Assembly (NCBI GenBank): GCA_003151745.1
Contig: PLYJ01000124.1
Span: forward strand, 1 to 46,424
Direction: 5' to 3'
Length of the DNA stretch: 46,424 nucleotides
From: Bacteroidota bacterium
Lineage (GTDB): Bacteria; Bacteroidota; Bacteroidia; AKYH767-A; 2013-40CM-41-45
Position 1 is the first letter of the stretch; each line of letters starts with the position of its first letter. Shown one piece after another: positions 1 through 46,424 of this stretch. The notes under the pieces were generated by a model. It was given only the letters and a program-made list of their open reading frames with translations, had not been told where the DNA came from and ran no database searches. Position numbers and translations under genes: made by a program.

Positions 1-17
1 TTTTTTTAGGAAGGTAC

Positions 18-248
18 AGTTACCTTTCCCTATTTCGTGGTTACAGCTAACTACATCATGGTTACCTGTCGTTTTACTGTAGTTATCTGTAACTAACGAA
101 TAGTTACCTTTCCCTAAACGGTAGTTACCTGTAATCACATCATGGTTACCTGTCACCATTCCTTAGTTACCTGTAATCATGTAATGGTTACCTTTCCCTA
201 TTTGGTAGTTACCGGTAATCGCGTTGTAGTTACAGGTATTTTTTAATT
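18..248. repeat. 21-bp-period repeat array A (11 units)
   Basis: Eleven consecutive units start at 18, 39, 60, 81, 102, 123, 144, 165, 186, 207 and 228, exactly 21 bp apart with no insertion or deletion. A typical unit is GTTACCTGTAATCACATCAT plus one base. The first ten bases, (A/G)GTTACCTGT, are the best conserved part; some units read CCTTTCCC there instead. Units contain near-palindromes such as TTACCGGTAA. The translated frames carry stop codons, so this is not a gene. Read on the minus strand the units resemble those of array C (about 12 of 21 positions in a hand alignment). It lies beyond the 3' end of hemW. The remaining bases 249-384 hold nothing I recognise. Confidence 0.9.
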
Positions 249-384
249 GGATGAGGAAAGAAACGTTGAAAAGACAAGCGTAATTTATAAAACTAAAAGG
301 AATATTTGTTCAACAACTCTACTCTTCAATGTTGATGTGAAACGCTATTATTTGAACGTGTTTGCCCGTTTAATAGTGAGCAGC

Positions 385-1716
385 TTACTGAAATAACTCA
401 CCTGCTATTTTATCAGCGAAGAACTTTCCCTTATGTGTAAGCACAAAGTTTTGACTAGCGCCTGTCCCGCTTAATGCGGGATTTTCCACTAAGCCGTCAT
501 TGATATAAGTCGAAACAGTCTTGTAAAAATCCTCCGCAACCTTTTCTCCAAAATCATTTTTAATCTTTTCAAGATTAACACCCCATATCGTGCGCAAAGA
601 AACCATGACGTATTCATTGAATTTTTGCGTTGGCGTAAGTATTTCTTTTTCAAACGGCACGTTGTTTTGTTTTATCGCTTCTATATATTGAGCGTTGTTT
701 CTCACATTCCATTGCCTTGAAGCGCCATCGTACGAATGCGCGGAAGGGCCGAGGCCGAGGTACTTTTTTCCAAGCCAGTAGCTGGTGTTATGCTTTGAGT
801 AGTAAGTAGTATAGTCGGCAGTTGGCAGTTGGCAGTCCGCAGTATGCACGGAATCAGGTGCAGTGCTCACTGGAGACTGTGGACTGTGGACAGTAGACTT
901 TATTCTCGCAAAGTTCGAAATCTCGTATTGCTCGAAACCATTGTCAGCAGCCATTTTCATCAGGATGTCGAATTGCTGTGATGCCTTTTCATCGTCCACA
1001 TTTTTCAGTTTCCCCTTTTTAATAAAATCGGCAAGAGGCGTTCGTTCCTCAACGGTAAGACAATAGCAGGAAAGATGATTGATCGGGAGTGCGAAGGCCG
1101 TTTCCAAGTTTTTAATCCATTGCTCGTTGCTGAGTGTCTGGATTTCATAGATGAGATCAACAGTGATGTTGGTGAATCCGCTGTCGGCAGCTATATACAC
1201 ACATTCATGTGCCTGCGTGCTGTTGTGTGCTCGGTTCATTAATTGCAAATCCACATCTGCAAAGCTTTGTATTCCGATGCTGAGGCGGGTTATTCCTGCT
1301 TCCTTGTACCCAGTTAGTTTTTCTTTTGTGAGGTCGTCGGGGTTGGCCTCCAGTGTTATTTCGGCATCCTTTTCTACTGTGTGGTATTTTCCTATTTCAT
1401 CCAGAATTCTTTTGATTTCATCTGCGGATAGAAGAGATGGAGTGCCTCCGCCGAAGTAGATGGACCTCACCCCCTCAGTCCCCCTCTCCTTGAGGAGAGG
1501 GGGAAGTGGCGCGGAGAGATAGTGCTGCTGTAATGAGATTTCTTTAATAAGCGCTTCGATGAAATCATCTTTTGTTTTGAGCGAGGTTGAAAAATAAAAA
1601 TCACAATAATGACAGGCTTGCTTGCAGAAGGGGATGTGAATGTAGATGCCAAAGCCCCCCTGCCCCCCAAGGTGGGGTATTGAGCTACCATGATGTATTT
1701 TTGTTTGATTGCCCAT
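385..1716 (-). CDS. hemW: HemW-like radical SAM protein (heme chaperone)
   Basis: This is a radical SAM protein of the HemW family, formerly annotated as oxygen-independent coproporphyrinogen III oxidase; the family is now thought to deliver heme. The [4Fe-4S] motif CKQACHYCDF lies near residue 31, followed by YFGGGTPSLL (SAM-binding glycine motif), SIGIQSF and GLGPSAHSY. At 443 aa it is longer than the usual ~375-380. The excess sits in four repeat-derived insertions: the N-terminal PHLGGQGGF stretch, PPLLKERGTEG near residue 75, about 30 residues before YYSKHN, and PALSGTG near the C terminus. Each falls where family members are normally shorter. The ATG at 1716 is the only good start before the core. 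A -7-like box lies 40 bp upstream, so it is probably transcribed separately from the upstream kinase gene. Confidence 0.88.
   Translation of the reverse strand: MGNQTKIHHGSSIPHLGGQGGFGIYIHIPFCKQACHYCDFYFSTSLKTKDDFIEALIKEISLQQHYLSAPLPPLLKERGTEGVRSIYFGGGTPSLLSADEIKRILDEIGKYHTVEKDAEITLEANPDDLTKEKLTGYKEAGITRLSIGIQSFADVDLQLMNRAHNSTQAHECVYIAADSGFTNITVDLIYEIQTLSNEQWIKNLETAFALPINHLSCYCLTVEERTPLADFIKKGKLKNVDDEKASQQFDILMKMAADNGFEQYEISNFARIKSTVHSPQSPVSTAPDSVHTADCQLPTADYTTYYSKHNTSYWLGKKYLGLGPSAHSYDGASRQWNVRNNAQYIEAIKQNNVPFEKEILTPTQKFNEYVMVSLRTIWGVNLEKIKNDFGEKVAEDFYKTVSTYINDGLVENPALSGTGASQNFVLTHKGKFFADKIAGELFQ
465..481. repeat. Palindromic repeat inside hemW (C-terminal)
   Basis: TCCCGC-TTAAT-GCGGGA is a perfect 6-bp-arm hairpin. 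On the minus strand it encodes the extra residues around PALSGTG near the HemW C terminus. A related TCCCGAA...TTCGGGA hairpin occurs at 46256-46272. Confidence 0.6.
812..898. repeat. Repeat insertion inside hemW (GGCAGTTGGCAGT type)
   Basis: A low-complexity block contains GGCAGTTGGCAGTTGGCAGT and, after a spacer, ACTGTGGACTGTGGACAGT. It encodes about 30 extra residues between the FARI motif and the YYSKHN motif of HemW, positions that are nearly adjacent in typical family members. The reading frame is kept. Confidence 0.65.
1465..1508. repeat. Palindromic repeat inside hemW (CCTCACCCC...GAGAGGGG type)
   Basis: The block CCCCCTCTCC-TTGA-GGAGAGGGGG forms a hairpin next to CCTCACCCCCTCAG. It encodes PLPPLLKERGTEGV in HemW. 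The same family occurs as a perfect intergenic palindrome at 21563-21605. Confidence 0.75.
1652..1680. repeat. Repeat at the hemW 5' end (CCCCACCTTGGGGGGCAGG type)
   Basis: On the minus strand the sequence CCCCACCTTGGGGGGCAGGG encodes IPHLGGQGG, part of an N-terminal extension of about 20 residues before the conserved IYIHIPFC motif. A related G-rich copy lies at 1793-1815 in the opposite orientation. Confidence 0.6.
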
Positions 1717-1756
1717 ATAGCAGTCCTAAAAATAAAATCGAAAGTTGAGAAAAATG

Positions 1757-1764
1757 CAAAGTTA
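1757..1764 (-). promoter_or_regulatory. Putative -7 box for hemW
   Basis: The minus strand reads TAACTTTG, matching the Bacteroidota -7 consensus TAnnTTTG, 40 bp before the hemW ATG. No convincing -33 TTG was seen at the right spacing. Confidence 0.35.
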
Positions 1765-1792
1765 GGCTTTCAAGAAGGGATAAGCGTTGTAT

Positions 1793-1815
1793 CCCCCTTT
1801 GGGGGCAGGGAGGCT
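1793..1815. repeat. G/C-rich hairpin repeat between the kinase gene and hemW
   Basis: CCCCC-TTT-GGGGG followed by CAGGGAGGC. It resembles the repeat at the hemW 5' end (CTTGGGGGGCAGGGGGGC) in the opposite orientation. It lies just past the kinase stop codon, where it could also act as a weak terminator. Confidence 0.45.
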
Positions 1816-1821
1816 GCTTTT

Positions 1822-2976
1822 CTATTTCTTAAGGACAATCCGAAAAATCGTTCCCTTATTGGGTTCGGAGCTTTTTACAAAAATCTGCCCGTCATGATAT
1901 TCTTCAATGATGCGCTTGCTGAGCGAGAGGCCAAGCCCCCAGCCGCGGCTCTTGGTCGTGTAGCCGGGTTTGAAAATAGTTTTATAGTTTGCCTTTGCAA
2001 TTCCTTTTCCCGTATCGGCAATGTCTATATATGCGAACTGGTGCTGATCGGTAATGGTTACTGTAATTTTACCCGGCGTGCCCATGGCATCAATGGCATT
2101 CTTCAGCAGGTTTTCTATGACCCACTCAAACAGCGGAACATTGATCGGAGCATGCACTTCATTAACCGGCGGAACAAGCTTAAAGGTAATCTTATCAGAT
2201 GCGCGCGACTTCATATAATCCATCGAATGCTGCATCACTTCGCTTAGATCTTCTTTTTTAAGTGAAGGAGCAGAACCTATTTTTGAAAAACGCTCGGTGA
2301 TGGTTTGCAGGCGTATAACATCCTTTTCTATTTCCTGCGTATATTCTTTATCTGCGCCTTTCATCTTTAAGTAATCCAGCCATGCCATGAGCGATGACAG
2401 CGGAGTGCCAAGCTGGTGGGCTGTTTCCTTTGCCATGCCTACCCACACCTGGTTTTGCTCTGCCTTGCGCGATGTGCTGAAAGCAAGATACGACACAAAT
2501 AAAAACAAGGCAATAACCGCTAACTGGAAGTACGGATAATAACGAAGCTTGACGAGCAGGCTGGAATCTTCATAGTATAAATACTGTTTGAAGCCGCCCA
2601 GCTCACTTTTAAAATCAATGAAAATAGGATCATGCTCCGACTTCATGATTTGAAGATGCTGCTCCAGGTAGGTCATGTCCTTCTCCCGAAGGGAATCGAG
2701 GTTTCGTGAAGCCATGATTTTCCCTTTGTCATCGGTTTGAATAATGGGGATGGTCGTGTTGTTGGAAATGACAGAGCTGAGAAAAACAATGTCTTCATTC
2801 GTGCCCACTGCAGCGAAGCGCTTGGTGGCCTCAGCCCAAATCTGCATTTTCTTCTTTTCCTCTTCCGATAATTGCTTTACCAGCCTGCTGGTGTACCAAA
2901 GGGATGCAGCGCCGATCAGTAAGGCGGCAACGAGCAACAGGGCTTTCCAGCGTTGTTTTTGTGTGTAGATATTCAT
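1822..2976 (-). CDS. Membrane sensor histidine kinase (orphan)
   Basis: A 384-aa inner-membrane histidine kinase. Transmembrane segments are visible at about residues 12-31 and 148-168, enclosing a periplasmic sensor region of about 115 residues. The phospho-acceptor H-box is TAHQLGTPLSSLMAWL, a variant common in Bacteroidota, with the histidine near residue 188. ATPase motifs follow: an N-box (ENLLKNAIDAM), a G1 box (DTGKGI) and a G2 box (GWGLGLSLSKRI). No response-regulator gene adjoins it, so its partner is elsewhere. The signal is unknown. It is upstream of hemW on the same strand but separated by a repeat and a separate promoter-like box. Confidence 0.9.
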   Translation of the reverse strand: MNIYTQKQRWKALLLVAALLIGAASLWYTSRLVKQLSEEEKKKMQIWAEATKRFAAVGTNEDIVFLSSVISNNTTIPIIQTDDKGKIMASRNLDSLREKDMTYLEQHLQIMKSEHDPIFIDFKSELGGFKQYLYYEDSSLLVKLRYYPYFQLAVIALFLFVSYLAFSTSRKAEQNQVWVGMAKETAHQLGTPLSSLMAWLDYLKMKGADKEYTQEIEKDVIRLQTITERFSKIGSAPSLKKEDLSEVMQHSMDYMKSRASDKITFKLVPPVNEVHAPINVPLFEWVIENLLKNAIDAMGTPGKITVTITDQHQFAYIDIADTGKGIAKANYKTIFKPGYTTKSRGWGLGLSLSKRIIEEYHDGQIFVKSSEPNKGTIFRIVLKK

Positions 2977-2995
2977 GGCAGCATAAATGCGACCC

Positions 2996-3003
2996 CAAAC
3001 CTA
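2996..3003 (-). promoter_or_regulatory. Putative -7 box for the histidine kinase gene
   Basis: The minus strand reads TAGGTTTG, a match to TAnnTTTG, ending 19 bp before the ATG at 2976. The -33 region is not clear. Confidence 0.35.
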
Positions 3004-3089
3004 CATGATTCGTTCGGGAAACACAAGAAGTGCATAACGTAAAATTGAATTATTTATTTCATTTCTGATTTATTTAGACAACTTCAACA

Positions 3090-3147
3090 GGGAGTTAGAA
3101 GTGGGAAGCCGGCTTATACTTCTTCCTTCTCCCTACTCCTGACTCTC
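3090..3147. repeat. Imperfect inverted repeat (GGGAGTAGGGAG family)
   Basis: Left arm GGGAGTTAGAAGTGGGAAG, right arm CTTCCTTCTCCCTACTCCTG, separated by a short C/T-rich spacer. The same family recurs at 31324-31383 with GTTGGGAGTAGGGAG and TTCCTACTCCTCACTCCC. It lies between the divergent kinase and panC genes. Confidence 0.6.
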
Positions 3148-3156
3148 TATTTTTTA

Positions 3157-3164
3157 TACCTTCG
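3157..3164 (+). promoter_or_regulatory. Putative -7 box for panC
   Basis: TACCTTCG lies 7 bp before the panC ATG, leaving almost no 5' leader. The same TAnnTTCG form precedes lysA, lutB and the DUF2723 gene. Confidence 0.4.
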
Positions 3165-3171
3165 GCACGGT

Positions 3172-4035
3172 ATGCAGGTAACAGAAACGAAATCCGCTTT
3201 GATGAAATTGCTAGCTCCTCTCCGGCTGGAGGGAAAGAGGATTTCTTTTGTGCCAACAATGGGTGCGCTTCATAGAGGGCATATATCCCTGGTGGATCGT
3301 GCGCGCAAAGAATGTGATATAGTTGTTTGCAGCATCTTTGTTAACCCGACACAGTTTAATAATCCTGGTGATCTGAAGAACTACCCCCGAACAGTTAAGC
3401 AGGATTCGGCTATGCTTGAGAAGGCATTGGTTGATATTGTTTTTCTTCCTTCGGTTGAAGAAATGTATGCTCCGGGAGAGATAGAGGAAACATTTGATTT
3501 CGGAATGTTGGATAAGGTGATGGAAGGCGCTCAGCGTCCCGGTCATTTTAAAGGTGTAGCCATCATCGTTTCGAAGTTATTTGAAATCGTTCGTCCGCAT
3601 AAAGCCTATTTCGGAGAAAAAGATTTTCAGCAATTAACCATTATTCGGGAACTCGTTAATCAAAGGAAGTCCCTTACGTACGGGATTGAAATTATAGGTT
3701 GCGAAACAGTACGTGAACAAAGCGGTTTAGCCATGAGCTCAAGAAATATGCGGCTTACGGAAGATGAAAGAAAAGAAGCGGCGAATATTTACAAGGCGCT
3801 TTCCATGATTAAAAGTGAATGGAAGAAATCAAACACGAACAATGCCGAAATCATCAACAAGGCAATTAAAGTGATTGAACAAAACGGAATGATGAAGGTG
3901 GAGTACCTGGAAATTGCTGATGAAAAGACGTTAATGCCGGTTAATTCGGAGAATCAAGGGAAGCTTCTGCGCTGTTTTGCTGCGATTCAATTAGGCAATG
4001 TACGCCTCATAGATAATATGAAACTGGAAATTTGA
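3172..4035 (+). CDS. panC: Pantothenate synthetase
   Basis: It condenses pantoate with beta-alanine using ATP, the last step to pantothenate (vitamin B5, coenzyme A precursor) in the cytoplasm. Family motifs are intact: VPTMGALHRGHISLV (nucleotide-binding HIGH-like motif, residues 27-41), FVNPTQF, GHFKGVAIIVSKLF, YFGEKDFQQL and MSSRNMRL (KMSKS-like loop). The 287-aa length is normal. It is followed by panD, which makes its beta-alanine substrate. The ATG at 3172 directly follows a -7-like box. Confidence 0.96.
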   Translation: MQVTETKSALMKLLAPLRLEGKRISFVPTMGALHRGHISLVDRARKECDIVVCSIFVNPTQFNNPGDLKNYPRTVKQDSAMLEKALVDIVFLPSVEEMYAPGEIEETFDFGMLDKVMEGAQRPGHFKGVAIIVSKLFEIVRPHKAYFGEKDFQQLTIIRELVNQRKSLTYGIEIIGCETVREQSGLAMSSRNMRLTEDERKEAANIYKALSMIKSEWKKSNTNNAEIINKAIKVIEQNGMMKVEYLEIADEKTLMPVNSENQGKLLRCFAAIQLGNVRLIDNMKLEI

Positions 4036-4110
4036 AACTGACTGTAAGTCATTCTGTAAGAATATTGTTGATTCCGAGCAGTTAACTAATAAGATGCTTT
4101 CAGCATAACC

Positions 4111-4142
4111 TTCGGTTAGTTTCCCCTTAATTTCTACTTTTG
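4111..4142 (+). promoter_or_regulatory. Putative promoter for panD
   Basis: A TACTTTTG -7 box at 4135-4142 matches TAnnTTTG, with TTCG 20 bp upstream as a weak -33 element. The panD ATG follows 8 bp after the -7 box, suggesting a very short leader and expression independent of panC. Confidence 0.5.
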
Positions 4143-4150
4143 CGCCCGTT

Positions 4151-4498
4151 ATGCAAATACAGATATTAAAATCAAAGATTCACAGGGCAACGGTAACGGA
4201 AGCCGACTTAAATTACAAAGGGAGCATTACAATAGATGAAGATCTTATTGAAGGCGCGAACCTGATTGAAAATGAAAAAGTAGAAGTGCTGAACGTTAAC
4301 AACGGAGCGCGTTTCGAAACATACGTGATTAAAGGCAAGCGGGGCAGCGGCCAGATTTGCCTGAATGGCCCTGCTGCAAGACAAGCCTTGGTAGGAGACA
4401 TCATTATTGTAGTTTCTTATGCAACAATGGATTTTGAAGAAGCTAAAAAGTTTAAACCTGCTCTTATTTATCCGAACGCACAGAACAGGCTAAAATAG
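4151..4498 (+). CDS. panD: Aspartate 1-decarboxylase
   Basis: A pyruvoyl enzyme that converts aspartate to beta-alanine for pantothenate synthesis. The self-cleavage site Gly24-Ser25 is present in YKGSITID, and the N-terminal [14 protein letters not shown] motif and NGPAAR motif are typical. The length of 115 aa is normal for the proenzyme. The gene lies 115 bp downstream of panC with its own promoter-like box. Confidence 0.96.
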
Positions 4499-4500
4499 AT

Positions 4501-4600
4501 ATGTGATATGAGTATTGAGATATGAGAAAAGCCGGAATCCTTTATATTTATAGATTCGCCTTTAGTCTAACGTCTCACATCTCATATCTCCCGTCTCAAA
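4501..4600. repeat. Imperfect inverted repeat (GAGATATGAG family)
   Basis: TGATATGAGTATTGAGATATGAG at the left faces CTCACATCTCATATCTCCCG at the right, with a spacer of about 50 bp. It lies between panD and the flippase-like gene. A related ATCTCAAATCTCAAATCTCA stretch lies inside the deacetylase gene at 31610-31630. Confidence 0.55.
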
Positions 4601-4610
4601 TTCTTCTCTT

Positions 4611-5624
4611 TTGAAAAAAACTGTATTATCAATACTTAAATACTGCATTCTCCTTAGTATTGGCGTTGCCCTGTTCCTATTGGCGTTTCGCGGTGTGGAT
4701 GTAAAGAAGACTTTTTCAGAAATAAAAAATGCAAACCTATGGTGGCTTGGCTTGTCCATTCTGGTTTCGCTTTTTGCATTTGTAAGCCGTGCTTACCGTT
4801 GGAATCTTTTAATTGAGCCGCTTGGTTACAAGCCGTCGTTAAAAAATACTACGGCTGCATTGATGGTAGGTTATCTTGCAAACTTTGCTGTTCCGCGCCT
4901 TGGCGAGGTGTCCCGCTGCGGCGCTTTGAGCACTGCCGAAAAAGTTCCGTTTGATAAGTTGTTGGGAACGGTGATTGTGGAACGTGTGATTGATGTACTC
5001 TCGCTGCTCATCATTATTATCATCACAGTAGCTGTCCAGTTTGATCAGGTGAAGAATTTCTTTTTTGAAAAATTTGTTTACGGAGTAAAAGATAAAGCTT
5101 ATAGCATTATGCATGCGGTGTGGTTTATGCCAGTGGCTATCGGCGGATTAGTGATAGTCACGATTGTGGTTATATATTTCATGAGGAGCAAAGCGACCTC
5201 AACACTGATGGTCAAAATTCGTGCGTTACTGAAAGGAATTGTCGAAGGGGTCAAAAGTGTTCAAAACCTGCGAAGCGTACCCTTGTTCCTCTTTCACACG
5301 ATTTTTATCTGGACAATGTATTTCTTCATGGCTTACTTTGGCTTTTTTGCCTTGAATGCTACAAGCGGCTTGGGCTGGCAGGCAGGGCTCATGAGCCTTG
5401 TTGCCGGAGGCATGGGTATGTCAGCGCCTGTGCAAGGAGGCATCGGCGCATATCATTACATGGTTTCACAAGCCTTGTATATATACAAAATTGCAATTAA
5501 CGATGGATTGGCCTATGCAATTATGATGCATGGTTCACAGTTTCTGGTTGTGATTTTATTCGGCGCCGTCGGTTACGTAGTTTTGTGGTTCGGAAATAAA
5601 AAGAGAGAAAATGCAGATGCTTGA
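4611..5624 (+). CDS. Flippase-like membrane protein (LPG synthase TM / UPF0104 family)
   Basis: An integral membrane protein of 337 aa with about eight hydrophobic helices. It shows the family sequence YRWNLLIEPLGYKPS in the first third, GYLANFAVPRLGEVSRC after it, and GGMGMSAPVQGGIGAYHYMV near the C terminus. It belongs to the lysylphosphatidylglycerol synthetase transmembrane-region family, whose members are proposed lipid flippases; the substrate here is unknown. The track start is TTG at 4611, with no ATG before the conserved part, so a TTG start is plausible. Its end overlaps the next gene by 14 bp, suggesting translational coupling. Confidence 0.85.
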   Translation: MKKTVLSILKYCILLSIGVALFLLAFRGVDVKKTFSEIKNANLWWLGLSILVSLFAFVSRAYRWNLLIEPLGYKPSLKNTTAALMVGYLANFAVPRLGEVSRCGALSTAEKVPFDKLLGTVIVERVIDVLSLLIIIIITVAVQFDQVKNFFFEKFVYGVKDKAYSIMHAVWFMPVAIGGLVIVTIVVIYFMRSKATSTLMVKIRALLKGIVEGVKSVQNLRSVPLFLFHTIFIWTMYFFMAYFGFFALNATSGLGWQAGLMSLVAGGMGMSAPVQGGIGAYHYMVSQALYIYKIAINDGLAYAIMMHGSQFLVVILFGAVGYVVLWFGNKKRENADA

Positions 5625-6102
5625 TTTCATTCGCTCAAAGGTGTTGGATACAGCTGCACTACGGCGCAAGGTAAGTGTGTGGCGGCTACAATCGAAGAAA
5701 ATTGTTTTTACCAACGGCTGCTTCGATATTATGCATCTTGGTCATGTAGATTATCTCGCAAAAGCATCGGACGAAGGGGACGTGCTCATCGTTGGCGTCA
5801 ATAGTGATGCCTCTATCAAGAAATTAAAAGGACCACATCGCCCTATCAATAATGAAGAGCAGCGGAGCATGCTCATTGCCTCTTTGCACTTTGTGGATGC
5901 CGTTGTAATTTTTAATGAAGACACCCCTTACGAACTTATCAAGACCGTGCAACCGGATGTGCTGGTGAAAGGCGCTGACTATGCTCCTGAGAAAATAGTC
6001 GGTTATGATATTGTAACTGCAAAAGGCGGTCGCGTAATTACGATTGAATTGCTGCCTGGTTATTCCACTTCTCTTATTGAAGAGCGGGTTAAAAAATCTT
6101 GA
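5611..6102 (+). CDS. rfaE2: D-glycero-beta-D-manno-heptose 1-phosphate adenylyltransferase
   Basis: A cytidylyltransferase-fold enzyme that activates heptose 1-phosphate with ATP to ADP-heptose for lipopolysaccharide core synthesis. The nucleotide-binding signature TNGCFDIMHLGHVDYL covers residues 31-46, followed by GVNSDASIKKLKGPHRPI, DVLVKGADY and the C-terminal GYSTSLIEE. It is the stand-alone C-terminal half of the fused HldE enzyme (163 aa, normal for RfaE2). It overlaps the flippase-like gene by 14 bp. Confidence 0.92.
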   Translation: MQMLDFIRSKVLDTAALRRKVSVWRLQSKKIVFTNGCFDIMHLGHVDYLAKASDEGDVLIVGVNSDASIKKLKGPHRPINNEEQRSMLIASLHFVDAVVIFNEDTPYELIKTVQPDVLVKGADYAPEKIVGYDIVTAKGGRVITIELLPGYSTSLIEERVKKS

Positions 6103-6124
6103 CTTTAGTTCAATCCTTCAGCAA

Positions 6125-6427
6125 TTATTTAAGCCGGCTGGCATGGACAACCTGGTAAATAACCAATTTGTCTTTTAAAAGCTTGTAAATAAAAACATAG
6201 GTTTTATTAAAAAGAGCGCATCTGTAATTGCGTGCTGCTAATGCCGGATGTCTGCACACAGGATACTTTAACGGAAGTATGGCCAACGACTCTGCAAAAA
6301 GATAAAGTTTGTTTGCAAACTTTTCTGCTGTTTGCGGATACCCTTTTTCGCTTATATAAATAGCAATTGCTGTTATTTGCCTTTCTGCTGAAGGCTTCAG
6401 GAAAACCTCTATTTTCTTTTTTGCCAT
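6125..6427 (-). CDS. ParE/RelE-family toxin
   Basis: A 100-aa protein with the plasmid-stabilisation (ParE/RelE) fold pattern. An N-terminal strand (IEVFLKPSAERQI) is followed by two helices with a conserved YPQTAEKFANKLYLF region, then Y-P-C-R-x-P and the C-terminal strands FNKTYVFIYKLL and VIYQVVHASR. Toxins of this family block gyrase or cleave mRNA on ribosomes; which applies here cannot be told. It overlaps its antitoxin gene by 19 bp. The pair sits between rfaE2 and radA on the opposite strand and looks inserted. Confidence 0.82.
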   Translation of the reverse strand: MAKKKIEVFLKPSAERQITAIAIYISEKGYPQTAEKFANKLYLFAESLAILPLKYPVCRHPALAARNYRCALFNKTYVFIYKLLKDKLVIYQVVHASRLK

Positions 6428-6684
6428 GCAGCAATTTTCGAAGAAGTCTTTTTACGTGCTGTAACCAATGAAAGATTTTTACCTCGTGATGCGCGTTCAA
6501 GAAAGTTAATGAGTTCCTCATCCTTTAGTTCTTTTCCCGGTAACACAAGCTCTACTTCTTTTAAAAAACTAATTTGCGAGGATAATTCTCCTATAACTAC
6601 TTTGCTAAGGTTTTTATCCGCTTTGAGTTTACGATAAAGTTTAATTCCGTAATTATCGTTGGTTTGGATAGTTATAGTTGTCAT
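6409..6684 (-). CDS. Antitoxin partner of the ParE/RelE toxin
   Basis: A 91-aa protein starting MTTITIQTND. No named DNA-binding domain was recognised, but position, size and the 19-bp overlap with the downstream toxin are those of a type II antitoxin. The charged, helix-rich C-terminal half (LKDEELINFLERAS...ARKKTSSKIAAWQKRK) is consistent with a toxin-wrapping tail. In this class the antitoxin usually represses its own operon. Confidence 0.7.
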   Translation of the reverse strand: MTTITIQTNDNYGIKLYRKLKADKNLSKVVIGELSSQISFLKEVELVLPGKELKDEELINFLERASRGKNLSLVTARKKTSSKIAAWQKRK

Positions 6685-6733
6685 AGTCGTAGAAATTTAA
6701 GCAAAGCTACAAGTTTTATATCTTGCAGGCAAT

Positions 6734-8110
6734 ATGGCGAAAATTAAAACAGCTTACTTCTGTCAGAACTGCGGAGCGCAATCTGCCAAATGGATTGGCA
6801 ACTGTCCTTCTTGTGGTGAATGGAATACCTATGTGGAAGAAGTAATAAACGCAGGCATTGACAAAAATCAATGGGATAAGCCAATAGATAAAAAGCCCTC
6901 CATCAGTAAGCCTCAAACGCTTGCAGAGATTTCCATTACACAGGATCATCGAATGGCTATTCCAGATAAAGAGCTGCATCGCGTGCTTGGCGGAGGGTTG
7001 GTGTATGGTTCTTTAGTATTGATGGGCGGAGAGCCCGGCATCGGCAAGTCCACATTGCTGTTGCAGCTTGCTTTGAAGCTGAAAGATAAATGTGTGCTTT
7101 ATGTTTCGGGTGAAGAGAGTGAACAACAAATCAAAATGCGTGCAGAGCGGCTTGGTTTGAAGAGCGAGCAATTGTTTGTGCTGACAGAAACATCGCTGCA
7201 AAATATTTTCACCCACATTCAAAAGCTCACGCCCGATCTTCTCATCATTGATTCTATTCAAACTGTACATACCGATGTCATTGAATCATCACCCGGCAGC
7301 GTATCACAGATACGCGAATGTGCTTCTGAATTATTGCGATATGCAAAGCAGACCGCAACTCCCGTTTTCCTGATTGGACATATTACGAAGGATGGTTTGT
7401 TAGCCGGTCCAAAGGTGCTGGAGCACATGGTGGACACGGTATTGCAATTTGAAGGCGACAGACATCATGTGTATCGCATTTTAAGAGCAATGAAAAACCG
7501 TTTCGGTTCTACTGCTGAACTCGGTATATATGAAATGCAGGGTGCAGGATTACGTGAGGTAAGCAATCCGTCAGAAGTTTTAATAACGCATCGTGATGAA
7601 GCATTGAGCGGTGTTGCAGTTGCTGCAACGATGGAAGGCATACGCCCGTTGCTTATTGAAGTGCAAGCATTAGTAAGCTCAGCAGTATATGGCACTCCTC
7701 AACGCACTGCTACAGGCTTTGATTTGCGACGGTTAAGCATGCTGCTTGCTGTGCTTGAAAAACGTTGCGGCTTTCGTCTTGGCGCAAAGGATGTGTTCCT
7801 CAACATTGCCGGAGGCATACGTGTTGAAGATCCTGCTATTGACCTTGCTGTTATATGCGCCGTGCTTTCATCCAATGAAGACCTTCCTGTATCGGCAAAG
7901 AATTGTTTTACTGCCGAAGTAGGATTGAGCGGAGAGATTCGTCCTGTTACACGAATAGACCAATGCATCAGCGAAGCAGAGAAGCTCGGTCTTGAGAAAG
8001 TGTTTATCAGCAAGTACAATCTGAAAGGCCTTGACAAAAAGAGATTTCCTTCGATTGAAATTATTCCTGTGGCAAAGGTGGAGGAAGTGTTCGGAGTACT
8101 TTTTGGTTAG
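6734..8110 (+). CDS. radA: DNA repair protein RadA (Sms)
   Basis: A RecA-like ATPase that drives branch migration in recombination repair. The N-terminal zinc finger CQNCGAQSAKWIGNCPSC covers residues 10-27, Walker A is GEPGIGKST (about residue 98), the RadA-specific KNRFGS motif is at about residue 253, and the C-terminal Lon-like domain (GGIRVEDPAIDLAV) closes the protein. The 458-aa length is normal. The ATG at 6734 fits the zinc-finger position. Its 3' end converges on lutB across a perfect inverted repeat. Confidence 0.96.
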   Translation: MAKIKTAYFCQNCGAQSAKWIGNCPSCGEWNTYVEEVINAGIDKNQWDKPIDKKPSISKPQTLAEISITQDHRMAIPDKELHRVLGGGLVYGSLVLMGGEPGIGKSTLLLQLALKLKDKCVLYVSGEESEQQIKMRAERLGLKSEQLFVLTETSLQNIFTHIQKLTPDLLIIDSIQTVHTDVIESSPGSVSQIRECASELLRYAKQTATPVFLIGHITKDGLLAGPKVLEHMVDTVLQFEGDRHHVYRILRAMKNRFGSTAELGIYEMQGAGLREVSNPSEVLITHRDEALSGVAVAATMEGIRPLLIEVQALVSSAVYGTPQRTATGFDLRRLSMLLAVLEKRCGFRLGAKDVFLNIAGGIRVEDPAIDLAVICAVLSSNEDLPVSAKNCFTAEVGLSGEIRPVTRIDQCISEAEKLGLEKVFISKYNLKGLDKKRFPSIEIIPVAKVEEVFGVLFG

Positions 8111-8123
8111 TTAAAAATACTGA

Positions 8124-8183
8124 AAGTTGCAGTAAGCAGTGGCACTAAGCAAGACTGCACTCTGCCACTGCTTACTGCAACTT
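8124..8183. terminator. Perfect 21-bp inverted repeat between convergent radA and lutB
   Basis: Arms at 8124-8144 (starting AAGTTGCAGTAAGCAGTGGC) and 8163-8183 are perfect reverse complements, with an 18-bp spacer. The position between two convergent genes suits a bidirectional terminator, although no clean T-tract follows. It may equally be a mobile palindromic repeat, since similar TGCAGT/GGCAGT words occur in the hemW insertion. Confidence 0.65.
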
Positions 8184-8185
8184 GA

Positions 8186-9568
8186 TTACTTCATCCCCAT
8201 TTTCTCTTTCCACATTTCGTTGAAAGACTTAGGTGCAACGCGCGGCAACTCTCTTCGCGAGCCCCATTGCGTTTTAAAAAAGTTTTGAAGAATAAAATTC
8301 TTCCCTTTCGCTCCGCCTTTGTTCATGAGCTTGCGGCTAAGCATGGCTTTCTTCCAGAAAGTAAATGTCCACCGTTCCGTTTTAGTCGGAATTCCTTCCT
8401 TCACACTATCACGGCGGTTAAAGAGAAGATGCTTATGCAATTCAATCTTCACAGGGCATACTTCCGTGCATTTGCCGCAAAGCGATGAAGCATAGCTTAG
8501 ATGACGGAACTCCTCCATGCCTCTTAAGTGCGGAGTGATCACAGAACCAATGGGGCCGCTGTAAGTAGTACCATACGCATGGCCTCCGACACCTTTATAT
8601 ATAGGACAACCGTTCAAACACGCACCGCAGCGAATGCAGGCAAGCGCTTCACGCTGCTGCTCCTGTGCAAGCAATTCTGTTCTGCCATTGTCAAGCAGGA
8701 CAACGTACATTTCTTCCGGGCCATCTTTCTCATCCGGTTGGCGCGGGCCGGTCATGATGCTGTTGTAAACCGTAACGTTCTGCCCCGTGCCATGCGTGGC
8801 AAGCAGCGGCCAGAAGAGGTCAAGATCAGTAAGCGATGGAATTAATTTCTCAATGCCTGCAATGGCAATATGCACTTTTGGAAAAGCGACGCTCATAAAA
8901 GCATTGCCTTCATTCTCCGTAACTGCTATAGCGCCTGTGTCAGCAATAAGGAAGTTAGCGCCCGTTATCCCCGCTTCCGCCACCTGGTATTTTGCACGCA
9001 GGCGGTTTCTCACCCACAACGTTATCTCCTGTGGAGTGCTGCTAGGTGGCAGGCCAAATTTCTCATTAAATGTTTTTGCAACATCCTCCTTGCTCAAATG
9101 CATAGCAGGCGTTACGATATGATAGGGCGGCTCATCGCGTTGCTGCACGATGAATTCACCAAGATCAGTCTCTACGGATTCAATCCCTGCCTTTTCTAAA
9201 TTCTGGTTCAGGTGCACCTCTTCCGTAGTCATGCTCTTGCTCTTGACAACCATTTTGCAATCTACCCTCTTGAGAATGGCAACGATTTCACGAATGGCTT
9301 CATCGGCATCCTGTGCCCAGATCACTTTTCCTCCGCGCTTGATAAAGTTTGCCTCAAACTCGATGAGGTACTTGTCCATGTTCTCAATCACCTTGCGCTT
9401 GAGGGCTGCAGCGCGCAATTTGGCAGTTTCGAGATCCGCATACTGGTGCTTTCCGTCAATCACTTTCTTGTCATACTGCGCGATGTTGAAAGCAAGCTTG
9501 CGCCGGTGTTCCGGGTCGAACACTTTTACTTCCGAATCATCTAAAAATTTATCTGACTGTAGAGACAT
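8186..9568 (-). CDS. lutB: Lactate-utilisation iron-sulfur protein (LutB/LldF)
   Basis: A 460-aa protein with the LUD domain at the N terminus and two ferredoxin-type clusters at about residues 307-370: CIRCGACLNGCPIY and CGKCTEVCPVKIELH. Members form the LutABC L-lactate oxidation complex and transfer electrons from lactate. LutA and LutC are not in the window, so the gene is solitary here. A TATTTTCG box on the minus strand ends 8 bp before the ATG. Confidence 0.92.
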   Translation of the reverse strand: MSLQSDKFLDDSEVKVFDPEHRRKLAFNIAQYDKKVIDGKHQYADLETAKLRAAALKRKVIENMDKYLIEFEANFIKRGGKVIWAQDADEAIREIVAILKRVDCKMVVKSKSMTTEEVHLNQNLEKAGIESVETDLGEFIVQQRDEPPYHIVTPAMHLSKEDVAKTFNEKFGLPPSSTPQEITLWVRNRLRAKYQVAEAGITGANFLIADTGAIAVTENEGNAFMSVAFPKVHIAIAGIEKLIPSLTDLDLFWPLLATHGTGQNVTVYNSIMTGPRQPDEKDGPEEMYVVLLDNGRTELLAQEQQREALACIRCGACLNGCPIYKGVGGHAYGTTYSGPIGSVITPHLRGMEEFRHLSYASSLCGKCTEVCPVKIELHKHLLFNRRDSVKEGIPTKTERWTFTFWKKAMLSRKLMNKGGAKGKNFILQNFFKTQWGSRRELPRVAPKSFNEMWKEKMGMK

Positions 9569-9576
9569 AACGGTTG

Positions 9577-9584
9577 CGAAAATA
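9577..9584 (-). promoter_or_regulatory. Putative -7 box for lutB
   Basis: The minus strand reads TATTTTCG, a TAnnTTCG variant, with only 8 bp to the start codon. Confidence 0.35.
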
Positions 9585-9592
9585 CGCGTTTA

Positions 9593-9641
9593 CAGTTTAC
9601 GGTTATGTGCAATCAATGCGTCAACTGTAAACCGTAAACTG
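9593..9641. repeat. Inverted repeat (CAGTTTACGGTT family)
   Basis: CAGTTTACGGTT (9593-9604) and AACCGTAAACTG (9630-9641) are perfect 12-bp arms with a 25-bp spacer. It fills most of the gap between lysA and lutB. The same family lies at 10896-10972 at the other end of lysA, so lysA is bracketed by two copies. Confidence 0.8.
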
Positions 9642-10874
9642 TCATAGTTTTATCTCGACTTGATTTCTCAACAGGTCATCAAACGGTTCATGCTTGCGGA
9701 TGAGGTGAGCTTTGCCTTTATAAATAAACACTTCAGCAGGACGCAAACGCGAGTTGTAATTGTTGCTCATCGTAAAACCATACGCTCCAGCATTCTTAAA
9801 AGCAAGAATATCACCTTCGCGCACTTCATTCAGCTTCCTGTCCCAGCCAAACGTATCCGTTTCGCAGATGTAACCTACCACCGTATATACACGCTTCGTG
9901 CCTTCGGGATTTGAGATGTTTACAATCTCATGATAGGCATTATAGTACATGGGTCGTGTCAGGTGATTCTGCCCGGATTCAACACCAACAAACACCGTAG
10001 CCATTGTCTGCTTCACAACGTTTGTTCTTACGAGGAAAACACCCGCTTCACTCACTATATATTTGCCCGGCTCAAACCACAATTCTAGCTCCCTGCCATA
10101 CGATTTGCAAAAGGTTTTGAAACGCGGCGTCAGCTCCTTGCCAAGCTCAGCCATGTCTGTCACCGCATCATCTTCTTTATATGGCACTTTGAAGCCGCTG
10201 CCAAAGTCAACGAATTCAAGGTCTTTGAAGTTCTTCGCCGCTTCAAATAATATGTCTGCGCCTTTTGTAAATACACTTGCATCGAGAATGTCAGAGCCTG
10301 TGTGCAGGTGCAAACCGACGACCTTTATATTATCAGAAGCCACGACGCGGGTAAGATGCCTCATCTGGTAGATAGAAATACCGAACTTGGAATCAATATG
10401 CCCCGTTTGTATATGTGCATTGCCGCCAGCCACAATATGTGGGTTGAGGCGTATGCTGCATGGAACAGTGTTGCCATACTTATGACCAAACTGTTCCAAA
10501 ATGGAAATGTTATCAATATTAATAGCGAGCCCCAGCCCAACACCCTGGCATATCTCATCAAAAGAAACGCCGTTAGGAGAAAAGAAAATTTCTTTCGGTT
10601 CAAAGCCTGCCTTAACGCCAAGCATAGCCTCCTGTATGGACACGACATCCAGCCCTGCGCCAAGCGATTTCATGTAACGCAGCACGCTAAGGTTACTCAA
10701 TGCCTTGCATGCAAACTTGATGCGCAACTTCACAGCGCTGAAAGCGGTATTTATCTGCTGATACTTGTCTGCAATCGTATCCGCATCATATACATAAACA
10801 GGAGTGCCAAACTCATTGGCCACCTCAAGCAAGTCAACGCCACCCAACTGGTAGCGGGAGTTCTCTAAAATCAT
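9642..10874 (-). CDS. lysA: Diaminopimelate decarboxylase
   Basis: A PLP-dependent (alanine racemase fold) enzyme that converts meso-diaminopimelate to L-lysine. The PLP lysine sits in KFACKALSN (about residue 57). Other motifs are GLHLHTGSD, VDFGSGF, WFEPGKYIVSEAG, the active-site CETDTFG and AYGFTMSNNYNSR. The 410-aa length is normal. The start codon lies only 4 bp after a TACCTTCG box on the minus strand, implying a leaderless or nearly leaderless mRNA. Confidence 0.95.
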   Translation of the reverse strand: MILENSRYQLGGVDLLEVANEFGTPVYVYDADTIADKYQQINTAFSAVKLRIKFACKALSNLSVLRYMKSLGAGLDVVSIQEAMLGVKAGFEPKEIFFSPNGVSFDEICQGVGLGLAINIDNISILEQFGHKYGNTVPCSIRLNPHIVAGGNAHIQTGHIDSKFGISIYQMRHLTRVVASDNIKVVGLHLHTGSDILDASVFTKGADILFEAAKNFKDLEFVDFGSGFKVPYKEDDAVTDMAELGKELTPRFKTFCKSYGRELELWFEPGKYIVSEAGVFLVRTNVVKQTMATVFVGVESGQNHLTRPMYYNAYHEIVNISNPEGTKRVYTVVGYICETDTFGWDRKLNEVREGDILAFKNAGAYGFTMSNNYNSRLRPAEVFIYKGKAHLIRKHEPFDDLLRNQVEIKL

Positions 10875-10878
10875 GGCG

Positions 10879-10886
10879 CGAAGGTA
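10879..10886 (-). promoter_or_regulatory. Putative -7 box for lysA
   Basis: The minus strand reads TACCTTCGCGCCATG, placing the -7-like TACCTTCG box 4 bp before the ATG. If used, transcription would begin at or very near the start codon. Confidence 0.4.
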
Positions 10887-10895
10887 AGAATACGT

Positions 10896-10972
10896 TTACA
10901 GTTTACGGTTTACGGTTATGCAGATCGAACGGCAGAGAACCGTAAAGGGAAGCTGTAGACCGTAAACCGTAA
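10896..10972. repeat. Imperfect inverted repeat (CAGTTTACGGTTTACGGTT family)
   Basis: The left arm contains CAGTTTACGGTTTACGGTT and the right arm GTAGACCGTAAACCGTAA, with an internal AACCGTAAA. It lies between lysA and the divergent 149-aa gene and is a second copy of the family at 9593-9641. Confidence 0.7.
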
Positions 10973-11011
10973 TTTGTATATTCGTACAATAATTGCCAGC
11001 GACATATTCCA

Positions 11012-11461
11012 ATGGACAGCACATACGCAAGCGCACTTAATTACATTTTAAGAAAAACCGCTCCAAAAGGAAAGGGTAAAGTCAGCGGGCTAAGCACCTC
11101 CGGTTTTCCTACACCGCTTTCCAGTGATGTCAAGCCTATTATAGCGGATGAACAATTACGATCTGTAAATGTAAAGCTTCGGGTGGATGAATACCTCGAA
11201 AAGCGATACAATCTTGATGACCACGAACTGGCTGAGATGTATAAGAAGCTAACAGATGAACTTTATATTTATGAAGATAAGAAAAGCCAGCTGATTAAAA
11301 TAACATTCAAAGGCCTTGATTTTATTAATGAAGGCGGTTTTGTTAAAAAGGAAGCAAAGGAAAAAGACAAAGCATTTTATACCATGGCTGTTGTGATTTT
11401 TTTTATCATCGGGGCAATAGCCTTAGCCGTCATTGAACTCCTTAAATATACTCACTCATGA
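11012..11461 (+). CDS. Small protein with C-terminal membrane anchor, unknown function
   Basis: A 149-aa protein I do not recognise. Residues 1-45 are polar and low in order. The middle (LRVDEYLEKRYNLDDHELAEMYKKLTDELYIYEDKKSQLIKITFKGLDFI) looks like a small helix-strand domain resembling a winged helix. Residues about 123-145 form one hydrophobic helix (FYTMAVVIFFIIGAIALAVIELL). This architecture suggests a tail-anchored cytoplasmic domain. It ends 8 bp before the convergent DoxX-like gene. Confidence 0.7.
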   Translation: MDSTYASALNYILRKTAPKGKGKVSGLSTSGFPTPLSSDVKPIIADEQLRSVNVKLRVDEYLEKRYNLDDHELAEMYKKLTDELYIYEDKKSQLIKITFKGLDFINEGGFVKKEAKEKDKAFYTMAVVIFFIIGAIALAVIELLKYTHS

Positions 11462-11468
11462 CCTCATT

Positions 11469-11840
11469 TCATGCCATCGTCTGCATCCTCTTATGATATA
11501 AGCGATACGAGATCGCTAAAAAAATAAAAGGCAGCAGCATGATTGCCATTTGCGGCTTCAATCCGTCACTGGCTATGATGGAATAGGTTGCTCCGATTAA
11601 GTCAAAGAACAACCCTGCATACGCCCATTCCTTTATTTTCGGCATGCTGGGAATAAGAATCGCGATTAGTCCCAACACCTTTGCGATACCAAGCATCGGG
11701 CTGACGTATTTGGGATAGCCCAAATGATTCATAAACGTAACATTATCGGGGGTATTTAAAATTTCCTGCACAGCAGACATCAGCATGAATACTGTAAACA
11801 GGCTAGTGACAATCCAGAAAATTATTTTTGTCTTTTTCAT
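11469..11840 (-). CDS. DoxX-like membrane protein
   Basis: A 123-aa protein with four hydrophobic helices, matching the small DoxX-like family by FMLMSAVQEI, HLGYPKYVSPMLGIAKVLGLIAIL and KEWAYAGLFFDLIGA. The biochemical role of this family is unclear. It is the last gene of the ArsR-AHSA1 cluster and starts 3 bp after the preceding stop, so it is almost certainly co-transcribed. DoxX-like genes commonly accompany AHSA1 genes in Bacteroidota. Confidence 0.82.
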   Translation of the reverse strand: MKKTKIIFWIVTSLFTVFMLMSAVQEILNTPDNVTFMNHLGYPKYVSPMLGIAKVLGLIAILIPSMPKIKEWAYAGLFFDLIGATYSIIASDGLKPQMAIMLLPFIFLAISYRLYHKRMQTMA

Positions 11841-11842
11841 AT

Positions 11843-12358
11843 TTATTTTTGAATTTTAGTTAAGAATTCTTCTAATTGATTGAATGTTCCTGCAAATCCT
11901 TGCTCCATGTTAGCAATTATTGAATAATACGTTGCCTCCTGCTCCGGAGTTGCATTAACCGGATGTCCTTGAAGTGTCAGGGTGGTAATGCCATTATTTT
12001 CTGACAGTGTCATTTGATTAAAGATCTCCAAAGGGAATTCCATTGGAAAAGGGGACTTACAAATATTTCCTGCTTCATCAGAGAATGAAGAAACAAATTC
12101 AATCAAATCAGGGCTGCTGATTTTTCCATATCTGAAAAGTCCCCACATGATTTGCCCGTTACCCTCGGTTTTGTAATGAACTTTTCCGCCTTGCCTGAAG
12201 TCGAAATGTTTCACAGTAACGGGCATTCCCGCCGGTCCTCACCATTGTGCAAAATTGTCTGCTGACGAGAATGCTTCAAATACCAGCGTCTTAGGCGCTT
12301 TGAATTCACGAACTATTTTTAGTCCTTTCTTTTTTTCTGTTTCGTTTACGTTTGTCAT
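11843..12358 (-). pseudogene. AHSA1/SRPBCC protein interrupted by an in-frame TGA
   Basis: The track shows only the 127-aa remainder from an internal Met at 12226. Reading upstream in the same frame gives an ATG at 12358 and MTNVNETEKKKGLKIVREF..., a typical AHSA1 N terminus. Codon 40 is TGA (12239-12241) within FAQW*GPAGMP. The homologous position in the neighbours is the second Trp of the conserved WWGP/WWAP motif, so TGG has become TGA. The restored length of 171 aa matches the family. It is either a recent nonsense mutation, a sequencing error or a recoded codon; other genes here end in TGA, so a global TGA-Trp code is excluded. Confidence 0.8.
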
Positions 12359-12390
12359 TTTATTTTGATTTATATGTAATTGTTTGAGAT

Positions 12391-12876
12391 TTATTTTGCT
12401 AACAGTTCATCCAGGTTGCCCAGAGCCATCGTAAAGCCGCCTTCAAAGCCCATTTCAACCAGCTTCTTAATATCCGCTTCCGTATCGAAGGTAAGTTCTA
12501 CCAATACTTTCGATCCCGTTGCAGTTGCCCGGAATTCATTCTTCCATTTTGCAATACCCGGGAAGTCAGCAATTTTATTGCCATGTTCATCGCAAAAGAA
12601 ATTACTGCTCATGAAACCCTTGTGTGTATCAATGCTTAGAAAATCATTGCGGCTCCAATGTTTTGAACCATCCGGCCCCGACATATAATAAAGCCAGTAG
12701 CCTCCAACCTTGAAAGTAAGCGATTTTGTTACTGCCTTCCATGGCTTCGGCGCCCACCATAAATCCAACAGCTCGCTTTTTGTCCATGCATCCCACACAT
12801 CTTTAAGCGGAGCATTGAACTCTCTTACAACAGTAAGTTTTTTGTTTTCTAAATCCTTTACAATTTGAGTTTTCAT
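12391..12876 (-). CDS. AHSA1/SRPBCC domain protein
   Basis: A 161-aa START-like (SRPBCC, activator of Hsp90 ATPase homologue 1) fold. It shows the family pattern: VVREFNAPLKDVWDAWT near the N terminus, LLDLWWAPKPW, GGYWLYYMSGPDG and a C-terminal helix ending GFTMALGNLDELLAK. Members bind small hydrophobic ligands; the ligand here is unknown. It is the middle of three tandem paralogues, pointing to local duplication. Confidence 0.88.
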   Translation of the reverse strand: MKTQIVKDLENKKLTVVREFNAPLKDVWDAWTKSELLDLWWAPKPWKAVTKSLTFKVGGYWLYYMSGPDGSKHWSRNDFLSIDTHKGFMSSNFFCDEHGNKIADFPGIAKWKNEFRATATGSKVLVELTFDTEADIKKLVEMGFEGGFTMALGNLDELLAK

Positions 12877-12941
12877 TTGTTTTGATTTTAAATTTTTGAT
12901 TTATAAGAAATTGTTTAAGACCGGTATATATTTTATTTTAA

Positions 12942-13409
12942 TTACTTGCGAATTGCAAGTTGGGTTTGAAGGTAATAATTTAGCTTCTCCACATTTTGTT
13001 TCAGGCCTTCATCCGCTTTAAATGTTTTCACCACCTGTATGAATTGCTCTTTTGTTTCAAACAGCATGTGCCAGTTGATAAATGTTTTGTCACCCTGAGC
13101 CTCGAACTCAATGGTGGCAATGAAATTGGGTGACTTGTGCTGAAACACAATCTTCTTAAGAGGAATGATTTCCTGGAAAACACTTTCATTTTTATAATCC
13201 CTTCCGTCTGGGCCATGCATTGTCAGATTCCATGCACCGCCTTTTTTAATATCCATCAAATGGATGGTATTGGTAAAGCCATTGGGCCCCCACCAGTTTT
13301 TAATATGGTCGGGATTTGTCCACACTTCCCACACCAGTTGTACCGGTGCATTAAATAACCGCGAAATACTTATCTCACGGTCGGCTGTACTACTTTCTTT
13401 TTTTAACAT
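12942..13409 (-). CDS. AHSA1/SRPBCC domain protein
   Basis: The ORF track begins at a TTG (13457), but the better start is the ATG at 13409 (MLKKESSTADREISISRLF), giving 155 aa and a 20-bp overlap with arsR. The protein has the AHSA1 pattern ISRLFNAPVQLVWEVWTNPD, KNWWGPNGF, GGAWNLTMHGPDG and a C-terminal helix. Its intact WWGP motif is the reference for the nonsense codon in the paralogue at 11843-12358. It is probably co-transcribed with arsR. Confidence 0.87.
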   Translation of the reverse strand: MLKKESSTADREISISRLFNAPVQLVWEVWTNPDHIKNWWGPNGFTNTIHLMDIKKGGAWNLTMHGPDGRDYKNESVFQEIIPLKKIVFQHKSPNFIATIEFEAQGDKTFINWHMLFETKEQFIQVVKTFKADEGLKQNVEKLNYYLQTQLAIRK

Positions 13410-13734
13410 GTTTTTTTTCTTTTTGAAGTTTATCAAGATATTTTTCCAATGAATCAAACTTGCTTTCCCAAAACTGGCGGTATTGCTCCACCCACTCAGA
13501 CACCTCGTTCAGCTTATCAAACTGCGCTTCGCAAAAACGCTCCCGTCCCTGCTGCTTGATGGTGATGAGGCCGCACTCCGTTAAAATTTTTACATGAAGA
13601 GAGACGGCCTGCCGCGTAACATCAAATTTTTCCGCAATGGCATTCACGTTCATAGACTGATGCGCAATCAGGTTAATGATCTCCCTCCGGGTAGGGTCGG
13701 CTATGGCCTGAAACACATCTCTTCTCGATTCCAT
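13390..13734 (-). CDS. ArsR-family transcriptional regulator
   Basis: A winged-helix repressor. The track starts at a TTG (13752); the ATG at 13734 (MESRRDVFQAIADPTRREI) is the normal family start, giving 114 aa. The helix-turn-helix reads MNVNAIAEKFDVTRQAVSLHVKIL and the wing follows as ITIKQQGRERFCEAQFDKL. No metal-binding cysteine pair is present, consistent with the SRPBCC-associated branch. First gene of a cluster with three AHSA1 genes and a DoxX-like gene, which it probably regulates along with itself. Confidence 0.9.
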   Translation of the reverse strand: MESRRDVFQAIADPTRREIINLIAHQSMNVNAIAEKFDVTRQAVSLHVKILTECGLITIKQQGRERFCEAQFDKLNEVSEWVEQYRQFWESKFDSLEKYLDKLQKEKKHVKKRK

Positions 13735-13863
13735 CTTAATTCGTTTACACAAGTATCAGGGCACAAAGATATGCGCAAGCAAGTGCTTGCGCAAGTGTTT
13801 TTGAAAATATTTTTTAACCCACCCTTTAAATCTTAAAAAAGCACAGAAAAAAGGCAAAATCGG

Positions 13864-14157
13864 GGCGCCATTTTAATCAGGCGACACACCATTTTGTTGT
13901 GGTGGCGTAACGCCTTTATGAAGCGACGCACCATTTCATTGTGGTGGCGCATCACTCTCATGAAGCGATGCACCATTTTATCGTGGCGACGCATCACTTT
14001 CATGAAGCGGCATGCCATTTTATTGTGGTGGTGCATCACTTTTATGAAGCAACACACCATTTCATTGTGGTGACGCGTAACTTCATTATGGCGACGCACT
14101 GCTTCATCGTGGTGACGCACCACTTTTATGTGGTGGTGCACCGTTTTTGCGTGGTTT
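13864..14157 (+). repeat. 21-bp-period repeat array B (14 units)
   Basis: Fourteen units start every 21 bp from 13864 to 14137 without any phase slip. Two unit types mostly alternate: CACCATTTCATTGTGGTG (self-complementary ends) and CATCACTTTCATGAAGCG. Differences among units of the first type are all transitions by my reading. The last ~30 bp, including GTGGTGGTGCACCGTTTTTG, is almost identical to the end of array D. Because 21 is a multiple of three, ORFs stay open on both strands (the 118-aa and 85-aa track entries), but one plus-strand unit carries TAA. It lies upstream of the recQ-dprA-like operon and downstream (in the plus direction) of the divergent arsR. Confidence 0.93.
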
Positions 14158-14465
14158 TGCTGTTTTGTAATGAAAAAAGGGGATTCCACTTATGTTAAGG
14201 GGCAATTATTGCAATTTTTGAACACCCTTACCGGATGATGGCTTTGTTTTACTTTAAATCATTTTGGCCAAACAAGAATTGTCAGAAATTCCTTTTATAA
14301 AAACGCAGGAATACAGATTATCGCAACTCCCAATTGTGTTAATCTGCAATAAGTGTGTTGTATTAACGAACTTTTTGTAGGTTTGATTTCGTTAATATAA
14401 ATAGTATGGGCAATTTTAGCGCAACTAACTAACAGTATCGGTAATTTGAAAGTGTGTAATTCATT
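14158..14465. other. Non-coding leader region of the recQ-like operon
   Basis: About 310 bp without a gene between array B and the helicase start. It is A+T rich and holds one clear inverted repeat (listed separately). TTTG at 14382-14385 is a possible -33 element, but no good -7 box follows. Confidence 0.5.
14361..14397. promoter_or_regulatory. Inverted repeat, possible operator of the recQ-dprA-like operon
   Basis: TATTAACGAA (14361-14370) and TTCGTTAATA (14388-14397) are perfect 10-bp arms with a 17-bp spacer, about 70 bp before the helicase ATG. There is no T-tract, so a regulator-binding site is more likely than a terminator. No regulator gene adjoins the operon. Confidence 0.5.
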
Positions 14466-16481
14466 ATGACACGACAAGAAGCGGAAAAAATTTTACAACA
14501 GACTTTCAAACTACAAAAGTTCTACGATGAGCAATGGGAAGCAATTGAAAAAATCCTGAAAGGTGAAAGGGTATTACTTATTGAAAAAACAGGTTTTGGT
14601 AAATCACTTTGCTTTCAATTTCCAGCGACACAATTTAAGGGAACAACTGTAATTTTTACTCCACTCATTGCACTGATGCGTGACCAAGTAAAGAAACTTA
14701 CTGCACTTGGTATATCTGCAAAGTGTATCAACAGTGAACAAACACCAGAAGAAAATTCTCAAATCATAAACGAAGCGAAGCAAGGCAAAATCAAAATTCT
14801 CTATATCGCACCTGAAAGGCAAGAGAATAGTGAATGGATTGAAGCTACAAGAGAAATGAATTTAAAAATGGTTGTAGTTGATGAAGCACATTGCATTTCT
14901 GTTTGGGGACACGACTTCCGACCAGCTTTCAGAAGAATCATAAACCTTGTAAAACTTCTACCGACAGGACTTCCAGTTCTTGCAACGACAGCAACTGCAA
15001 CAAAAAGAGTTGAGCAAGATGTCGCTCAACAAATTAGCGGCAACATCACAACATTGAGAGGGAATCTAATGAGAGATAACTTCAAGTTGTTTGTTGTGAA
15101 GGTTGCGTCAGAAGATGAAAAGTTAATTTGGTTAGGAAAGAATTTGGAAAGACTTCCAGGTTCAGGAATTCTCTATACAGGAACAAGGGTTGACACAGAA
15201 ATTTATTCCAAATGGTTTGAGCATTTAAAAATTTCTTCAACAGGTTATAACGCAGGACTTGACGTAGAATCAAGAATTGCAATTGAAAACGGATTAATGC
15301 AAAATCAATGGAAGTGCATCATTTCAACCAACGCATTGGGAATGGGAATTGATAAACCCGACATTCGTTTCATCATTCACACTCAAATTCCACAATCTCC
15401 AATTCATTACTATCAGGAAATTGGCAGAGCAGGCAGAGACGGACAACCTTCTTACATCATTCTCTTTTATAATCCAAAGGACAAAGAATTGCCGGAAGCA
15501 TTTATTGAAGGAGGCAGACCATCAATTAAGAAATATGAAAAAGTAATTGAAGCAGTAAAAGCAGAATTGCTTGGTAAATGGGATTTAATGCGAAAAACAA
15601 ATCTCAAGAAAACTCAAATTAGAGTAATCAAAGCTGACCTGATTGAGCAGGGGATTATCCGTGAAGTAATGATAAATCGTGCAAAAAAATATGAATTTAT
15701 TCCAAACTCTCAGCCGTTGAACACAAAAGCATTTGAAGAACTTCGCAATGCAAAAACGAAAGACCTTGACAACATGATTCAGTATGTTGAAACAACAGAA
15801 TCAAGAATGAAATTTCTTTGCGATTACTTAGGTGACAAATCAAATCACACATTCACGAATTGTGACAACACAGGAGAGAAAAGAATTGTTGTTCAAGTTA
15901 CTACTGAATGGACAGAAAGACTGCAAGCGTTCAGGGAAGATTATTTTCCTCAATTGGAAGTTGAGGCAAACGGTTCAAATATTGTGAATGGCGTTGCATC
16001 ATCTTACTATGGAGTTTCAAATGTTGGTACGGCACTTCACCGTTCAAAGTACGAACATAGTGGAGATTTCCCCGACTTCCTTTTAAAATTTGTTTTAAAA
16101 GCATTCAGAAAGAAATTCGGTCAAGAGATATTTGACTTAGTTGTCTATATTCCGCCAACCTCTTCTGGCGACTTAGTAAAAAACTTTGTAGTTAAGGTTG
16201 CTCAAGTTTTGAAATTCCCAATCTCCCATAACTTGAAAAAGCAACGACAGACATCTGAGCAAAAAGTTTTTGAAAATAGTTTATTAAAATCAGACAATGT
16301 AAAAGGGGCTTTTACATATGAGGCACCGAATGAGATAAGCGGAAAAAGCATTTTACTGATTGATGATATTTTTGATAGCGGTGCAACTGTGAAGGAGGTA
16401 GGTAGAATATTAACTAACTTTGGGGCAATAAAAATTGCCCCAATTGTCATAGCAAGAACAGTTGGAGGCGACTTAGTATGA
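14466..16481 (+). CDS. RecQ-family helicase fused to a ComF-type phosphoribosyltransferase
   Basis: A 671-aa fusion. Residues ~20-340 form a RecQ helicase core: KTGFGKSLCF (Walker A), TPLIALMRDQVKKL, VVDEAHCISVWGHDFRP (DEAH box), TTATAT, ALGMGIDKPDIRF and QEIGRAGRDG. A winged-helix-like region follows, but the RecQ zinc-binding cysteine cluster is degenerate (only FLCDYLG and FTNCDNT remain). Residues ~520-671 match the ComF/GntX phosphoribosyltransferase pattern with LKKQRQTSEQK, DNVKGAF and the PRPP loop LLIDDIFDSGATV. The stop overlaps the next start (ATGA), so it is translationally coupled to a DprA-like gene. A PRTase and a DprA homologue also make up the ShosTA anti-phage pair, as I recall. 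A defence or DNA-processing role is inferred. Confidence 0.88.
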   Translation: MTRQEAEKILQQTFKLQKFYDEQWEAIEKILKGERVLLIEKTGFGKSLCFQFPATQFKGTTVIFTPLIALMRDQVKKLTALGISAKCINSEQTPEENSQIINEAKQGKIKILYIAPERQENSEWIEATREMNLKMVVVDEAHCISVWGHDFRPAFRRIINLVKLLPTGLPVLATTATATKRVEQDVAQQISGNITTLRGNLMRDNFKLFVVKVASEDEKLIWLGKNLERLPGSGILYTGTRVDTEIYSKWFEHLKISSTGYNAGLDVESRIAIENGLMQNQWKCIISTNALGMGIDKPDIRFIIHTQIPQSPIHYYQEIGRAGRDGQPSYIILFYNPKDKELPEAFIEGGRPSIKKYEKVIEAVKAELLGKWDLMRKTNLKKTQIRVIKADLIEQGIIREVMINRAKKYEFIPNSQPLNTKAFEELRNAKTKDLDNMIQYVETTESRMKFLCDYLGDKSNHTFTNCDNTGEKRIVVQVTTEWTERLQAFREDYFPQLEVEANGSNIVNGVASSYYGVSNVGTALHRSKYEHSGDFPDFLLKFVLKAFRKKFGQEIFDLVVYIPPTSSGDLVKNFVVKVAQVLKFPISHNLKKQRQTSEQKVFENSLLKSDNVKGAFTYEAPNEISGKSILLIDDIFDSGATVKEVGRILTNFGAIKIAPIVIARTVGGDLV

Positions 16482-17620
16482 TGAATGAAGCTGTATATTG
16501 GATGGCGTTGGCCCATTTGCCAAGGTGGGGTCATTTGAAAATAAATAACCTCATCATAAAGTTTTATCACGAATACAGAATTTCAATTGAGGATTTTTTT
16601 AACCTTACGGAAACTGAATGGAGAACAGATTACCAATTAGATGAAAAGCAAGTTTATGATTTGCAGAAAGCAAAATTAGAATTGGCGGGCAATGCATTTT
16701 TAGCAGAATCATTTTTTAGTCAAGGTTTTGAACTGATTCCAATTGTCTCACCTCAATTTTCAAAAACTCTAAAAGGAAATTTGAAAGCTGCACACTCTCC
16801 TGCTGTACTGTATGTGAAAGGCAACAAAAAAATTCTTGATGAAAAATCTATTGCAATTGTAGGTTCAAGGGATGCTTCGGAAGTGTCTTTGAAATTTACA
16901 GACAACATTGCGAAACTTGCAAGTAAAGAATATAAAGTTGTAGTAAGTGGTTTTGCAAAAGGAGTTGACAAGCAAGCATTGGATTCAGCAATCAATTACA
17001 AAGGACAAAGCATAATTGTTTTACCGCAGGGTATTATGACTTTCGGTTCAGGATTCAAAAAGTATTACAGTCAAATAATAAATGGTGATGTTTTGGTGTT
17101 AAGCACTTTCTTTCCAAAAGCTCCGTGGAGAGCAGAGTTAGCAATGGCAAGGAATCCTATTATCTATGGTCTTGCAGACGAAATTTATGTTGCGGAATCA
17201 GCAGAGAAAGGCGGAACATGGTCAGGGGTTGTTGATGGGTTAAGGAAGCAAAGAAAAATCTTTGTTAGACAGCCAGAACCAACTGAGAAAAACGCGAACT
17301 TAATTTTGATTCAAAAGGGAGCAGTGCCAGTTGACTTTAATGGAAATGTTTTTGCTAAAACGTATGACACGACAACACTTGAGCAAGTGTCAGTTGTTCA
17401 AGAACCATCTGAATCGCTTGATTCAAAAATTCGTTCTGCGTTTAATGGAAGACCTTTAAGTGCTAAGGAATTAATTTCTAAACTTGGTTTAGATTGGTCA
17501 ACAAAAAAACTTAGCGCATACATGAAGCATCTTCACTTTATTGAAGTTATTAAGAATAAAAAACCTAATCTATACAAGGTAAAAGGAATTGCCGACTCCC
17601 AACCAAGTCTTTTTGCTTAG
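16478..17620 (+). CDS. DprA/Smf-like DNA-processing protein
   Basis: A 380-aa protein. An N-terminal helical region (~1-115) precedes a DprA Rossmann domain with IAIVGSRDAS, VVSGFAKGVDKQA (the SGxAxGxD signature), VLPQGI and GGTWSGVVDGLRK. The C terminus (~315-370, RPLSAKELISKLGLDWSTKKL) is a winged-helix-like domain. Canonical DprA loads RecA onto incoming single-stranded DNA. Here the gene is in an operon with a RecQ-PRTase fusion and overlaps it by 4 bp, so a dedicated partner role is more likely than general competence. Confidence 0.87.
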   Translation: MMNEAVYWMALAHLPRWGHLKINNLIIKFYHEYRISIEDFFNLTETEWRTDYQLDEKQVYDLQKAKLELAGNAFLAESFFSQGFELIPIVSPQFSKTLKGNLKAAHSPAVLYVKGNKKILDEKSIAIVGSRDASEVSLKFTDNIAKLASKEYKVVVSGFAKGVDKQALDSAINYKGQSIIVLPQGIMTFGSGFKKYYSQIINGDVLVLSTFFPKAPWRAELAMARNPIIYGLADEIYVAESAEKGGTWSGVVDGLRKQRKIFVRQPEPTEKNANLILIQKGAVPVDFNGNVFAKTYDTTTLEQVSVVQEPSESLDSKIRSAFNGRPLSAKELISKLGLDWSTKKLSAYMKHLHFIEVIKNKKPNLYKVKGIADSQPSLFA

Positions 17621-17685
17621 ACAAAAAGAAAAACTGCCTATAACATGCGCATTAAATAAAAGATTTTTTTATGGCTCACCATCTG

Positions 17686-17753
17686 ACAGGTAGGAATTCT
17701 CCTGTTATTTTTACAAATATGAAACCCAACAGGAACTACGCACCTGTCGGGTT
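17686..17753. terminator. Two hairpins between convergent dprA-like and frnE-like genes
   Basis: The first hairpin is ACAGG...CCTGT (17686-17705) followed by TATTTTTAC. The second, AACCCAACAGG / CCTGTCGGGTT (17723-17753), has a ten-pair stem with one mismatch. Their position suits termination of both convergent genes. Confidence 0.6.
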
Positions 17754-17784
17754 GTTTGCTCACAAAAAGAACAAGTTGTAAACT

Positions 17785-18468
17785 TTACTTTTGATGAACA
17801 GGATTTGCCTTCTGCCAGGAGGCAAATGCCTTTTCAAGCGTTTCCAGGAATACCCGGCTATCCTGCGCTCCGGATACTGCGTACTGCCTGTTGAACACAT
17901 AAAACGGAACGCCGCGCGCGCCTATTTGTTGCGCCTCATAAATGTCTGTCCTCACATCATCGGCATAAGCGCCATTTTCCAAAGCCGCTTTGAGCGCTGT
18001 TGCATCCAGCCCTATTTCAGTACCTGATTGAATAAGGAAACCATAGTCGTCAATATTTTTTCCATCTGTAAAATAGGAATGGAAAAGTTTTTCTTCCGCC
18101 TCGTTTTGTTTGCCGTATTGCTTTGCAAAATGAGAGAAGCGATGTGCATTAAAAGAGTTGGCTACAACTGCCTTATCAAAATTATAAACCAGCCCGACGC
18201 GCTTTGCCAACGCGGTTACATGATCATTCAGGTGCTTTGCCTCTTCCAAGGGCATGCCTTTATATTCTGCCAAAAACTGATCTATATTTTTGTCCGGCTG
18301 CGTTTTTAAATCAGGCGAAAGCTGAAAGCTCTTCCAGGTTATTTCAATATTTTCTTTGCCGGGAAATTGAGCTAATGCCGATTCAAATTTCCGTTTGCCT
18401 ATATAGCAGAATGGGCACATAACGTCGCTCCAAATTTCTACCTGCATTTTATTTTTTTGGGATTCCAT
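17785..18468 (-). CDS. DsbA-family oxidoreductase (FrnE-like)
   Basis: A 227-aa thioredoxin-fold protein without a signal peptide, so cytoplasmic. The active site is SDVMCPFCYIGK (CPFC, about residue 18), followed by the helical insertion and the conserved GARGVPFYVFNRQYAVSGAQ (cis-proline loop). FrnE-like proteins are protein disulfide oxidoreductases linked to stress resistance; the substrate here is unknown. It converges on the dprA-like gene across two hairpins. Confidence 0.9.
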   Translation of the reverse strand: MESQKNKMQVEIWSDVMCPFCYIGKRKFESALAQFPGKENIEITWKSFQLSPDLKTQPDKNIDQFLAEYKGMPLEEAKHLNDHVTALAKRVGLVYNFDKAVVANSFNAHRFSHFAKQYGKQNEAEEKLFHSYFTDGKNIDDYGFLIQSGTEIGLDATALKAALENGAYADDVRTDIYEAQQIGARGVPFYVFNRQYAVSGAQDSRVFLETLEKAFASWQKANPVHQK

Positions 18469-18503
18469 GTGTGCGTCGTAAGAGTCCGCAAGATAACCTA
18501 CGT

Positions 18504-19052
18504 TTATGCTGCCTGCAACTCTTTCTGTTTTACAAACTGAACATTGGCAGTTATCTTTACTTCTTCGCCCAACCCTACTCCGCCTGCGTCTGTAACTATT
18601 CCAAAGCTCACACCGAAATCCTTCCGGTTAATCTTACCGCTAAGCGAAAATCCAACGCGTGTGTTGCCCCAGGGATCTTTTATAGTCCCGCCAAACTCAG
18701 CATCGAGTACAATTCTTTTACTCGTACCCCTCATGGTTAGCGTGCCATGCACCTTATAGTTGTCCGCATTAATCTTCTCCAATTTATCTCCTTCAAAAAT
18801 AAGTTGCGGATGATTTTCTGCATCAAAGAAATCGCCGTTGCGGAGGTGTGCGTCGCGTTGGTCATTGCCGGTATTGATAGAGTTGATATCGGCCTCAAAA
18901 TGCACTTTTGCCGTGGTAAAATCATCCCCTTCCGTTTCAACCGCTCCTGTGAACTTATTAAACTGCCCTGATACCGTAGAAATCATCAGGTGCTTTACTT
19001 TAAACTGAATCTCTGAATGTGTAGGGTCTATTGCCAATTTTGTCGTTGTCAT
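18504..19052 (-). CDS. YceI-family protein
   Basis: The track ORF runs to 19247, but its first 65 codons cross the divergent promoter. The ATG at 19052 (MTTTKLAIDPTHSEIQF) is the family start and gives 182 aa. YceI proteins form a lipocalin-like barrel that binds polyprenyl lipids. Motifs are DPTHSEIQFKVKHLMISTVSGQF, DINSINTGNDQRDAHLRNGDFFD and INRKDFGVSF. No signal peptide remains with this start, so it is cytoplasmic, unlike the periplasmic E. coli form. It is divergent from an HxlR-type regulator across a palindromic site, so regulation by that protein is likely. Confidence 0.88.
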   Translation of the reverse strand: MTTTKLAIDPTHSEIQFKVKHLMISTVSGQFNKFTGAVETEGDDFTTAKVHFEADINSINTGNDQRDAHLRNGDFFDAENHPQLIFEGDKLEKINADNYKVHGTLTMRGTSKRIVLDAEFGGTIKDPWGNTRVGFSLSGKINRKDFGVSFGIVTDAGGVGLGEEVKITANVQFVKQKELQAA

Positions 19053-19087
19053 TTGTTTATTTTTTAAATTAATTTGCTTTATGTGGA

Positions 19088-19095
19088 CAAAAGTA
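19088..19095 (-). promoter_or_regulatory. Putative -7 box for yceI
   Basis: The minus strand reads TACTTTTG, 35 bp before the ATG at 19052. A second TACTTTTG lies at 19111-19118 on the same strand. Confidence 0.4.
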
Positions 19096-19122
19096 TGTAT
19101 ATTTGCTATCCAAAAGTAAGTA

Positions 19123-19138
19123 CTATACCATAGTATAG
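19123..19138. promoter_or_regulatory. Palindromic operator between yceI and the hxlR-type gene
   Basis: CTATAC-CATA-GTATAG is a perfect inverted repeat, and a third CTATAC follows at 19141-19146. The location between divergent genes fits an autoregulatory HxlR-family operator. Confidence 0.55.
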
Positions 19139-19171
19139 CACTATACAAAAGGATAGTCCCATTCAAAAACA

Positions 19172-19534
19172 ATGACAATGGCAAAACCAAAAGAAGTAAA
19201 AACGCATACGGAATGTGCAAAAGCAATGCTTCCCGTGAAAGATGCATTGGATATTTTAAGAGGCCGGTGGAAGCTGCCGATTATTGTTTCCCTGTTGTTC
19301 GGCGCCAAACGCTTCGGAGAAATTTCCAAAGAGATAAACGGCATTACCGATAAAATGCTCTCCAAAGAATTAAAGGACCTGGAAGTAAACCAGCTTGTGA
19401 AGAGAACTGTTTTCGATTCTTTTCCTCCTGTCGTGGAGTATTCCATTACGCCTCATGGCAAATCGCTTGAAAAAGTGATTGGCGAGCTTCGCAACTGGGG
19501 AGTAGGGCATCGGAAGAAGATTATCGGGAAGTAA
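19172..19534 (+). CDS. HxlR-family transcriptional regulator
   Basis: A 120-aa winged-helix protein. It has the family pattern CAKAMLPVKDALDILRGRWKLPIIVSLLFGAKRFGEISKEI, GITDKMLSKELKDLE and PPVVEYSITPHGKSL. The cysteine near residue 15 sits where HxlR/YodB/QorR redox sensors often carry one, so thiol sensing is possible. An ATG two codons downstream is an alternative start. It is divergent from yceI and likely controls it through the CTATAC palindrome. Confidence 0.9.
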   Translation: MTMAKPKEVKTHTECAKAMLPVKDALDILRGRWKLPIIVSLLFGAKRFGEISKEINGITDKMLSKELKDLEVNQLVKRTVFDSFPPVVEYSITPHGKSLEKVIGELRNWGVGHRKKIIGK

Positions 19535-19574
19535 AGGAAAAGAGAAAATAATATCTTTACAAACTCATCAAAGT

Positions 19575-20228
19575 ATGGCAAGTGCAATGAACAAAGTTGT
19601 CAGCAAACAATTAATATATACAGTGGGCCATTCGACCCATCAACCTGAATATTTTATTGAACTGTTGCAGGCGCATGGAGTGAACTGTATTATTGATGTA
19701 AGAAACGTAGCAGCAAGTGCCTATAACCCGCAATACAATAAGAAACCTCTTTCTAATTTTCTGAAAAATAACAAGATCAAGTATCTCCATTTTGCAGAAG
19801 AGTTTGGTGCCAGGCATACAGATCCTGATTTGTTGGATAATGAAGGCAAGGTTGATTTTGAAAAGATTCGCAAATCATGGAACTTTAAAAATGGTGTTGA
19901 AAAGCTTTGGCAGGAAAGTGACAAAGGGCTTATCATTGCACTGATGTGTTCAGAAAGTGAGCCTTTTGACTGTCACAGGTTTTCCATGATCTCCATTGCT
20001 CTTGAAAAGGATGGTTTTGAAGTAACCCATATTCTCAAAGACAAAACATTAAAAAGTAATGCGCAGCTTGAAAGCGACCTTTTAAAAAAATACGACAAGA
20101 AGATACCAAAGCCGGATATGTTTGAACCGCACATCACGTTAGATGACCAGTTAAGCGCTGCCTACCGTTTGAGAAATAAGGAAATTGCTTTTTCGCCTTA
20201 TGTAAGCGAGTCGATAACCTTGAACTGA
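19575..20228 (+). CDS. DUF488-family protein
   Basis: A 217-aa protein with the DUF488 signature: YTVGHSTHQPEYFIELLQAHGVNCIIDVR near the N terminus, FAEEFGAR in the middle and ALMCSESEPFDCHR before a variable C terminus. The conserved Cys-x-x-x-x-x-x-x-Cys-His-Arg set is intact. The function is unknown, although this family is often found near stress or defence genes. It lies 40 bp after the hxlR-type gene on the same strand and converges on the amidohydrolase gene. Confidence 0.87.
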   Translation: MASAMNKVVSKQLIYTVGHSTHQPEYFIELLQAHGVNCIIDVRNVAASAYNPQYNKKPLSNFLKNNKIKYLHFAEEFGARHTDPDLLDNEGKVDFEKIRKSWNFKNGVEKLWQESDKGLIIALMCSESEPFDCHRFSMISIALEKDGFEVTHILKDKTLKSNAQLESDLLKKYDKKIPKPDMFEPHITLDDQLSAAYRLRNKEIAFSPYVSESITLN

Positions 20229-20251
20229 AACGTTGAATGGTGAATGGCTGT

Positions 20252-21544
20252 TTACTTCAATCCGTATTTAGCCTTATACTTCTCATTCAACTGCTTCTGC
20301 ACATTGTCGAGATTAATTTGACGCCCGTTTATAAAAGCGGTCTCCACATTGTTTGTGCGCATATCCAATGCATCGCCTGTGGAAATGAAAAGTGTGGCGT
20401 CTTTGCCGGCTTCAAGTGTGCCTGCAGTGGCATCAATGCCAAGAATTTTTGCAGGTGCTGATGTAATGCTCACTAAGGCATCTTCTTTCGTTAAACCATA
20501 TCCTGCCTCTGTGCCTGCATTGAAAGCAAGGTTGCGATTTTGCCATGAGCCGTCAACGCTTACAGCATACGTTACACCTGCTTGCCTGAGCATCGCAGGA
20601 ATCTTGTAAGGAAGATCCGTATCCTCGTCCTGGAGTGGAGGCAATGAATGTGTTCTGCCAAGAATAACAGCTACGTTATTTTCTTTGAGAAGGTCAGCAA
20701 CACGCCATGAATCATCGCCGCCGACGATGACTAACTTAATTGCATACTTTTTGCAAAAGTTGACGGCTGCTACAATCTCCTTTACATAGTCGCAATGCAC
20801 ATATAGTTTTTTCGTTCCGTTAAACAAGCCATTCATGGCTTCGAAGCGCACGTTCATTTCCTGCGGTGAAGCATTGAGGGAATAGGCTTTTGCTTCTTTG
20901 AAAAACCTGTCAATGTTGTTTAATGCCTTATTCATGTTCTCACGTTGTGTGTCTTCTGCTCCCGGCGCATCCGATTTAATAACGAACATCCGCGGCCAGT
21001 TGAGATGAATGCCTTCATCAGTTTTATATGCGGCATCCTCCCAGTTCCATGCATCCAGCTGCACAACGCTTGACTGCCCTGAAATGGTTCCACCCTGCGG
21101 AACGATCTGCGCAAGCAATATGCCGTTGCTGCGAACAGTGGGAATAATCTTGGAGTCTGTATTATAAGCTATGACGCTTCTCACATCTGAATTGAAGTCG
21201 CCAACTTCATAATTATCGCTTGTGGCACGGGCTGCATCAAGCTCTGTTAGTCCGAGTGTGGAATTACAATCAATGAAGCCCGGATAAACATGCTTTCCTT
21301 CGGCATGAATAACGCTTTTATATTTTGACATATCGAGCTTAATGATCCTTGCATCGGCAACAAGAGTAAGCTTGCCGTTTTCAAAAGCGATGACTGCGTT
21401 TTCTATCACCTGTCCGTTGCCAAGATGTGCAGTGGCATTCATGATGATGACAGATTCTTTCTGTGAACCAACAGGAGCAGGGTTTTGCGCTTGTGTAAAA
21501 AGAAACAGGCAAACATATGGGAATAGAAGGAGTGATTTTTTCAT
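20252..21544 (-). CDS. Secreted amidohydrolase-like protein lacking the HxH motif
   Basis: A 430-aa protein with an N-terminal signal peptide (MKKSLLLFPYVCLFLFTQAQ). The imidazolonepropionase-like amidohydrolase layout is present: ENAVIAFENGKLTLV, KHVYPGFIDCNSTLGL, a barrel ending EAGYGLTKEDALVSITSAPAKILGI and the closing GTLEAGKDATLFI strand. After YPGFID, where metal enzymes carry HxH, it reads CNS. The first metal ligands are therefore missing and catalysis is doubtful. It follows the 1008-aa paralogue on the same strand across a 20-bp palindrome. Confidence 0.82.
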   Translation of the reverse strand: MKKSLLLFPYVCLFLFTQAQNPAPVGSQKESVIIMNATAHLGNGQVIENAVIAFENGKLTLVADARIIKLDMSKYKSVIHAEGKHVYPGFIDCNSTLGLTELDAARATSDNYEVGDFNSDVRSVIAYNTDSKIIPTVRSNGILLAQIVPQGGTISGQSSVVQLDAWNWEDAAYKTDEGIHLNWPRMFVIKSDAPGAEDTQRENMNKALNNIDRFFKEAKAYSLNASPQEMNVRFEAMNGLFNGTKKLYVHCDYVKEIVAAVNFCKKYAIKLVIVGGDDSWRVADLLKENNVAVILGRTHSLPPLQDEDTDLPYKIPAMLRQAGVTYAVSVDGSWQNRNLAFNAGTEAGYGLTKEDALVSITSAPAKILGIDATAGTLEAGKDATLFISTGDALDMRTNNVETAFINGRQINLDNVQKQLNEKYKAKYGLK

Positions 21545-21562
21545 ATATATAATTGTTTTTCG

Positions 21563-21605
21563 GCCTCACCCCATCCCTCTCCTTTGGAGAGGGATGGGGT
21601 GAGGC
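21563..21605. repeat. Perfect 20-bp palindrome between the amidohydrolase genes
   Basis: Arms GCCTCACCCCATCCCTCTCC and its exact complement are joined by a TTT loop. The plus strand continues TTTTATTA. It belongs to the same repeat family as the hemW insertion at 1465-1508. It could terminate or attenuate transcription between the two amidohydrolase genes, or be a mobile palindromic repeat. Confidence 0.85.
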
Positions 21606-21610
21606 TTTTA

Positions 21611-24600
21611 TTATTTCATTATTAATGTTTCATCTTCAAGACAATGGTGCACCACTTCTCCTTGCACGACCGGTTTTTGGGTAACTTCACCTCTTGTTTT
21701 TGCATCTGCCATTTTCTGCATCAGGCGGGTGCGTTCCGTTTTTATTTCTTCACGAAGTTGCTTATCTGTATCAATATCGAAATAACGAATGCCGTCAACA
21801 TACGTCTGCAATGGCTTTGCATATATACTTAACGGATTGTCATTCCATAAAACAAGGTCGGCATCTTTCCCAGCCTTAATGGAGCCGATACGATCATCAA
21901 CACGAAGCATCTTTGCAGGATTGAGCGTAACAAATTTCCATGCTTCTTCTTCGCTCACGCCGCCGTACTTCACTGCCTTCGCGGCTTCCTGGTTGAGGCG
22001 TCTTGCCATCTCAGGATCATCGCTGTTGAAGGAAACATTCAAGCCCACATTGTGCATGATTGCTCCGTTGTATGGAATGGCCTCATACACTTCAAACTTA
22101 TAGGCCCACCAGTCGCTGAAGGTAGATGCGCCAAGCACACCATGTTCTTTCATTTTGTCTGCAACCTTATATCCTTCCAAAATGTGTGTGAACGTATTCA
22201 CCTTAAAACCGAATTTATCAGCCACATGCATCAACATATTGATTTCACTTTGCTCATAGGAGTGACAGGTGATGAACCGTTTGCTGTTCAGTATTTCTGT
22301 AAGTGCATCCAGTTTTAAATCCCTGCGAACAGGCATTGCTGCTGACTTTGCCTTTGCATCAAGCTCTTTATATTTCTTCTGTGCATCATCATATTCGCTC
22401 GCACGGGTGAAAAAATCCACATATACCTGCTCCACGCCCATGCGTGATTGTGGATAACGGGTAACCTGCCTGTCGCCCCAGTTGCTTTGTTTTACATTTT
22501 CACCTAATGCAAACTTGATGAAGCCGGGCCATCCTTCAAACTTCAATTTCTCGGGAGCCAATCCCCAACGCATTTTGATGAGCTGCGTTTGCCCTCCGAT
22601 AGCATTGGCGCTACCATGAAGTATGTGCGATGTGGTAACACCGCCTGCAAGCAGGCGATACATATTTATATCCTCGCAATCCAACACATCAGCAATGCGC
22701 ACTTCGGAAGAAGCAGACTCTGTGCCTTCATTCATTTCTCCGCTAACTGATATATGCGAGTGTTCATCAACAACACCGGAGGTGAGATGCTTTCCTGTGC
22801 CGTCAACCACTTCAGCATTGCCCGCAGCAAGATTCTTTCCTACTTTTTGAATTTTACCATCAGAGATTAGAACATCCGTGTTTTGTAAAATGCCTTCTGA
22901 CTCATTCGTCCATACTGTTGCATTCCTAATAAGAACTGTTTTTTGCTTTGGTAACTCTTTCCAACCATACGCCATGTTAGGATAAGTAACAATACCAAGA
23001 CGTGAAGTATCCTTTTTAGTCGTGTCCTTTTTAATTTCCGCTGTGAATGTTGAATCATAAGTTGCTGTCCATTTGACCCAATCGCCTGAAGGCAGCAGTG
23101 CATTGCCTTTCCAGAGGTTTGCATTGCTATCATCTACATAACCGCTCAGACGATAAACACCTTTCTGATCTTTCTTCTTCAACTCATATTGAAGACTGAT
23201 AAGCGTGCCTTGTCTTGAATAGGTTGCCTTGATTTTTGAAGTGTCTTCTATTACCGTTATTTCAGGAGCAGTCATTTCACCACTGACGGAAACTTTCAAC
23301 ACAGGAAGATTACCGACAGAGAGTGAATATTTTCCGCGAATGTCTTTCAAGTCGGCTTCATTGATCTTGTAACGCACGCCTTTAATCCAGTTGTCAACGA
23401 TGATGTTGTCTTTGTCGAAGATATTCTTTGAAGTAACAATGAAGTTTGCCATCATGCCCTTCTTTAAGCTGCCAACCACATCATTTACGTGCAGCAGTTC
23501 GGCAGGCGTTTGTGTCATTGCTTTCAAAGCAGCCTCTTGCGTCAAACCATTGTCAATGGCTTTGCGCAGGTTTTTCCAGAAATCCTTTTTGTCTTTCAGA
23601 TCGGCAGTAGTCAATGCAAAAGGAATTCCTGCTTTCTCTATCATAGCAGGATTCGTCGGTGCAAGTTCCCAGTGCTTCATTTGTGCAAGAGAAATATTGA
23701 GGGCATCATACGGATCGCTCACATCAATTGCATCCGGAAAGTTGAGGGCAATGATAAGCAGAGCGCCGGTTTCTTTTATTTCATTGATGCGCTGGTATTC
23801 ATTTCCTCCGCCCTTAATAATGTACTTCACATCGAACTCCTGTCCTATCTTGTGTGCACGAAGCACATTCAGTTTATCGCTTGCATCAAACACTGTTGGC
23901 AAATCCATTTCCTTGTTCCATGCATCAAGGCCAATATTATACTCCTTTTTGTATCCGCCGTTCTTATACCATTGCCCGTCGTAATAACTCTGGCGGATGA
24001 GAGCAATCGCTCCCATCAGTGAGCCCGGATATTCCTGCGTGCTGCTGCCTTTATCAAACGATAAATTGTTTGCTACGCGGTCTTTGATAACGATGTCATT
24101 TTCTTTTCCATCGCCGAGCGTAACAAATGCAGACGTGCCGCGGGCAATGCCATCATGATTAAAGCTCATCACCGAGCCGAAGCCCATGTTGCGCCATTGC
24201 TCCGCTTTCTTGCTATCGGCAGCAAAGTTTTTGTATGAATCATATTCCGGGTGAATGGCCTGGTTCCAGTCGTATGCGCCTTTAACATTGCTTTGATACT
24301 GAGGAAAGCCATCCACAGGCTGTGGCTTCCTCACTTCCGGCATTCCGTAATCAGTGAAAATGTCAATGAGGGAAGGATATATGTACTTGCCCTTGAGGTC
24401 ATACACAACAGCATCTTTAGGCACAGCAATATTTTTACCTGCATCCACAATCAACCCGTCGCGAATGATAAGGGTTGCATTGTCAATGTTCGTTTTACAA
24501 TCCGTAAAGATTTTTGCATTAATAAATGCGTATGAAATGTGCTTGGGATCAGTAGGCCCGTTAACAGGAAAGGTAACCTGGGCGCTGAGCGTTGTTGATA

Positions 24601-24637
24601 GTAGAAATACGGATAGCAGGTAAAAGTATATTTTCAT
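21611..24637 (-). CDS. Two-module secreted amidohydrolase
   Basis: A 1008-aa protein with a signal peptide (ending LSTTLSAQ) and two amidohydrolase modules. Module 1 (~25-430) resembles the 430-aa neighbour and has KYIYPSLIDIFTDYG where HxH would be, so it probably lacks metal ligands. Module 2 (~560-985) keeps HLTSGVVDEHSHIS (HxH), ITCHSYEQSEINMLMHVADKFG, a THILEGYK motif and the late aspartate in SFNSDDPEMARRL, so it should be metal-dependent and active. Hydrolysis of a cyclic amide or peptide-like substrate outside the cytoplasm is inferred. The minus strand has a TACATTCG box 19 bp before the ATG. Confidence 0.87.
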   Translation of the reverse strand: MKIYFYLLSVFLLSTTLSAQVTFPVNGPTDPKHISYAFINAKIFTDCKTNIDNATLIIRDGLIVDAGKNIAVPKDAVVYDLKGKYIYPSLIDIFTDYGMPEVRKPQPVDGFPQYQSNVKGAYDWNQAIHPEYDSYKNFAADSKKAEQWRNMGFGSVMSFNHDGIARGTSAFVTLGDGKENDIVIKDRVANNLSFDKGSSTQEYPGSLMGAIALIRQSYYDGQWYKNGGYKKEYNIGLDAWNKEMDLPTVFDASDKLNVLRAHKIGQEFDVKYIIKGGGNEYQRINEIKETGALLIIALNFPDAIDVSDPYDALNISLAQMKHWELAPTNPAMIEKAGIPFALTTADLKDKKDFWKNLRKAIDNGLTQEAALKAMTQTPAELLHVNDVVGSLKKGMMANFIVTSKNIFDKDNIIVDNWIKGVRYKINEADLKDIRGKYSLSVGNLPVLKVSVSGEMTAPEITVIEDTSKIKATYSRQGTLISLQYELKKKDQKGVYRLSGYVDDSNANLWKGNALLPSGDWVKWTATYDSTFTAEIKKDTTKKDTSRLGIVTYPNMAYGWKELPKQKTVLIRNATVWTNESEGILQNTDVLISDGKIQKVGKNLAAGNAEVVDGTGKHLTSGVVDEHSHISVSGEMNEGTESASSEVRIADVLDCEDINMYRLLAGGVTTSHILHGSANAIGGQTQLIKMRWGLAPEKLKFEGWPGFIKFALGENVKQSNWGDRQVTRYPQSRMGVEQVYVDFFTRASEYDDAQKKYKELDAKAKSAAMPVRRDLKLDALTEILNSKRFITCHSYEQSEINMLMHVADKFGFKVNTFTHILEGYKVADKMKEHGVLGASTFSDWWAYKFEVYEAIPYNGAIMHNVGLNVSFNSDDPEMARRLNQEAAKAVKYGGVSEEEAWKFVTLNPAKMLRVDDRIGSIKAGKDADLVLWNDNPLSIYAKPLQTYVDGIRYFDIDTDKQLREEIKTERTRLMQKMADAKTRGEVTQKPVVQGEVVHHCLEDETLIMK

Positions 24638-24656
24638 AACAGGTAGTTAAAGGAAG

Positions 24657-24664
24657 CGAATGTA
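24657..24664 (-). promoter_or_regulatory. Putative -7 box for the two-module amidohydrolase
   Basis: The minus strand reads TACATTCG, a TAnnTTCG form, 19 bp before the start codon. Confidence 0.35.
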
Positions 24665-24692
24665 AATAAAATGTGAAATATTAACGCTTAAA

Positions 24693-25027
24693 CTATCCAG
24701 CCGTTGGGATATTCTTCAGCAGCTCTTTTAATTCTTTGCCTGATAAATTTGTTTTTTCAGATTTATCGTAAATAGACATAAGATATACATTCTCTGCCTC
24801 AACCATCACGTATGTGATACCCTGGCTCCTCCTGATTTGCCCTTGCCTTTAGAGGATATTGCAAGCCGTATTTTGAAACAGCGATTTCCAATGGGCGTGC
24901 CTTGTTTTGGATTTTCTTTAAGCGAAAAAATGAGAGTGGATAGTTCGCCTTTGAGGGAGGAATATTTCTTTAAAAGCCGTTTTGCCTGACTTTCAAAAAC
25001 GTCAAGCGCCTTTACATTATAGCTCAT
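24693..25027 (-). pseudogene. RelE-type toxin with a -1 frameshift
   Basis: The track ORF (24806-25027, 73 aa) is a normal RelE N terminus (MSYNVKALDVFESQAKRLLKKYSSLKGEL...KGKGKSGGARV) that ends abruptly in SHT. In the frame one base over, the DNA continues ITYVMVEAENVYLMSIYDKS...ELLKNIPTAG and stops at 24693, the expected RelE C terminus. One base is missing near 24818-24823 (AGGGTATCACATA on the minus strand). The restored protein would have about 111 aa, normal for the family. Either the toxin is inactivated or this is a sequencing error. Confidence 0.85.
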
Positions 25028-25223
25028 TGAGAAAAGCTTCGGCGTTACGGGCTTTTTTCTTCCCGGCTTTAATTTGTTTCATTTCTTCAACAGCTTCTTT
25101 GATTTCCGATATCAACTGCGCCTTTTCATCGCTTATGGTTTGAGTTTTTACAAACGGAAAACTCTTAAGCAGCTCCATCATAAAACCTGCTTTGTTGTCT
25201 TTAATGTCAAGAATAATTTTCAT
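25017..25223 (-). CDS. Antitoxin paired with the frameshifted RelE
   Basis: A 68-aa protein starting MKIILDIKDNKAGFMMELLKSFPFVKTQTI, a common Bacteroidota antitoxin form with a short N-terminal beta-strand and two helices, rich in Lys/Glu toward the end (EEMKQIKAGKKKARNAEAFLNEL). It overlaps the toxin start by 11 bp. With the toxin frameshifted, this antitoxin is probably a survivor of a decaying pair. Confidence 0.78.
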   Translation of the reverse strand: MKIILDIKDNKAGFMMELLKSFPFVKTQTISDEKAQLISEIKEAVEEMKQIKAGKKKARNAEAFLNEL

Positions 25224-25580
25224 TTTAAAAGTTTTCTCAAAGATACCCCTTCTCCCTCACAAAACAAAAAGTTAAAGATTAGTGAAGGGAAATTATCTGA
25301 ACTACCGAAATAATCGGGACAGGTGTGATTTATGGGATTAATGTGATTGGCTTGATTTCAGTAAGATTGCTTTACTTTTGCGTTGCTTAGAAAGAGTGAA
25401 GTTGTCTAATGCACATGAAAACGCGCTAAACTTTGCTAATCGGAGTTTTTGTTTTATTAAGATTATAAATAAGAAGCACAGGAAAATTCTTTTATCAGTT
25501 AATTTGTAGATTTGCCGCTTGACCGATCAGAAGAAGGATAACAGTGGTGAAATATTAAAGCAGGCAAAACAATTCAGTTA
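25224..25580. other. Non-coding region with duplicated promoter copy 1
   Basis: About 357 bp without a gene, upstream of the MNT gene. It contains a promoter and about 100 bp (25325-25425) that are repeated imperfectly at 26033-26135. No other structure was recognised. Confidence 0.6.
25352..25380 (+). promoter_or_regulatory. Putative promoter upstream of the MNT gene (copy 1)
   Basis: TTG at 25352-25354 and TACTTTTG at 25373-25380 with an 18-bp spacer match the Bacteroidota -33/-7 layout. The surrounding GGGATTAATGTGATTGGCTT block is repeated at copy 2. The distance to the MNT start is about 200 bp, so the leader would be long. Confidence 0.5.
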
Positions 25581-25895
25581 ATGGCTTCAGGAGCAGTTAT
25601 AAATAAAGTAAGGAGTTTCGCAACGCAAGTAAACGCCTGCGGCATATCACTTAAGAAGGTGATTTTGTTTGGCAGCTATGCAAATAACAAACAAACAAAA
25701 TACAGCGATATAGATGTTGCACTTGTAGCGGACGAATTTTCCGGCGTACCTTCAGAAGACGTAAAATTATTTTTGAAAGCCCTGCGCAAATATTACATCG
25801 TGCAGACACAGACCTTCAACACCAGGCAATTCTCTCCCGACAAAGATCCCTTCGTAGAAGAAATTCTGAAAACAGGCATTGAGATAAAGATTTAA
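25581..25895 (+). CDS. MNT-type nucleotidyltransferase (orphan antitoxin-like)
   Basis: A 104-aa minimal nucleotidyltransferase. The catalytic signature VILFGSYANNKQTKYSDIDVAL (GS followed by DxD) is intact, so it could transfer a nucleotide. In MntA/HepT (type VII) modules such proteins AMPylate and silence a HEPN toxin. No HEPN ORF follows; the next 280 bp are non-coding. It may be an orphan survivor or a free-standing nucleotidyltransferase. Confidence 0.83.
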   Translation: MASGAVINKVRSFATQVNACGISLKKVILFGSYANNKQTKYSDIDVALVADEFSGVPSEDVKLFLKALRKYYIVQTQTFNTRQFSPDKDPFVEEILKTGIEIKI

Positions 25896-26057
25896 AGAGA
25901 ACTGAACCTATCCTGCTCATATGCCAACAAAGCGGAGGCGTGAAAGAATCTTCACCCATAAAGCAACAACACGCGCCCTCTTCAATGCTTTAGGGCTTTG
26001 GCGTGATGCCTGCACAAAATTGTCTGAACTGGGATTTATGGGATTAATGTGATGAAC

Positions 26058-26087
26058 TTGATTACCTATAAAATTCTTTTACTTTTG
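26058..26087 (+). promoter_or_regulatory. Putative promoter upstream of the PD-(D/E)XK gene (copy 2)
   Basis: TTG at 26058-26060 and TACTTTTG at 26080-26087, spacer 19 bp. The flanking sequence duplicates the promoter at 25352-25380 (shared GGGATTAATGTGAT, CTTGATT, TTTTACTTTTG and the G/T-rich stretch after it). Confidence 0.5.
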
Positions 26088-26176
26088 TGTGGTTAGTAAG
26101 GCAAGGTTGTCCCACGTACATGCAAAAGTACGAATCGCACCAATTGGAAAGGAGTTTAATATATTAGTTTAAAATT

Positions 26177-27175
26177 ATGAGGGTAGATAACATATTTGAA
26201 TTAACTAATAAATCTCGTAAAGAAGAAGATCAGTTGTCTGCAAACTTCGGTTTCATATTAAAAAATAATAAAGAAATTCTCAATCTTTTTTTAAAAGAAA
26301 TTGGAATAAAGCTACTTCCTAAAGAACTTAAACAAGTTGATATAGAAACTCAAATATCGTATAATTCTAATGAAAGCAAAATAGATTTACAACTTACTGT
26401 TTATAGTAAATTTCTTGTTTTCATCGAATCTAAGCTATATAAAAATGATGAAGACAAAATTTTTGAGCAACTCAATAAATATAAAAATATTCTTTATGAG
26501 AAAAAAGCAGAATATACTGCCGGAATCAGATTAGTTTATGTTAATAAGTTTGACGTTGATAAAAAGATTATTGAAAAATTAAGGACAAGATTAAATGTAT
26601 CAAAGAAAGAATTTTTCTTTTTTACTTGGGAAGATTTGATTAAACTTGATGAAAAGTATTCAAAAAAAGAAACAGTTCGATTATTTCATAATTATATACA
26701 AGATGCTATGTACAACAAAAAAGAAATAAAAGAGCAAAAGATAAAAGACATTGTAGAACTACTTGTAGTTTATACAAACCCCATATTTTGGGAATTAGCA
26801 AATAAGAAAAATATTGTGGTGCAAAATAACATGGCACCAGATGCAAAATATATTGCTTTTTTAAGAACACATCGGGATAATAAAAAGAGAAGCGCAATAA
26901 CACATATTGCAGAAGTAAAATACACTGAAAAAAATGTGCCTGTTAAAAATTCTTTTAAGGGATTCCCAGAATTAATTAAGGATGCTACAAAGAAAAAATA
27001 TATATACGAACTACATAAAGAATATCACCTTGACAATATAATTGAGTTAGCAAAGGAAATACCATCCATAAAAGGTCCCGCAAGAGGGCAGGTTTATTTC
27101 CAAACAAAAATGAGCGAACTTATACGAGTGAATAATATAAGTGAAATTAAAATTCCAAGTAAACTTAGAAATTAA
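26177..27175 (+). CDS. PD-(D/E)XK nuclease-like protein
   Basis: A 332-aa A+T-rich gene. The N-terminal ~130 residues show a PD-(D/E)XK-type core: SKIDLQLTVYSKFLVFIESKLYKNDEDKIFEQL, with Asp followed by a strand and E-S-K, then helices and a RLVYVNKF strand. The C-terminal half (~200-330) is unassigned. No methyltransferase is adjacent. Similar stand-alone proteins occur in defence islands, but the role here is not known. It starts downstream of the duplicated promoter and ends 5 bp before the T9SS gene. Confidence 0.65.
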   Translation: MRVDNIFELTNKSRKEEDQLSANFGFILKNNKEILNLFLKEIGIKLLPKELKQVDIETQISYNSNESKIDLQLTVYSKFLVFIESKLYKNDEDKIFEQLNKYKNILYEKKAEYTAGIRLVYVNKFDVDKKIIEKLRTRLNVSKKEFFFFTWEDLIKLDEKYSKKETVRLFHNYIQDAMYNKKEIKEQKIKDIVELLVVYTNPIFWELANKKNIVVQNNMAPDAKYIAFLRTHRDNKKRSAITHIAEVKYTEKNVPVKNSFKGFPELIKDATKKKYIYELHKEYHLDNIIELAKEIPSIKGPARGQVYFQTKMSELIRVNNISEIKIPSKLRN

Positions 27176-27180
27176 AAAAA

Positions 27181-28668
27181 ATGAAAAAACTAATACTACT
27201 TCTATTCGCATTTGCAAATAATATAAACTTTACAAACGCACAATGGCAACAGACCAACGGACCTTATAACATTAGTTGTCTTGCAGTAGGCGGTACGAAT
27301 ATTTTTGCAGGAAATACTCCCGGGGGCGTATTTTTATCTACAAATAATGGGGTAAGCTGGACACCAGTTAATAACGGTTTGTCAAATACCAATGTTAATT
27401 CATTATTTGTAACTGGTACGAATGTTTTTGCGTCAACTGAAGACGGCGTATTTTTATCCAGTAATAATGGGACAAACTGGACAGCTTCTACTAATGGTTT
27501 ACCAGCAAATCCAAGTATTACTTCATTCGCTGTAAGTGGAACGAAAATTTTTGCTGGGAGTGAAGGTTACGGTGTATTTATATCTACTGATACCGGTGGA
27601 AGCTGGACAGCGGTTAATAATGGTTTAACAGACACCAATGTTTTAGCTTTAGTTATAGTCGGTACAAATATTTTTGCAGGTACTGCAAATAGCAGTGTAT
27701 TTTTATCTACAAATAACGGAACAAGCTGGACGAATACTGGTAGTCCAAGGGGAATTAGTTCATTTGGTGTAAACGGAACGAATATTTTTGCAGTAGATGG
27801 ATTAGCTTATGACAGTGTATTTCTGTCCACCAATAATGGGGTAAGTTGGACAGAAGTAAATAATGGTTTGCCAGCATATTTCGGGGTTAGTAATTTTGCT
27901 ATGAGTGGAACGAATATTTTTGCTGGGAGTCGTGGTTGGGGTGTATTTTTATCGACGAATACAGGTGCAAGCTGGACGGCGGTTAATAACGGTTTAACAT
28001 TTGGCGAGGTTGGAACAATTGCTATAAGCGGAATAGATATTTTTGCAGGAACTAATGGAGGAGGAATATGGAAACGGCCATTGTCTGATATGATACAGTG
28101 TGGTTCAAACTTTTCTATTTCTGCCGATACTGCTCTATTGCATCATTATATAATAACAAATGATGCATTTGGTGTGCCGCCATTAAAATATGATTGGAGT
28201 TGGGGTGATGGCTCTCATGATACTATTCCTTATCCAAGTCATACTTATGCTGATTCAGGCTTCTATAACATCTGTCTTTCTATTACTGACTCAACTGGCT
28301 GCCAAAGCACTTTCTGCGATAGCTCGTTTCACGTTATGCGAACAACTATGCGAACAACTAATTATATGGTTTATATAGATGTTGTTCCACCAACTGTTAC
28401 AGGAATCTCAACAATAAATTCACAAACTTCACAGATAGCTATCTATCCCAACCCCGCCACCAACCAACTCACCATCCACACTTCATCTTTTTACAATGAA
28501 GCGGTAATAGTTTCGGTGATGAATGTACTTGGGCAAATTATGCAGGAAGAAAAAATAAAATGGAGCAACGATATAAGCATGAACATTAAAAACCTTCCGG
28601 CAGGCATTTATTTTCTTCAAATGAAATCGGAGAGTGGGAGGGTGGTGAGGAAGTTTGTGAAGGAGTGA
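27181..28668 (+). CDS. Secreted beta-propeller/PKD protein with T9SS sorting domain
   Basis: A 495-aa exported protein with a signal peptide at residues 1-20. Seven or so repeats of about 42 residues run from ~25 to 300 with the pattern GTNIFAG...GVFLSTNNGxSWTxVNNGL (BNR/sialidase-like propeller blades). A PKD domain follows (LKYDWSWGDGSHDTI...SHTYADSGFY, ~335-380). The last ~75 residues (IYPNPATNQLTIH...LPAGIYFLQMKSESGRVVRKF) are a type A T9SS sorting signal, so it is translocated by T9SS and probably surface-anchored. It begins 5 bp after the nuclease-like gene. The ligand is unknown. Confidence 0.9.
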   Translation: MKKLILLLFAFANNINFTNAQWQQTNGPYNISCLAVGGTNIFAGNTPGGVFLSTNNGVSWTPVNNGLSNTNVNSLFVTGTNVFASTEDGVFLSSNNGTNWTASTNGLPANPSITSFAVSGTKIFAGSEGYGVFISTDTGGSWTAVNNGLTDTNVLALVIVGTNIFAGTANSSVFLSTNNGTSWTNTGSPRGISSFGVNGTNIFAVDGLAYDSVFLSTNNGVSWTEVNNGLPAYFGVSNFAMSGTNIFAGSRGWGVFLSTNTGASWTAVNNGLTFGEVGTIAISGIDIFAGTNGGGIWKRPLSDMIQCGSNFSISADTALLHHYIITNDAFGVPPLKYDWSWGDGSHDTIPYPSHTYADSGFYNICLSITDSTGCQSTFCDSSFHVMRTTMRTTNYMVYIDVVPPTVTGISTINSQTSQIAIYPNPATNQLTIHTSSFYNEAVIVSVMNVLGQIMQEEKIKWSNDISMNIKNLPAGIYFLQMKSESGRVVRKFVKE

Positions 28669-28729
28669 GGCTGGCTTTGAAATTGGCATGAAAAAAATCA
28701 ATATCTTTGAAGCATTAAATAGTTGAAAG

Positions 28730-28960
28730 ATGAGGACTCTTAATATTTCAATCTCTGATGTTGAATACAGTAAATTCGGTTTAAGGAACAACAAACTTAC
28801 TTTCTCCGATTTTCTTGATATGGTGAGCAAAGAACTGTCGCGGCAGACACTTAACAAGTGTGTTGAACTTGCTGAGAAACACGGGCTTTCCAAAATGACC
28901 ATGAAAGACATTACCAAAGAGGTAAAAGCCGTAAGGAGAAATGCAAAAAATCGTCATTGA
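28730..28960 (+). CDS. Antitoxin of a PIN-domain toxin pair
   Basis: A 76-aa protein starting MRTLNISISDVEYSKFGL, a ribbon-helix-helix-like N terminus, with a charged C terminus (KDITKEVKAVRRNAKNRH). It overlaps the PIN gene by 20 bp. Position and size fit an antitoxin that also represses the operon. Confidence 0.75.
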   Translation: MRTLNISISDVEYSKFGLRNNKLTFSDFLDMVSKELSRQTLNKCVELAEKHGLSKMTMKDITKEVKAVRRNAKNRH

Positions 28961-29357
28961 CACAAACGTATTAGTTTCTTCTTTTATACAGCGTGGCTAT
29001 CCTTACTTAATCGTTGACCTTTTTTTTGAACAGAAAATTAAGCTATGCATTTCTGATGAAGTGATTGAAGAATATTACAATGTTCTGAATCGCGAAAAGT
29101 TCTCTAAATATCCTGACTTTCTTTTAAGAGCGGAGTTGTTGCTTGCTGACATAGAAACAAAAGCAGCGAGGTTTACTCCTAAACTCAAAGTAAGAATGAT
29201 AAGTGATCGTAATGACAATAAATTTTTAGAACTTGCAGGAGAAAGCAAAGCTAATTTCCTTATTACTGGCAACACTAACGACTTTACAATGGCTGCTTAC
29301 AGGAAGACAAAAATTGTAACACCAAAAGAATATTTGGAGAAATATAGTCCTTCATAA
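28941..29357 (+). CDS. PIN-domain toxin (VapC-like)
   Basis: A 138-aa PIN-family ribonuclease. The first acidic motif is VIDTNVLVSSF (residues 4-14). The others are VIEEYYNVLNREKF, MISDRNDNKFLELA (second acidic cluster) and FLITGNTNDF. VapC-like toxins cleave tRNA or rRNA; the target here is unknown. Its 3' end overlaps the decayed ParE gene on the other strand, whose C-terminal part is missing. Confidence 0.87.
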   Translation: MQKIVIDTNVLVSSFIQRGYPYLIVDLFFEQKIKLCISDEVIEEYYNVLNREKFSKYPDFLLRAELLLADIETKAARFTPKLKVRMISDRNDNKFLELAGESKANFLITGNTNDFTMAAYRKTKIVTPKEYLEKYSPS

Positions 29358-29513
29358 CGCATTGGAAAGACAGAATTGGACTTTAAAATTTAAATACGTG
29401 CTTGACTTCTGAATGATATTTTTTCCAAGCCCTGACTGTTGTTCATTATACCAGTCAATCGCATCCTGTATATCAGCTACTGCTTCGGGTTCAAGTTTTA
29501 TTTTGAAAGGCAT
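29352..29513 (-). pseudogene. Truncated, frameshifted ParE-type toxin remnant
   Basis: This ORF is too short for the track. The minus strand from the ATG at 29513 reads MPFKIKLEPEAVADIQDAI then DWYNEQQSGLGK, a classic ParE/RelE N terminus, and then drifts off. Shifted by one base it continues KYHSEVKHVFKF, and a third frame gives SVFPMRYEGLYF, both typical of the family. At least two frameshifts are present and the C terminus is missing where the PIN gene lies. The ATG overlaps the antitoxin TAA (TAATG). Confidence 0.8.
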
Positions 29514-29725
29514 TAACTCAACTTGAAACTGTCCTTTACATCGTCCCAGTCCAAAAGCCGCTCAGGAGATTCATTGGATTTTTTTGTCCTCTTTCTGACA
29601 ATTTCTTTATGCTCTTCAGGAATCTCTATTTGACTTTCTTTAACCACTTCAAAGCCCAATAGCTTAACAAGCTCCATGAAGAAGCTTAATTTTTGGTACG
29701 GTACTTTAAGCACTATTTCTTTCAT
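29513..29725 (-). CDS. Antitoxin of the decayed ParE pair
   Basis: A 70-aa protein (MKEIVLKVPYQKLSFFMELVKLLGFEVVKE...DWDDVKDSFKLS) of the same general form as the antitoxin at 25017: an N-terminal strand, a helix-rich centre and an acidic C terminus. The stop codon overlaps the toxin start by one base. It appears intact although its toxin is not. Confidence 0.75.
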   Translation of the reverse strand: MKEIVLKVPYQKLSFFMELVKLLGFEVVKESQIEIPEEHKEIVRKRTKKSNESPERLLDWDDVKDSFKLS

Positions 29726-29770
29726 GACTCAAAAGTAAGAATTTTAAATAACGTGTTTCTAAACTTCACC

Positions 29771-29837
29771 AGGCATTTATTTTCTTCAAATGAAATCAGA
29801 GAGAGGATTTGTTGTGAAGAGGTTTGTTAAAAAATGA
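29771..29837 (+). pseudogene. Duplicated T9SS C-terminal fragment
   Basis: Reading GGC from 29772 gives GIYFLQMKSERGFVVKRFVKK and a stop, nearly the same as the last 21 residues of the T9SS protein at 27181 (GIYFLQMKSESGRVVRKFVKE). The DNA word AGGCATTTATTTTCTTCAAA is identical in both. The rest of the gene is absent, so the two toxin modules between are flanked by copies of one gene tail. Confidence 0.82.
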
Positions 29838-29915
29838 GAAACATCCCTTTTAATAGTCCTTACTATACATGATTTGTATTGATTTGGTGCAAAAAAACGC
29901 AATAGTTAAGCAAAA

Positions 29916-30166
29916 ATCATGAGTAACTCTATCGAAATCACTCATAACTCTGTTGAAATGATGGCTAACTTTATCAAAATCACCCATAACGCTGTTGAAG
30001 CGATGGCTGACTCTTTCGAATTCACTTATAAACTGATGAAGTAACGGGTGACTCTACCGAAATCACCCATAACCCTGATGAAGTTATGGCTAACTCTATC
30101 GAATTCACTCATAACTCTGATGAAGTTATGGGTGATTCTGTTGAATTCATCTATCATTTTTGACAG
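29916..30166 (+). repeat. 21-bp-period repeat array C (12 units)
   Basis: Twelve units start at 29916, 29937, 29958, 29979, 30000, 30021, 30041, 30062, 30083, 30104, 30125 and 30146. All are 21 bp except one of 20 bp (30021-30040). Two types alternate: ATCACCCATAACTCTGTTGA and GTTATGGCTAACTCTATCGA. Neighbouring units contain reverse-complement halves (ATCACCCATAAC and GTTATGGGTGAT). A unit here matches a unit of array B at 17 of 21 positions by hand alignment. It lies between the TA remnants and the 3' end of thiL. Bases 29838-29915 and 30167-30237 hold nothing recognised. Confidence 0.92.
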
Positions 30167-30237
30167 GTCAGTTGATGTTTGGTTGGAAATTTAGCCCTGT
30201 TTTTAACACCTAGTCACGCACGTGCAGAGCAACGGAG

Positions 30238-31281
30238 TTATTCCAACAAAGCATCCCAGCCCTGCGCTTTGATAGGATGGATACTCCCGGATTTGTCAAC
30301 CAAACTCACGCCTGCATTCTTTTCTGTTATATGTCCGATAACTGAAACCTCTTTGATGGATTTTATCTTTTCGTAATCCTCCTGCTTGATGGTGAAAAGC
30401 AATTCGTAATCCTCACCACCATTGAGAGCACATATCAACGGATCGAGATTGAATTCGGTGGCTGCGTTGAAGGTTTCCACATCAATAGGAAGCTTTTCTT
30501 CATAGATAGCGCTGCCCACATCGGACTGTTTGCAAATGTGCAACAGGTCGGATGAAAGCCCGTCAGAGATATCAATCATGGCTGTTGGTTTTATCTTTTG
30601 CTCTTTGAGCTTTGCAATGACGTCTTTTCTTGCTTCAGGCTTTAGCTGGCGTTCAAGAATGTAATCATTGCCCTCCAGGTCAGGTTGGATTTTTGGATTC
30701 TCGACAAATATTTTTTTCTCCCGTTCCAGCAATTGCAATCCTATATATGCGCCGCCAAGGTCACCCGAAACACAAACCAGGTCGTTAACACCTGCTGTGT
30801 TGCGATAAACAACATCCTCTTTATCTGCAGTGCCAATAGCAGTAATAGAAATAATTAATCCTGAAGTGGAAGACGTAGTATCACCGCCCACTAAATCAAC
30901 TTCATGACGCTCGCAAGCCATAAAGATGCCCACGTAAAGTTCCTCGATTGCTTCAAGAGAAAAACGATTTGACATGGCAATGGAAACAGTGATTTGATGA
31001 GGGGTTGCATTCATAGCGTAAATGTCAGAAAGGTTGACCGTCACTGCCTTATAGCCTAAATGCTTAAGCGGATGAAACGCGAGATCGAAATGAACTCCTT
31101 CCACCAGCATATCGGTGCTAACCACCGTCATCTTATTTCCGTTGTCAATGATGGCAGCATCATCACCGATGCCTTTCAAAGAAGAAGCATTTTTCAGTGA
31201 AACACTTTTTGCAATGTGTTCTATAAAGCCAAACTCGCCAAGAGTGCTTAGATCGGTTCTGTTTTCTTTGTTTTCAAACAT
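30238..31281 (-). CDS. thiL: Thiamine-monophosphate kinase
   Basis: It phosphorylates thiamine monophosphate to thiamine pyrophosphate. The 347-aa protein has the ThiL/PurM layout: GEFGFIEHI, GIGDDAAII, STDMLVEGVHFDL, VGGDTTSS, CVSGDLGGAYIGL and MIDISDGLSSDLLHI. The length is normal. No TPP riboswitch was seen upstream. Its 3' end faces array C. Confidence 0.94.
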   Translation of the reverse strand: MFENKENRTDLSTLGEFGFIEHIAKSVSLKNASSLKGIGDDAAIIDNGNKMTVVSTDMLVEGVHFDLAFHPLKHLGYKAVTVNLSDIYAMNATPHQITVSIAMSNRFSLEAIEELYVGIFMACERHEVDLVGGDTTSSTSGLIISITAIGTADKEDVVYRNTAGVNDLVCVSGDLGGAYIGLQLLEREKKIFVENPKIQPDLEGNDYILERQLKPEARKDVIAKLKEQKIKPTAMIDISDGLSSDLLHICKQSDVGSAIYEEKLPIDVETFNAATEFNLDPLICALNGGEDYELLFTIKQEDYEKIKSIKEVSVIGHITEKNAGVSLVDKSGSIHPIKAQGWDALLE

Positions 31282-31323
31282 GCTCTGGTTATTATAAGTT
31301 ATTCGTTAATACGCTGCTTTAGC

Positions 31324-31383
31324 GGGGAGTTGGGAGTAGGGAGACGGAGGTGCGAACCCCGCTTCCTACTCCTCACTCCCTAC
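31324..31383. repeat. Inverted repeat (GGGAGTAGGGAG family, second copy)
   Basis: GTTGGGAGTAGGGAG and TTCCTACTCCTCACTCCCTA face each other across a short spacer. It is the same family as 3090-3147 and lies between the deacetylase stop and the thiL start, both minus strand, so it may limit read-through. Confidence 0.6.
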
Positions 31384-31387
31384 TTAT

Positions 31388-31990
31388 TCACAAAAGTATC
31401 TTTTTGAAAGAAAACCCCTTCGAAGAGAAATATTCCAACATCTTAGGAAGCGCATACTGCAATCTGTCGAATGCTTTTATATTATCGTGAAAAACAATAA
31501 TTGATCCGGGCTTTGCTTTGGTTAGCACTCTTTGCAAGCATTGTTCCCCTGTCATTGCTTTATCGTAATCTTTACTCAGAACATCCCACATCACAATCTT
31601 GTATTGAGATTTGAGATTTGAGATTTGAGATAGCCTTAGCTTTCCATACGGTGGGCGGAACAGGTTTGATGGAAGCAAAGCGTTTGTTTTTTCAATATCA
31701 TCTATATAAATATCGTTCTTCGTTTTCCAGCCATTAAGATGATGATAGGTGTGATTGCCGACGGCATGTCCTTCATCTATGATGCGTTGAAAAACATTGG
31801 GGTGCTTGTTTATGTTTTCACCGACACAGAAAAAAGTTGCCTTGGCATTGTATTGTTTTAATAAATCCAGTACGTAGGGTGTAACTTTCGGAACAGGTCC
31901 ATCATCAAACGTGAGATAGAGGAAGTCTGTTTCCGCAGAAATGTCCCACACCAAAGAAGGAAAAAACGTTTTGCCGAGCGTGGTAAGCAA
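31388..31990 (-). CDS. Polysaccharide deacetylase (NodB-like)
   Basis: A 200-aa NodB-homology protein without a clear signal peptide. It has LTFDDGPVPKVTP (catalytic base and metal Asp), GHAVGNHTYHHL (metal His motif), FRPPYGKLR and MWDVLSKDYD, closing with IIVFHDN. These enzymes remove N-acetyl groups from cell-wall or surface glycans. Its stretch LSQISNLKSQ is encoded by a tandem CTCAAAT repeat without changing the expected length. It starts 2 bp after the end of the upstream DUF2723 gene, so the two are an operon. Confidence 0.9.
   Translation of the reverse strand: MLTTLGKTFFPSLVWDISAETDFLYLTFDDGPVPKVTPYVLDLLKQYNAKATFFCVGENINKHPNVFQRIIDEGHAVGNHTYHHLNGWKTKNDIYIDDIEKTNALLPSNLFRPPYGKLRLSQISNLKSQYKIVMWDVLSKDYDKAMTGEQCLQRVLTKAKPGSIIVFHDNIKAFDRLQYALPKMLEYFSSKGFSFKKILL
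31610..31630. repeat. Tandem GAGATTT repeat inside the deacetylase gene
   Basis: GAGATTTGAGATTTGAGATT is a 7-bp tandem repeat encoding SQISNLKSQ. It resembles the intergenic GAGATATGAG repeats at 4501-4600. It may be convergence rather than insertion, because the protein length at this point looks normal. Confidence 0.4.
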
Positions 31991-31992
31991 GC

Positions 31993-34900
31993 TTATTGCT
32001 GGAAGATATCGCCTACCTGACCCATTGCGGAATTAAGCTGGCTGTCAATATTGTCACTAAGCGCTTTTTGCTTAAACTGCTTGGTGACAGCGCCCAACTT
32101 TTGCAAAACATACAGTGATTGCCTAAGCTCTGTCTCCACGTAATGGAACTTAGACGGGCTTGATTTTAAAGACAGGTAATACCGGATGTTATCGGCGTAT
32201 ATATCAAATAGTCTCTTTACAACTGCATTTCCTTTTTCGATGCAGCGCTTGTGCTTTGCAAAGTCCGGGTTCTGCGAAGTTTGCAATGAATCAGCGCCGG
32301 GAGGGAAGCCGTAACAATTGTAATATAATTCGGGCAGGTCGGACACAAAGAAATTGAAAGGAACGTTCGTATCAGGCATCATCTCAATGCTCTTATCCAA
32401 CACTTTCTCGGCTAACTCGTGTTTACCTTGTATAATAAGCGCCTGGGCAAGACGGCTGCAATTGATACGGATATTGGTGGTCATACGCAGGTTGTTTTCA
32501 TCCATATATACCTTTGGGTTGTTCATGTTGCCCCAATCGAACTTATTCATCAGGTTCTCATACATGATGGACGTGTTGATGGTTCCAAACTCACCTTCGT
32601 TGCTCTTTCTTTCTCCCTTAATCGGCACCAAGCGATAGGTAAGCCCTTCCAGTTGGAAATAATCTTCGAGTCCAAGAAAGTTTTCGTTGCCAACGGTAGT
32701 AGCAAAGTAAATAGGCCGCTTCCAGTTGTTATGAGCCAGAAAATCAAGAATGATCAGGTCATTTTTCTGAATATAGCCTGGTCCGTAGGTCCATTTTATT
32801 TCTTTCACAATTTTTCCGGCATCTTCCCTTGATACAGTGCCCGTATTTATTGCAGCAGCAGCATCAACGGTAACCTTAAGATTCTTTGCCGAAAAATAAT
32901 TAATCATTTCGCCGTTGTTCATCTCCTGCCTTGATTTCGGATCGTTGACAACAAATTCAAGCACATCCTTCAGCTCAACAGTATCTTTTACACCCTTATC
33001 AATGTAATAAACCACGTTCAGCTTTTCACCAAGATACTTATCGCTGCTTATAGTTAACGGCAACGGCATTGATTCGTAGTACTGGCGCTTCAACTGGTCT
33101 ATATACCAGTCCGTGTTTAGCAAGCTGAGATTCACCACGCGTATATCCGTTCTTATGCCTTCCACTTCCTGTGCATACCAAAGCGGGAACGTATCGTTAT
33201 CGCCATTTGTAAACAGGATGGCATTGGGTGCACAGGAGTTTAAATAGTCGTAAGCAAAATCGCGGGAAGTGAAACGGTGTGAACGGTCATGGTCATCCCA
33301 TCCCTGTTTCGCCATCAGCGTAGGCACGGCAAGCAGGCAGATGGCAGTAGTGAGAATGGCCGCTGTTGTTTCTTTCATCTTCTTCCTTACATACTCCACC
33401 AGCGCCATCACTCCTAGCCCTATCCACACTGCATAAGCATACGTGGAACCTGCATAAGCATAATCACGCTCGCGGGGTTGTTGCGGATTTTGATTCAGAT
33501 AAATGATGATTGCCAGTCCCGTCATAAAAAACAACAGCATCACCACCCAGGCATCTTTACTTGCTCTTTTATAATGATAAAAAACACCGATCAATCCAAG
33601 GATTAAAGGCAATCCATAAAATGAATTTCTTGTTTTATTAGTCAATAAGCTCTGCGGAAGCTTATCCTGGTCGCCTAACCACATAGCATCAATGGCTTTG
33701 ATTCCACTGATGGCATTGCCGCGCGTCAGGCTACCAGGGCCTTCCCCGTCATTCTGACGACCGAGAAAATTCCAAAGAAAATATCTCCAATACATGGCAT
33801 TCACCTGGTAGCTAAAAAAGAAGCCAATATTCTGCGCAAATGTTGGCGTTTTGTCTCCCTTTATTCCCGCATATTCTTTATACACGGCTATGTGTCCCGG
33901 CTGGCTGCTAAACATACGCGGGAAGATGGTACACTTATCGTCTTCATAGACAGGTTCAACCTTCTCTCCGATCTCAACATATTTATTCTGCCCGTCCACT
34001 TTGGCATAATTCATTCCGCCACGATCATACTTCTCCACCTTTGCTGTGTAGTATTGTCCATAAAGCAAGGGGCGTTCACCGTATTGCTCACGATTCAGAA
34101 AAGAAAGCAACGAATAAACATTTCCCGGCTTATTTTCATTGAGAGGCGGATTGGCATTTGAACGAACTACCACCTGCGCAAACGATGAGTATCCTATATA
34201 CAAAAAGCAGAAGGAAAGAATTGCAATATTCAAATAGGGCTTGTTCTTTCTCTGTGCATACCTCAATCCCCATAATATTAAGCCAATAACCAATATCGTG
34301 TAAAGTAGAATGCCTGTGCCAAAAGGCATGCCCATGCTGTTGACGAAGAAAAGATCGAAACTTGCCGCAATAGATATGATGCCTGAGATTACACCCACCT
34401 GCACAAAGCCGAGAACTCCAACTGCGATAATGGAAGTCCAGATAAGCCCTTTGCGGGTAACAGGAAATTTCCGGAAGTAGTAGGTAAACGCTAAGGCAGG
34501 AATAGTAAGCAGGTTTAGAAGATGCACACCAATGGAAAGCCCCATCAGGTAAGCGATGAGGATGAGATAACGCGATGAATGTTTTTGATCAGCGATGGCA
34601 TCCCATTTAAAAATAAGCCAGAACACACAGGCAGTAAAGCACTGCGAGCTGGCATACACTTCGGCTTCTTCGCCGGAGAACCAAAAAGAATCTGAGAAAG
34701 CGTAAGCCAATGCGCCAACCATTCCGGCGCCCATAATCGTCATGATGGCGCCTTCCGTAAGCTCGCCGGACTTCAATGCAATCTTTTTTGCAATGGCAGT
34801 GATGGTCCAGAATAAAAACAAAACAGCAAACGTGTTCATGAGTGCCGACATAATATTCAGCATCACCGAAACAAGCCTCACATCGCTGCCGGAAAAGAGC

Positions 34901-35094
34901 GTAAATATTTTTCCTAACATCAGGAAGAGCGGTGCTCCGGGCGGATGGCCTACTTCCAGCTTATATGTGGTGGCGGTAAACTCACCGCAATCCCAAAAGC
35001 TTGCAGTAGGCTCAATGGTGCTGATGAAAACATAACCGGCAATAAGAAAAGTAAACCAGCCGACAATGTTATTTATCCTTATGTAATTTTTCAT
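31993..35094 (-). CDS. DUF2723 membrane protein (protein O-mannosyltransferase-like)
   Basis: A 1033-aa membrane protein. The DUF2723 signature EPTASFWDCGEFTATTYKLEVGHPPGAPLFLMLGKIF covers residues ~27-63, with an acidic residue in the first periplasmic loop as in GT-C glycosyltransferases. About 12 hydrophobic helices follow up to residue ~600, including NPQQPRERDYAYAGSTYAYAVWIG. A large soluble C-terminal domain (FTNGDNDTFPLWYAQEVEGIRTDIRVVNLSLLNTDWYIDQL) completes it. A glycosyltransferase role is inferred from the fold. It is followed by the deacetylase gene. Confidence 0.85.
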   Translation of the reverse strand: MKNYIRINNIVGWFTFLIAGYVFISTIEPTASFWDCGEFTATTYKLEVGHPPGAPLFLMLGKIFTLFSGSDVRLVSVMLNIMSALMNTFAVLFLFWTITAIAKKIALKSGELTEGAIMTIMGAGMVGALAYAFSDSFWFSGEEAEVYASSQCFTACVFWLIFKWDAIADQKHSSRYLILIAYLMGLSIGVHLLNLLTIPALAFTYYFRKFPVTRKGLIWTSIIAVGVLGFVQVGVISGIISIAASFDLFFVNSMGMPFGTGILLYTILVIGLILWGLRYAQRKNKPYLNIAILSFCFLYIGYSSFAQVVVRSNANPPLNENKPGNVYSLLSFLNREQYGERPLLYGQYYTAKVEKYDRGGMNYAKVDGQNKYVEIGEKVEPVYEDDKCTIFPRMFSSQPGHIAVYKEYAGIKGDKTPTFAQNIGFFFSYQVNAMYWRYFLWNFLGRQNDGEGPGSLTRGNAISGIKAIDAMWLGDQDKLPQSLLTNKTRNSFYGLPLILGLIGVFYHYKRASKDAWVVMLLFFMTGLAIIIYLNQNPQQPRERDYAYAGSTYAYAVWIGLGVMALVEYVRKKMKETTAAILTTAICLLAVPTLMAKQGWDDHDRSHRFTSRDFAYDYLNSCAPNAILFTNGDNDTFPLWYAQEVEGIRTDIRVVNLSLLNTDWYIDQLKRQYYESMPLPLTISSDKYLGEKLNVVYYIDKGVKDTVELKDVLEFVVNDPKSRQEMNNGEMINYFSAKNLKVTVDAAAAINTGTVSREDAGKIVKEIKWTYGPGYIQKNDLIILDFLAHNNWKRPIYFATTVGNENFLGLEDYFQLEGLTYRLVPIKGERKSNEGEFGTINTSIMYENLMNKFDWGNMNNPKVYMDENNLRMTTNIRINCSRLAQALIIQGKHELAEKVLDKSIEMMPDTNVPFNFFVSDLPELYYNCYGFPPGADSLQTSQNPDFAKHKRCIEKGNAVVKRLFDIYADNIRYYLSLKSSPSKFHYVETELRQSLYVLQKLGAVTKQFKQKALSDNIDSQLNSAMGQVGDIFQQ

Positions 35095-35121
35095 ACGAGG
35101 TTAATTATTTAGGAAAGGTTG

Positions 35122-35129
35122 CGAAGGTA
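35122..35129 (-). promoter_or_regulatory. Putative -7 box for the DUF2723 gene
   Basis: The minus strand reads TACCTTCG, 27 bp before the start codon, the same box form as upstream of panC and lysA. Confidence 0.35.
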
Positions 35130-35187
35130 AAAAAATAATCAAGCAAGACAGGGAGGTTTGCGGCAACCTCTCCATGCTATCTTCATC

Positions 35188-35217
35188 TTGCTCAGGCAAA
35201 ACCTTTTGCTACTTTTG
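35188..35217 (+). promoter_or_regulatory. Promoter of tRNA-Gln
   Basis: TTG at 35188-35190 and TACTTTTG at 35210-35217 with a 19-bp spacer closely match the Bacteroidota -33/-7 consensus. The tRNA begins 13 bp after the -7 box. This is the clearest promoter in the window. Confidence 0.75.
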
Positions 35218-35230
35218 CAGCCCAAAAAAT

Positions 35231-35302
35231 TGTCCCATGGTGTAACTGGCAACACGTCTGATTTTGGTTCAGAAGAGTCTAGGTTCGAGCCCTAGTGGGA
35301 CA
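35231..35302 (+). tRNA. tRNA-Gln (anticodon TTG)
   Basis: 72 nt that fold as a cloverleaf. The acceptor stem TGTCCCA/TGGGACA is perfect, the anticodon stem TCTGA/TCAGA holds the loop TTTTGGT with anticodon TTG (reads CAA, Gln), and the T arm CTAGGTTCGAGCCCTAG is standard. The CCA end is not encoded. The last 11 bases belong to the 13-bp attachment repeat of the inserted element. Confidence 0.95.
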
Positions 35303-35304
35303 AC
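35292..35304 (+). mobile_element. attL, tRNA-Gln 3' end copy of the element
   Basis: CTAGTGGGACAAC, the end of the tRNA plus two bases, is repeated exactly at 41167-41179. Extending left, GAG matches on both sides, so 16 of 18 bases agree. Confidence 0.85.
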
Positions 35305-35321
35305 AAATTATTTTTTTAAAT

Positions 35322-35346
35322 CCCTGTAAATAAATACTTTGCAGGG
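35322..35346 (+). terminator. Element-borne terminator after tRNA-Gln
   Basis: CCCTGTAAA-loop-TTTGCAGGG pairs over nine positions (one G-T) and is followed by GTTTATTATTT. It follows the tRNA from inside the element and so replaces the original terminator now at 41217-41254. Confidence 0.6.
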
Positions 35347-35360
35347 GTTTATTATTTGTT

Positions 35361-35382
35361 GGGGACGGTATAGGGGACGGTA
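35361..35382 (+). promoter_or_regulatory. Left pair of integrase arm-type repeats
   Basis: GGGGACGGTA at 35361-35370 and 35373-35382, 12 bp start to start, in the same orientation. The identical pair with the same spacing occurs at 41026-41047. Such paired repeats near both attachment sites are typical of integrase arm-binding sites. Confidence 0.75.
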
Positions 35383-35452
35383 TGTTGAGGGTTTCCTCAT
35401 TTGATTAGTCAATTTAATATTGTTCTTTTGAGTGGTCTGATCCTAAAGGCAA

Positions 35453-35878
35453 ATGAAAAAGTCAATTTTAATAATTTCCCTTTTCCTGTTTTCATTTTCT
35501 TCTTTTGCAGTATGCACCATTAGATGCAACGTAAGATATTATCCTGTAGCCACTCATGAAAGTTATTTTTCTTCAAAGACGACAGGCAGGATGCCCGTCT
35601 ATTCGGGCTATGGAGATGATTGGTCTGATACTTACACAGTGGACGTATCGTTCTATTCAGGATATGAGTTGGGTGATGAAAGATTTGATGATAACGCAAT
35701 CATTGCAGTTATAAGATGGAACAACGGAGGTTATTCAACAATAAAAATAAAGGGTTGGACAACTAAATTAAAATACATGACAAGAGAAGAAGCACTATAC
35801 GATTCTCATGGCAATCCTATAAAGAGCGAGAATGGATACGATACCAAAAATATTTTGTGGTACATTGAGTTTTATTGA
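35453..35878 (+). CDS. Small exported protein, unknown function
   Basis: A 141-aa protein with a clear signal peptide (MKKSILIISLFLFSFSSFA). The mature part starts VCTIRCNVRYYPVAT and is rich in Tyr, Trp, Asp and Gly, ending IEFY, with two cysteines. No family was recognised. The stretch around GRMPVYSGY is encoded by an imperfect palindrome (GGCAGGATGCCC), perhaps another repeat-derived segment. It is the only plus-strand gene of the element and its probable cargo. Confidence 0.65.
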   Translation: MKKSILIISLFLFSFSSFAVCTIRCNVRYYPVATHESYFSSKTTGRMPVYSGYGDDWSDTYTVDVSFYSGYELGDERFDDNAIIAVIRWNNGGYSTIKIKGWTTKLKYMTREEALYDSHGNPIKSENGYDTKNILWYIEFY

Positions 35879-35973
35879 ATGGTCGTAGTGTACGAGTGTG
35901 TATTAAAACCGATACCCCCACATTCAGTTAAAGTAAAATCGAAACGAGTAGGAAGTTCAACCAAAAAAAAGAA

Positions 35974-36207
35974 TTACTTTTTACAATATCCTTTGAATGG
36001 TTTACCCCTTTTCAGGTGTTTGTCAATCGGGCATTTTTGTATTAATATCCCTTTAGAGGTGTTCTCATAGGTTGCACCTTTGGAAAAGTGGTTTGATAAG
36101 GTTTGAGAAGTAACTACGTCCAATGCCCTTGTAATTGCTCTCTGTGATAGAAAGAACATAGGGAACAACTTCCCATTAATAACTACACTATATCCGTATT
36201 TTGTCAT
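35974..36207 (-). CDS. Small element protein, unknown function
   Basis: The track gives 97 aa from a TTG at 36267; the ATG at 36207 (MTKYGYSVVINGKLFPMFFLSQRAITRALDVV) gives 77 aa and is preferred. The sequence reads like a compact folded domain with a basic tail (KCPIDKHLKRGKPFKGYCKK). No family was recognised. It lies downstream of the DUF5681 gene on the same strand. I am only moderately sure it is expressed. Confidence 0.5.
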   Translation of the reverse strand: MTKYGYSVVINGKLFPMFFLSQRAITRALDVVTSQTLSNHFSKGATYENTSKGILIQKCPIDKHLKRGKPFKGYCKK

Positions 36208-36302
36208 GCTGAATGTAAAGATATTAAAATGCCATTTGAATTGCTCTATTACACTTGAATAGGTCAAATAGTTAGTGGAATTAGTGATGTGAACTGTCTT
36301 CC

Positions 36303-36599
36303 TTATTTGAGTTCATTAATTCCTTTCGGTGTCTCTGTGCGCACAACTCGTATAATAAATTTTTGTTGTTCTGTGTTTTCTAAAGTAACGGATTGCAATT
36401 TAGGTAAACCGTACTGGAGGAGGTCGCAATAAAGTTTAACCCTGTCTTTTGGTTTGAGTGTATTGAAGTCCTTAACAATCTTTGTAAAGTTATCATTGAG
36501 AAAGTCTGTTATTGTTTCTCTGAGTTGTAACCCTGTTTTATTTTTTGCTCCTTTTGGTTTCCCTTGTGGGTTGCCGGACTTACCTTGTTTGAATGGCAT
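36303..36599 (-). CDS. DUF5681-domain protein
   Basis: A 98-aa protein with the DUF5681 signature KQGKSGNPQGKPKGAKNK at the N terminus, then LRETITDFLNDNF and LKPKDRVKLYCDLLQYGLPKLQSV. Such proteins occur in Bacteroidota mobile elements and phages and resemble small DNA-binding packaging proteins; the activity is unknown. It lies 6 bp after the replication-initiator stop, so it is likely co-transcribed. Confidence 0.8.
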   Translation of the reverse strand: MPFKQGKSGNPQGKPKGAKNKTGLQLRETITDFLNDNFTKIVKDFNTLKPKDRVKLYCDLLQYGLPKLQSVTLENTEQQKFIIRVVRTETPKGINELK

Positions 36600-36605
36600 T
36601 GTTTT

Positions 36606-37883
36606 CTATTGTATTTTACAGTTCACTAATTTAACCTCAAACTTTGTTCCCTGCCAATACCTCAAAGATTCTTTTTGCTCATCTTTAAGTTGAAGGTATT
36701 GAGTTGAATCAAACAATGCCGGGGTCATGCAAAGTTTGTTCAAACTTCTTCTCAGATTGTTTCGAGGATTGGAATCAATGTTTCTCAGTTTGTGCGCCTC
36801 CCTATAACCTATTCTTTTTGCGCTCATAAACTTACTCCCCTTGCGTTGGTCTGATATATCCTTACCTGTTATTTTACATTGCGGTTGTTTAGGTTCGGAG
36901 TTGGGCGGAATTTCCCCTTTATATGAACGGTAAAAAAGGTTGAAGTTTTGTTTTGGGAAACGGTTTTGAAAGTCGGTAAATATGGTTGAAGTTATAGAAT
37001 CTGTTTTGAGTAGCTCATTAATCTTTTCCTGAATTAGTTGTGCTATTATTTGTTGTTTGTTTTCCTTTGAATATTTACATTGAATATCCTTTAGTCTCCT
37101 CCGTTCATATTGATATTTTTTGATGTTGATTCTATGTAACTCCTCTGTGTAAATAGGATTGCACCAGTTTTGGTAAATTTTCCGTTCCGGTGCGCTCAAT
37201 GATTCAATAGAAATAGATTTATCAATAATGACAATCTCTTTGAATACCTCAACTAATAAATTTCCTAATGCGTGTAAATTGTCAATGAGGAGGAGGTCGG
37301 ATAAAATTTTAATTGATATTCCTTTTTTGTTGGGATATTGCATTTTCCCTACATGAATCTCAAACCTCATGTTTTCTTTTGGCAAACCGTATTGAGATTT
37401 TTTGCAGTACATTTTTATTCTCATTTGCGAGAGTTGGCAATGAATCCCCAGTGAACGTCCTCCCTTTGATCTCATATCTGTAAATCTTGCGCCTCCATAA
37501 CTCAATACCTGCCTTAAAAAAGGTTTGGTTTCAAAAGGAGGACTAATGTTTACGCCAAACTCCAGACTTCTTAAAATGGCTGTAAATGGGTTTAATTGAA
37601 TCGTATCGTTTAATGCGATAATAGTTTTGAGGAGGTCGGTAAAATTAAAATCGGTGTAATTGAAACCGGCATGAGCAAATTTGTGGAGACTGCCTGAGAG
37701 TTCGATAAATGCAGGACTGTGAAATTTTATTTCGAGGGTTTCAGTAACGGCGGTGATCGGATACTCTTTTATTTCGCCTGTGTGTAGGTCGTACTCTCCG
37801 CTAACATTCCAATTCTCATTGATAAGTTTGGGAATAAGAGTTTCCGGTTGGTCGTCAATCTTTATCTTACAAAAATCAATCAT
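36606..37883 (-). CDS. Putative replication initiation protein (phage/plasmid type)
   Basis: The track starts at 37958 inside the preceding gene; the ATG at 37883 (MIDFCKIKIDDQPETL) fits better and gives 425 aa. The pattern resembles filamentous-phage/plasmid replication initiators: an N-terminal strand MIDFCKIKID, a central LEFGVNISPPF, IKMYCKKSQYGLPKENMRFEIHVGKMQ (a strand and helix typical of Rep proteins) and a basic C terminus. No clean HUH motif was seen, so the catalytic class is uncertain. Its presence suggests the element replicates as a circle after excision. Confidence 0.5.
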   Translation of the reverse strand: MIDFCKIKIDDQPETLIPKLINENWNVSGEYDLHTGEIKEYPITAVTETLEIKFHSPAFIELSGSLHKFAHAGFNYTDFNFTDLLKTIIALNDTIQLNPFTAILRSLEFGVNISPPFETKPFLRQVLSYGGARFTDMRSKGGRSLGIHCQLSQMRIKMYCKKSQYGLPKENMRFEIHVGKMQYPNKKGISIKILSDLLLIDNLHALGNLLVEVFKEIVIIDKSISIESLSAPERKIYQNWCNPIYTEELHRINIKKYQYERRRLKDIQCKYSKENKQQIIAQLIQEKINELLKTDSITSTIFTDFQNRFPKQNFNLFYRSYKGEIPPNSEPKQPQCKITGKDISDQRKGSKFMSAKRIGYREAHKLRNIDSNPRNNLRRSLNKLCMTPALFDSTQYLQLKDEQKESLRYWQGTKFEVKLVNCKIQ

Positions 37884-37914
37884 GTTTGAATTGTAAAAAA
37901 TTGTATTTTTGCAG

Positions 37915-38682
37915 TTATAAATCGTTGAACAGTTGCCCTGTGAAATGATTTGGAACAACTAAGGGAGGTCGAGATTCGCCTCCCTTTTTTATTTGTTCTA
38001 CCTGCTCTCTGATAAACGTCTTTCTTCTTTTCGGATAAACTTTAAAGTGATTATAGAAATAGGCATTGAGGTATTTCTTATCCTTTGAGAAATGAAATAG
38101 AACGAAAGAGTTTTTCTTGTTACCGTTTACAAATTCGTAATGGTCTCCGAAAAAGAAATCAGGAAACTCAGTAGTTAGTAGTCCGGTAAAGAATAAATAT
38201 CTACCGTTCTTTATTCGTCCCCTTATTATTTGTGAGGAGTGAATCTGTTCCGGTCTCCTGGTCTCCTCAATTTTCAGTTCATCAGGGAGTTTGTTAAATC
38301 CTATATCACAGGAAACTTTCTGATAGTAATTTGTTTCATCATTGAGTTGATAGGTAACTGTTTTGAATTGGGGAGGAGTGGGTTTACTTGCCATTGTGCG
38401 CCCCCTTTCTCTTAGGTATAGAATCCATGCGCCAAAGAGCTCAGACCTCTTAAATCGTACCCTTGTCCCCATGCGACAAAATGGTATTCGCCCCTCAGTT
38501 TTCCATTTGTGCAGTGTAACAAGTGAAACCCCTAAAACCTTTGCAGATTGTTTTGAGGTTAATAACTCCTCCTCCTGTTTGGGTTGTAGTGGAGTTGCGG
38601 AATTGAGTTCGGACTTAAACCGATTGACTATTCTCGTTTCGAGTTCGTCAAGTGTAATTGGTGATAAAATGAAATCGTTCAT
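37915..38682 (-). CDS. Helix-turn-helix protein with an extra C-terminal domain
   Basis: A 255-aa protein. Residues ~42-85 are a HTH_17/excisionase-like domain: LLTSKQSAKVLGVSLVTLHKWKTEGRIPFCRMGTRVRFKRSEL. Such domains direct excision or regulate element genes. Stand-alone versions are about 90-100 aa; here a further ~155 residues follow (from MASKPTPPQFKTV), with no family recognised. The extension begins with an internal Met, so a second start is possible. It is upstream of the replication gene on the same strand. Confidence 0.75.
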   Translation of the reverse strand: MNDFILSPITLDELETRIVNRFKSELNSATPLQPKQEEELLTSKQSAKVLGVSLVTLHKWKTEGRIPFCRMGTRVRFKRSELFGAWILYLRERGRTMASKPTPPQFKTVTYQLNDETNYYQKVSCDIGFNKLPDELKIEETRRPEQIHSSQIIRGRIKNGRYLFFTGLLTTEFPDFFFGDHYEFVNGNKKNSFVLFHFSKDKKYLNAYFYNHFKVYPKRRKTFIREQVEQIKKGGESRPPLVVPNHFTGQLFNDL

Positions 38683-38730
38683 ATACGCTAACTTTATTTA
38701 GTTGGCGAAAGAACGGAGGGGTGAGGGGGA

Positions 38731-38752
38731 GGGGTGAAAGTAATTTCGCCCC
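38731..38752. terminator. Hairpin upstream of the HTH gene
   Basis: GGGGTGAAA-GTAA-TTTCGCCCC is a nine-pair stem (one G-T) between the 302-aa gene stop and the HTH gene start. The T-rich side is on the plus strand, so for the minus-strand genes it is an attenuator or operator rather than a classic terminator. Confidence 0.45.
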
Positions 38753-38760
38753 TTTCTTAT

Positions 38761-39669
38761 TTACTTTAGAGAATTGAGATAAAGTTCTACCTCTTTTTTT
38801 TCCTGTTCAGTTGGTTTGTCTTCGTTATTGAAAATCTTCTTAGCATTTCGGGGACTACATTTTAAAATGTTTGCAATGAGTGTAAACCTATCGTTTTGAC
38901 TGATATTATTTCCTTTAAAATAGGAAGTATTTAAGAGTTCCATTTTTTGTAAAAGATAAAATCGGGTTCTAAGATTCCATTTTTTTATTCCTTCAATTTC
39001 CTTTTCTTCGATTGAATCATTTGTAGATAATTCGTCTCCCTTCAGTTCTTCGAGTAAGTCATTCAAATATTTATTATACTTCACTTCACTTTTTGCCCTT
39101 GCATATAGTTCCGGTACTTCAGAAGTTTTTAATTTTATTTTGTTCCGGCTGCCAGTGATCTTATATGAATTAACTTGTTCCTCGTTCCAGTCAGGTTCAT
39201 ATTGCTCTAACTTGTATGCCTTCATCAGCATTTTAATAATATCCTTTAACGGATGTTCAATTTCTCTACTTAGTTCAAATTCAATCAATTCTTTTTTATC
39301 CAATGACTTATTAAACCTTTCAAGGAATTTTGCCTCAACTTTTTCAATATTGTAGGTTGTCTCTAAATAATAATCATGTAGCCATTTGTTGAATCTCCCT
39401 GTTTCCCCCTTATTTGCAGGGTTTGGAGCGATCGTTAAAACGTCCTCCATTTCAAATAAATCCTCTTCATTGTGCGGAGGGATAGCGTTCTCACCTATAT
39501 ATATAGTAAATTCTAAAGGATATGCTAACAGTTGCATTACCCTTTCCTTCCAAAATTTTAGTGCCTCCTCGTAATTTGTTTTTCTGATTTTATCAAACTC
39601 TGGTTTAAGTGTTTTAAACTTGTTCCAGTATTCTGTTAGCTCCTTTTCCCTTTCTGATTTCTTTTTCAT
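38761..39669 (-). CDS. Element protein of unknown function, next to the integrase
   Basis: A 302-aa, very charged protein (Lys/Glu-rich, no membrane segment or signal peptide). The C-terminal part, NISQNDRFTLIANILKCSPRNAKKIFNNEDKPTEQEKKEV, looks like a small helical DNA-binding module of the type found at the end of RteC-like and other element proteins in Bacteroidota. The rest was not recognised. It lies 28 bp after the integrase stop and is likely co-transcribed with it. Confidence 0.65.
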   Translation of the reverse strand: MKKKSEREKELTEYWNKFKTLKPEFDKIRKTNYEEALKFWKERVMQLLAYPLEFTIYIGENAIPPHNEEDLFEMEDVLTIAPNPANKGETGRFNKWLHDYYLETTYNIEKVEAKFLERFNKSLDKKELIEFELSREIEHPLKDIIKMLMKAYKLEQYEPDWNEEQVNSYKITGSRNKIKLKTSEVPELYARAKSEVKYNKYLNDLLEELKGDELSTNDSIEEKEIEGIKKWNLRTRFYLLQKMELLNTSYFKGNNISQNDRFTLIANILKCSPRNAKKIFNNEDKPTEQEKKEVELYLNSLK

Positions 39670-39697
39670 TCGTTGCCCTGTTTAAATTGTTAGTGAA

Positions 39698-40978
39698 TCA
39701 AACCACTTGAAGTTTAACCTGAGTACTCCAAAATTCTCTCAGTTTGTTTGCGTTCTGCTCCGGTGATATTTTTATATAAGTCATAAATGCCTTTTCCGTT
39801 TTGTGCCCTGTTATTTTCATTATAGAAATTGAGGGGAAACCCTGCAAATAAAGGTTTGTAGCAAAACTCCTCCGCGCTGTATGCGTAGTTACCAGTTCGT
39901 ATTTTTTAGCGGAGGTTGTTATTCGTTTCCCTCCCTTGTTTATGGTCGTTTGAACCTTCTCTGTTAGTCCGGCTAAACGTCCGATTTCTTTGAGATATTC
40001 ATTCATTTTTTGATTTGAGTTTGCAGAGGGTAAGGAGTTCACAAAATTCTTTTTGTATTTTTTCATTATTGCCTCCACTGTCCAATGAATAGGAATCATT
40101 ACTGTTTCATCTGTTTTTTGAGTGCGAATACTGATACTCTTATGTGGTTTCCCTTTATTGTCAATACCGGACTTAATGTTTTCGGGCTGTATCTGAGTGA
40201 AATCAGAAAAACGTAATCCTGTATAGCATCCTACTATAAACAAGTCCTTCACTTTCTCTAATCTTTTTGACTGTGAAAGGTCGAGGTTGTATATCTGTAA
40301 GATTTCCTCCTCAGTGAGATAAATGTTCTCTGAGCTATCGGTAATTACTTTGAACCGTTTACTCTTAAAATCGAGTTTAGTGTTTATCCCTCTCTCCGTT
40401 GCCTCATTCAAAAAAACTTTCAGGTTCTTTATTTGTTTCCCTATGGTATTAACTGAGAAGTTTTTCTCTTTAGTGAGGTAGTCCGTAAAATCATTGTAGA
40501 AATCTAAACTGATTGAATCAAAATCAATTCTTTTTTTAGGAAACCGGCTCTGAAATTCTTTAAGGTGTCGGAGAGTGTTATTATACGCTCTTACTGTTAA
40601 AGGTTTACGGAGGTTCGTTACTGATTCGATATAGCTCTCAATGAAATTAAAAAAGGTAAGGGGGCGGTTTATCGGTTTGCGGTTCGTCTCCTCACTTAGT
40701 TTATTCTTTAACTGTTCAAGTGTGAACGGTTCATTCAATGTCGTAAACTGAGTATAGATTTTAAGGGTGTCCCCTTCTAAACTCTTTAGGTCGTTCTTTA
40801 ACTCAGGTGCACCAACAAATGATTTTTTGGGACGTTGGTTTTCGGAATCCCAAAACTTTGGGAGGATTTTCTTCTTAGTAGAAAACTTAAATCTTTTTTC
40901 ACCTACACTAAATGCAAGGAAAATAGGAGTTTCGTTAGAGCTGTTCGGCTCTTTGAGATAGAAATTTACTGTTGCCAT
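39698..40978 (-). CDS. Tyrosine recombinase/integrase
   Basis: A 426-aa phage-type integrase. An N-terminal arm-binding domain (~1-90) and a SAM-like core-binding domain (~100-200, SLDFYNDFTDYLTKEKNFSVNTIGKQIKNLKVFLNEA) precede the catalytic domain. Catalytic residues are visible as GLRFSDF (Arg), THTARRSFATNLY (His-x-x-Arg), ITGHKTEKAFMTYIKI (His and the nucleophilic Tyr). It is oriented inward from attR and should recombine attL and attR at tRNA-Gln. A TACTTTTG box precedes it by 25 bp. Confidence 0.93.
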   Translation of the reverse strand: MATVNFYLKEPNSSNETPIFLAFSVGEKRFKFSTKKKILPKFWDSENQRPKKSFVGAPELKNDLKSLEGDTLKIYTQFTTLNEPFTLEQLKNKLSEETNRKPINRPLTFFNFIESYIESVTNLRKPLTVRAYNNTLRHLKEFQSRFPKKRIDFDSISLDFYNDFTDYLTKEKNFSVNTIGKQIKNLKVFLNEATERGINTKLDFKSKRFKVITDSSENIYLTEEEILQIYNLDLSQSKRLEKVKDLFIVGCYTGLRFSDFTQIQPENIKSGIDNKGKPHKSISIRTQKTDETVMIPIHWTVEAIMKKYKKNFVNSLPSANSNQKMNEYLKEIGRLAGLTEKVQTTINKGGKRITTSAKKYELVTTHTARRSFATNLYLQGFPSISIMKITGHKTEKAFMTYIKISPEQNANKLREFWSTQVKLQVV

Positions 40979-41003
40979 TTTTTTTAATGATTTAGAACAG
41001 GGG

Positions 41004-41011
41004 CAAAAGTA
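41004..41011 (-). promoter_or_regulatory. Putative -7 box for the integrase gene
   Basis: The minus strand reads TACTTTTG, 25 bp before the integrase ATG and close to the right arm-type repeats, so integrase binding could repress its own gene. Confidence 0.45.
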
Positions 41012-41025
41012 GTAAAAAAGTATTA

Positions 41026-41047
41026 GGGGACGGTAGAGGGGACGGTA
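41026..41047 (+). promoter_or_regulatory. Right pair of integrase arm-type repeats
   Basis: GGGGACGGTA at 41026-41035 and 41038-41047, same sequence, spacing and orientation as the pair at 35361-35382. They lie just upstream of the integrase promoter. Confidence 0.75.
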
Positions 41048-41166
41048 AAATCTTTGTTCCTCTTAATTTCACTTTATTTTACTTTTTCCATTTCTCCCTC
41101 GTAAAATGCGATTCACTGAGGAGGAGTTACAAAATTGAGTAAAGTGAATTATCAAAGGTTTGAGTA

Positions 41167-41179
41167 CTAGTGGGACAAC
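41167..41179 (+). mobile_element. attR of the tRNA-Gln element
   Basis: Exact copy of CTAGTGGGACAAC from the tRNA-Gln 3' end at 35292-35304, preceded by GAG at the same distance. No tRNA body precedes it. Confidence 0.85.
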
Positions 41180-41216
41180 TATAAGTAAGTAAACAAAAAT
41201 AAAAATAAAGTACTGC

Positions 41217-41254
41217 AAAGCCCCCTGTCAAATGGGGGCTTTAGTCATTTTTTT
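41217..41254 (+). terminator. Original tRNA-Gln terminator displaced by the element
   Basis: AAAGCCCCC-TGTCAAAT-GGGGGCTTT is a perfect nine-pair stem followed by AGTCATTTTTTT. It lies 38 bp after attR, where the terminator of an uninterrupted tRNA-Gln gene would be. Confidence 0.75.
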
Positions 41255-41278
41255 GGGCAGCTGCTTTGAAAGAACGAC

Positions 41279-41572
41279 CGGACGTTTCAACGAGGCGGCA
41301 TTACACCACGATGAAACGGCATACCACTCCATCAAGGCGGCATACCGTTTTGACGAAGCGGTGCACCACTTCAACGTGGCGGCATACCATCTCAACGAGG
41401 CGTCGCACCACTACCATAAGGCGACTGACCATCTCACCGAAGCGACACGCCACTTCAACAAGGCGGTGCGTAACCACAACGCGGCGGTGCACCACTTTTG
41501 TAAGGCGGTGCGTAACCACGACGAAGTGACGCACCACTTTTTGGTGGTGGTGCACCGTTTTTGGGGTGAATT
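41279..41572 (+). repeat. 21-bp-period repeat array D (14 units)
   Basis: Fourteen units start every 21 bp from 41279 to 41552 with no phase slip. A typical unit is GCACCACTTCAACGTGGCGG plus one base and differs from a unit of array B at about 4 of 21 positions. The final two units (GCACCACTTTTTGGTGGTGG then GCACCGTTTTTGG) nearly equal the end of array B. ORFs of 87-132 aa are open on both strands because 21 is a multiple of three; the heptads they would encode vary at all codon positions, so I do not call a gene. It lies between attR and the restriction-modification locus. Bases 41573-41783 hold only A+T-rich sequence, with one TACATTTG word at 41688. Confidence 0.93.
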
Positions 41573-41783
41573 GGCGTTTTTGAGGGGAAAAGGGGGGAAT
41601 TGGCCAATGGGAAATGAATATTTTGTTTAATATCCACATTTATCTTTACAAACTATTGAGTTATAAATATTGGAAATAATAGCTTGATACATTTGTAAAC
41701 CGATACAATTAGAAATGCTGTGTAAATGATAAAATTTTAGCAGCGAAATTTATCTAATTTAGCGGCAATAGAAATATCGAAAA

Positions 41784-42695
41784 ATGACAATAGAGAAGTA
41801 TTTAAATAAAGTTGTTCAAGGTGATTGCTTGGAGATAATGAAAGATTTACCTGATAAATCTGTTGATATGATATTGTGCGATTTACCATATGGAACAACT
41901 CAAAATAAATGGGACTCCGTTATTGATTTAAAAAAACTTTGGGCCGAATATGAAAGAGTAGTAAAAGATAATGGTTGTATTGCCTTAACTTCTCAAGGAG
42001 TTTTCACAGCAAAACTTATCCTTAGTAATGAAAAACTTTTTAAATATAAAATAGTATGGATTAAATCTAAACCAACCAATTTTCTAAATGCAAAAATTCA
42101 ACCCTTGCGTAAGCATGAGGACATTTGCATTTTTTATAAAAAACAGCCGACTTATAATCCACAAATGACTGAAGGCGAACCTTACGATAAAGGAATAAGA
42201 AAAGATCAATATACTGGAAGTTATGGAGATTTCAAACCAAGGCATATTAAAAGCAACGGAGAAAGGTATCCCAACGATATTGCTTTTTATGAAGAACAAA
42301 ACATTGATGATTATGTTTATATTAAAACAGCAGAATCTGAAGGCAAAGTTGTACATCCAACACAAAAACCAATCAAACTTGGACAATACTTAATTAGAAC
42401 CTATACGAAGCCAAAAGATATTGTATTAGATAATGCTTGTGGATCAGGGAGTTTTTTGCTTTCAGCAATTCTTGAAGGAAGAAGTTTTATTGGTATCGAA
42501 AAAAATGAAGATGTTTTGTTGCATAAAGTTCATTCTATAGATTACATCAAGGTCTGCACTGATAGAATAAAAGAAACATTGAAATACAAAGAAGTTAAAT
42601 CTTCGACCTTAAAGCTTTTCACCGAACCTATAGTAAAATATCACACCCTGAATTATAAAAATAATTCAAAAAAGACTAGGTCATTGGTTCATTAA
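41784..42695 (+). CDS. DNA methyltransferase, beta class
   Basis: A 303-aa site-specific N6-adenine or N4-cytosine methyltransferase. Motif IV comes first (DLPYGTTQNKWD, about residue 33) and motif I near the C terminus (DNACGSGSFLL, after HPTQKPIKLGQYL), the beta-class order. Motif IV is DLPY rather than the common DPPY. It is followed 24 bp later by a nuclease-methyltransferase gene, so it is probably part of the same restriction-modification locus and may methylate the second strand or protect the host. Confidence 0.9.
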   Translation: MTIEKYLNKVVQGDCLEIMKDLPDKSVDMILCDLPYGTTQNKWDSVIDLKKLWAEYERVVKDNGCIALTSQGVFTAKLILSNEKLFKYKIVWIKSKPTNFLNAKIQPLRKHEDICIFYKKQPTYNPQMTEGEPYDKGIRKDQYTGSYGDFKPRHIKSNGERYPNDIAFYEEQNIDDYVYIKTAESEGKVVHPTQKPIKLGQYLIRTYTKPKDIVLDNACGSGSFLLSAILEGRSFIGIEKNEDVLLHKVHSIDYIKVCTDRIKETLKYKEVKSSTLKLFTEPIVKYHTLNYKNNSKKTRSLVH

Positions 42696-42719
42696 TTTTC
42701 ATTTAAAGAATAAAAACAA

Positions 42720-45467
42720 ATGCCTACAGTTGGGTACAATGAAAGAAGTTGGGCAATAGATGTTATTAGCGAGATTAATCTCCACTTGCATAATAAAAGT
42801 TGGCATTTCAAGAGAGCCGGCGGCGAGAACACAATAAGTAATGAAAGATCAAGCCTATTTCCAGATGTATTGATATTTAAAGACGGGTCAAAAAGTGTTA
42901 TTCTACAGGGATGGGAACTAAAAATGCCCGACACTGCAATTAATGACGCAGAGCTCATTGCGAATGCTATTAAAAAGGCGAAAATATTACAACGTAATAG
43001 TTTTGTTTTATGGAATGTCAAAAGCGCTGTTCTATACTCAAAAAATGGAGAAACATACTCAATATTTAAAACTTGGGATGATATAGGGATAAATACTAGA
43101 AAAGAAGTAGAACAAAAGGAAGAATTATGGAAAGCCTTACTATATAAAATACTTGAGGATCTGAACTCCTATTTTGAATCAGGACAGATCGCTGAAAGTG
43201 TATTTGAAATTTTTGCAATTGATACAGTTATAGATGTAATTCTGGAAAATATTCCAAATACGATTGAAAATATAAAACAAGCAACTAGGTCTCATTCGCG
43301 AATTGATGCCTTAATAAATACATGGTGGTTATCGTCTGCATCAGAATATGGCTGTAAGGTAACATCAGAAAAGGATAAATTTCTCACTCTATCAAAGGTA
43401 ATTTTAACTGATTGGGTTTTTAAAATAGTTTTTGCTCACATACTTAAAAGACAATTCAATGAAGCAAGATTAATAGAGCAAATAAAAGACGAAACTACCA
43501 TAGAGTCCGCAAAAGCAATTATTCTTAGAATCTCTGAACATTGTAATTTCTGGAATATTTTTAGTAATAATCTTGCCCAAGAATATATATCGCAGGTAGC
43601 TTGGAAGCAATTGATTCAACTAAATTTGTTTTTATCAAGTATTAATATAAATGCAATTGATATTGAAATACTTCACAAACTACTTCAAACATCAATTGAA
43701 TCTGCAAAAAGAAAAGTAGCAGGGCAATTTTCAACTCCACAAAAATTAGCTGATTTACTCACAAGATTAACAATTGATAATAAATCAGGGGTTGTATTAG
43801 ATCCTTGTTGTGGAACGGGCACTATAATAAATCAAGCTTATAAGCTTAAAGAAGAATACGAAATTCCTCAAGATAGCATACTCAACAGTATCTGGGCTTC
43901 AGACAAACACTCTTTTCCAATACAGCTATCCACATTAACACTTACCAAGCCCAATAATATTGGCAAAATATTTAACATTTTCAGCAGCGATGTAATTGCT
44001 CTTACGACAGGACAACAAATTGAATTTAAAGATCCGAATAATGGTAATATAGTAATTAAAGAGCTGCCCGTAATTGATTATGTCGTTTCAAACCTCCCAT
44101 TCATTAAAAACGAAGAAATAAAAGTATTAAATCCTGAAATTAAAAATATCAATGATTGGATTAAAGAAAGAACAGGACAGTCAAATATATTAAGCCGCAA
44201 GAGCGATATTTTTGCCTATATCCCCTTTTATCTTTACCAACTTCTATCAGAAAATGGAAAAATTGGATTAATTCTATCAAATGCATGGATGGGTACAGAC
44301 TATGGAGAAATATTTCTTGAATTATTTCAGAAATTTTTCAATATAGAAATTGTTGTCATCTCTGGTAAAGGCAAATGGTTTAAAAATGCAGAGATTGTCA
44401 CAACTCTTTTAATTGCTAATAAAAAAACTCAAACTAATAGTGGAGAAGAAATAATATCCTTTTGCACTTTGAAGAAAGATATTAGTGGAGTAACAAACAT
44501 AAAAACTCTTAGTGAAAATATTATTTTAAATAGCGAGACGGAATTTTTAAATATTAAGCAATATTCATTACACCAAATAAGACAACTTGAAGACATTGGC
44601 ATGCCATGGTGTAGTTACTTTGCTAATTTAGATTGGTTACCAAATGTTTCAGATAAATTAATAAGTTGCAATTCAATTTTTGATTTTACAAGAGGCGAGC
44701 GGAGAGGATGGAACCCTTTATTTTATCCTGCTGTAGGGCACAACATAGAATCGGATTATATTAAGCCTATACTTAAAGATTTAAGGACAACCACTTCCTT
44801 ATTTTGTATTGCTGATAGCGAAGCCTTTTCTTGTTCTAAAAGCATTGAGGAATTGCAGGAGTTACATCATACTGGCGCAATAAATTGGATTAGAAGCTTT
44901 GAAAATCAAAACAATGAGAAAGGAATTCCTTTGAAACAATCTTTGAGAAAAGCTAATATGTTATGGTATGAAATGAAAACGGATAATATGGCAGACTTTG
45001 TTGCAAATGTAAACTATGACAAAAGTCTGTTTATTGCAAAATTTAGCGCTCGTTCATTTATAGATCAAAGAATGATCGGCTTTTCAATTAAGGCTTCATA
45101 CCAAAACGAAAATAAAATACTTTTCCTTGCGCTTTTTAATAGCATCATTAGTATGTTCTTTATTGAAAGCTTCGGATTTGGAAGAGGGCTTGGTGCATTA
45201 GATTTAAGAGCAACTAAATTTGAAAGAGATTTTAAAATTCTCGACCCTTCAATTTTATCCAGTGAACAGAAAACAAGAATTATACAAACTTTTGAGCCTA
45301 TTACTTTAAGAAATAGATTCCCTCTAGAACAAGAATTACTTCAAAGAGATAGAATAAACTTTGAAAATACTTTGTTTGAAATATACAACATTAGTGAATA
45401 TTATGAATCCATTAAATCGTCTCTATTACATTTATATAGAATTAGGTTTGCAGTCAAAGATGAATAA
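42720..45467 (+). CDS. Nuclease-methyltransferase fusion (type IIG-like)
   Basis: A 915-aa protein. The N terminus (~30-80) shows a PD-(D/E)XK-like core: SSLFPDVLIFKDGSKSVILQGWELKMPD. A helical region (~120-340) leads to a gamma-class N6-methyltransferase with motif I VVLDPCCGTGTIINQAY (~360) and motif IV DYVVSNLPF (~455), where the usual NPPF is NLPF. The C-terminal ~300 residues likely form the target-recognition region. This is the layout of single-chain type IIG restriction enzymes. The upstream methyltransferase and 24-bp gap suggest one operon. The gene is strongly A+T rich. Confidence 0.82.
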   Translation: MPTVGYNERSWAIDVISEINLHLHNKSWHFKRAGGENTISNERSSLFPDVLIFKDGSKSVILQGWELKMPDTAINDAELIANAIKKAKILQRNSFVLWNVKSAVLYSKNGETYSIFKTWDDIGINTRKEVEQKEELWKALLYKILEDLNSYFESGQIAESVFEIFAIDTVIDVILENIPNTIENIKQATRSHSRIDALINTWWLSSASEYGCKVTSEKDKFLTLSKVILTDWVFKIVFAHILKRQFNEARLIEQIKDETTIESAKAIILRISEHCNFWNIFSNNLAQEYISQVAWKQLIQLNLFLSSININAIDIEILHKLLQTSIESAKRKVAGQFSTPQKLADLLTRLTIDNKSGVVLDPCCGTGTIINQAYKLKEEYEIPQDSILNSIWASDKHSFPIQLSTLTLTKPNNIGKIFNIFSSDVIALTTGQQIEFKDPNNGNIVIKELPVIDYVVSNLPFIKNEEIKVLNPEIKNINDWIKERTGQSNILSRKSDIFAYIPFYLYQLLSENGKIGLILSNAWMGTDYGEIFLELFQKFFNIEIVVISGKGKWFKNAEIVTTLLIANKKTQTNSGEEIISFCTLKKDISGVTNIKTLSENIILNSETEFLNIKQYSLHQIRQLEDIGMPWCSYFANLDWLPNVSDKLISCNSIFDFTRGERRGWNPLFYPAVGHNIESDYIKPILKDLRTTTSLFCIADSEAFSCSKSIEELQELHHTGAINWIRSFENQNNEKGIPLKQSLRKANMLWYEMKTDNMADFVANVNYDKSLFIAKFSARSFIDQRMIGFSIKASYQNENKILFLALFNSIISMFFIESFGFGRGLGALDLRATKFERDFKILDPSILSSEQKTRIIQTFEPITLRNRFPLEQELLQRDRINFENTLFEIYNISEYYESIKSSLLHLYRIRFAVKDE

Positions 45468-45495
45468 CATCTTATAAAAAATAATATTTCTGTGG

Positions 45496-45523
45496 AGGCA
45501 GGTTTCTTACCCGCCTGTTTTTT
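45496..45523 (+). terminator. Terminator of the restriction-modification operon
   Basis: AGGCAGG-TTTCTTA-CCCGCCT forms a seven-position stem (one mismatch) followed by GTTTTTTG. A similar sequence (CAGGTTTCTTACC) recurs at 46085-46110, after the next gene. Confidence 0.65.
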
Positions 45524-45560
45524 GTGATTTGTGTTATAACTATTTATTTTCGGCAACGAA

Positions 45561-46070
45561 ATGCAACTACAGGTTATCCGGAAAAGAATTCATGAAGTGA
45601 GAGGTCAAAAAGTAATGTTTGATTTTGACCTTGCTGAATTGTATGATGTGGAAACACGGGTTTTAAACCAGGCGGTAAAACGAAATATTGATATTTTTCC
45701 CGAGGACTTTATGTTTCAGCTTACTAAAAAGGAATGGGAAAATATGTCATCACAAATTGTGATGACATACCCTGTTAAACGTCCAAAAACAGCTCTCCCG
45801 TTGGCTTTCACCGAACACGGAGTAACCATGCTTGCCCATGTATTGAAAAGCAAAAAAGCCAGGCAAACAAGTATTGCAATAGTGAGGGCGTTTATTGCGC
45901 TGAAAGAATTTGCTTTAGATTATAAAGAATTTTCTGAAAAACTAAGGAGACTTGAACTCAAATACAACAGGCAATTCAAAGACGTGTATGATGCCATAAA
46001 TTATCTGCTTGATAAGGACAAACAACAAACGGAGCAAAGCCAACGCAAACCGATTGGTTATAAAAACTAA
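45561..46070 (+). CDS. ORF6N-domain DNA-binding protein
   Basis: A 169-aa protein with an ORF6N domain at residues ~1-90: VMFDFDLAELYDVETRVLNQAVKRNIDIFPEDFMFQLTKKEW and LPLAFTEHGVTMLAHVLKSKKA. ORF6N proteins are phage- and element-associated regulators. The C-terminal third (LRRLELKYNRQFKDVYDAINYLLDK) is probably helical and used for dimerisation. It lies 94 bp after the restriction-modification operon and is terminated by a similar hairpin. Confidence 0.88.
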   Translation: MQLQVIRKRIHEVRGQKVMFDFDLAELYDVETRVLNQAVKRNIDIFPEDFMFQLTKKEWENMSSQIVMTYPVKRPKTALPLAFTEHGVTMLAHVLKSKKARQTSIAIVRAFIALKEFALDYKEFSEKLRRLELKYNRQFKDVYDAINYLLDKDKQQTEQSQRKPIGYKN

Positions 46071-46084
46071 CTGTTTCTATACAG

Positions 46085-46110
46085 ACAGGTTTCTTACCGG
46101 CCTGTTTTGT
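46085..46110 (+). terminator. Terminator after the ORF6N gene
   Basis: ACAGG-TTTCTTACCGG-CCTGT followed by TTTGT. Its core resembles the terminator at 45496-45523. Confidence 0.5.
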
Positions 46111-46424
46111 TACAAAGCAGCACTTCCCTCATTTCCCGCTGCCATTTTCACCCTCGCTTTCACAAACTCACTATTTTCTACTCAGATCTACCCAGATCAC
46201 CATCAAAAAATTTGATTCAGGGGTTGGCACGGCCATACCTTTGTCCCGTAATTAATCCCGAAATGCTTCGGGACAAGTGATAAAATGACGTCGGTTTGAG
46301 TAGGTGAATCTGAAATGAACCGAAATGAAATGAAATGAACCGAAATGAGCATCTAAAAAGTTGAGTTGGCTGTTTCGTCGCTGTAATTTTGTCTTCGTAA
46401 TTATACTAATCGCTAATATAAAAC
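46111..46424. other. Non-coding window end
   Basis: About 314 bp with no convincing gene. It contains an inverted repeat TCCCGAA...TTCGGGA (46256-46272) inside outer TTGTCCCG...CGGGACAA arms, and a short run of GAAATGAA words (46312-46348). Confidence 0.5.

Follow-up and report, generated by a model that had tools for sequence, protein, structure and literature searches.

The window, that is, the whole stretch of 46,424 nucleotides from a Bacteroidota genome (contig PLYJ01000124.1) that we analyzed, carries a two-gene operon in which a RecQ-like helicase, fused to a C-terminal ComF-type phosphoribosyltransferase (PRTase), overlaps a DprA-like gene by 4 bp. This arrangement had been reported in a preliminary description of the sequence; we recovered both open reading frames with their Pfam domains, and profile searches for RecQ, PRTase, and DprA placed the three domains in one operon. 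The features are as follows.

14466-16481, plus strand: psyrT (rqlH), 671 aa, predicted toxin (PADLOC PsyrT, Pfam, motifs, model and fold match)
PsyrT residues ~1-350, ~421-468, and ~520-665: helicase, degenerate zinc module, and C-terminal ComF-type PRTase, respectively
14592-14606, plus strand: Walker A motif GFGKS, PsyrT residues 43-47; G45 and K46 are invariant in 73/73 PsyrT
15819-15863, plus strand: degenerate zinc module, PsyrT residues 452-466, with C452 and C466, of which only C466 lies in a RecQ zinc-cysteine column
16362-16388, plus strand: PRPP-binding loop DDIFDSGAT, PsyrT residues 633-641; both aspartates are invariant in 73/73 PsyrT
16478-16481, plus strand: overlap of the psyrT stop and psyrA start (ATGA, 4 bp), read from the sequence; translational coupling
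16478-17620, plus strand: psyrA (rqlI), 380 aa, predicted antitoxin (PADLOC PsyrA, Pfam, DprA/ShosA profile match)
PsyrA residues ~82-284: Rossmann domain

Pfam recognized DEAD, Helicase_C, a weak RecQ_Zn_bind, and Pribosyltran on PsyrT, and DNA_processg_A (5.1e-39) on PsyrA. PsyrT also carries DEAH at residues 139-142 and QEIGRAGRD at residue 317, and its helicase and PRPP motifs are intact in the window copy and invariant across the 73 PsyrT sequences compared. An AlphaFold model of PsyrT, built from 21 relatives (mean pLDDT of 82), matched the solved RecQ catalytic core with a best TM-score of 0.69-0.70 (target length) at 30% identity, and the PsyrA profile matched solved DprA and the solved ShosA 9vzo. 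The zinc cluster is indeed degenerate, as had been noted: the four RecQ zinc-cysteine columns read S, F, C, and T in the window PsyrT, leaving one cysteine of four, while both RecQs encoded in this genome carry cysteine at each position. Promoter and terminator scans performed no better than shuffles.

The operon had also been described as lying directly after a 21-bp array and an inverted repeat with 10-bp arms. These elements do exist upstream: the best reading of the array is a repeat of 42 bp (2 x 21) over 13881-14130, followed by 21-bp copies up to 14155, and imperfect 13-nt inverted repeats lie at 14314-14346 and 14358-14400, one of which is probably the repeat with 10-bp arms. A link between them and the operon did not hold up. 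Both the array and the inverted repeats are absent from relatives of the operon, and we rejected a link to either because the DNA of those relatives becomes similar only at the psyrT start codon or at most 5 bp from it, and because the window holds other arrays of this period and other parts of the genome hold related sequence. The window contains four imperfect 42-bp (2 x 21) arrays (18-220, 13881-14155, 29914-30139, and 41286-41541), and sequence similar to the one at 13881-14155 recurs on other contigs.

The pair is a member of the PsyrTA (RqlHI) family

PsyrTA/RqlHI was described in 2013-2015 (PMC4670107; for PsyrTA of Pseudomonas syringae, Sberro et al. 2013, as cited there), is modeled in PADLOC (PDLC03928 and PDLC03927), and is tracked by DefenseFinder. 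The PADLOC-DB PsyrT model matched the first gene product with an E value of 2.6e-264 over residues 2-669 (profile positions 2-688 of 689), and the PsyrA model matched the second with 1.2e-76 over residues 25-368. The suggested kinship to ShosTA was also seen, as a PRTase plus DprA-like pair with weaker matches: the PADLOC ShosT model covered only residues 591-666 of PsyrT (1.2e-6), and the ShosA model matched PsyrA with 5e-34. Neither protein qualified as a canonical RecQ or DprA; PsyrT scored 366.6 bits against the NCBIfam TIGR01389 cut-off of 640.2 for RecQ and keeps one of four zinc cysteines, and PsyrA scored 109.9 bits against 191.15 for NCBIfam dprA (TIGR00732).

The domain order and gene order agree with this assignment. 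A RecQ-like helicase is fused to a C-terminal PRTase (PADLOC, Pfam), a DprA-like partner lies directly downstream on the same strand, and Walker A, DEAH, and the PRPP-loop aspartates are all intact. The PRTase is fused to the helicase rather than encoded as a stand-alone ShosT. The window pair is therefore a clear member of the known PsyrTA family and no new defense system; its family membership, operon structure, and intact active sites are established here. The preliminary description had taken it for a candidate undescribed system, which it is not, since the same pair is found in PMC4670107, PADLOC, and DefenseFinder, and ShosTA, PsyrTA (printed "syrTA"), and RqlHI have already been compared together in PMC9122126. 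That paper also put forward a model in which DprA detects phage DNA and switches on the PRTase, so the central idea of the preliminary description had already been published. In all, the pair is very probably a PsyrTA (RqlHI) toxin-antitoxin cassette that this Bacteroidota genome acquired horizontally.

Loss of the zinc cysteines is shared by a whole subfamily

Identity to the window protein divided the 73 PsyrT sequences sharply: 49, counting the window's own, share at least 54%, and the other 24 share at most 33%. In a tree, these distant sequences were set apart by a branch with support of 100, and the RecQs of the window's own genome lay outside both groups. Judged by its sequence, the window copy belongs to a compact, Bacteroidota-centered PsyrT subfamily. 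All four zinc columns hold cysteine in 17 of the 24 distant PsyrT, and the other seven lack all four. Zinc cysteines have been lost in every one of the 49 subfamily members: the third column is cysteine throughout (49/49), and columns 1, 2, and 4 hold S, F/Y, and T with rare exceptions, one sequence having C in the first. Because the loss is seen in all 49, the degenerate cluster was inherited within the branch and does not reflect decay of the window copy. We note that the biochemistry of the window copy may differ from that of known PsyrTA/RqlHI, since its PsyrT is only ~29-34% identical to distant plasmid copies and the zinc module is lost.

The two genes are closely paired across the subfamily. 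In 43 of 49 loci, psyrA overlaps the end of psyrT or starts within 60 bp of it, and in four it lies farther away. Pairwise identities of PsyrT and PsyrA were correlated (rho of 0.68; none of 500 permutations was as high), as expected if the pair travels together, with shared host ancestry contributing. No psyrA was found in the remaining two loci, L059 and L060, although the L059 sequence spans only 1.9 kb downstream. These two order relatives with PsyrT and no PsyrA alongside are not predicted by a simple toxin-antitoxin view. L059 and L060 (genomes G013 and G014) come from one genus of the same order as the window, with PsyrT 57 and 54% identical to the window protein; in L060, psyrT is followed by genes resembling aromatic amino-acid biosynthesis.

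Some loci depart from the two-gene form. In three separate genomes, psyrT and psyrA are separated by a third gene that overlaps each of them (L010:4374-6035, L047:1173-2333, and L048:10013-11611). It encodes a protein of 386-553 aa with a second, C-terminal ComF-type PRTase and an intact PRPP loop (FDDLFRSGET-like); its N-terminal part had no Pfam match, and a structure model of the L010 protein (pLDDT of 43.5) was too poor to name a fold. In L031, two KilA-N genes (2308-3132 and 3296-4111) stand between psyrT and psyrA and match the PADLOC candidate PDC-S22 (5e-134 and 2e-130). A narrow literature search returned no description of either the PsyrT-PRTase-PsyrA form or the KilA-N form. In L111:3537-7082 (G320), the PsyrT open reading frame is 1181 aa long, with an N-terminal extension of ~480 residues that by eye resembles exonuclease I, and its PsyrA (665 aa) by eye resembles two DprA-like units. 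One could suppose that the zinc-less, Bacteroidota-centered branch is functionally separate, a bare two-gene cassette to which some members have added a second PRTase to form a two-PRTase complex; we consider this unlikely.

The pair is mobile and patchily distributed

The distribution of the pair is that of an accessory element. At E ≤ 1e-120, PsyrT was found in none of the 10 other genomes of the family and in 2 of the 41 other genomes of the order, and by profile it was found in 32 of the 396 phylum genomes sampled. A core locus conserved throughout the genus, which the preliminary description had set as a finding that would refute its proposal, was not borne out as far as family and order relatives show, most of which lack the pair. 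PsyrT proteins 81-87% identical to that of the window occur in Flavobacteriales, Sphingobacteriales, Petrimonas, and bins labeled Desulfobulbaceae and Campylobacteraceae (81-82% in these last two; both are metagenome bins, and individual assignments may be in error). At the DNA level, the window resembles its relatives only across the two genes: the match opens no more than 5 bp from the psyrT start codon and closes no more than 20 bp from the psyrA stop codon. The operon has a GC content of 0.36 and a GC3 of 0.28-0.29, compared with a GC3 of 0.41-0.53 for nine other genes of the window. Mobility of the pair is thus established. Taking together the similarity limited to two genes, the low GC3, the absence from all 10 family genomes, and the close relatives in distant taxa, we infer that it travels as a cassette of the two genes alone. 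We identified neither an integrase nor an insertion boundary, and only one other family genome contained the flanking DsbA-like gene. A scan of viral contigs, reaching close relatives only, gave no PsyrT relative, and phage records gave only partial DprA matches.

This distribution bears on the idea that the pair is a DNA repair or uptake module, in which the helicase and the domains resembling ComF and DprA would process single-stranded DNA that is damaged or entering the cell, to the benefit of the host, with toxicity arising as a by-product of imbalance. In keeping with this idea, competence involves ComF and DprA, and repair involves RecQ. PsyrT without PsyrA in two order relatives, once beside aromatic amino-acid genes, also favors it, as do the proposal of Russell and Mulvey that RqlHI does a beneficial job on DNA and the presence of rqlH alone in many Gram-positives (PMC4670107). 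However, a host module accords poorly with the patchy presence described above, with 81-82% identity across phyla, and with the low GC3. Furthermore, two more RecQ-like loci and further PRTase matches are present in the genome, and an rqlHI double deletion in E. coli had no detected fitness defect (PMC4670107). We regard a repair or uptake module as highly improbable.

The surroundings of the pair bear on another alternative, namely a distinct, undescribed anti-phage system, a helicase-armed ShosTA whose helicase and DprA sense phage DNA and whose PRTase is the effector. In its favor, a DprA-PRTase pair protects E. coli from T7 and lambda (PMC9122126), distant plasmid PsyrTA pairs lie inside type I RM and BREX operons, and the window subfamily is divergent and zinc-less. 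On the other hand, the PsyrT and PsyrA models match nearly over their full length and ShosT and ShosA far more weakly, and E. coli PsyrTA gave no detectable phage protection in one test, in which expression was accompanied by a growth defect (PMC12409345). Nor did we see a defense island among the window open reading frames scanned; most neighbors with matches have metabolic or housekeeping roles, and a PIN-domain gene lies at 28941-29357. Among 123 proteins flanking subfamily loci, a handful of PADLOC matches appeared among those listed, not clearly more than among 123 proteins taken from loci picked arbitrarily, in a coarse comparison that used generic models and control regions partly from other genomes. 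We judge a distinct system of this kind to be very unlikely. The plasmid loci themselves are L054:694-10115 (E. coli), where PsyrTA lies between hsdS and hsdR of a type I RM operon, and L055:1-10040 (Acinetobacter), where it lies between pglX and DUF262/pglZ of a BREX operon.

Proposed mode of action

Toxin-antitoxin action, by homology with the E. coli and P. syringae pairs, is the best-supported reading of function. E. coli RqlH is toxic without RqlI, and this toxicity requires the PRTase domain and D663; RqlI, which physically interacts with RqlH, suppresses it (PMC4670107). PsyrT was named as the P. syringae ortholog of RqlH and is toxic without PsyrA (PMC4670107). The RqlH residues tested in E. 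coli, K49, D148, and D663 (PMC4670107), have their motif counterparts in K46, D139, and the PRPP loop of the window PsyrT.

We infer that the window copy behaves as E. coli RqlHI does. PsyrT would be a RecQ-like DNA translocase with a PRPP-binding PRTase toxin domain, and PsyrA, as a DprA-like protein, would bind PsyrT and keep it in check. The most likely trigger would be abnormal DNA, such as single-stranded DNA from a phage, plasmid entry, or stalled replication. By engaging the helicase and the DprA-like protein, such DNA would free the PRTase, which may then damage DNA or nucleotide metabolism, whereupon growth would stop. Any defensive benefit is conjectural; from the likeness to DprA-PRTase (ShosTA) pairs, anti-phage activity of the window pair is plausible.

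These results remove the candidate from the undescribed systems and place it in the PsyrTA family. A mobile, Bacteroidota-centered branch that has naturally lost its zinc module should be useful for probing the role of that module, and the rare three-gene variants may reveal how the toxin is controlled.

Comparison with known systems

PsyrTA of P. syringae (PDLC03928 and PDLC03927), to which we likened the pair through the near full-length profile match, has the same domain architecture and gene order; against the other PsyrT collected, the window branch is at most 33% identical. M. smegmatis RqlH (Ordonez et al. 2012, as cited in PMC4670107 and PMC5512222) is likewise a RecQ-like helicase with a C-terminal PRTase; it has no detectable RqlI partner (PMC4670107), whereas the window PsyrT is accompanied by PsyrA. 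In RqlHI of extraintestinal E. coli, rqlH is always upstream of rqlI, and gene order and coupling are the same as in the window pair (PMC4670107). The RqlHI relative on the E. coli plasmid NZ_OX030731.1 (L054) also has the helicase-PRTase gene upstream of the DprA-like gene with a 4-bp overlap and keeps Walker A, DEAH, and the PRPP aspartates. However, its PsyrT is 29% identical to that of the window and retains all four zinc cysteines rather than one, its PsyrA is 462 aa long rather than 380 aa, and, unlike the window pair, it lies within a type I RM operon. ShosTA (PMC9122126) likewise combines a PRTase toxin with a DprA-like antitoxin; it has no helicase, whereas the PRTase of the window pair is fused to one.
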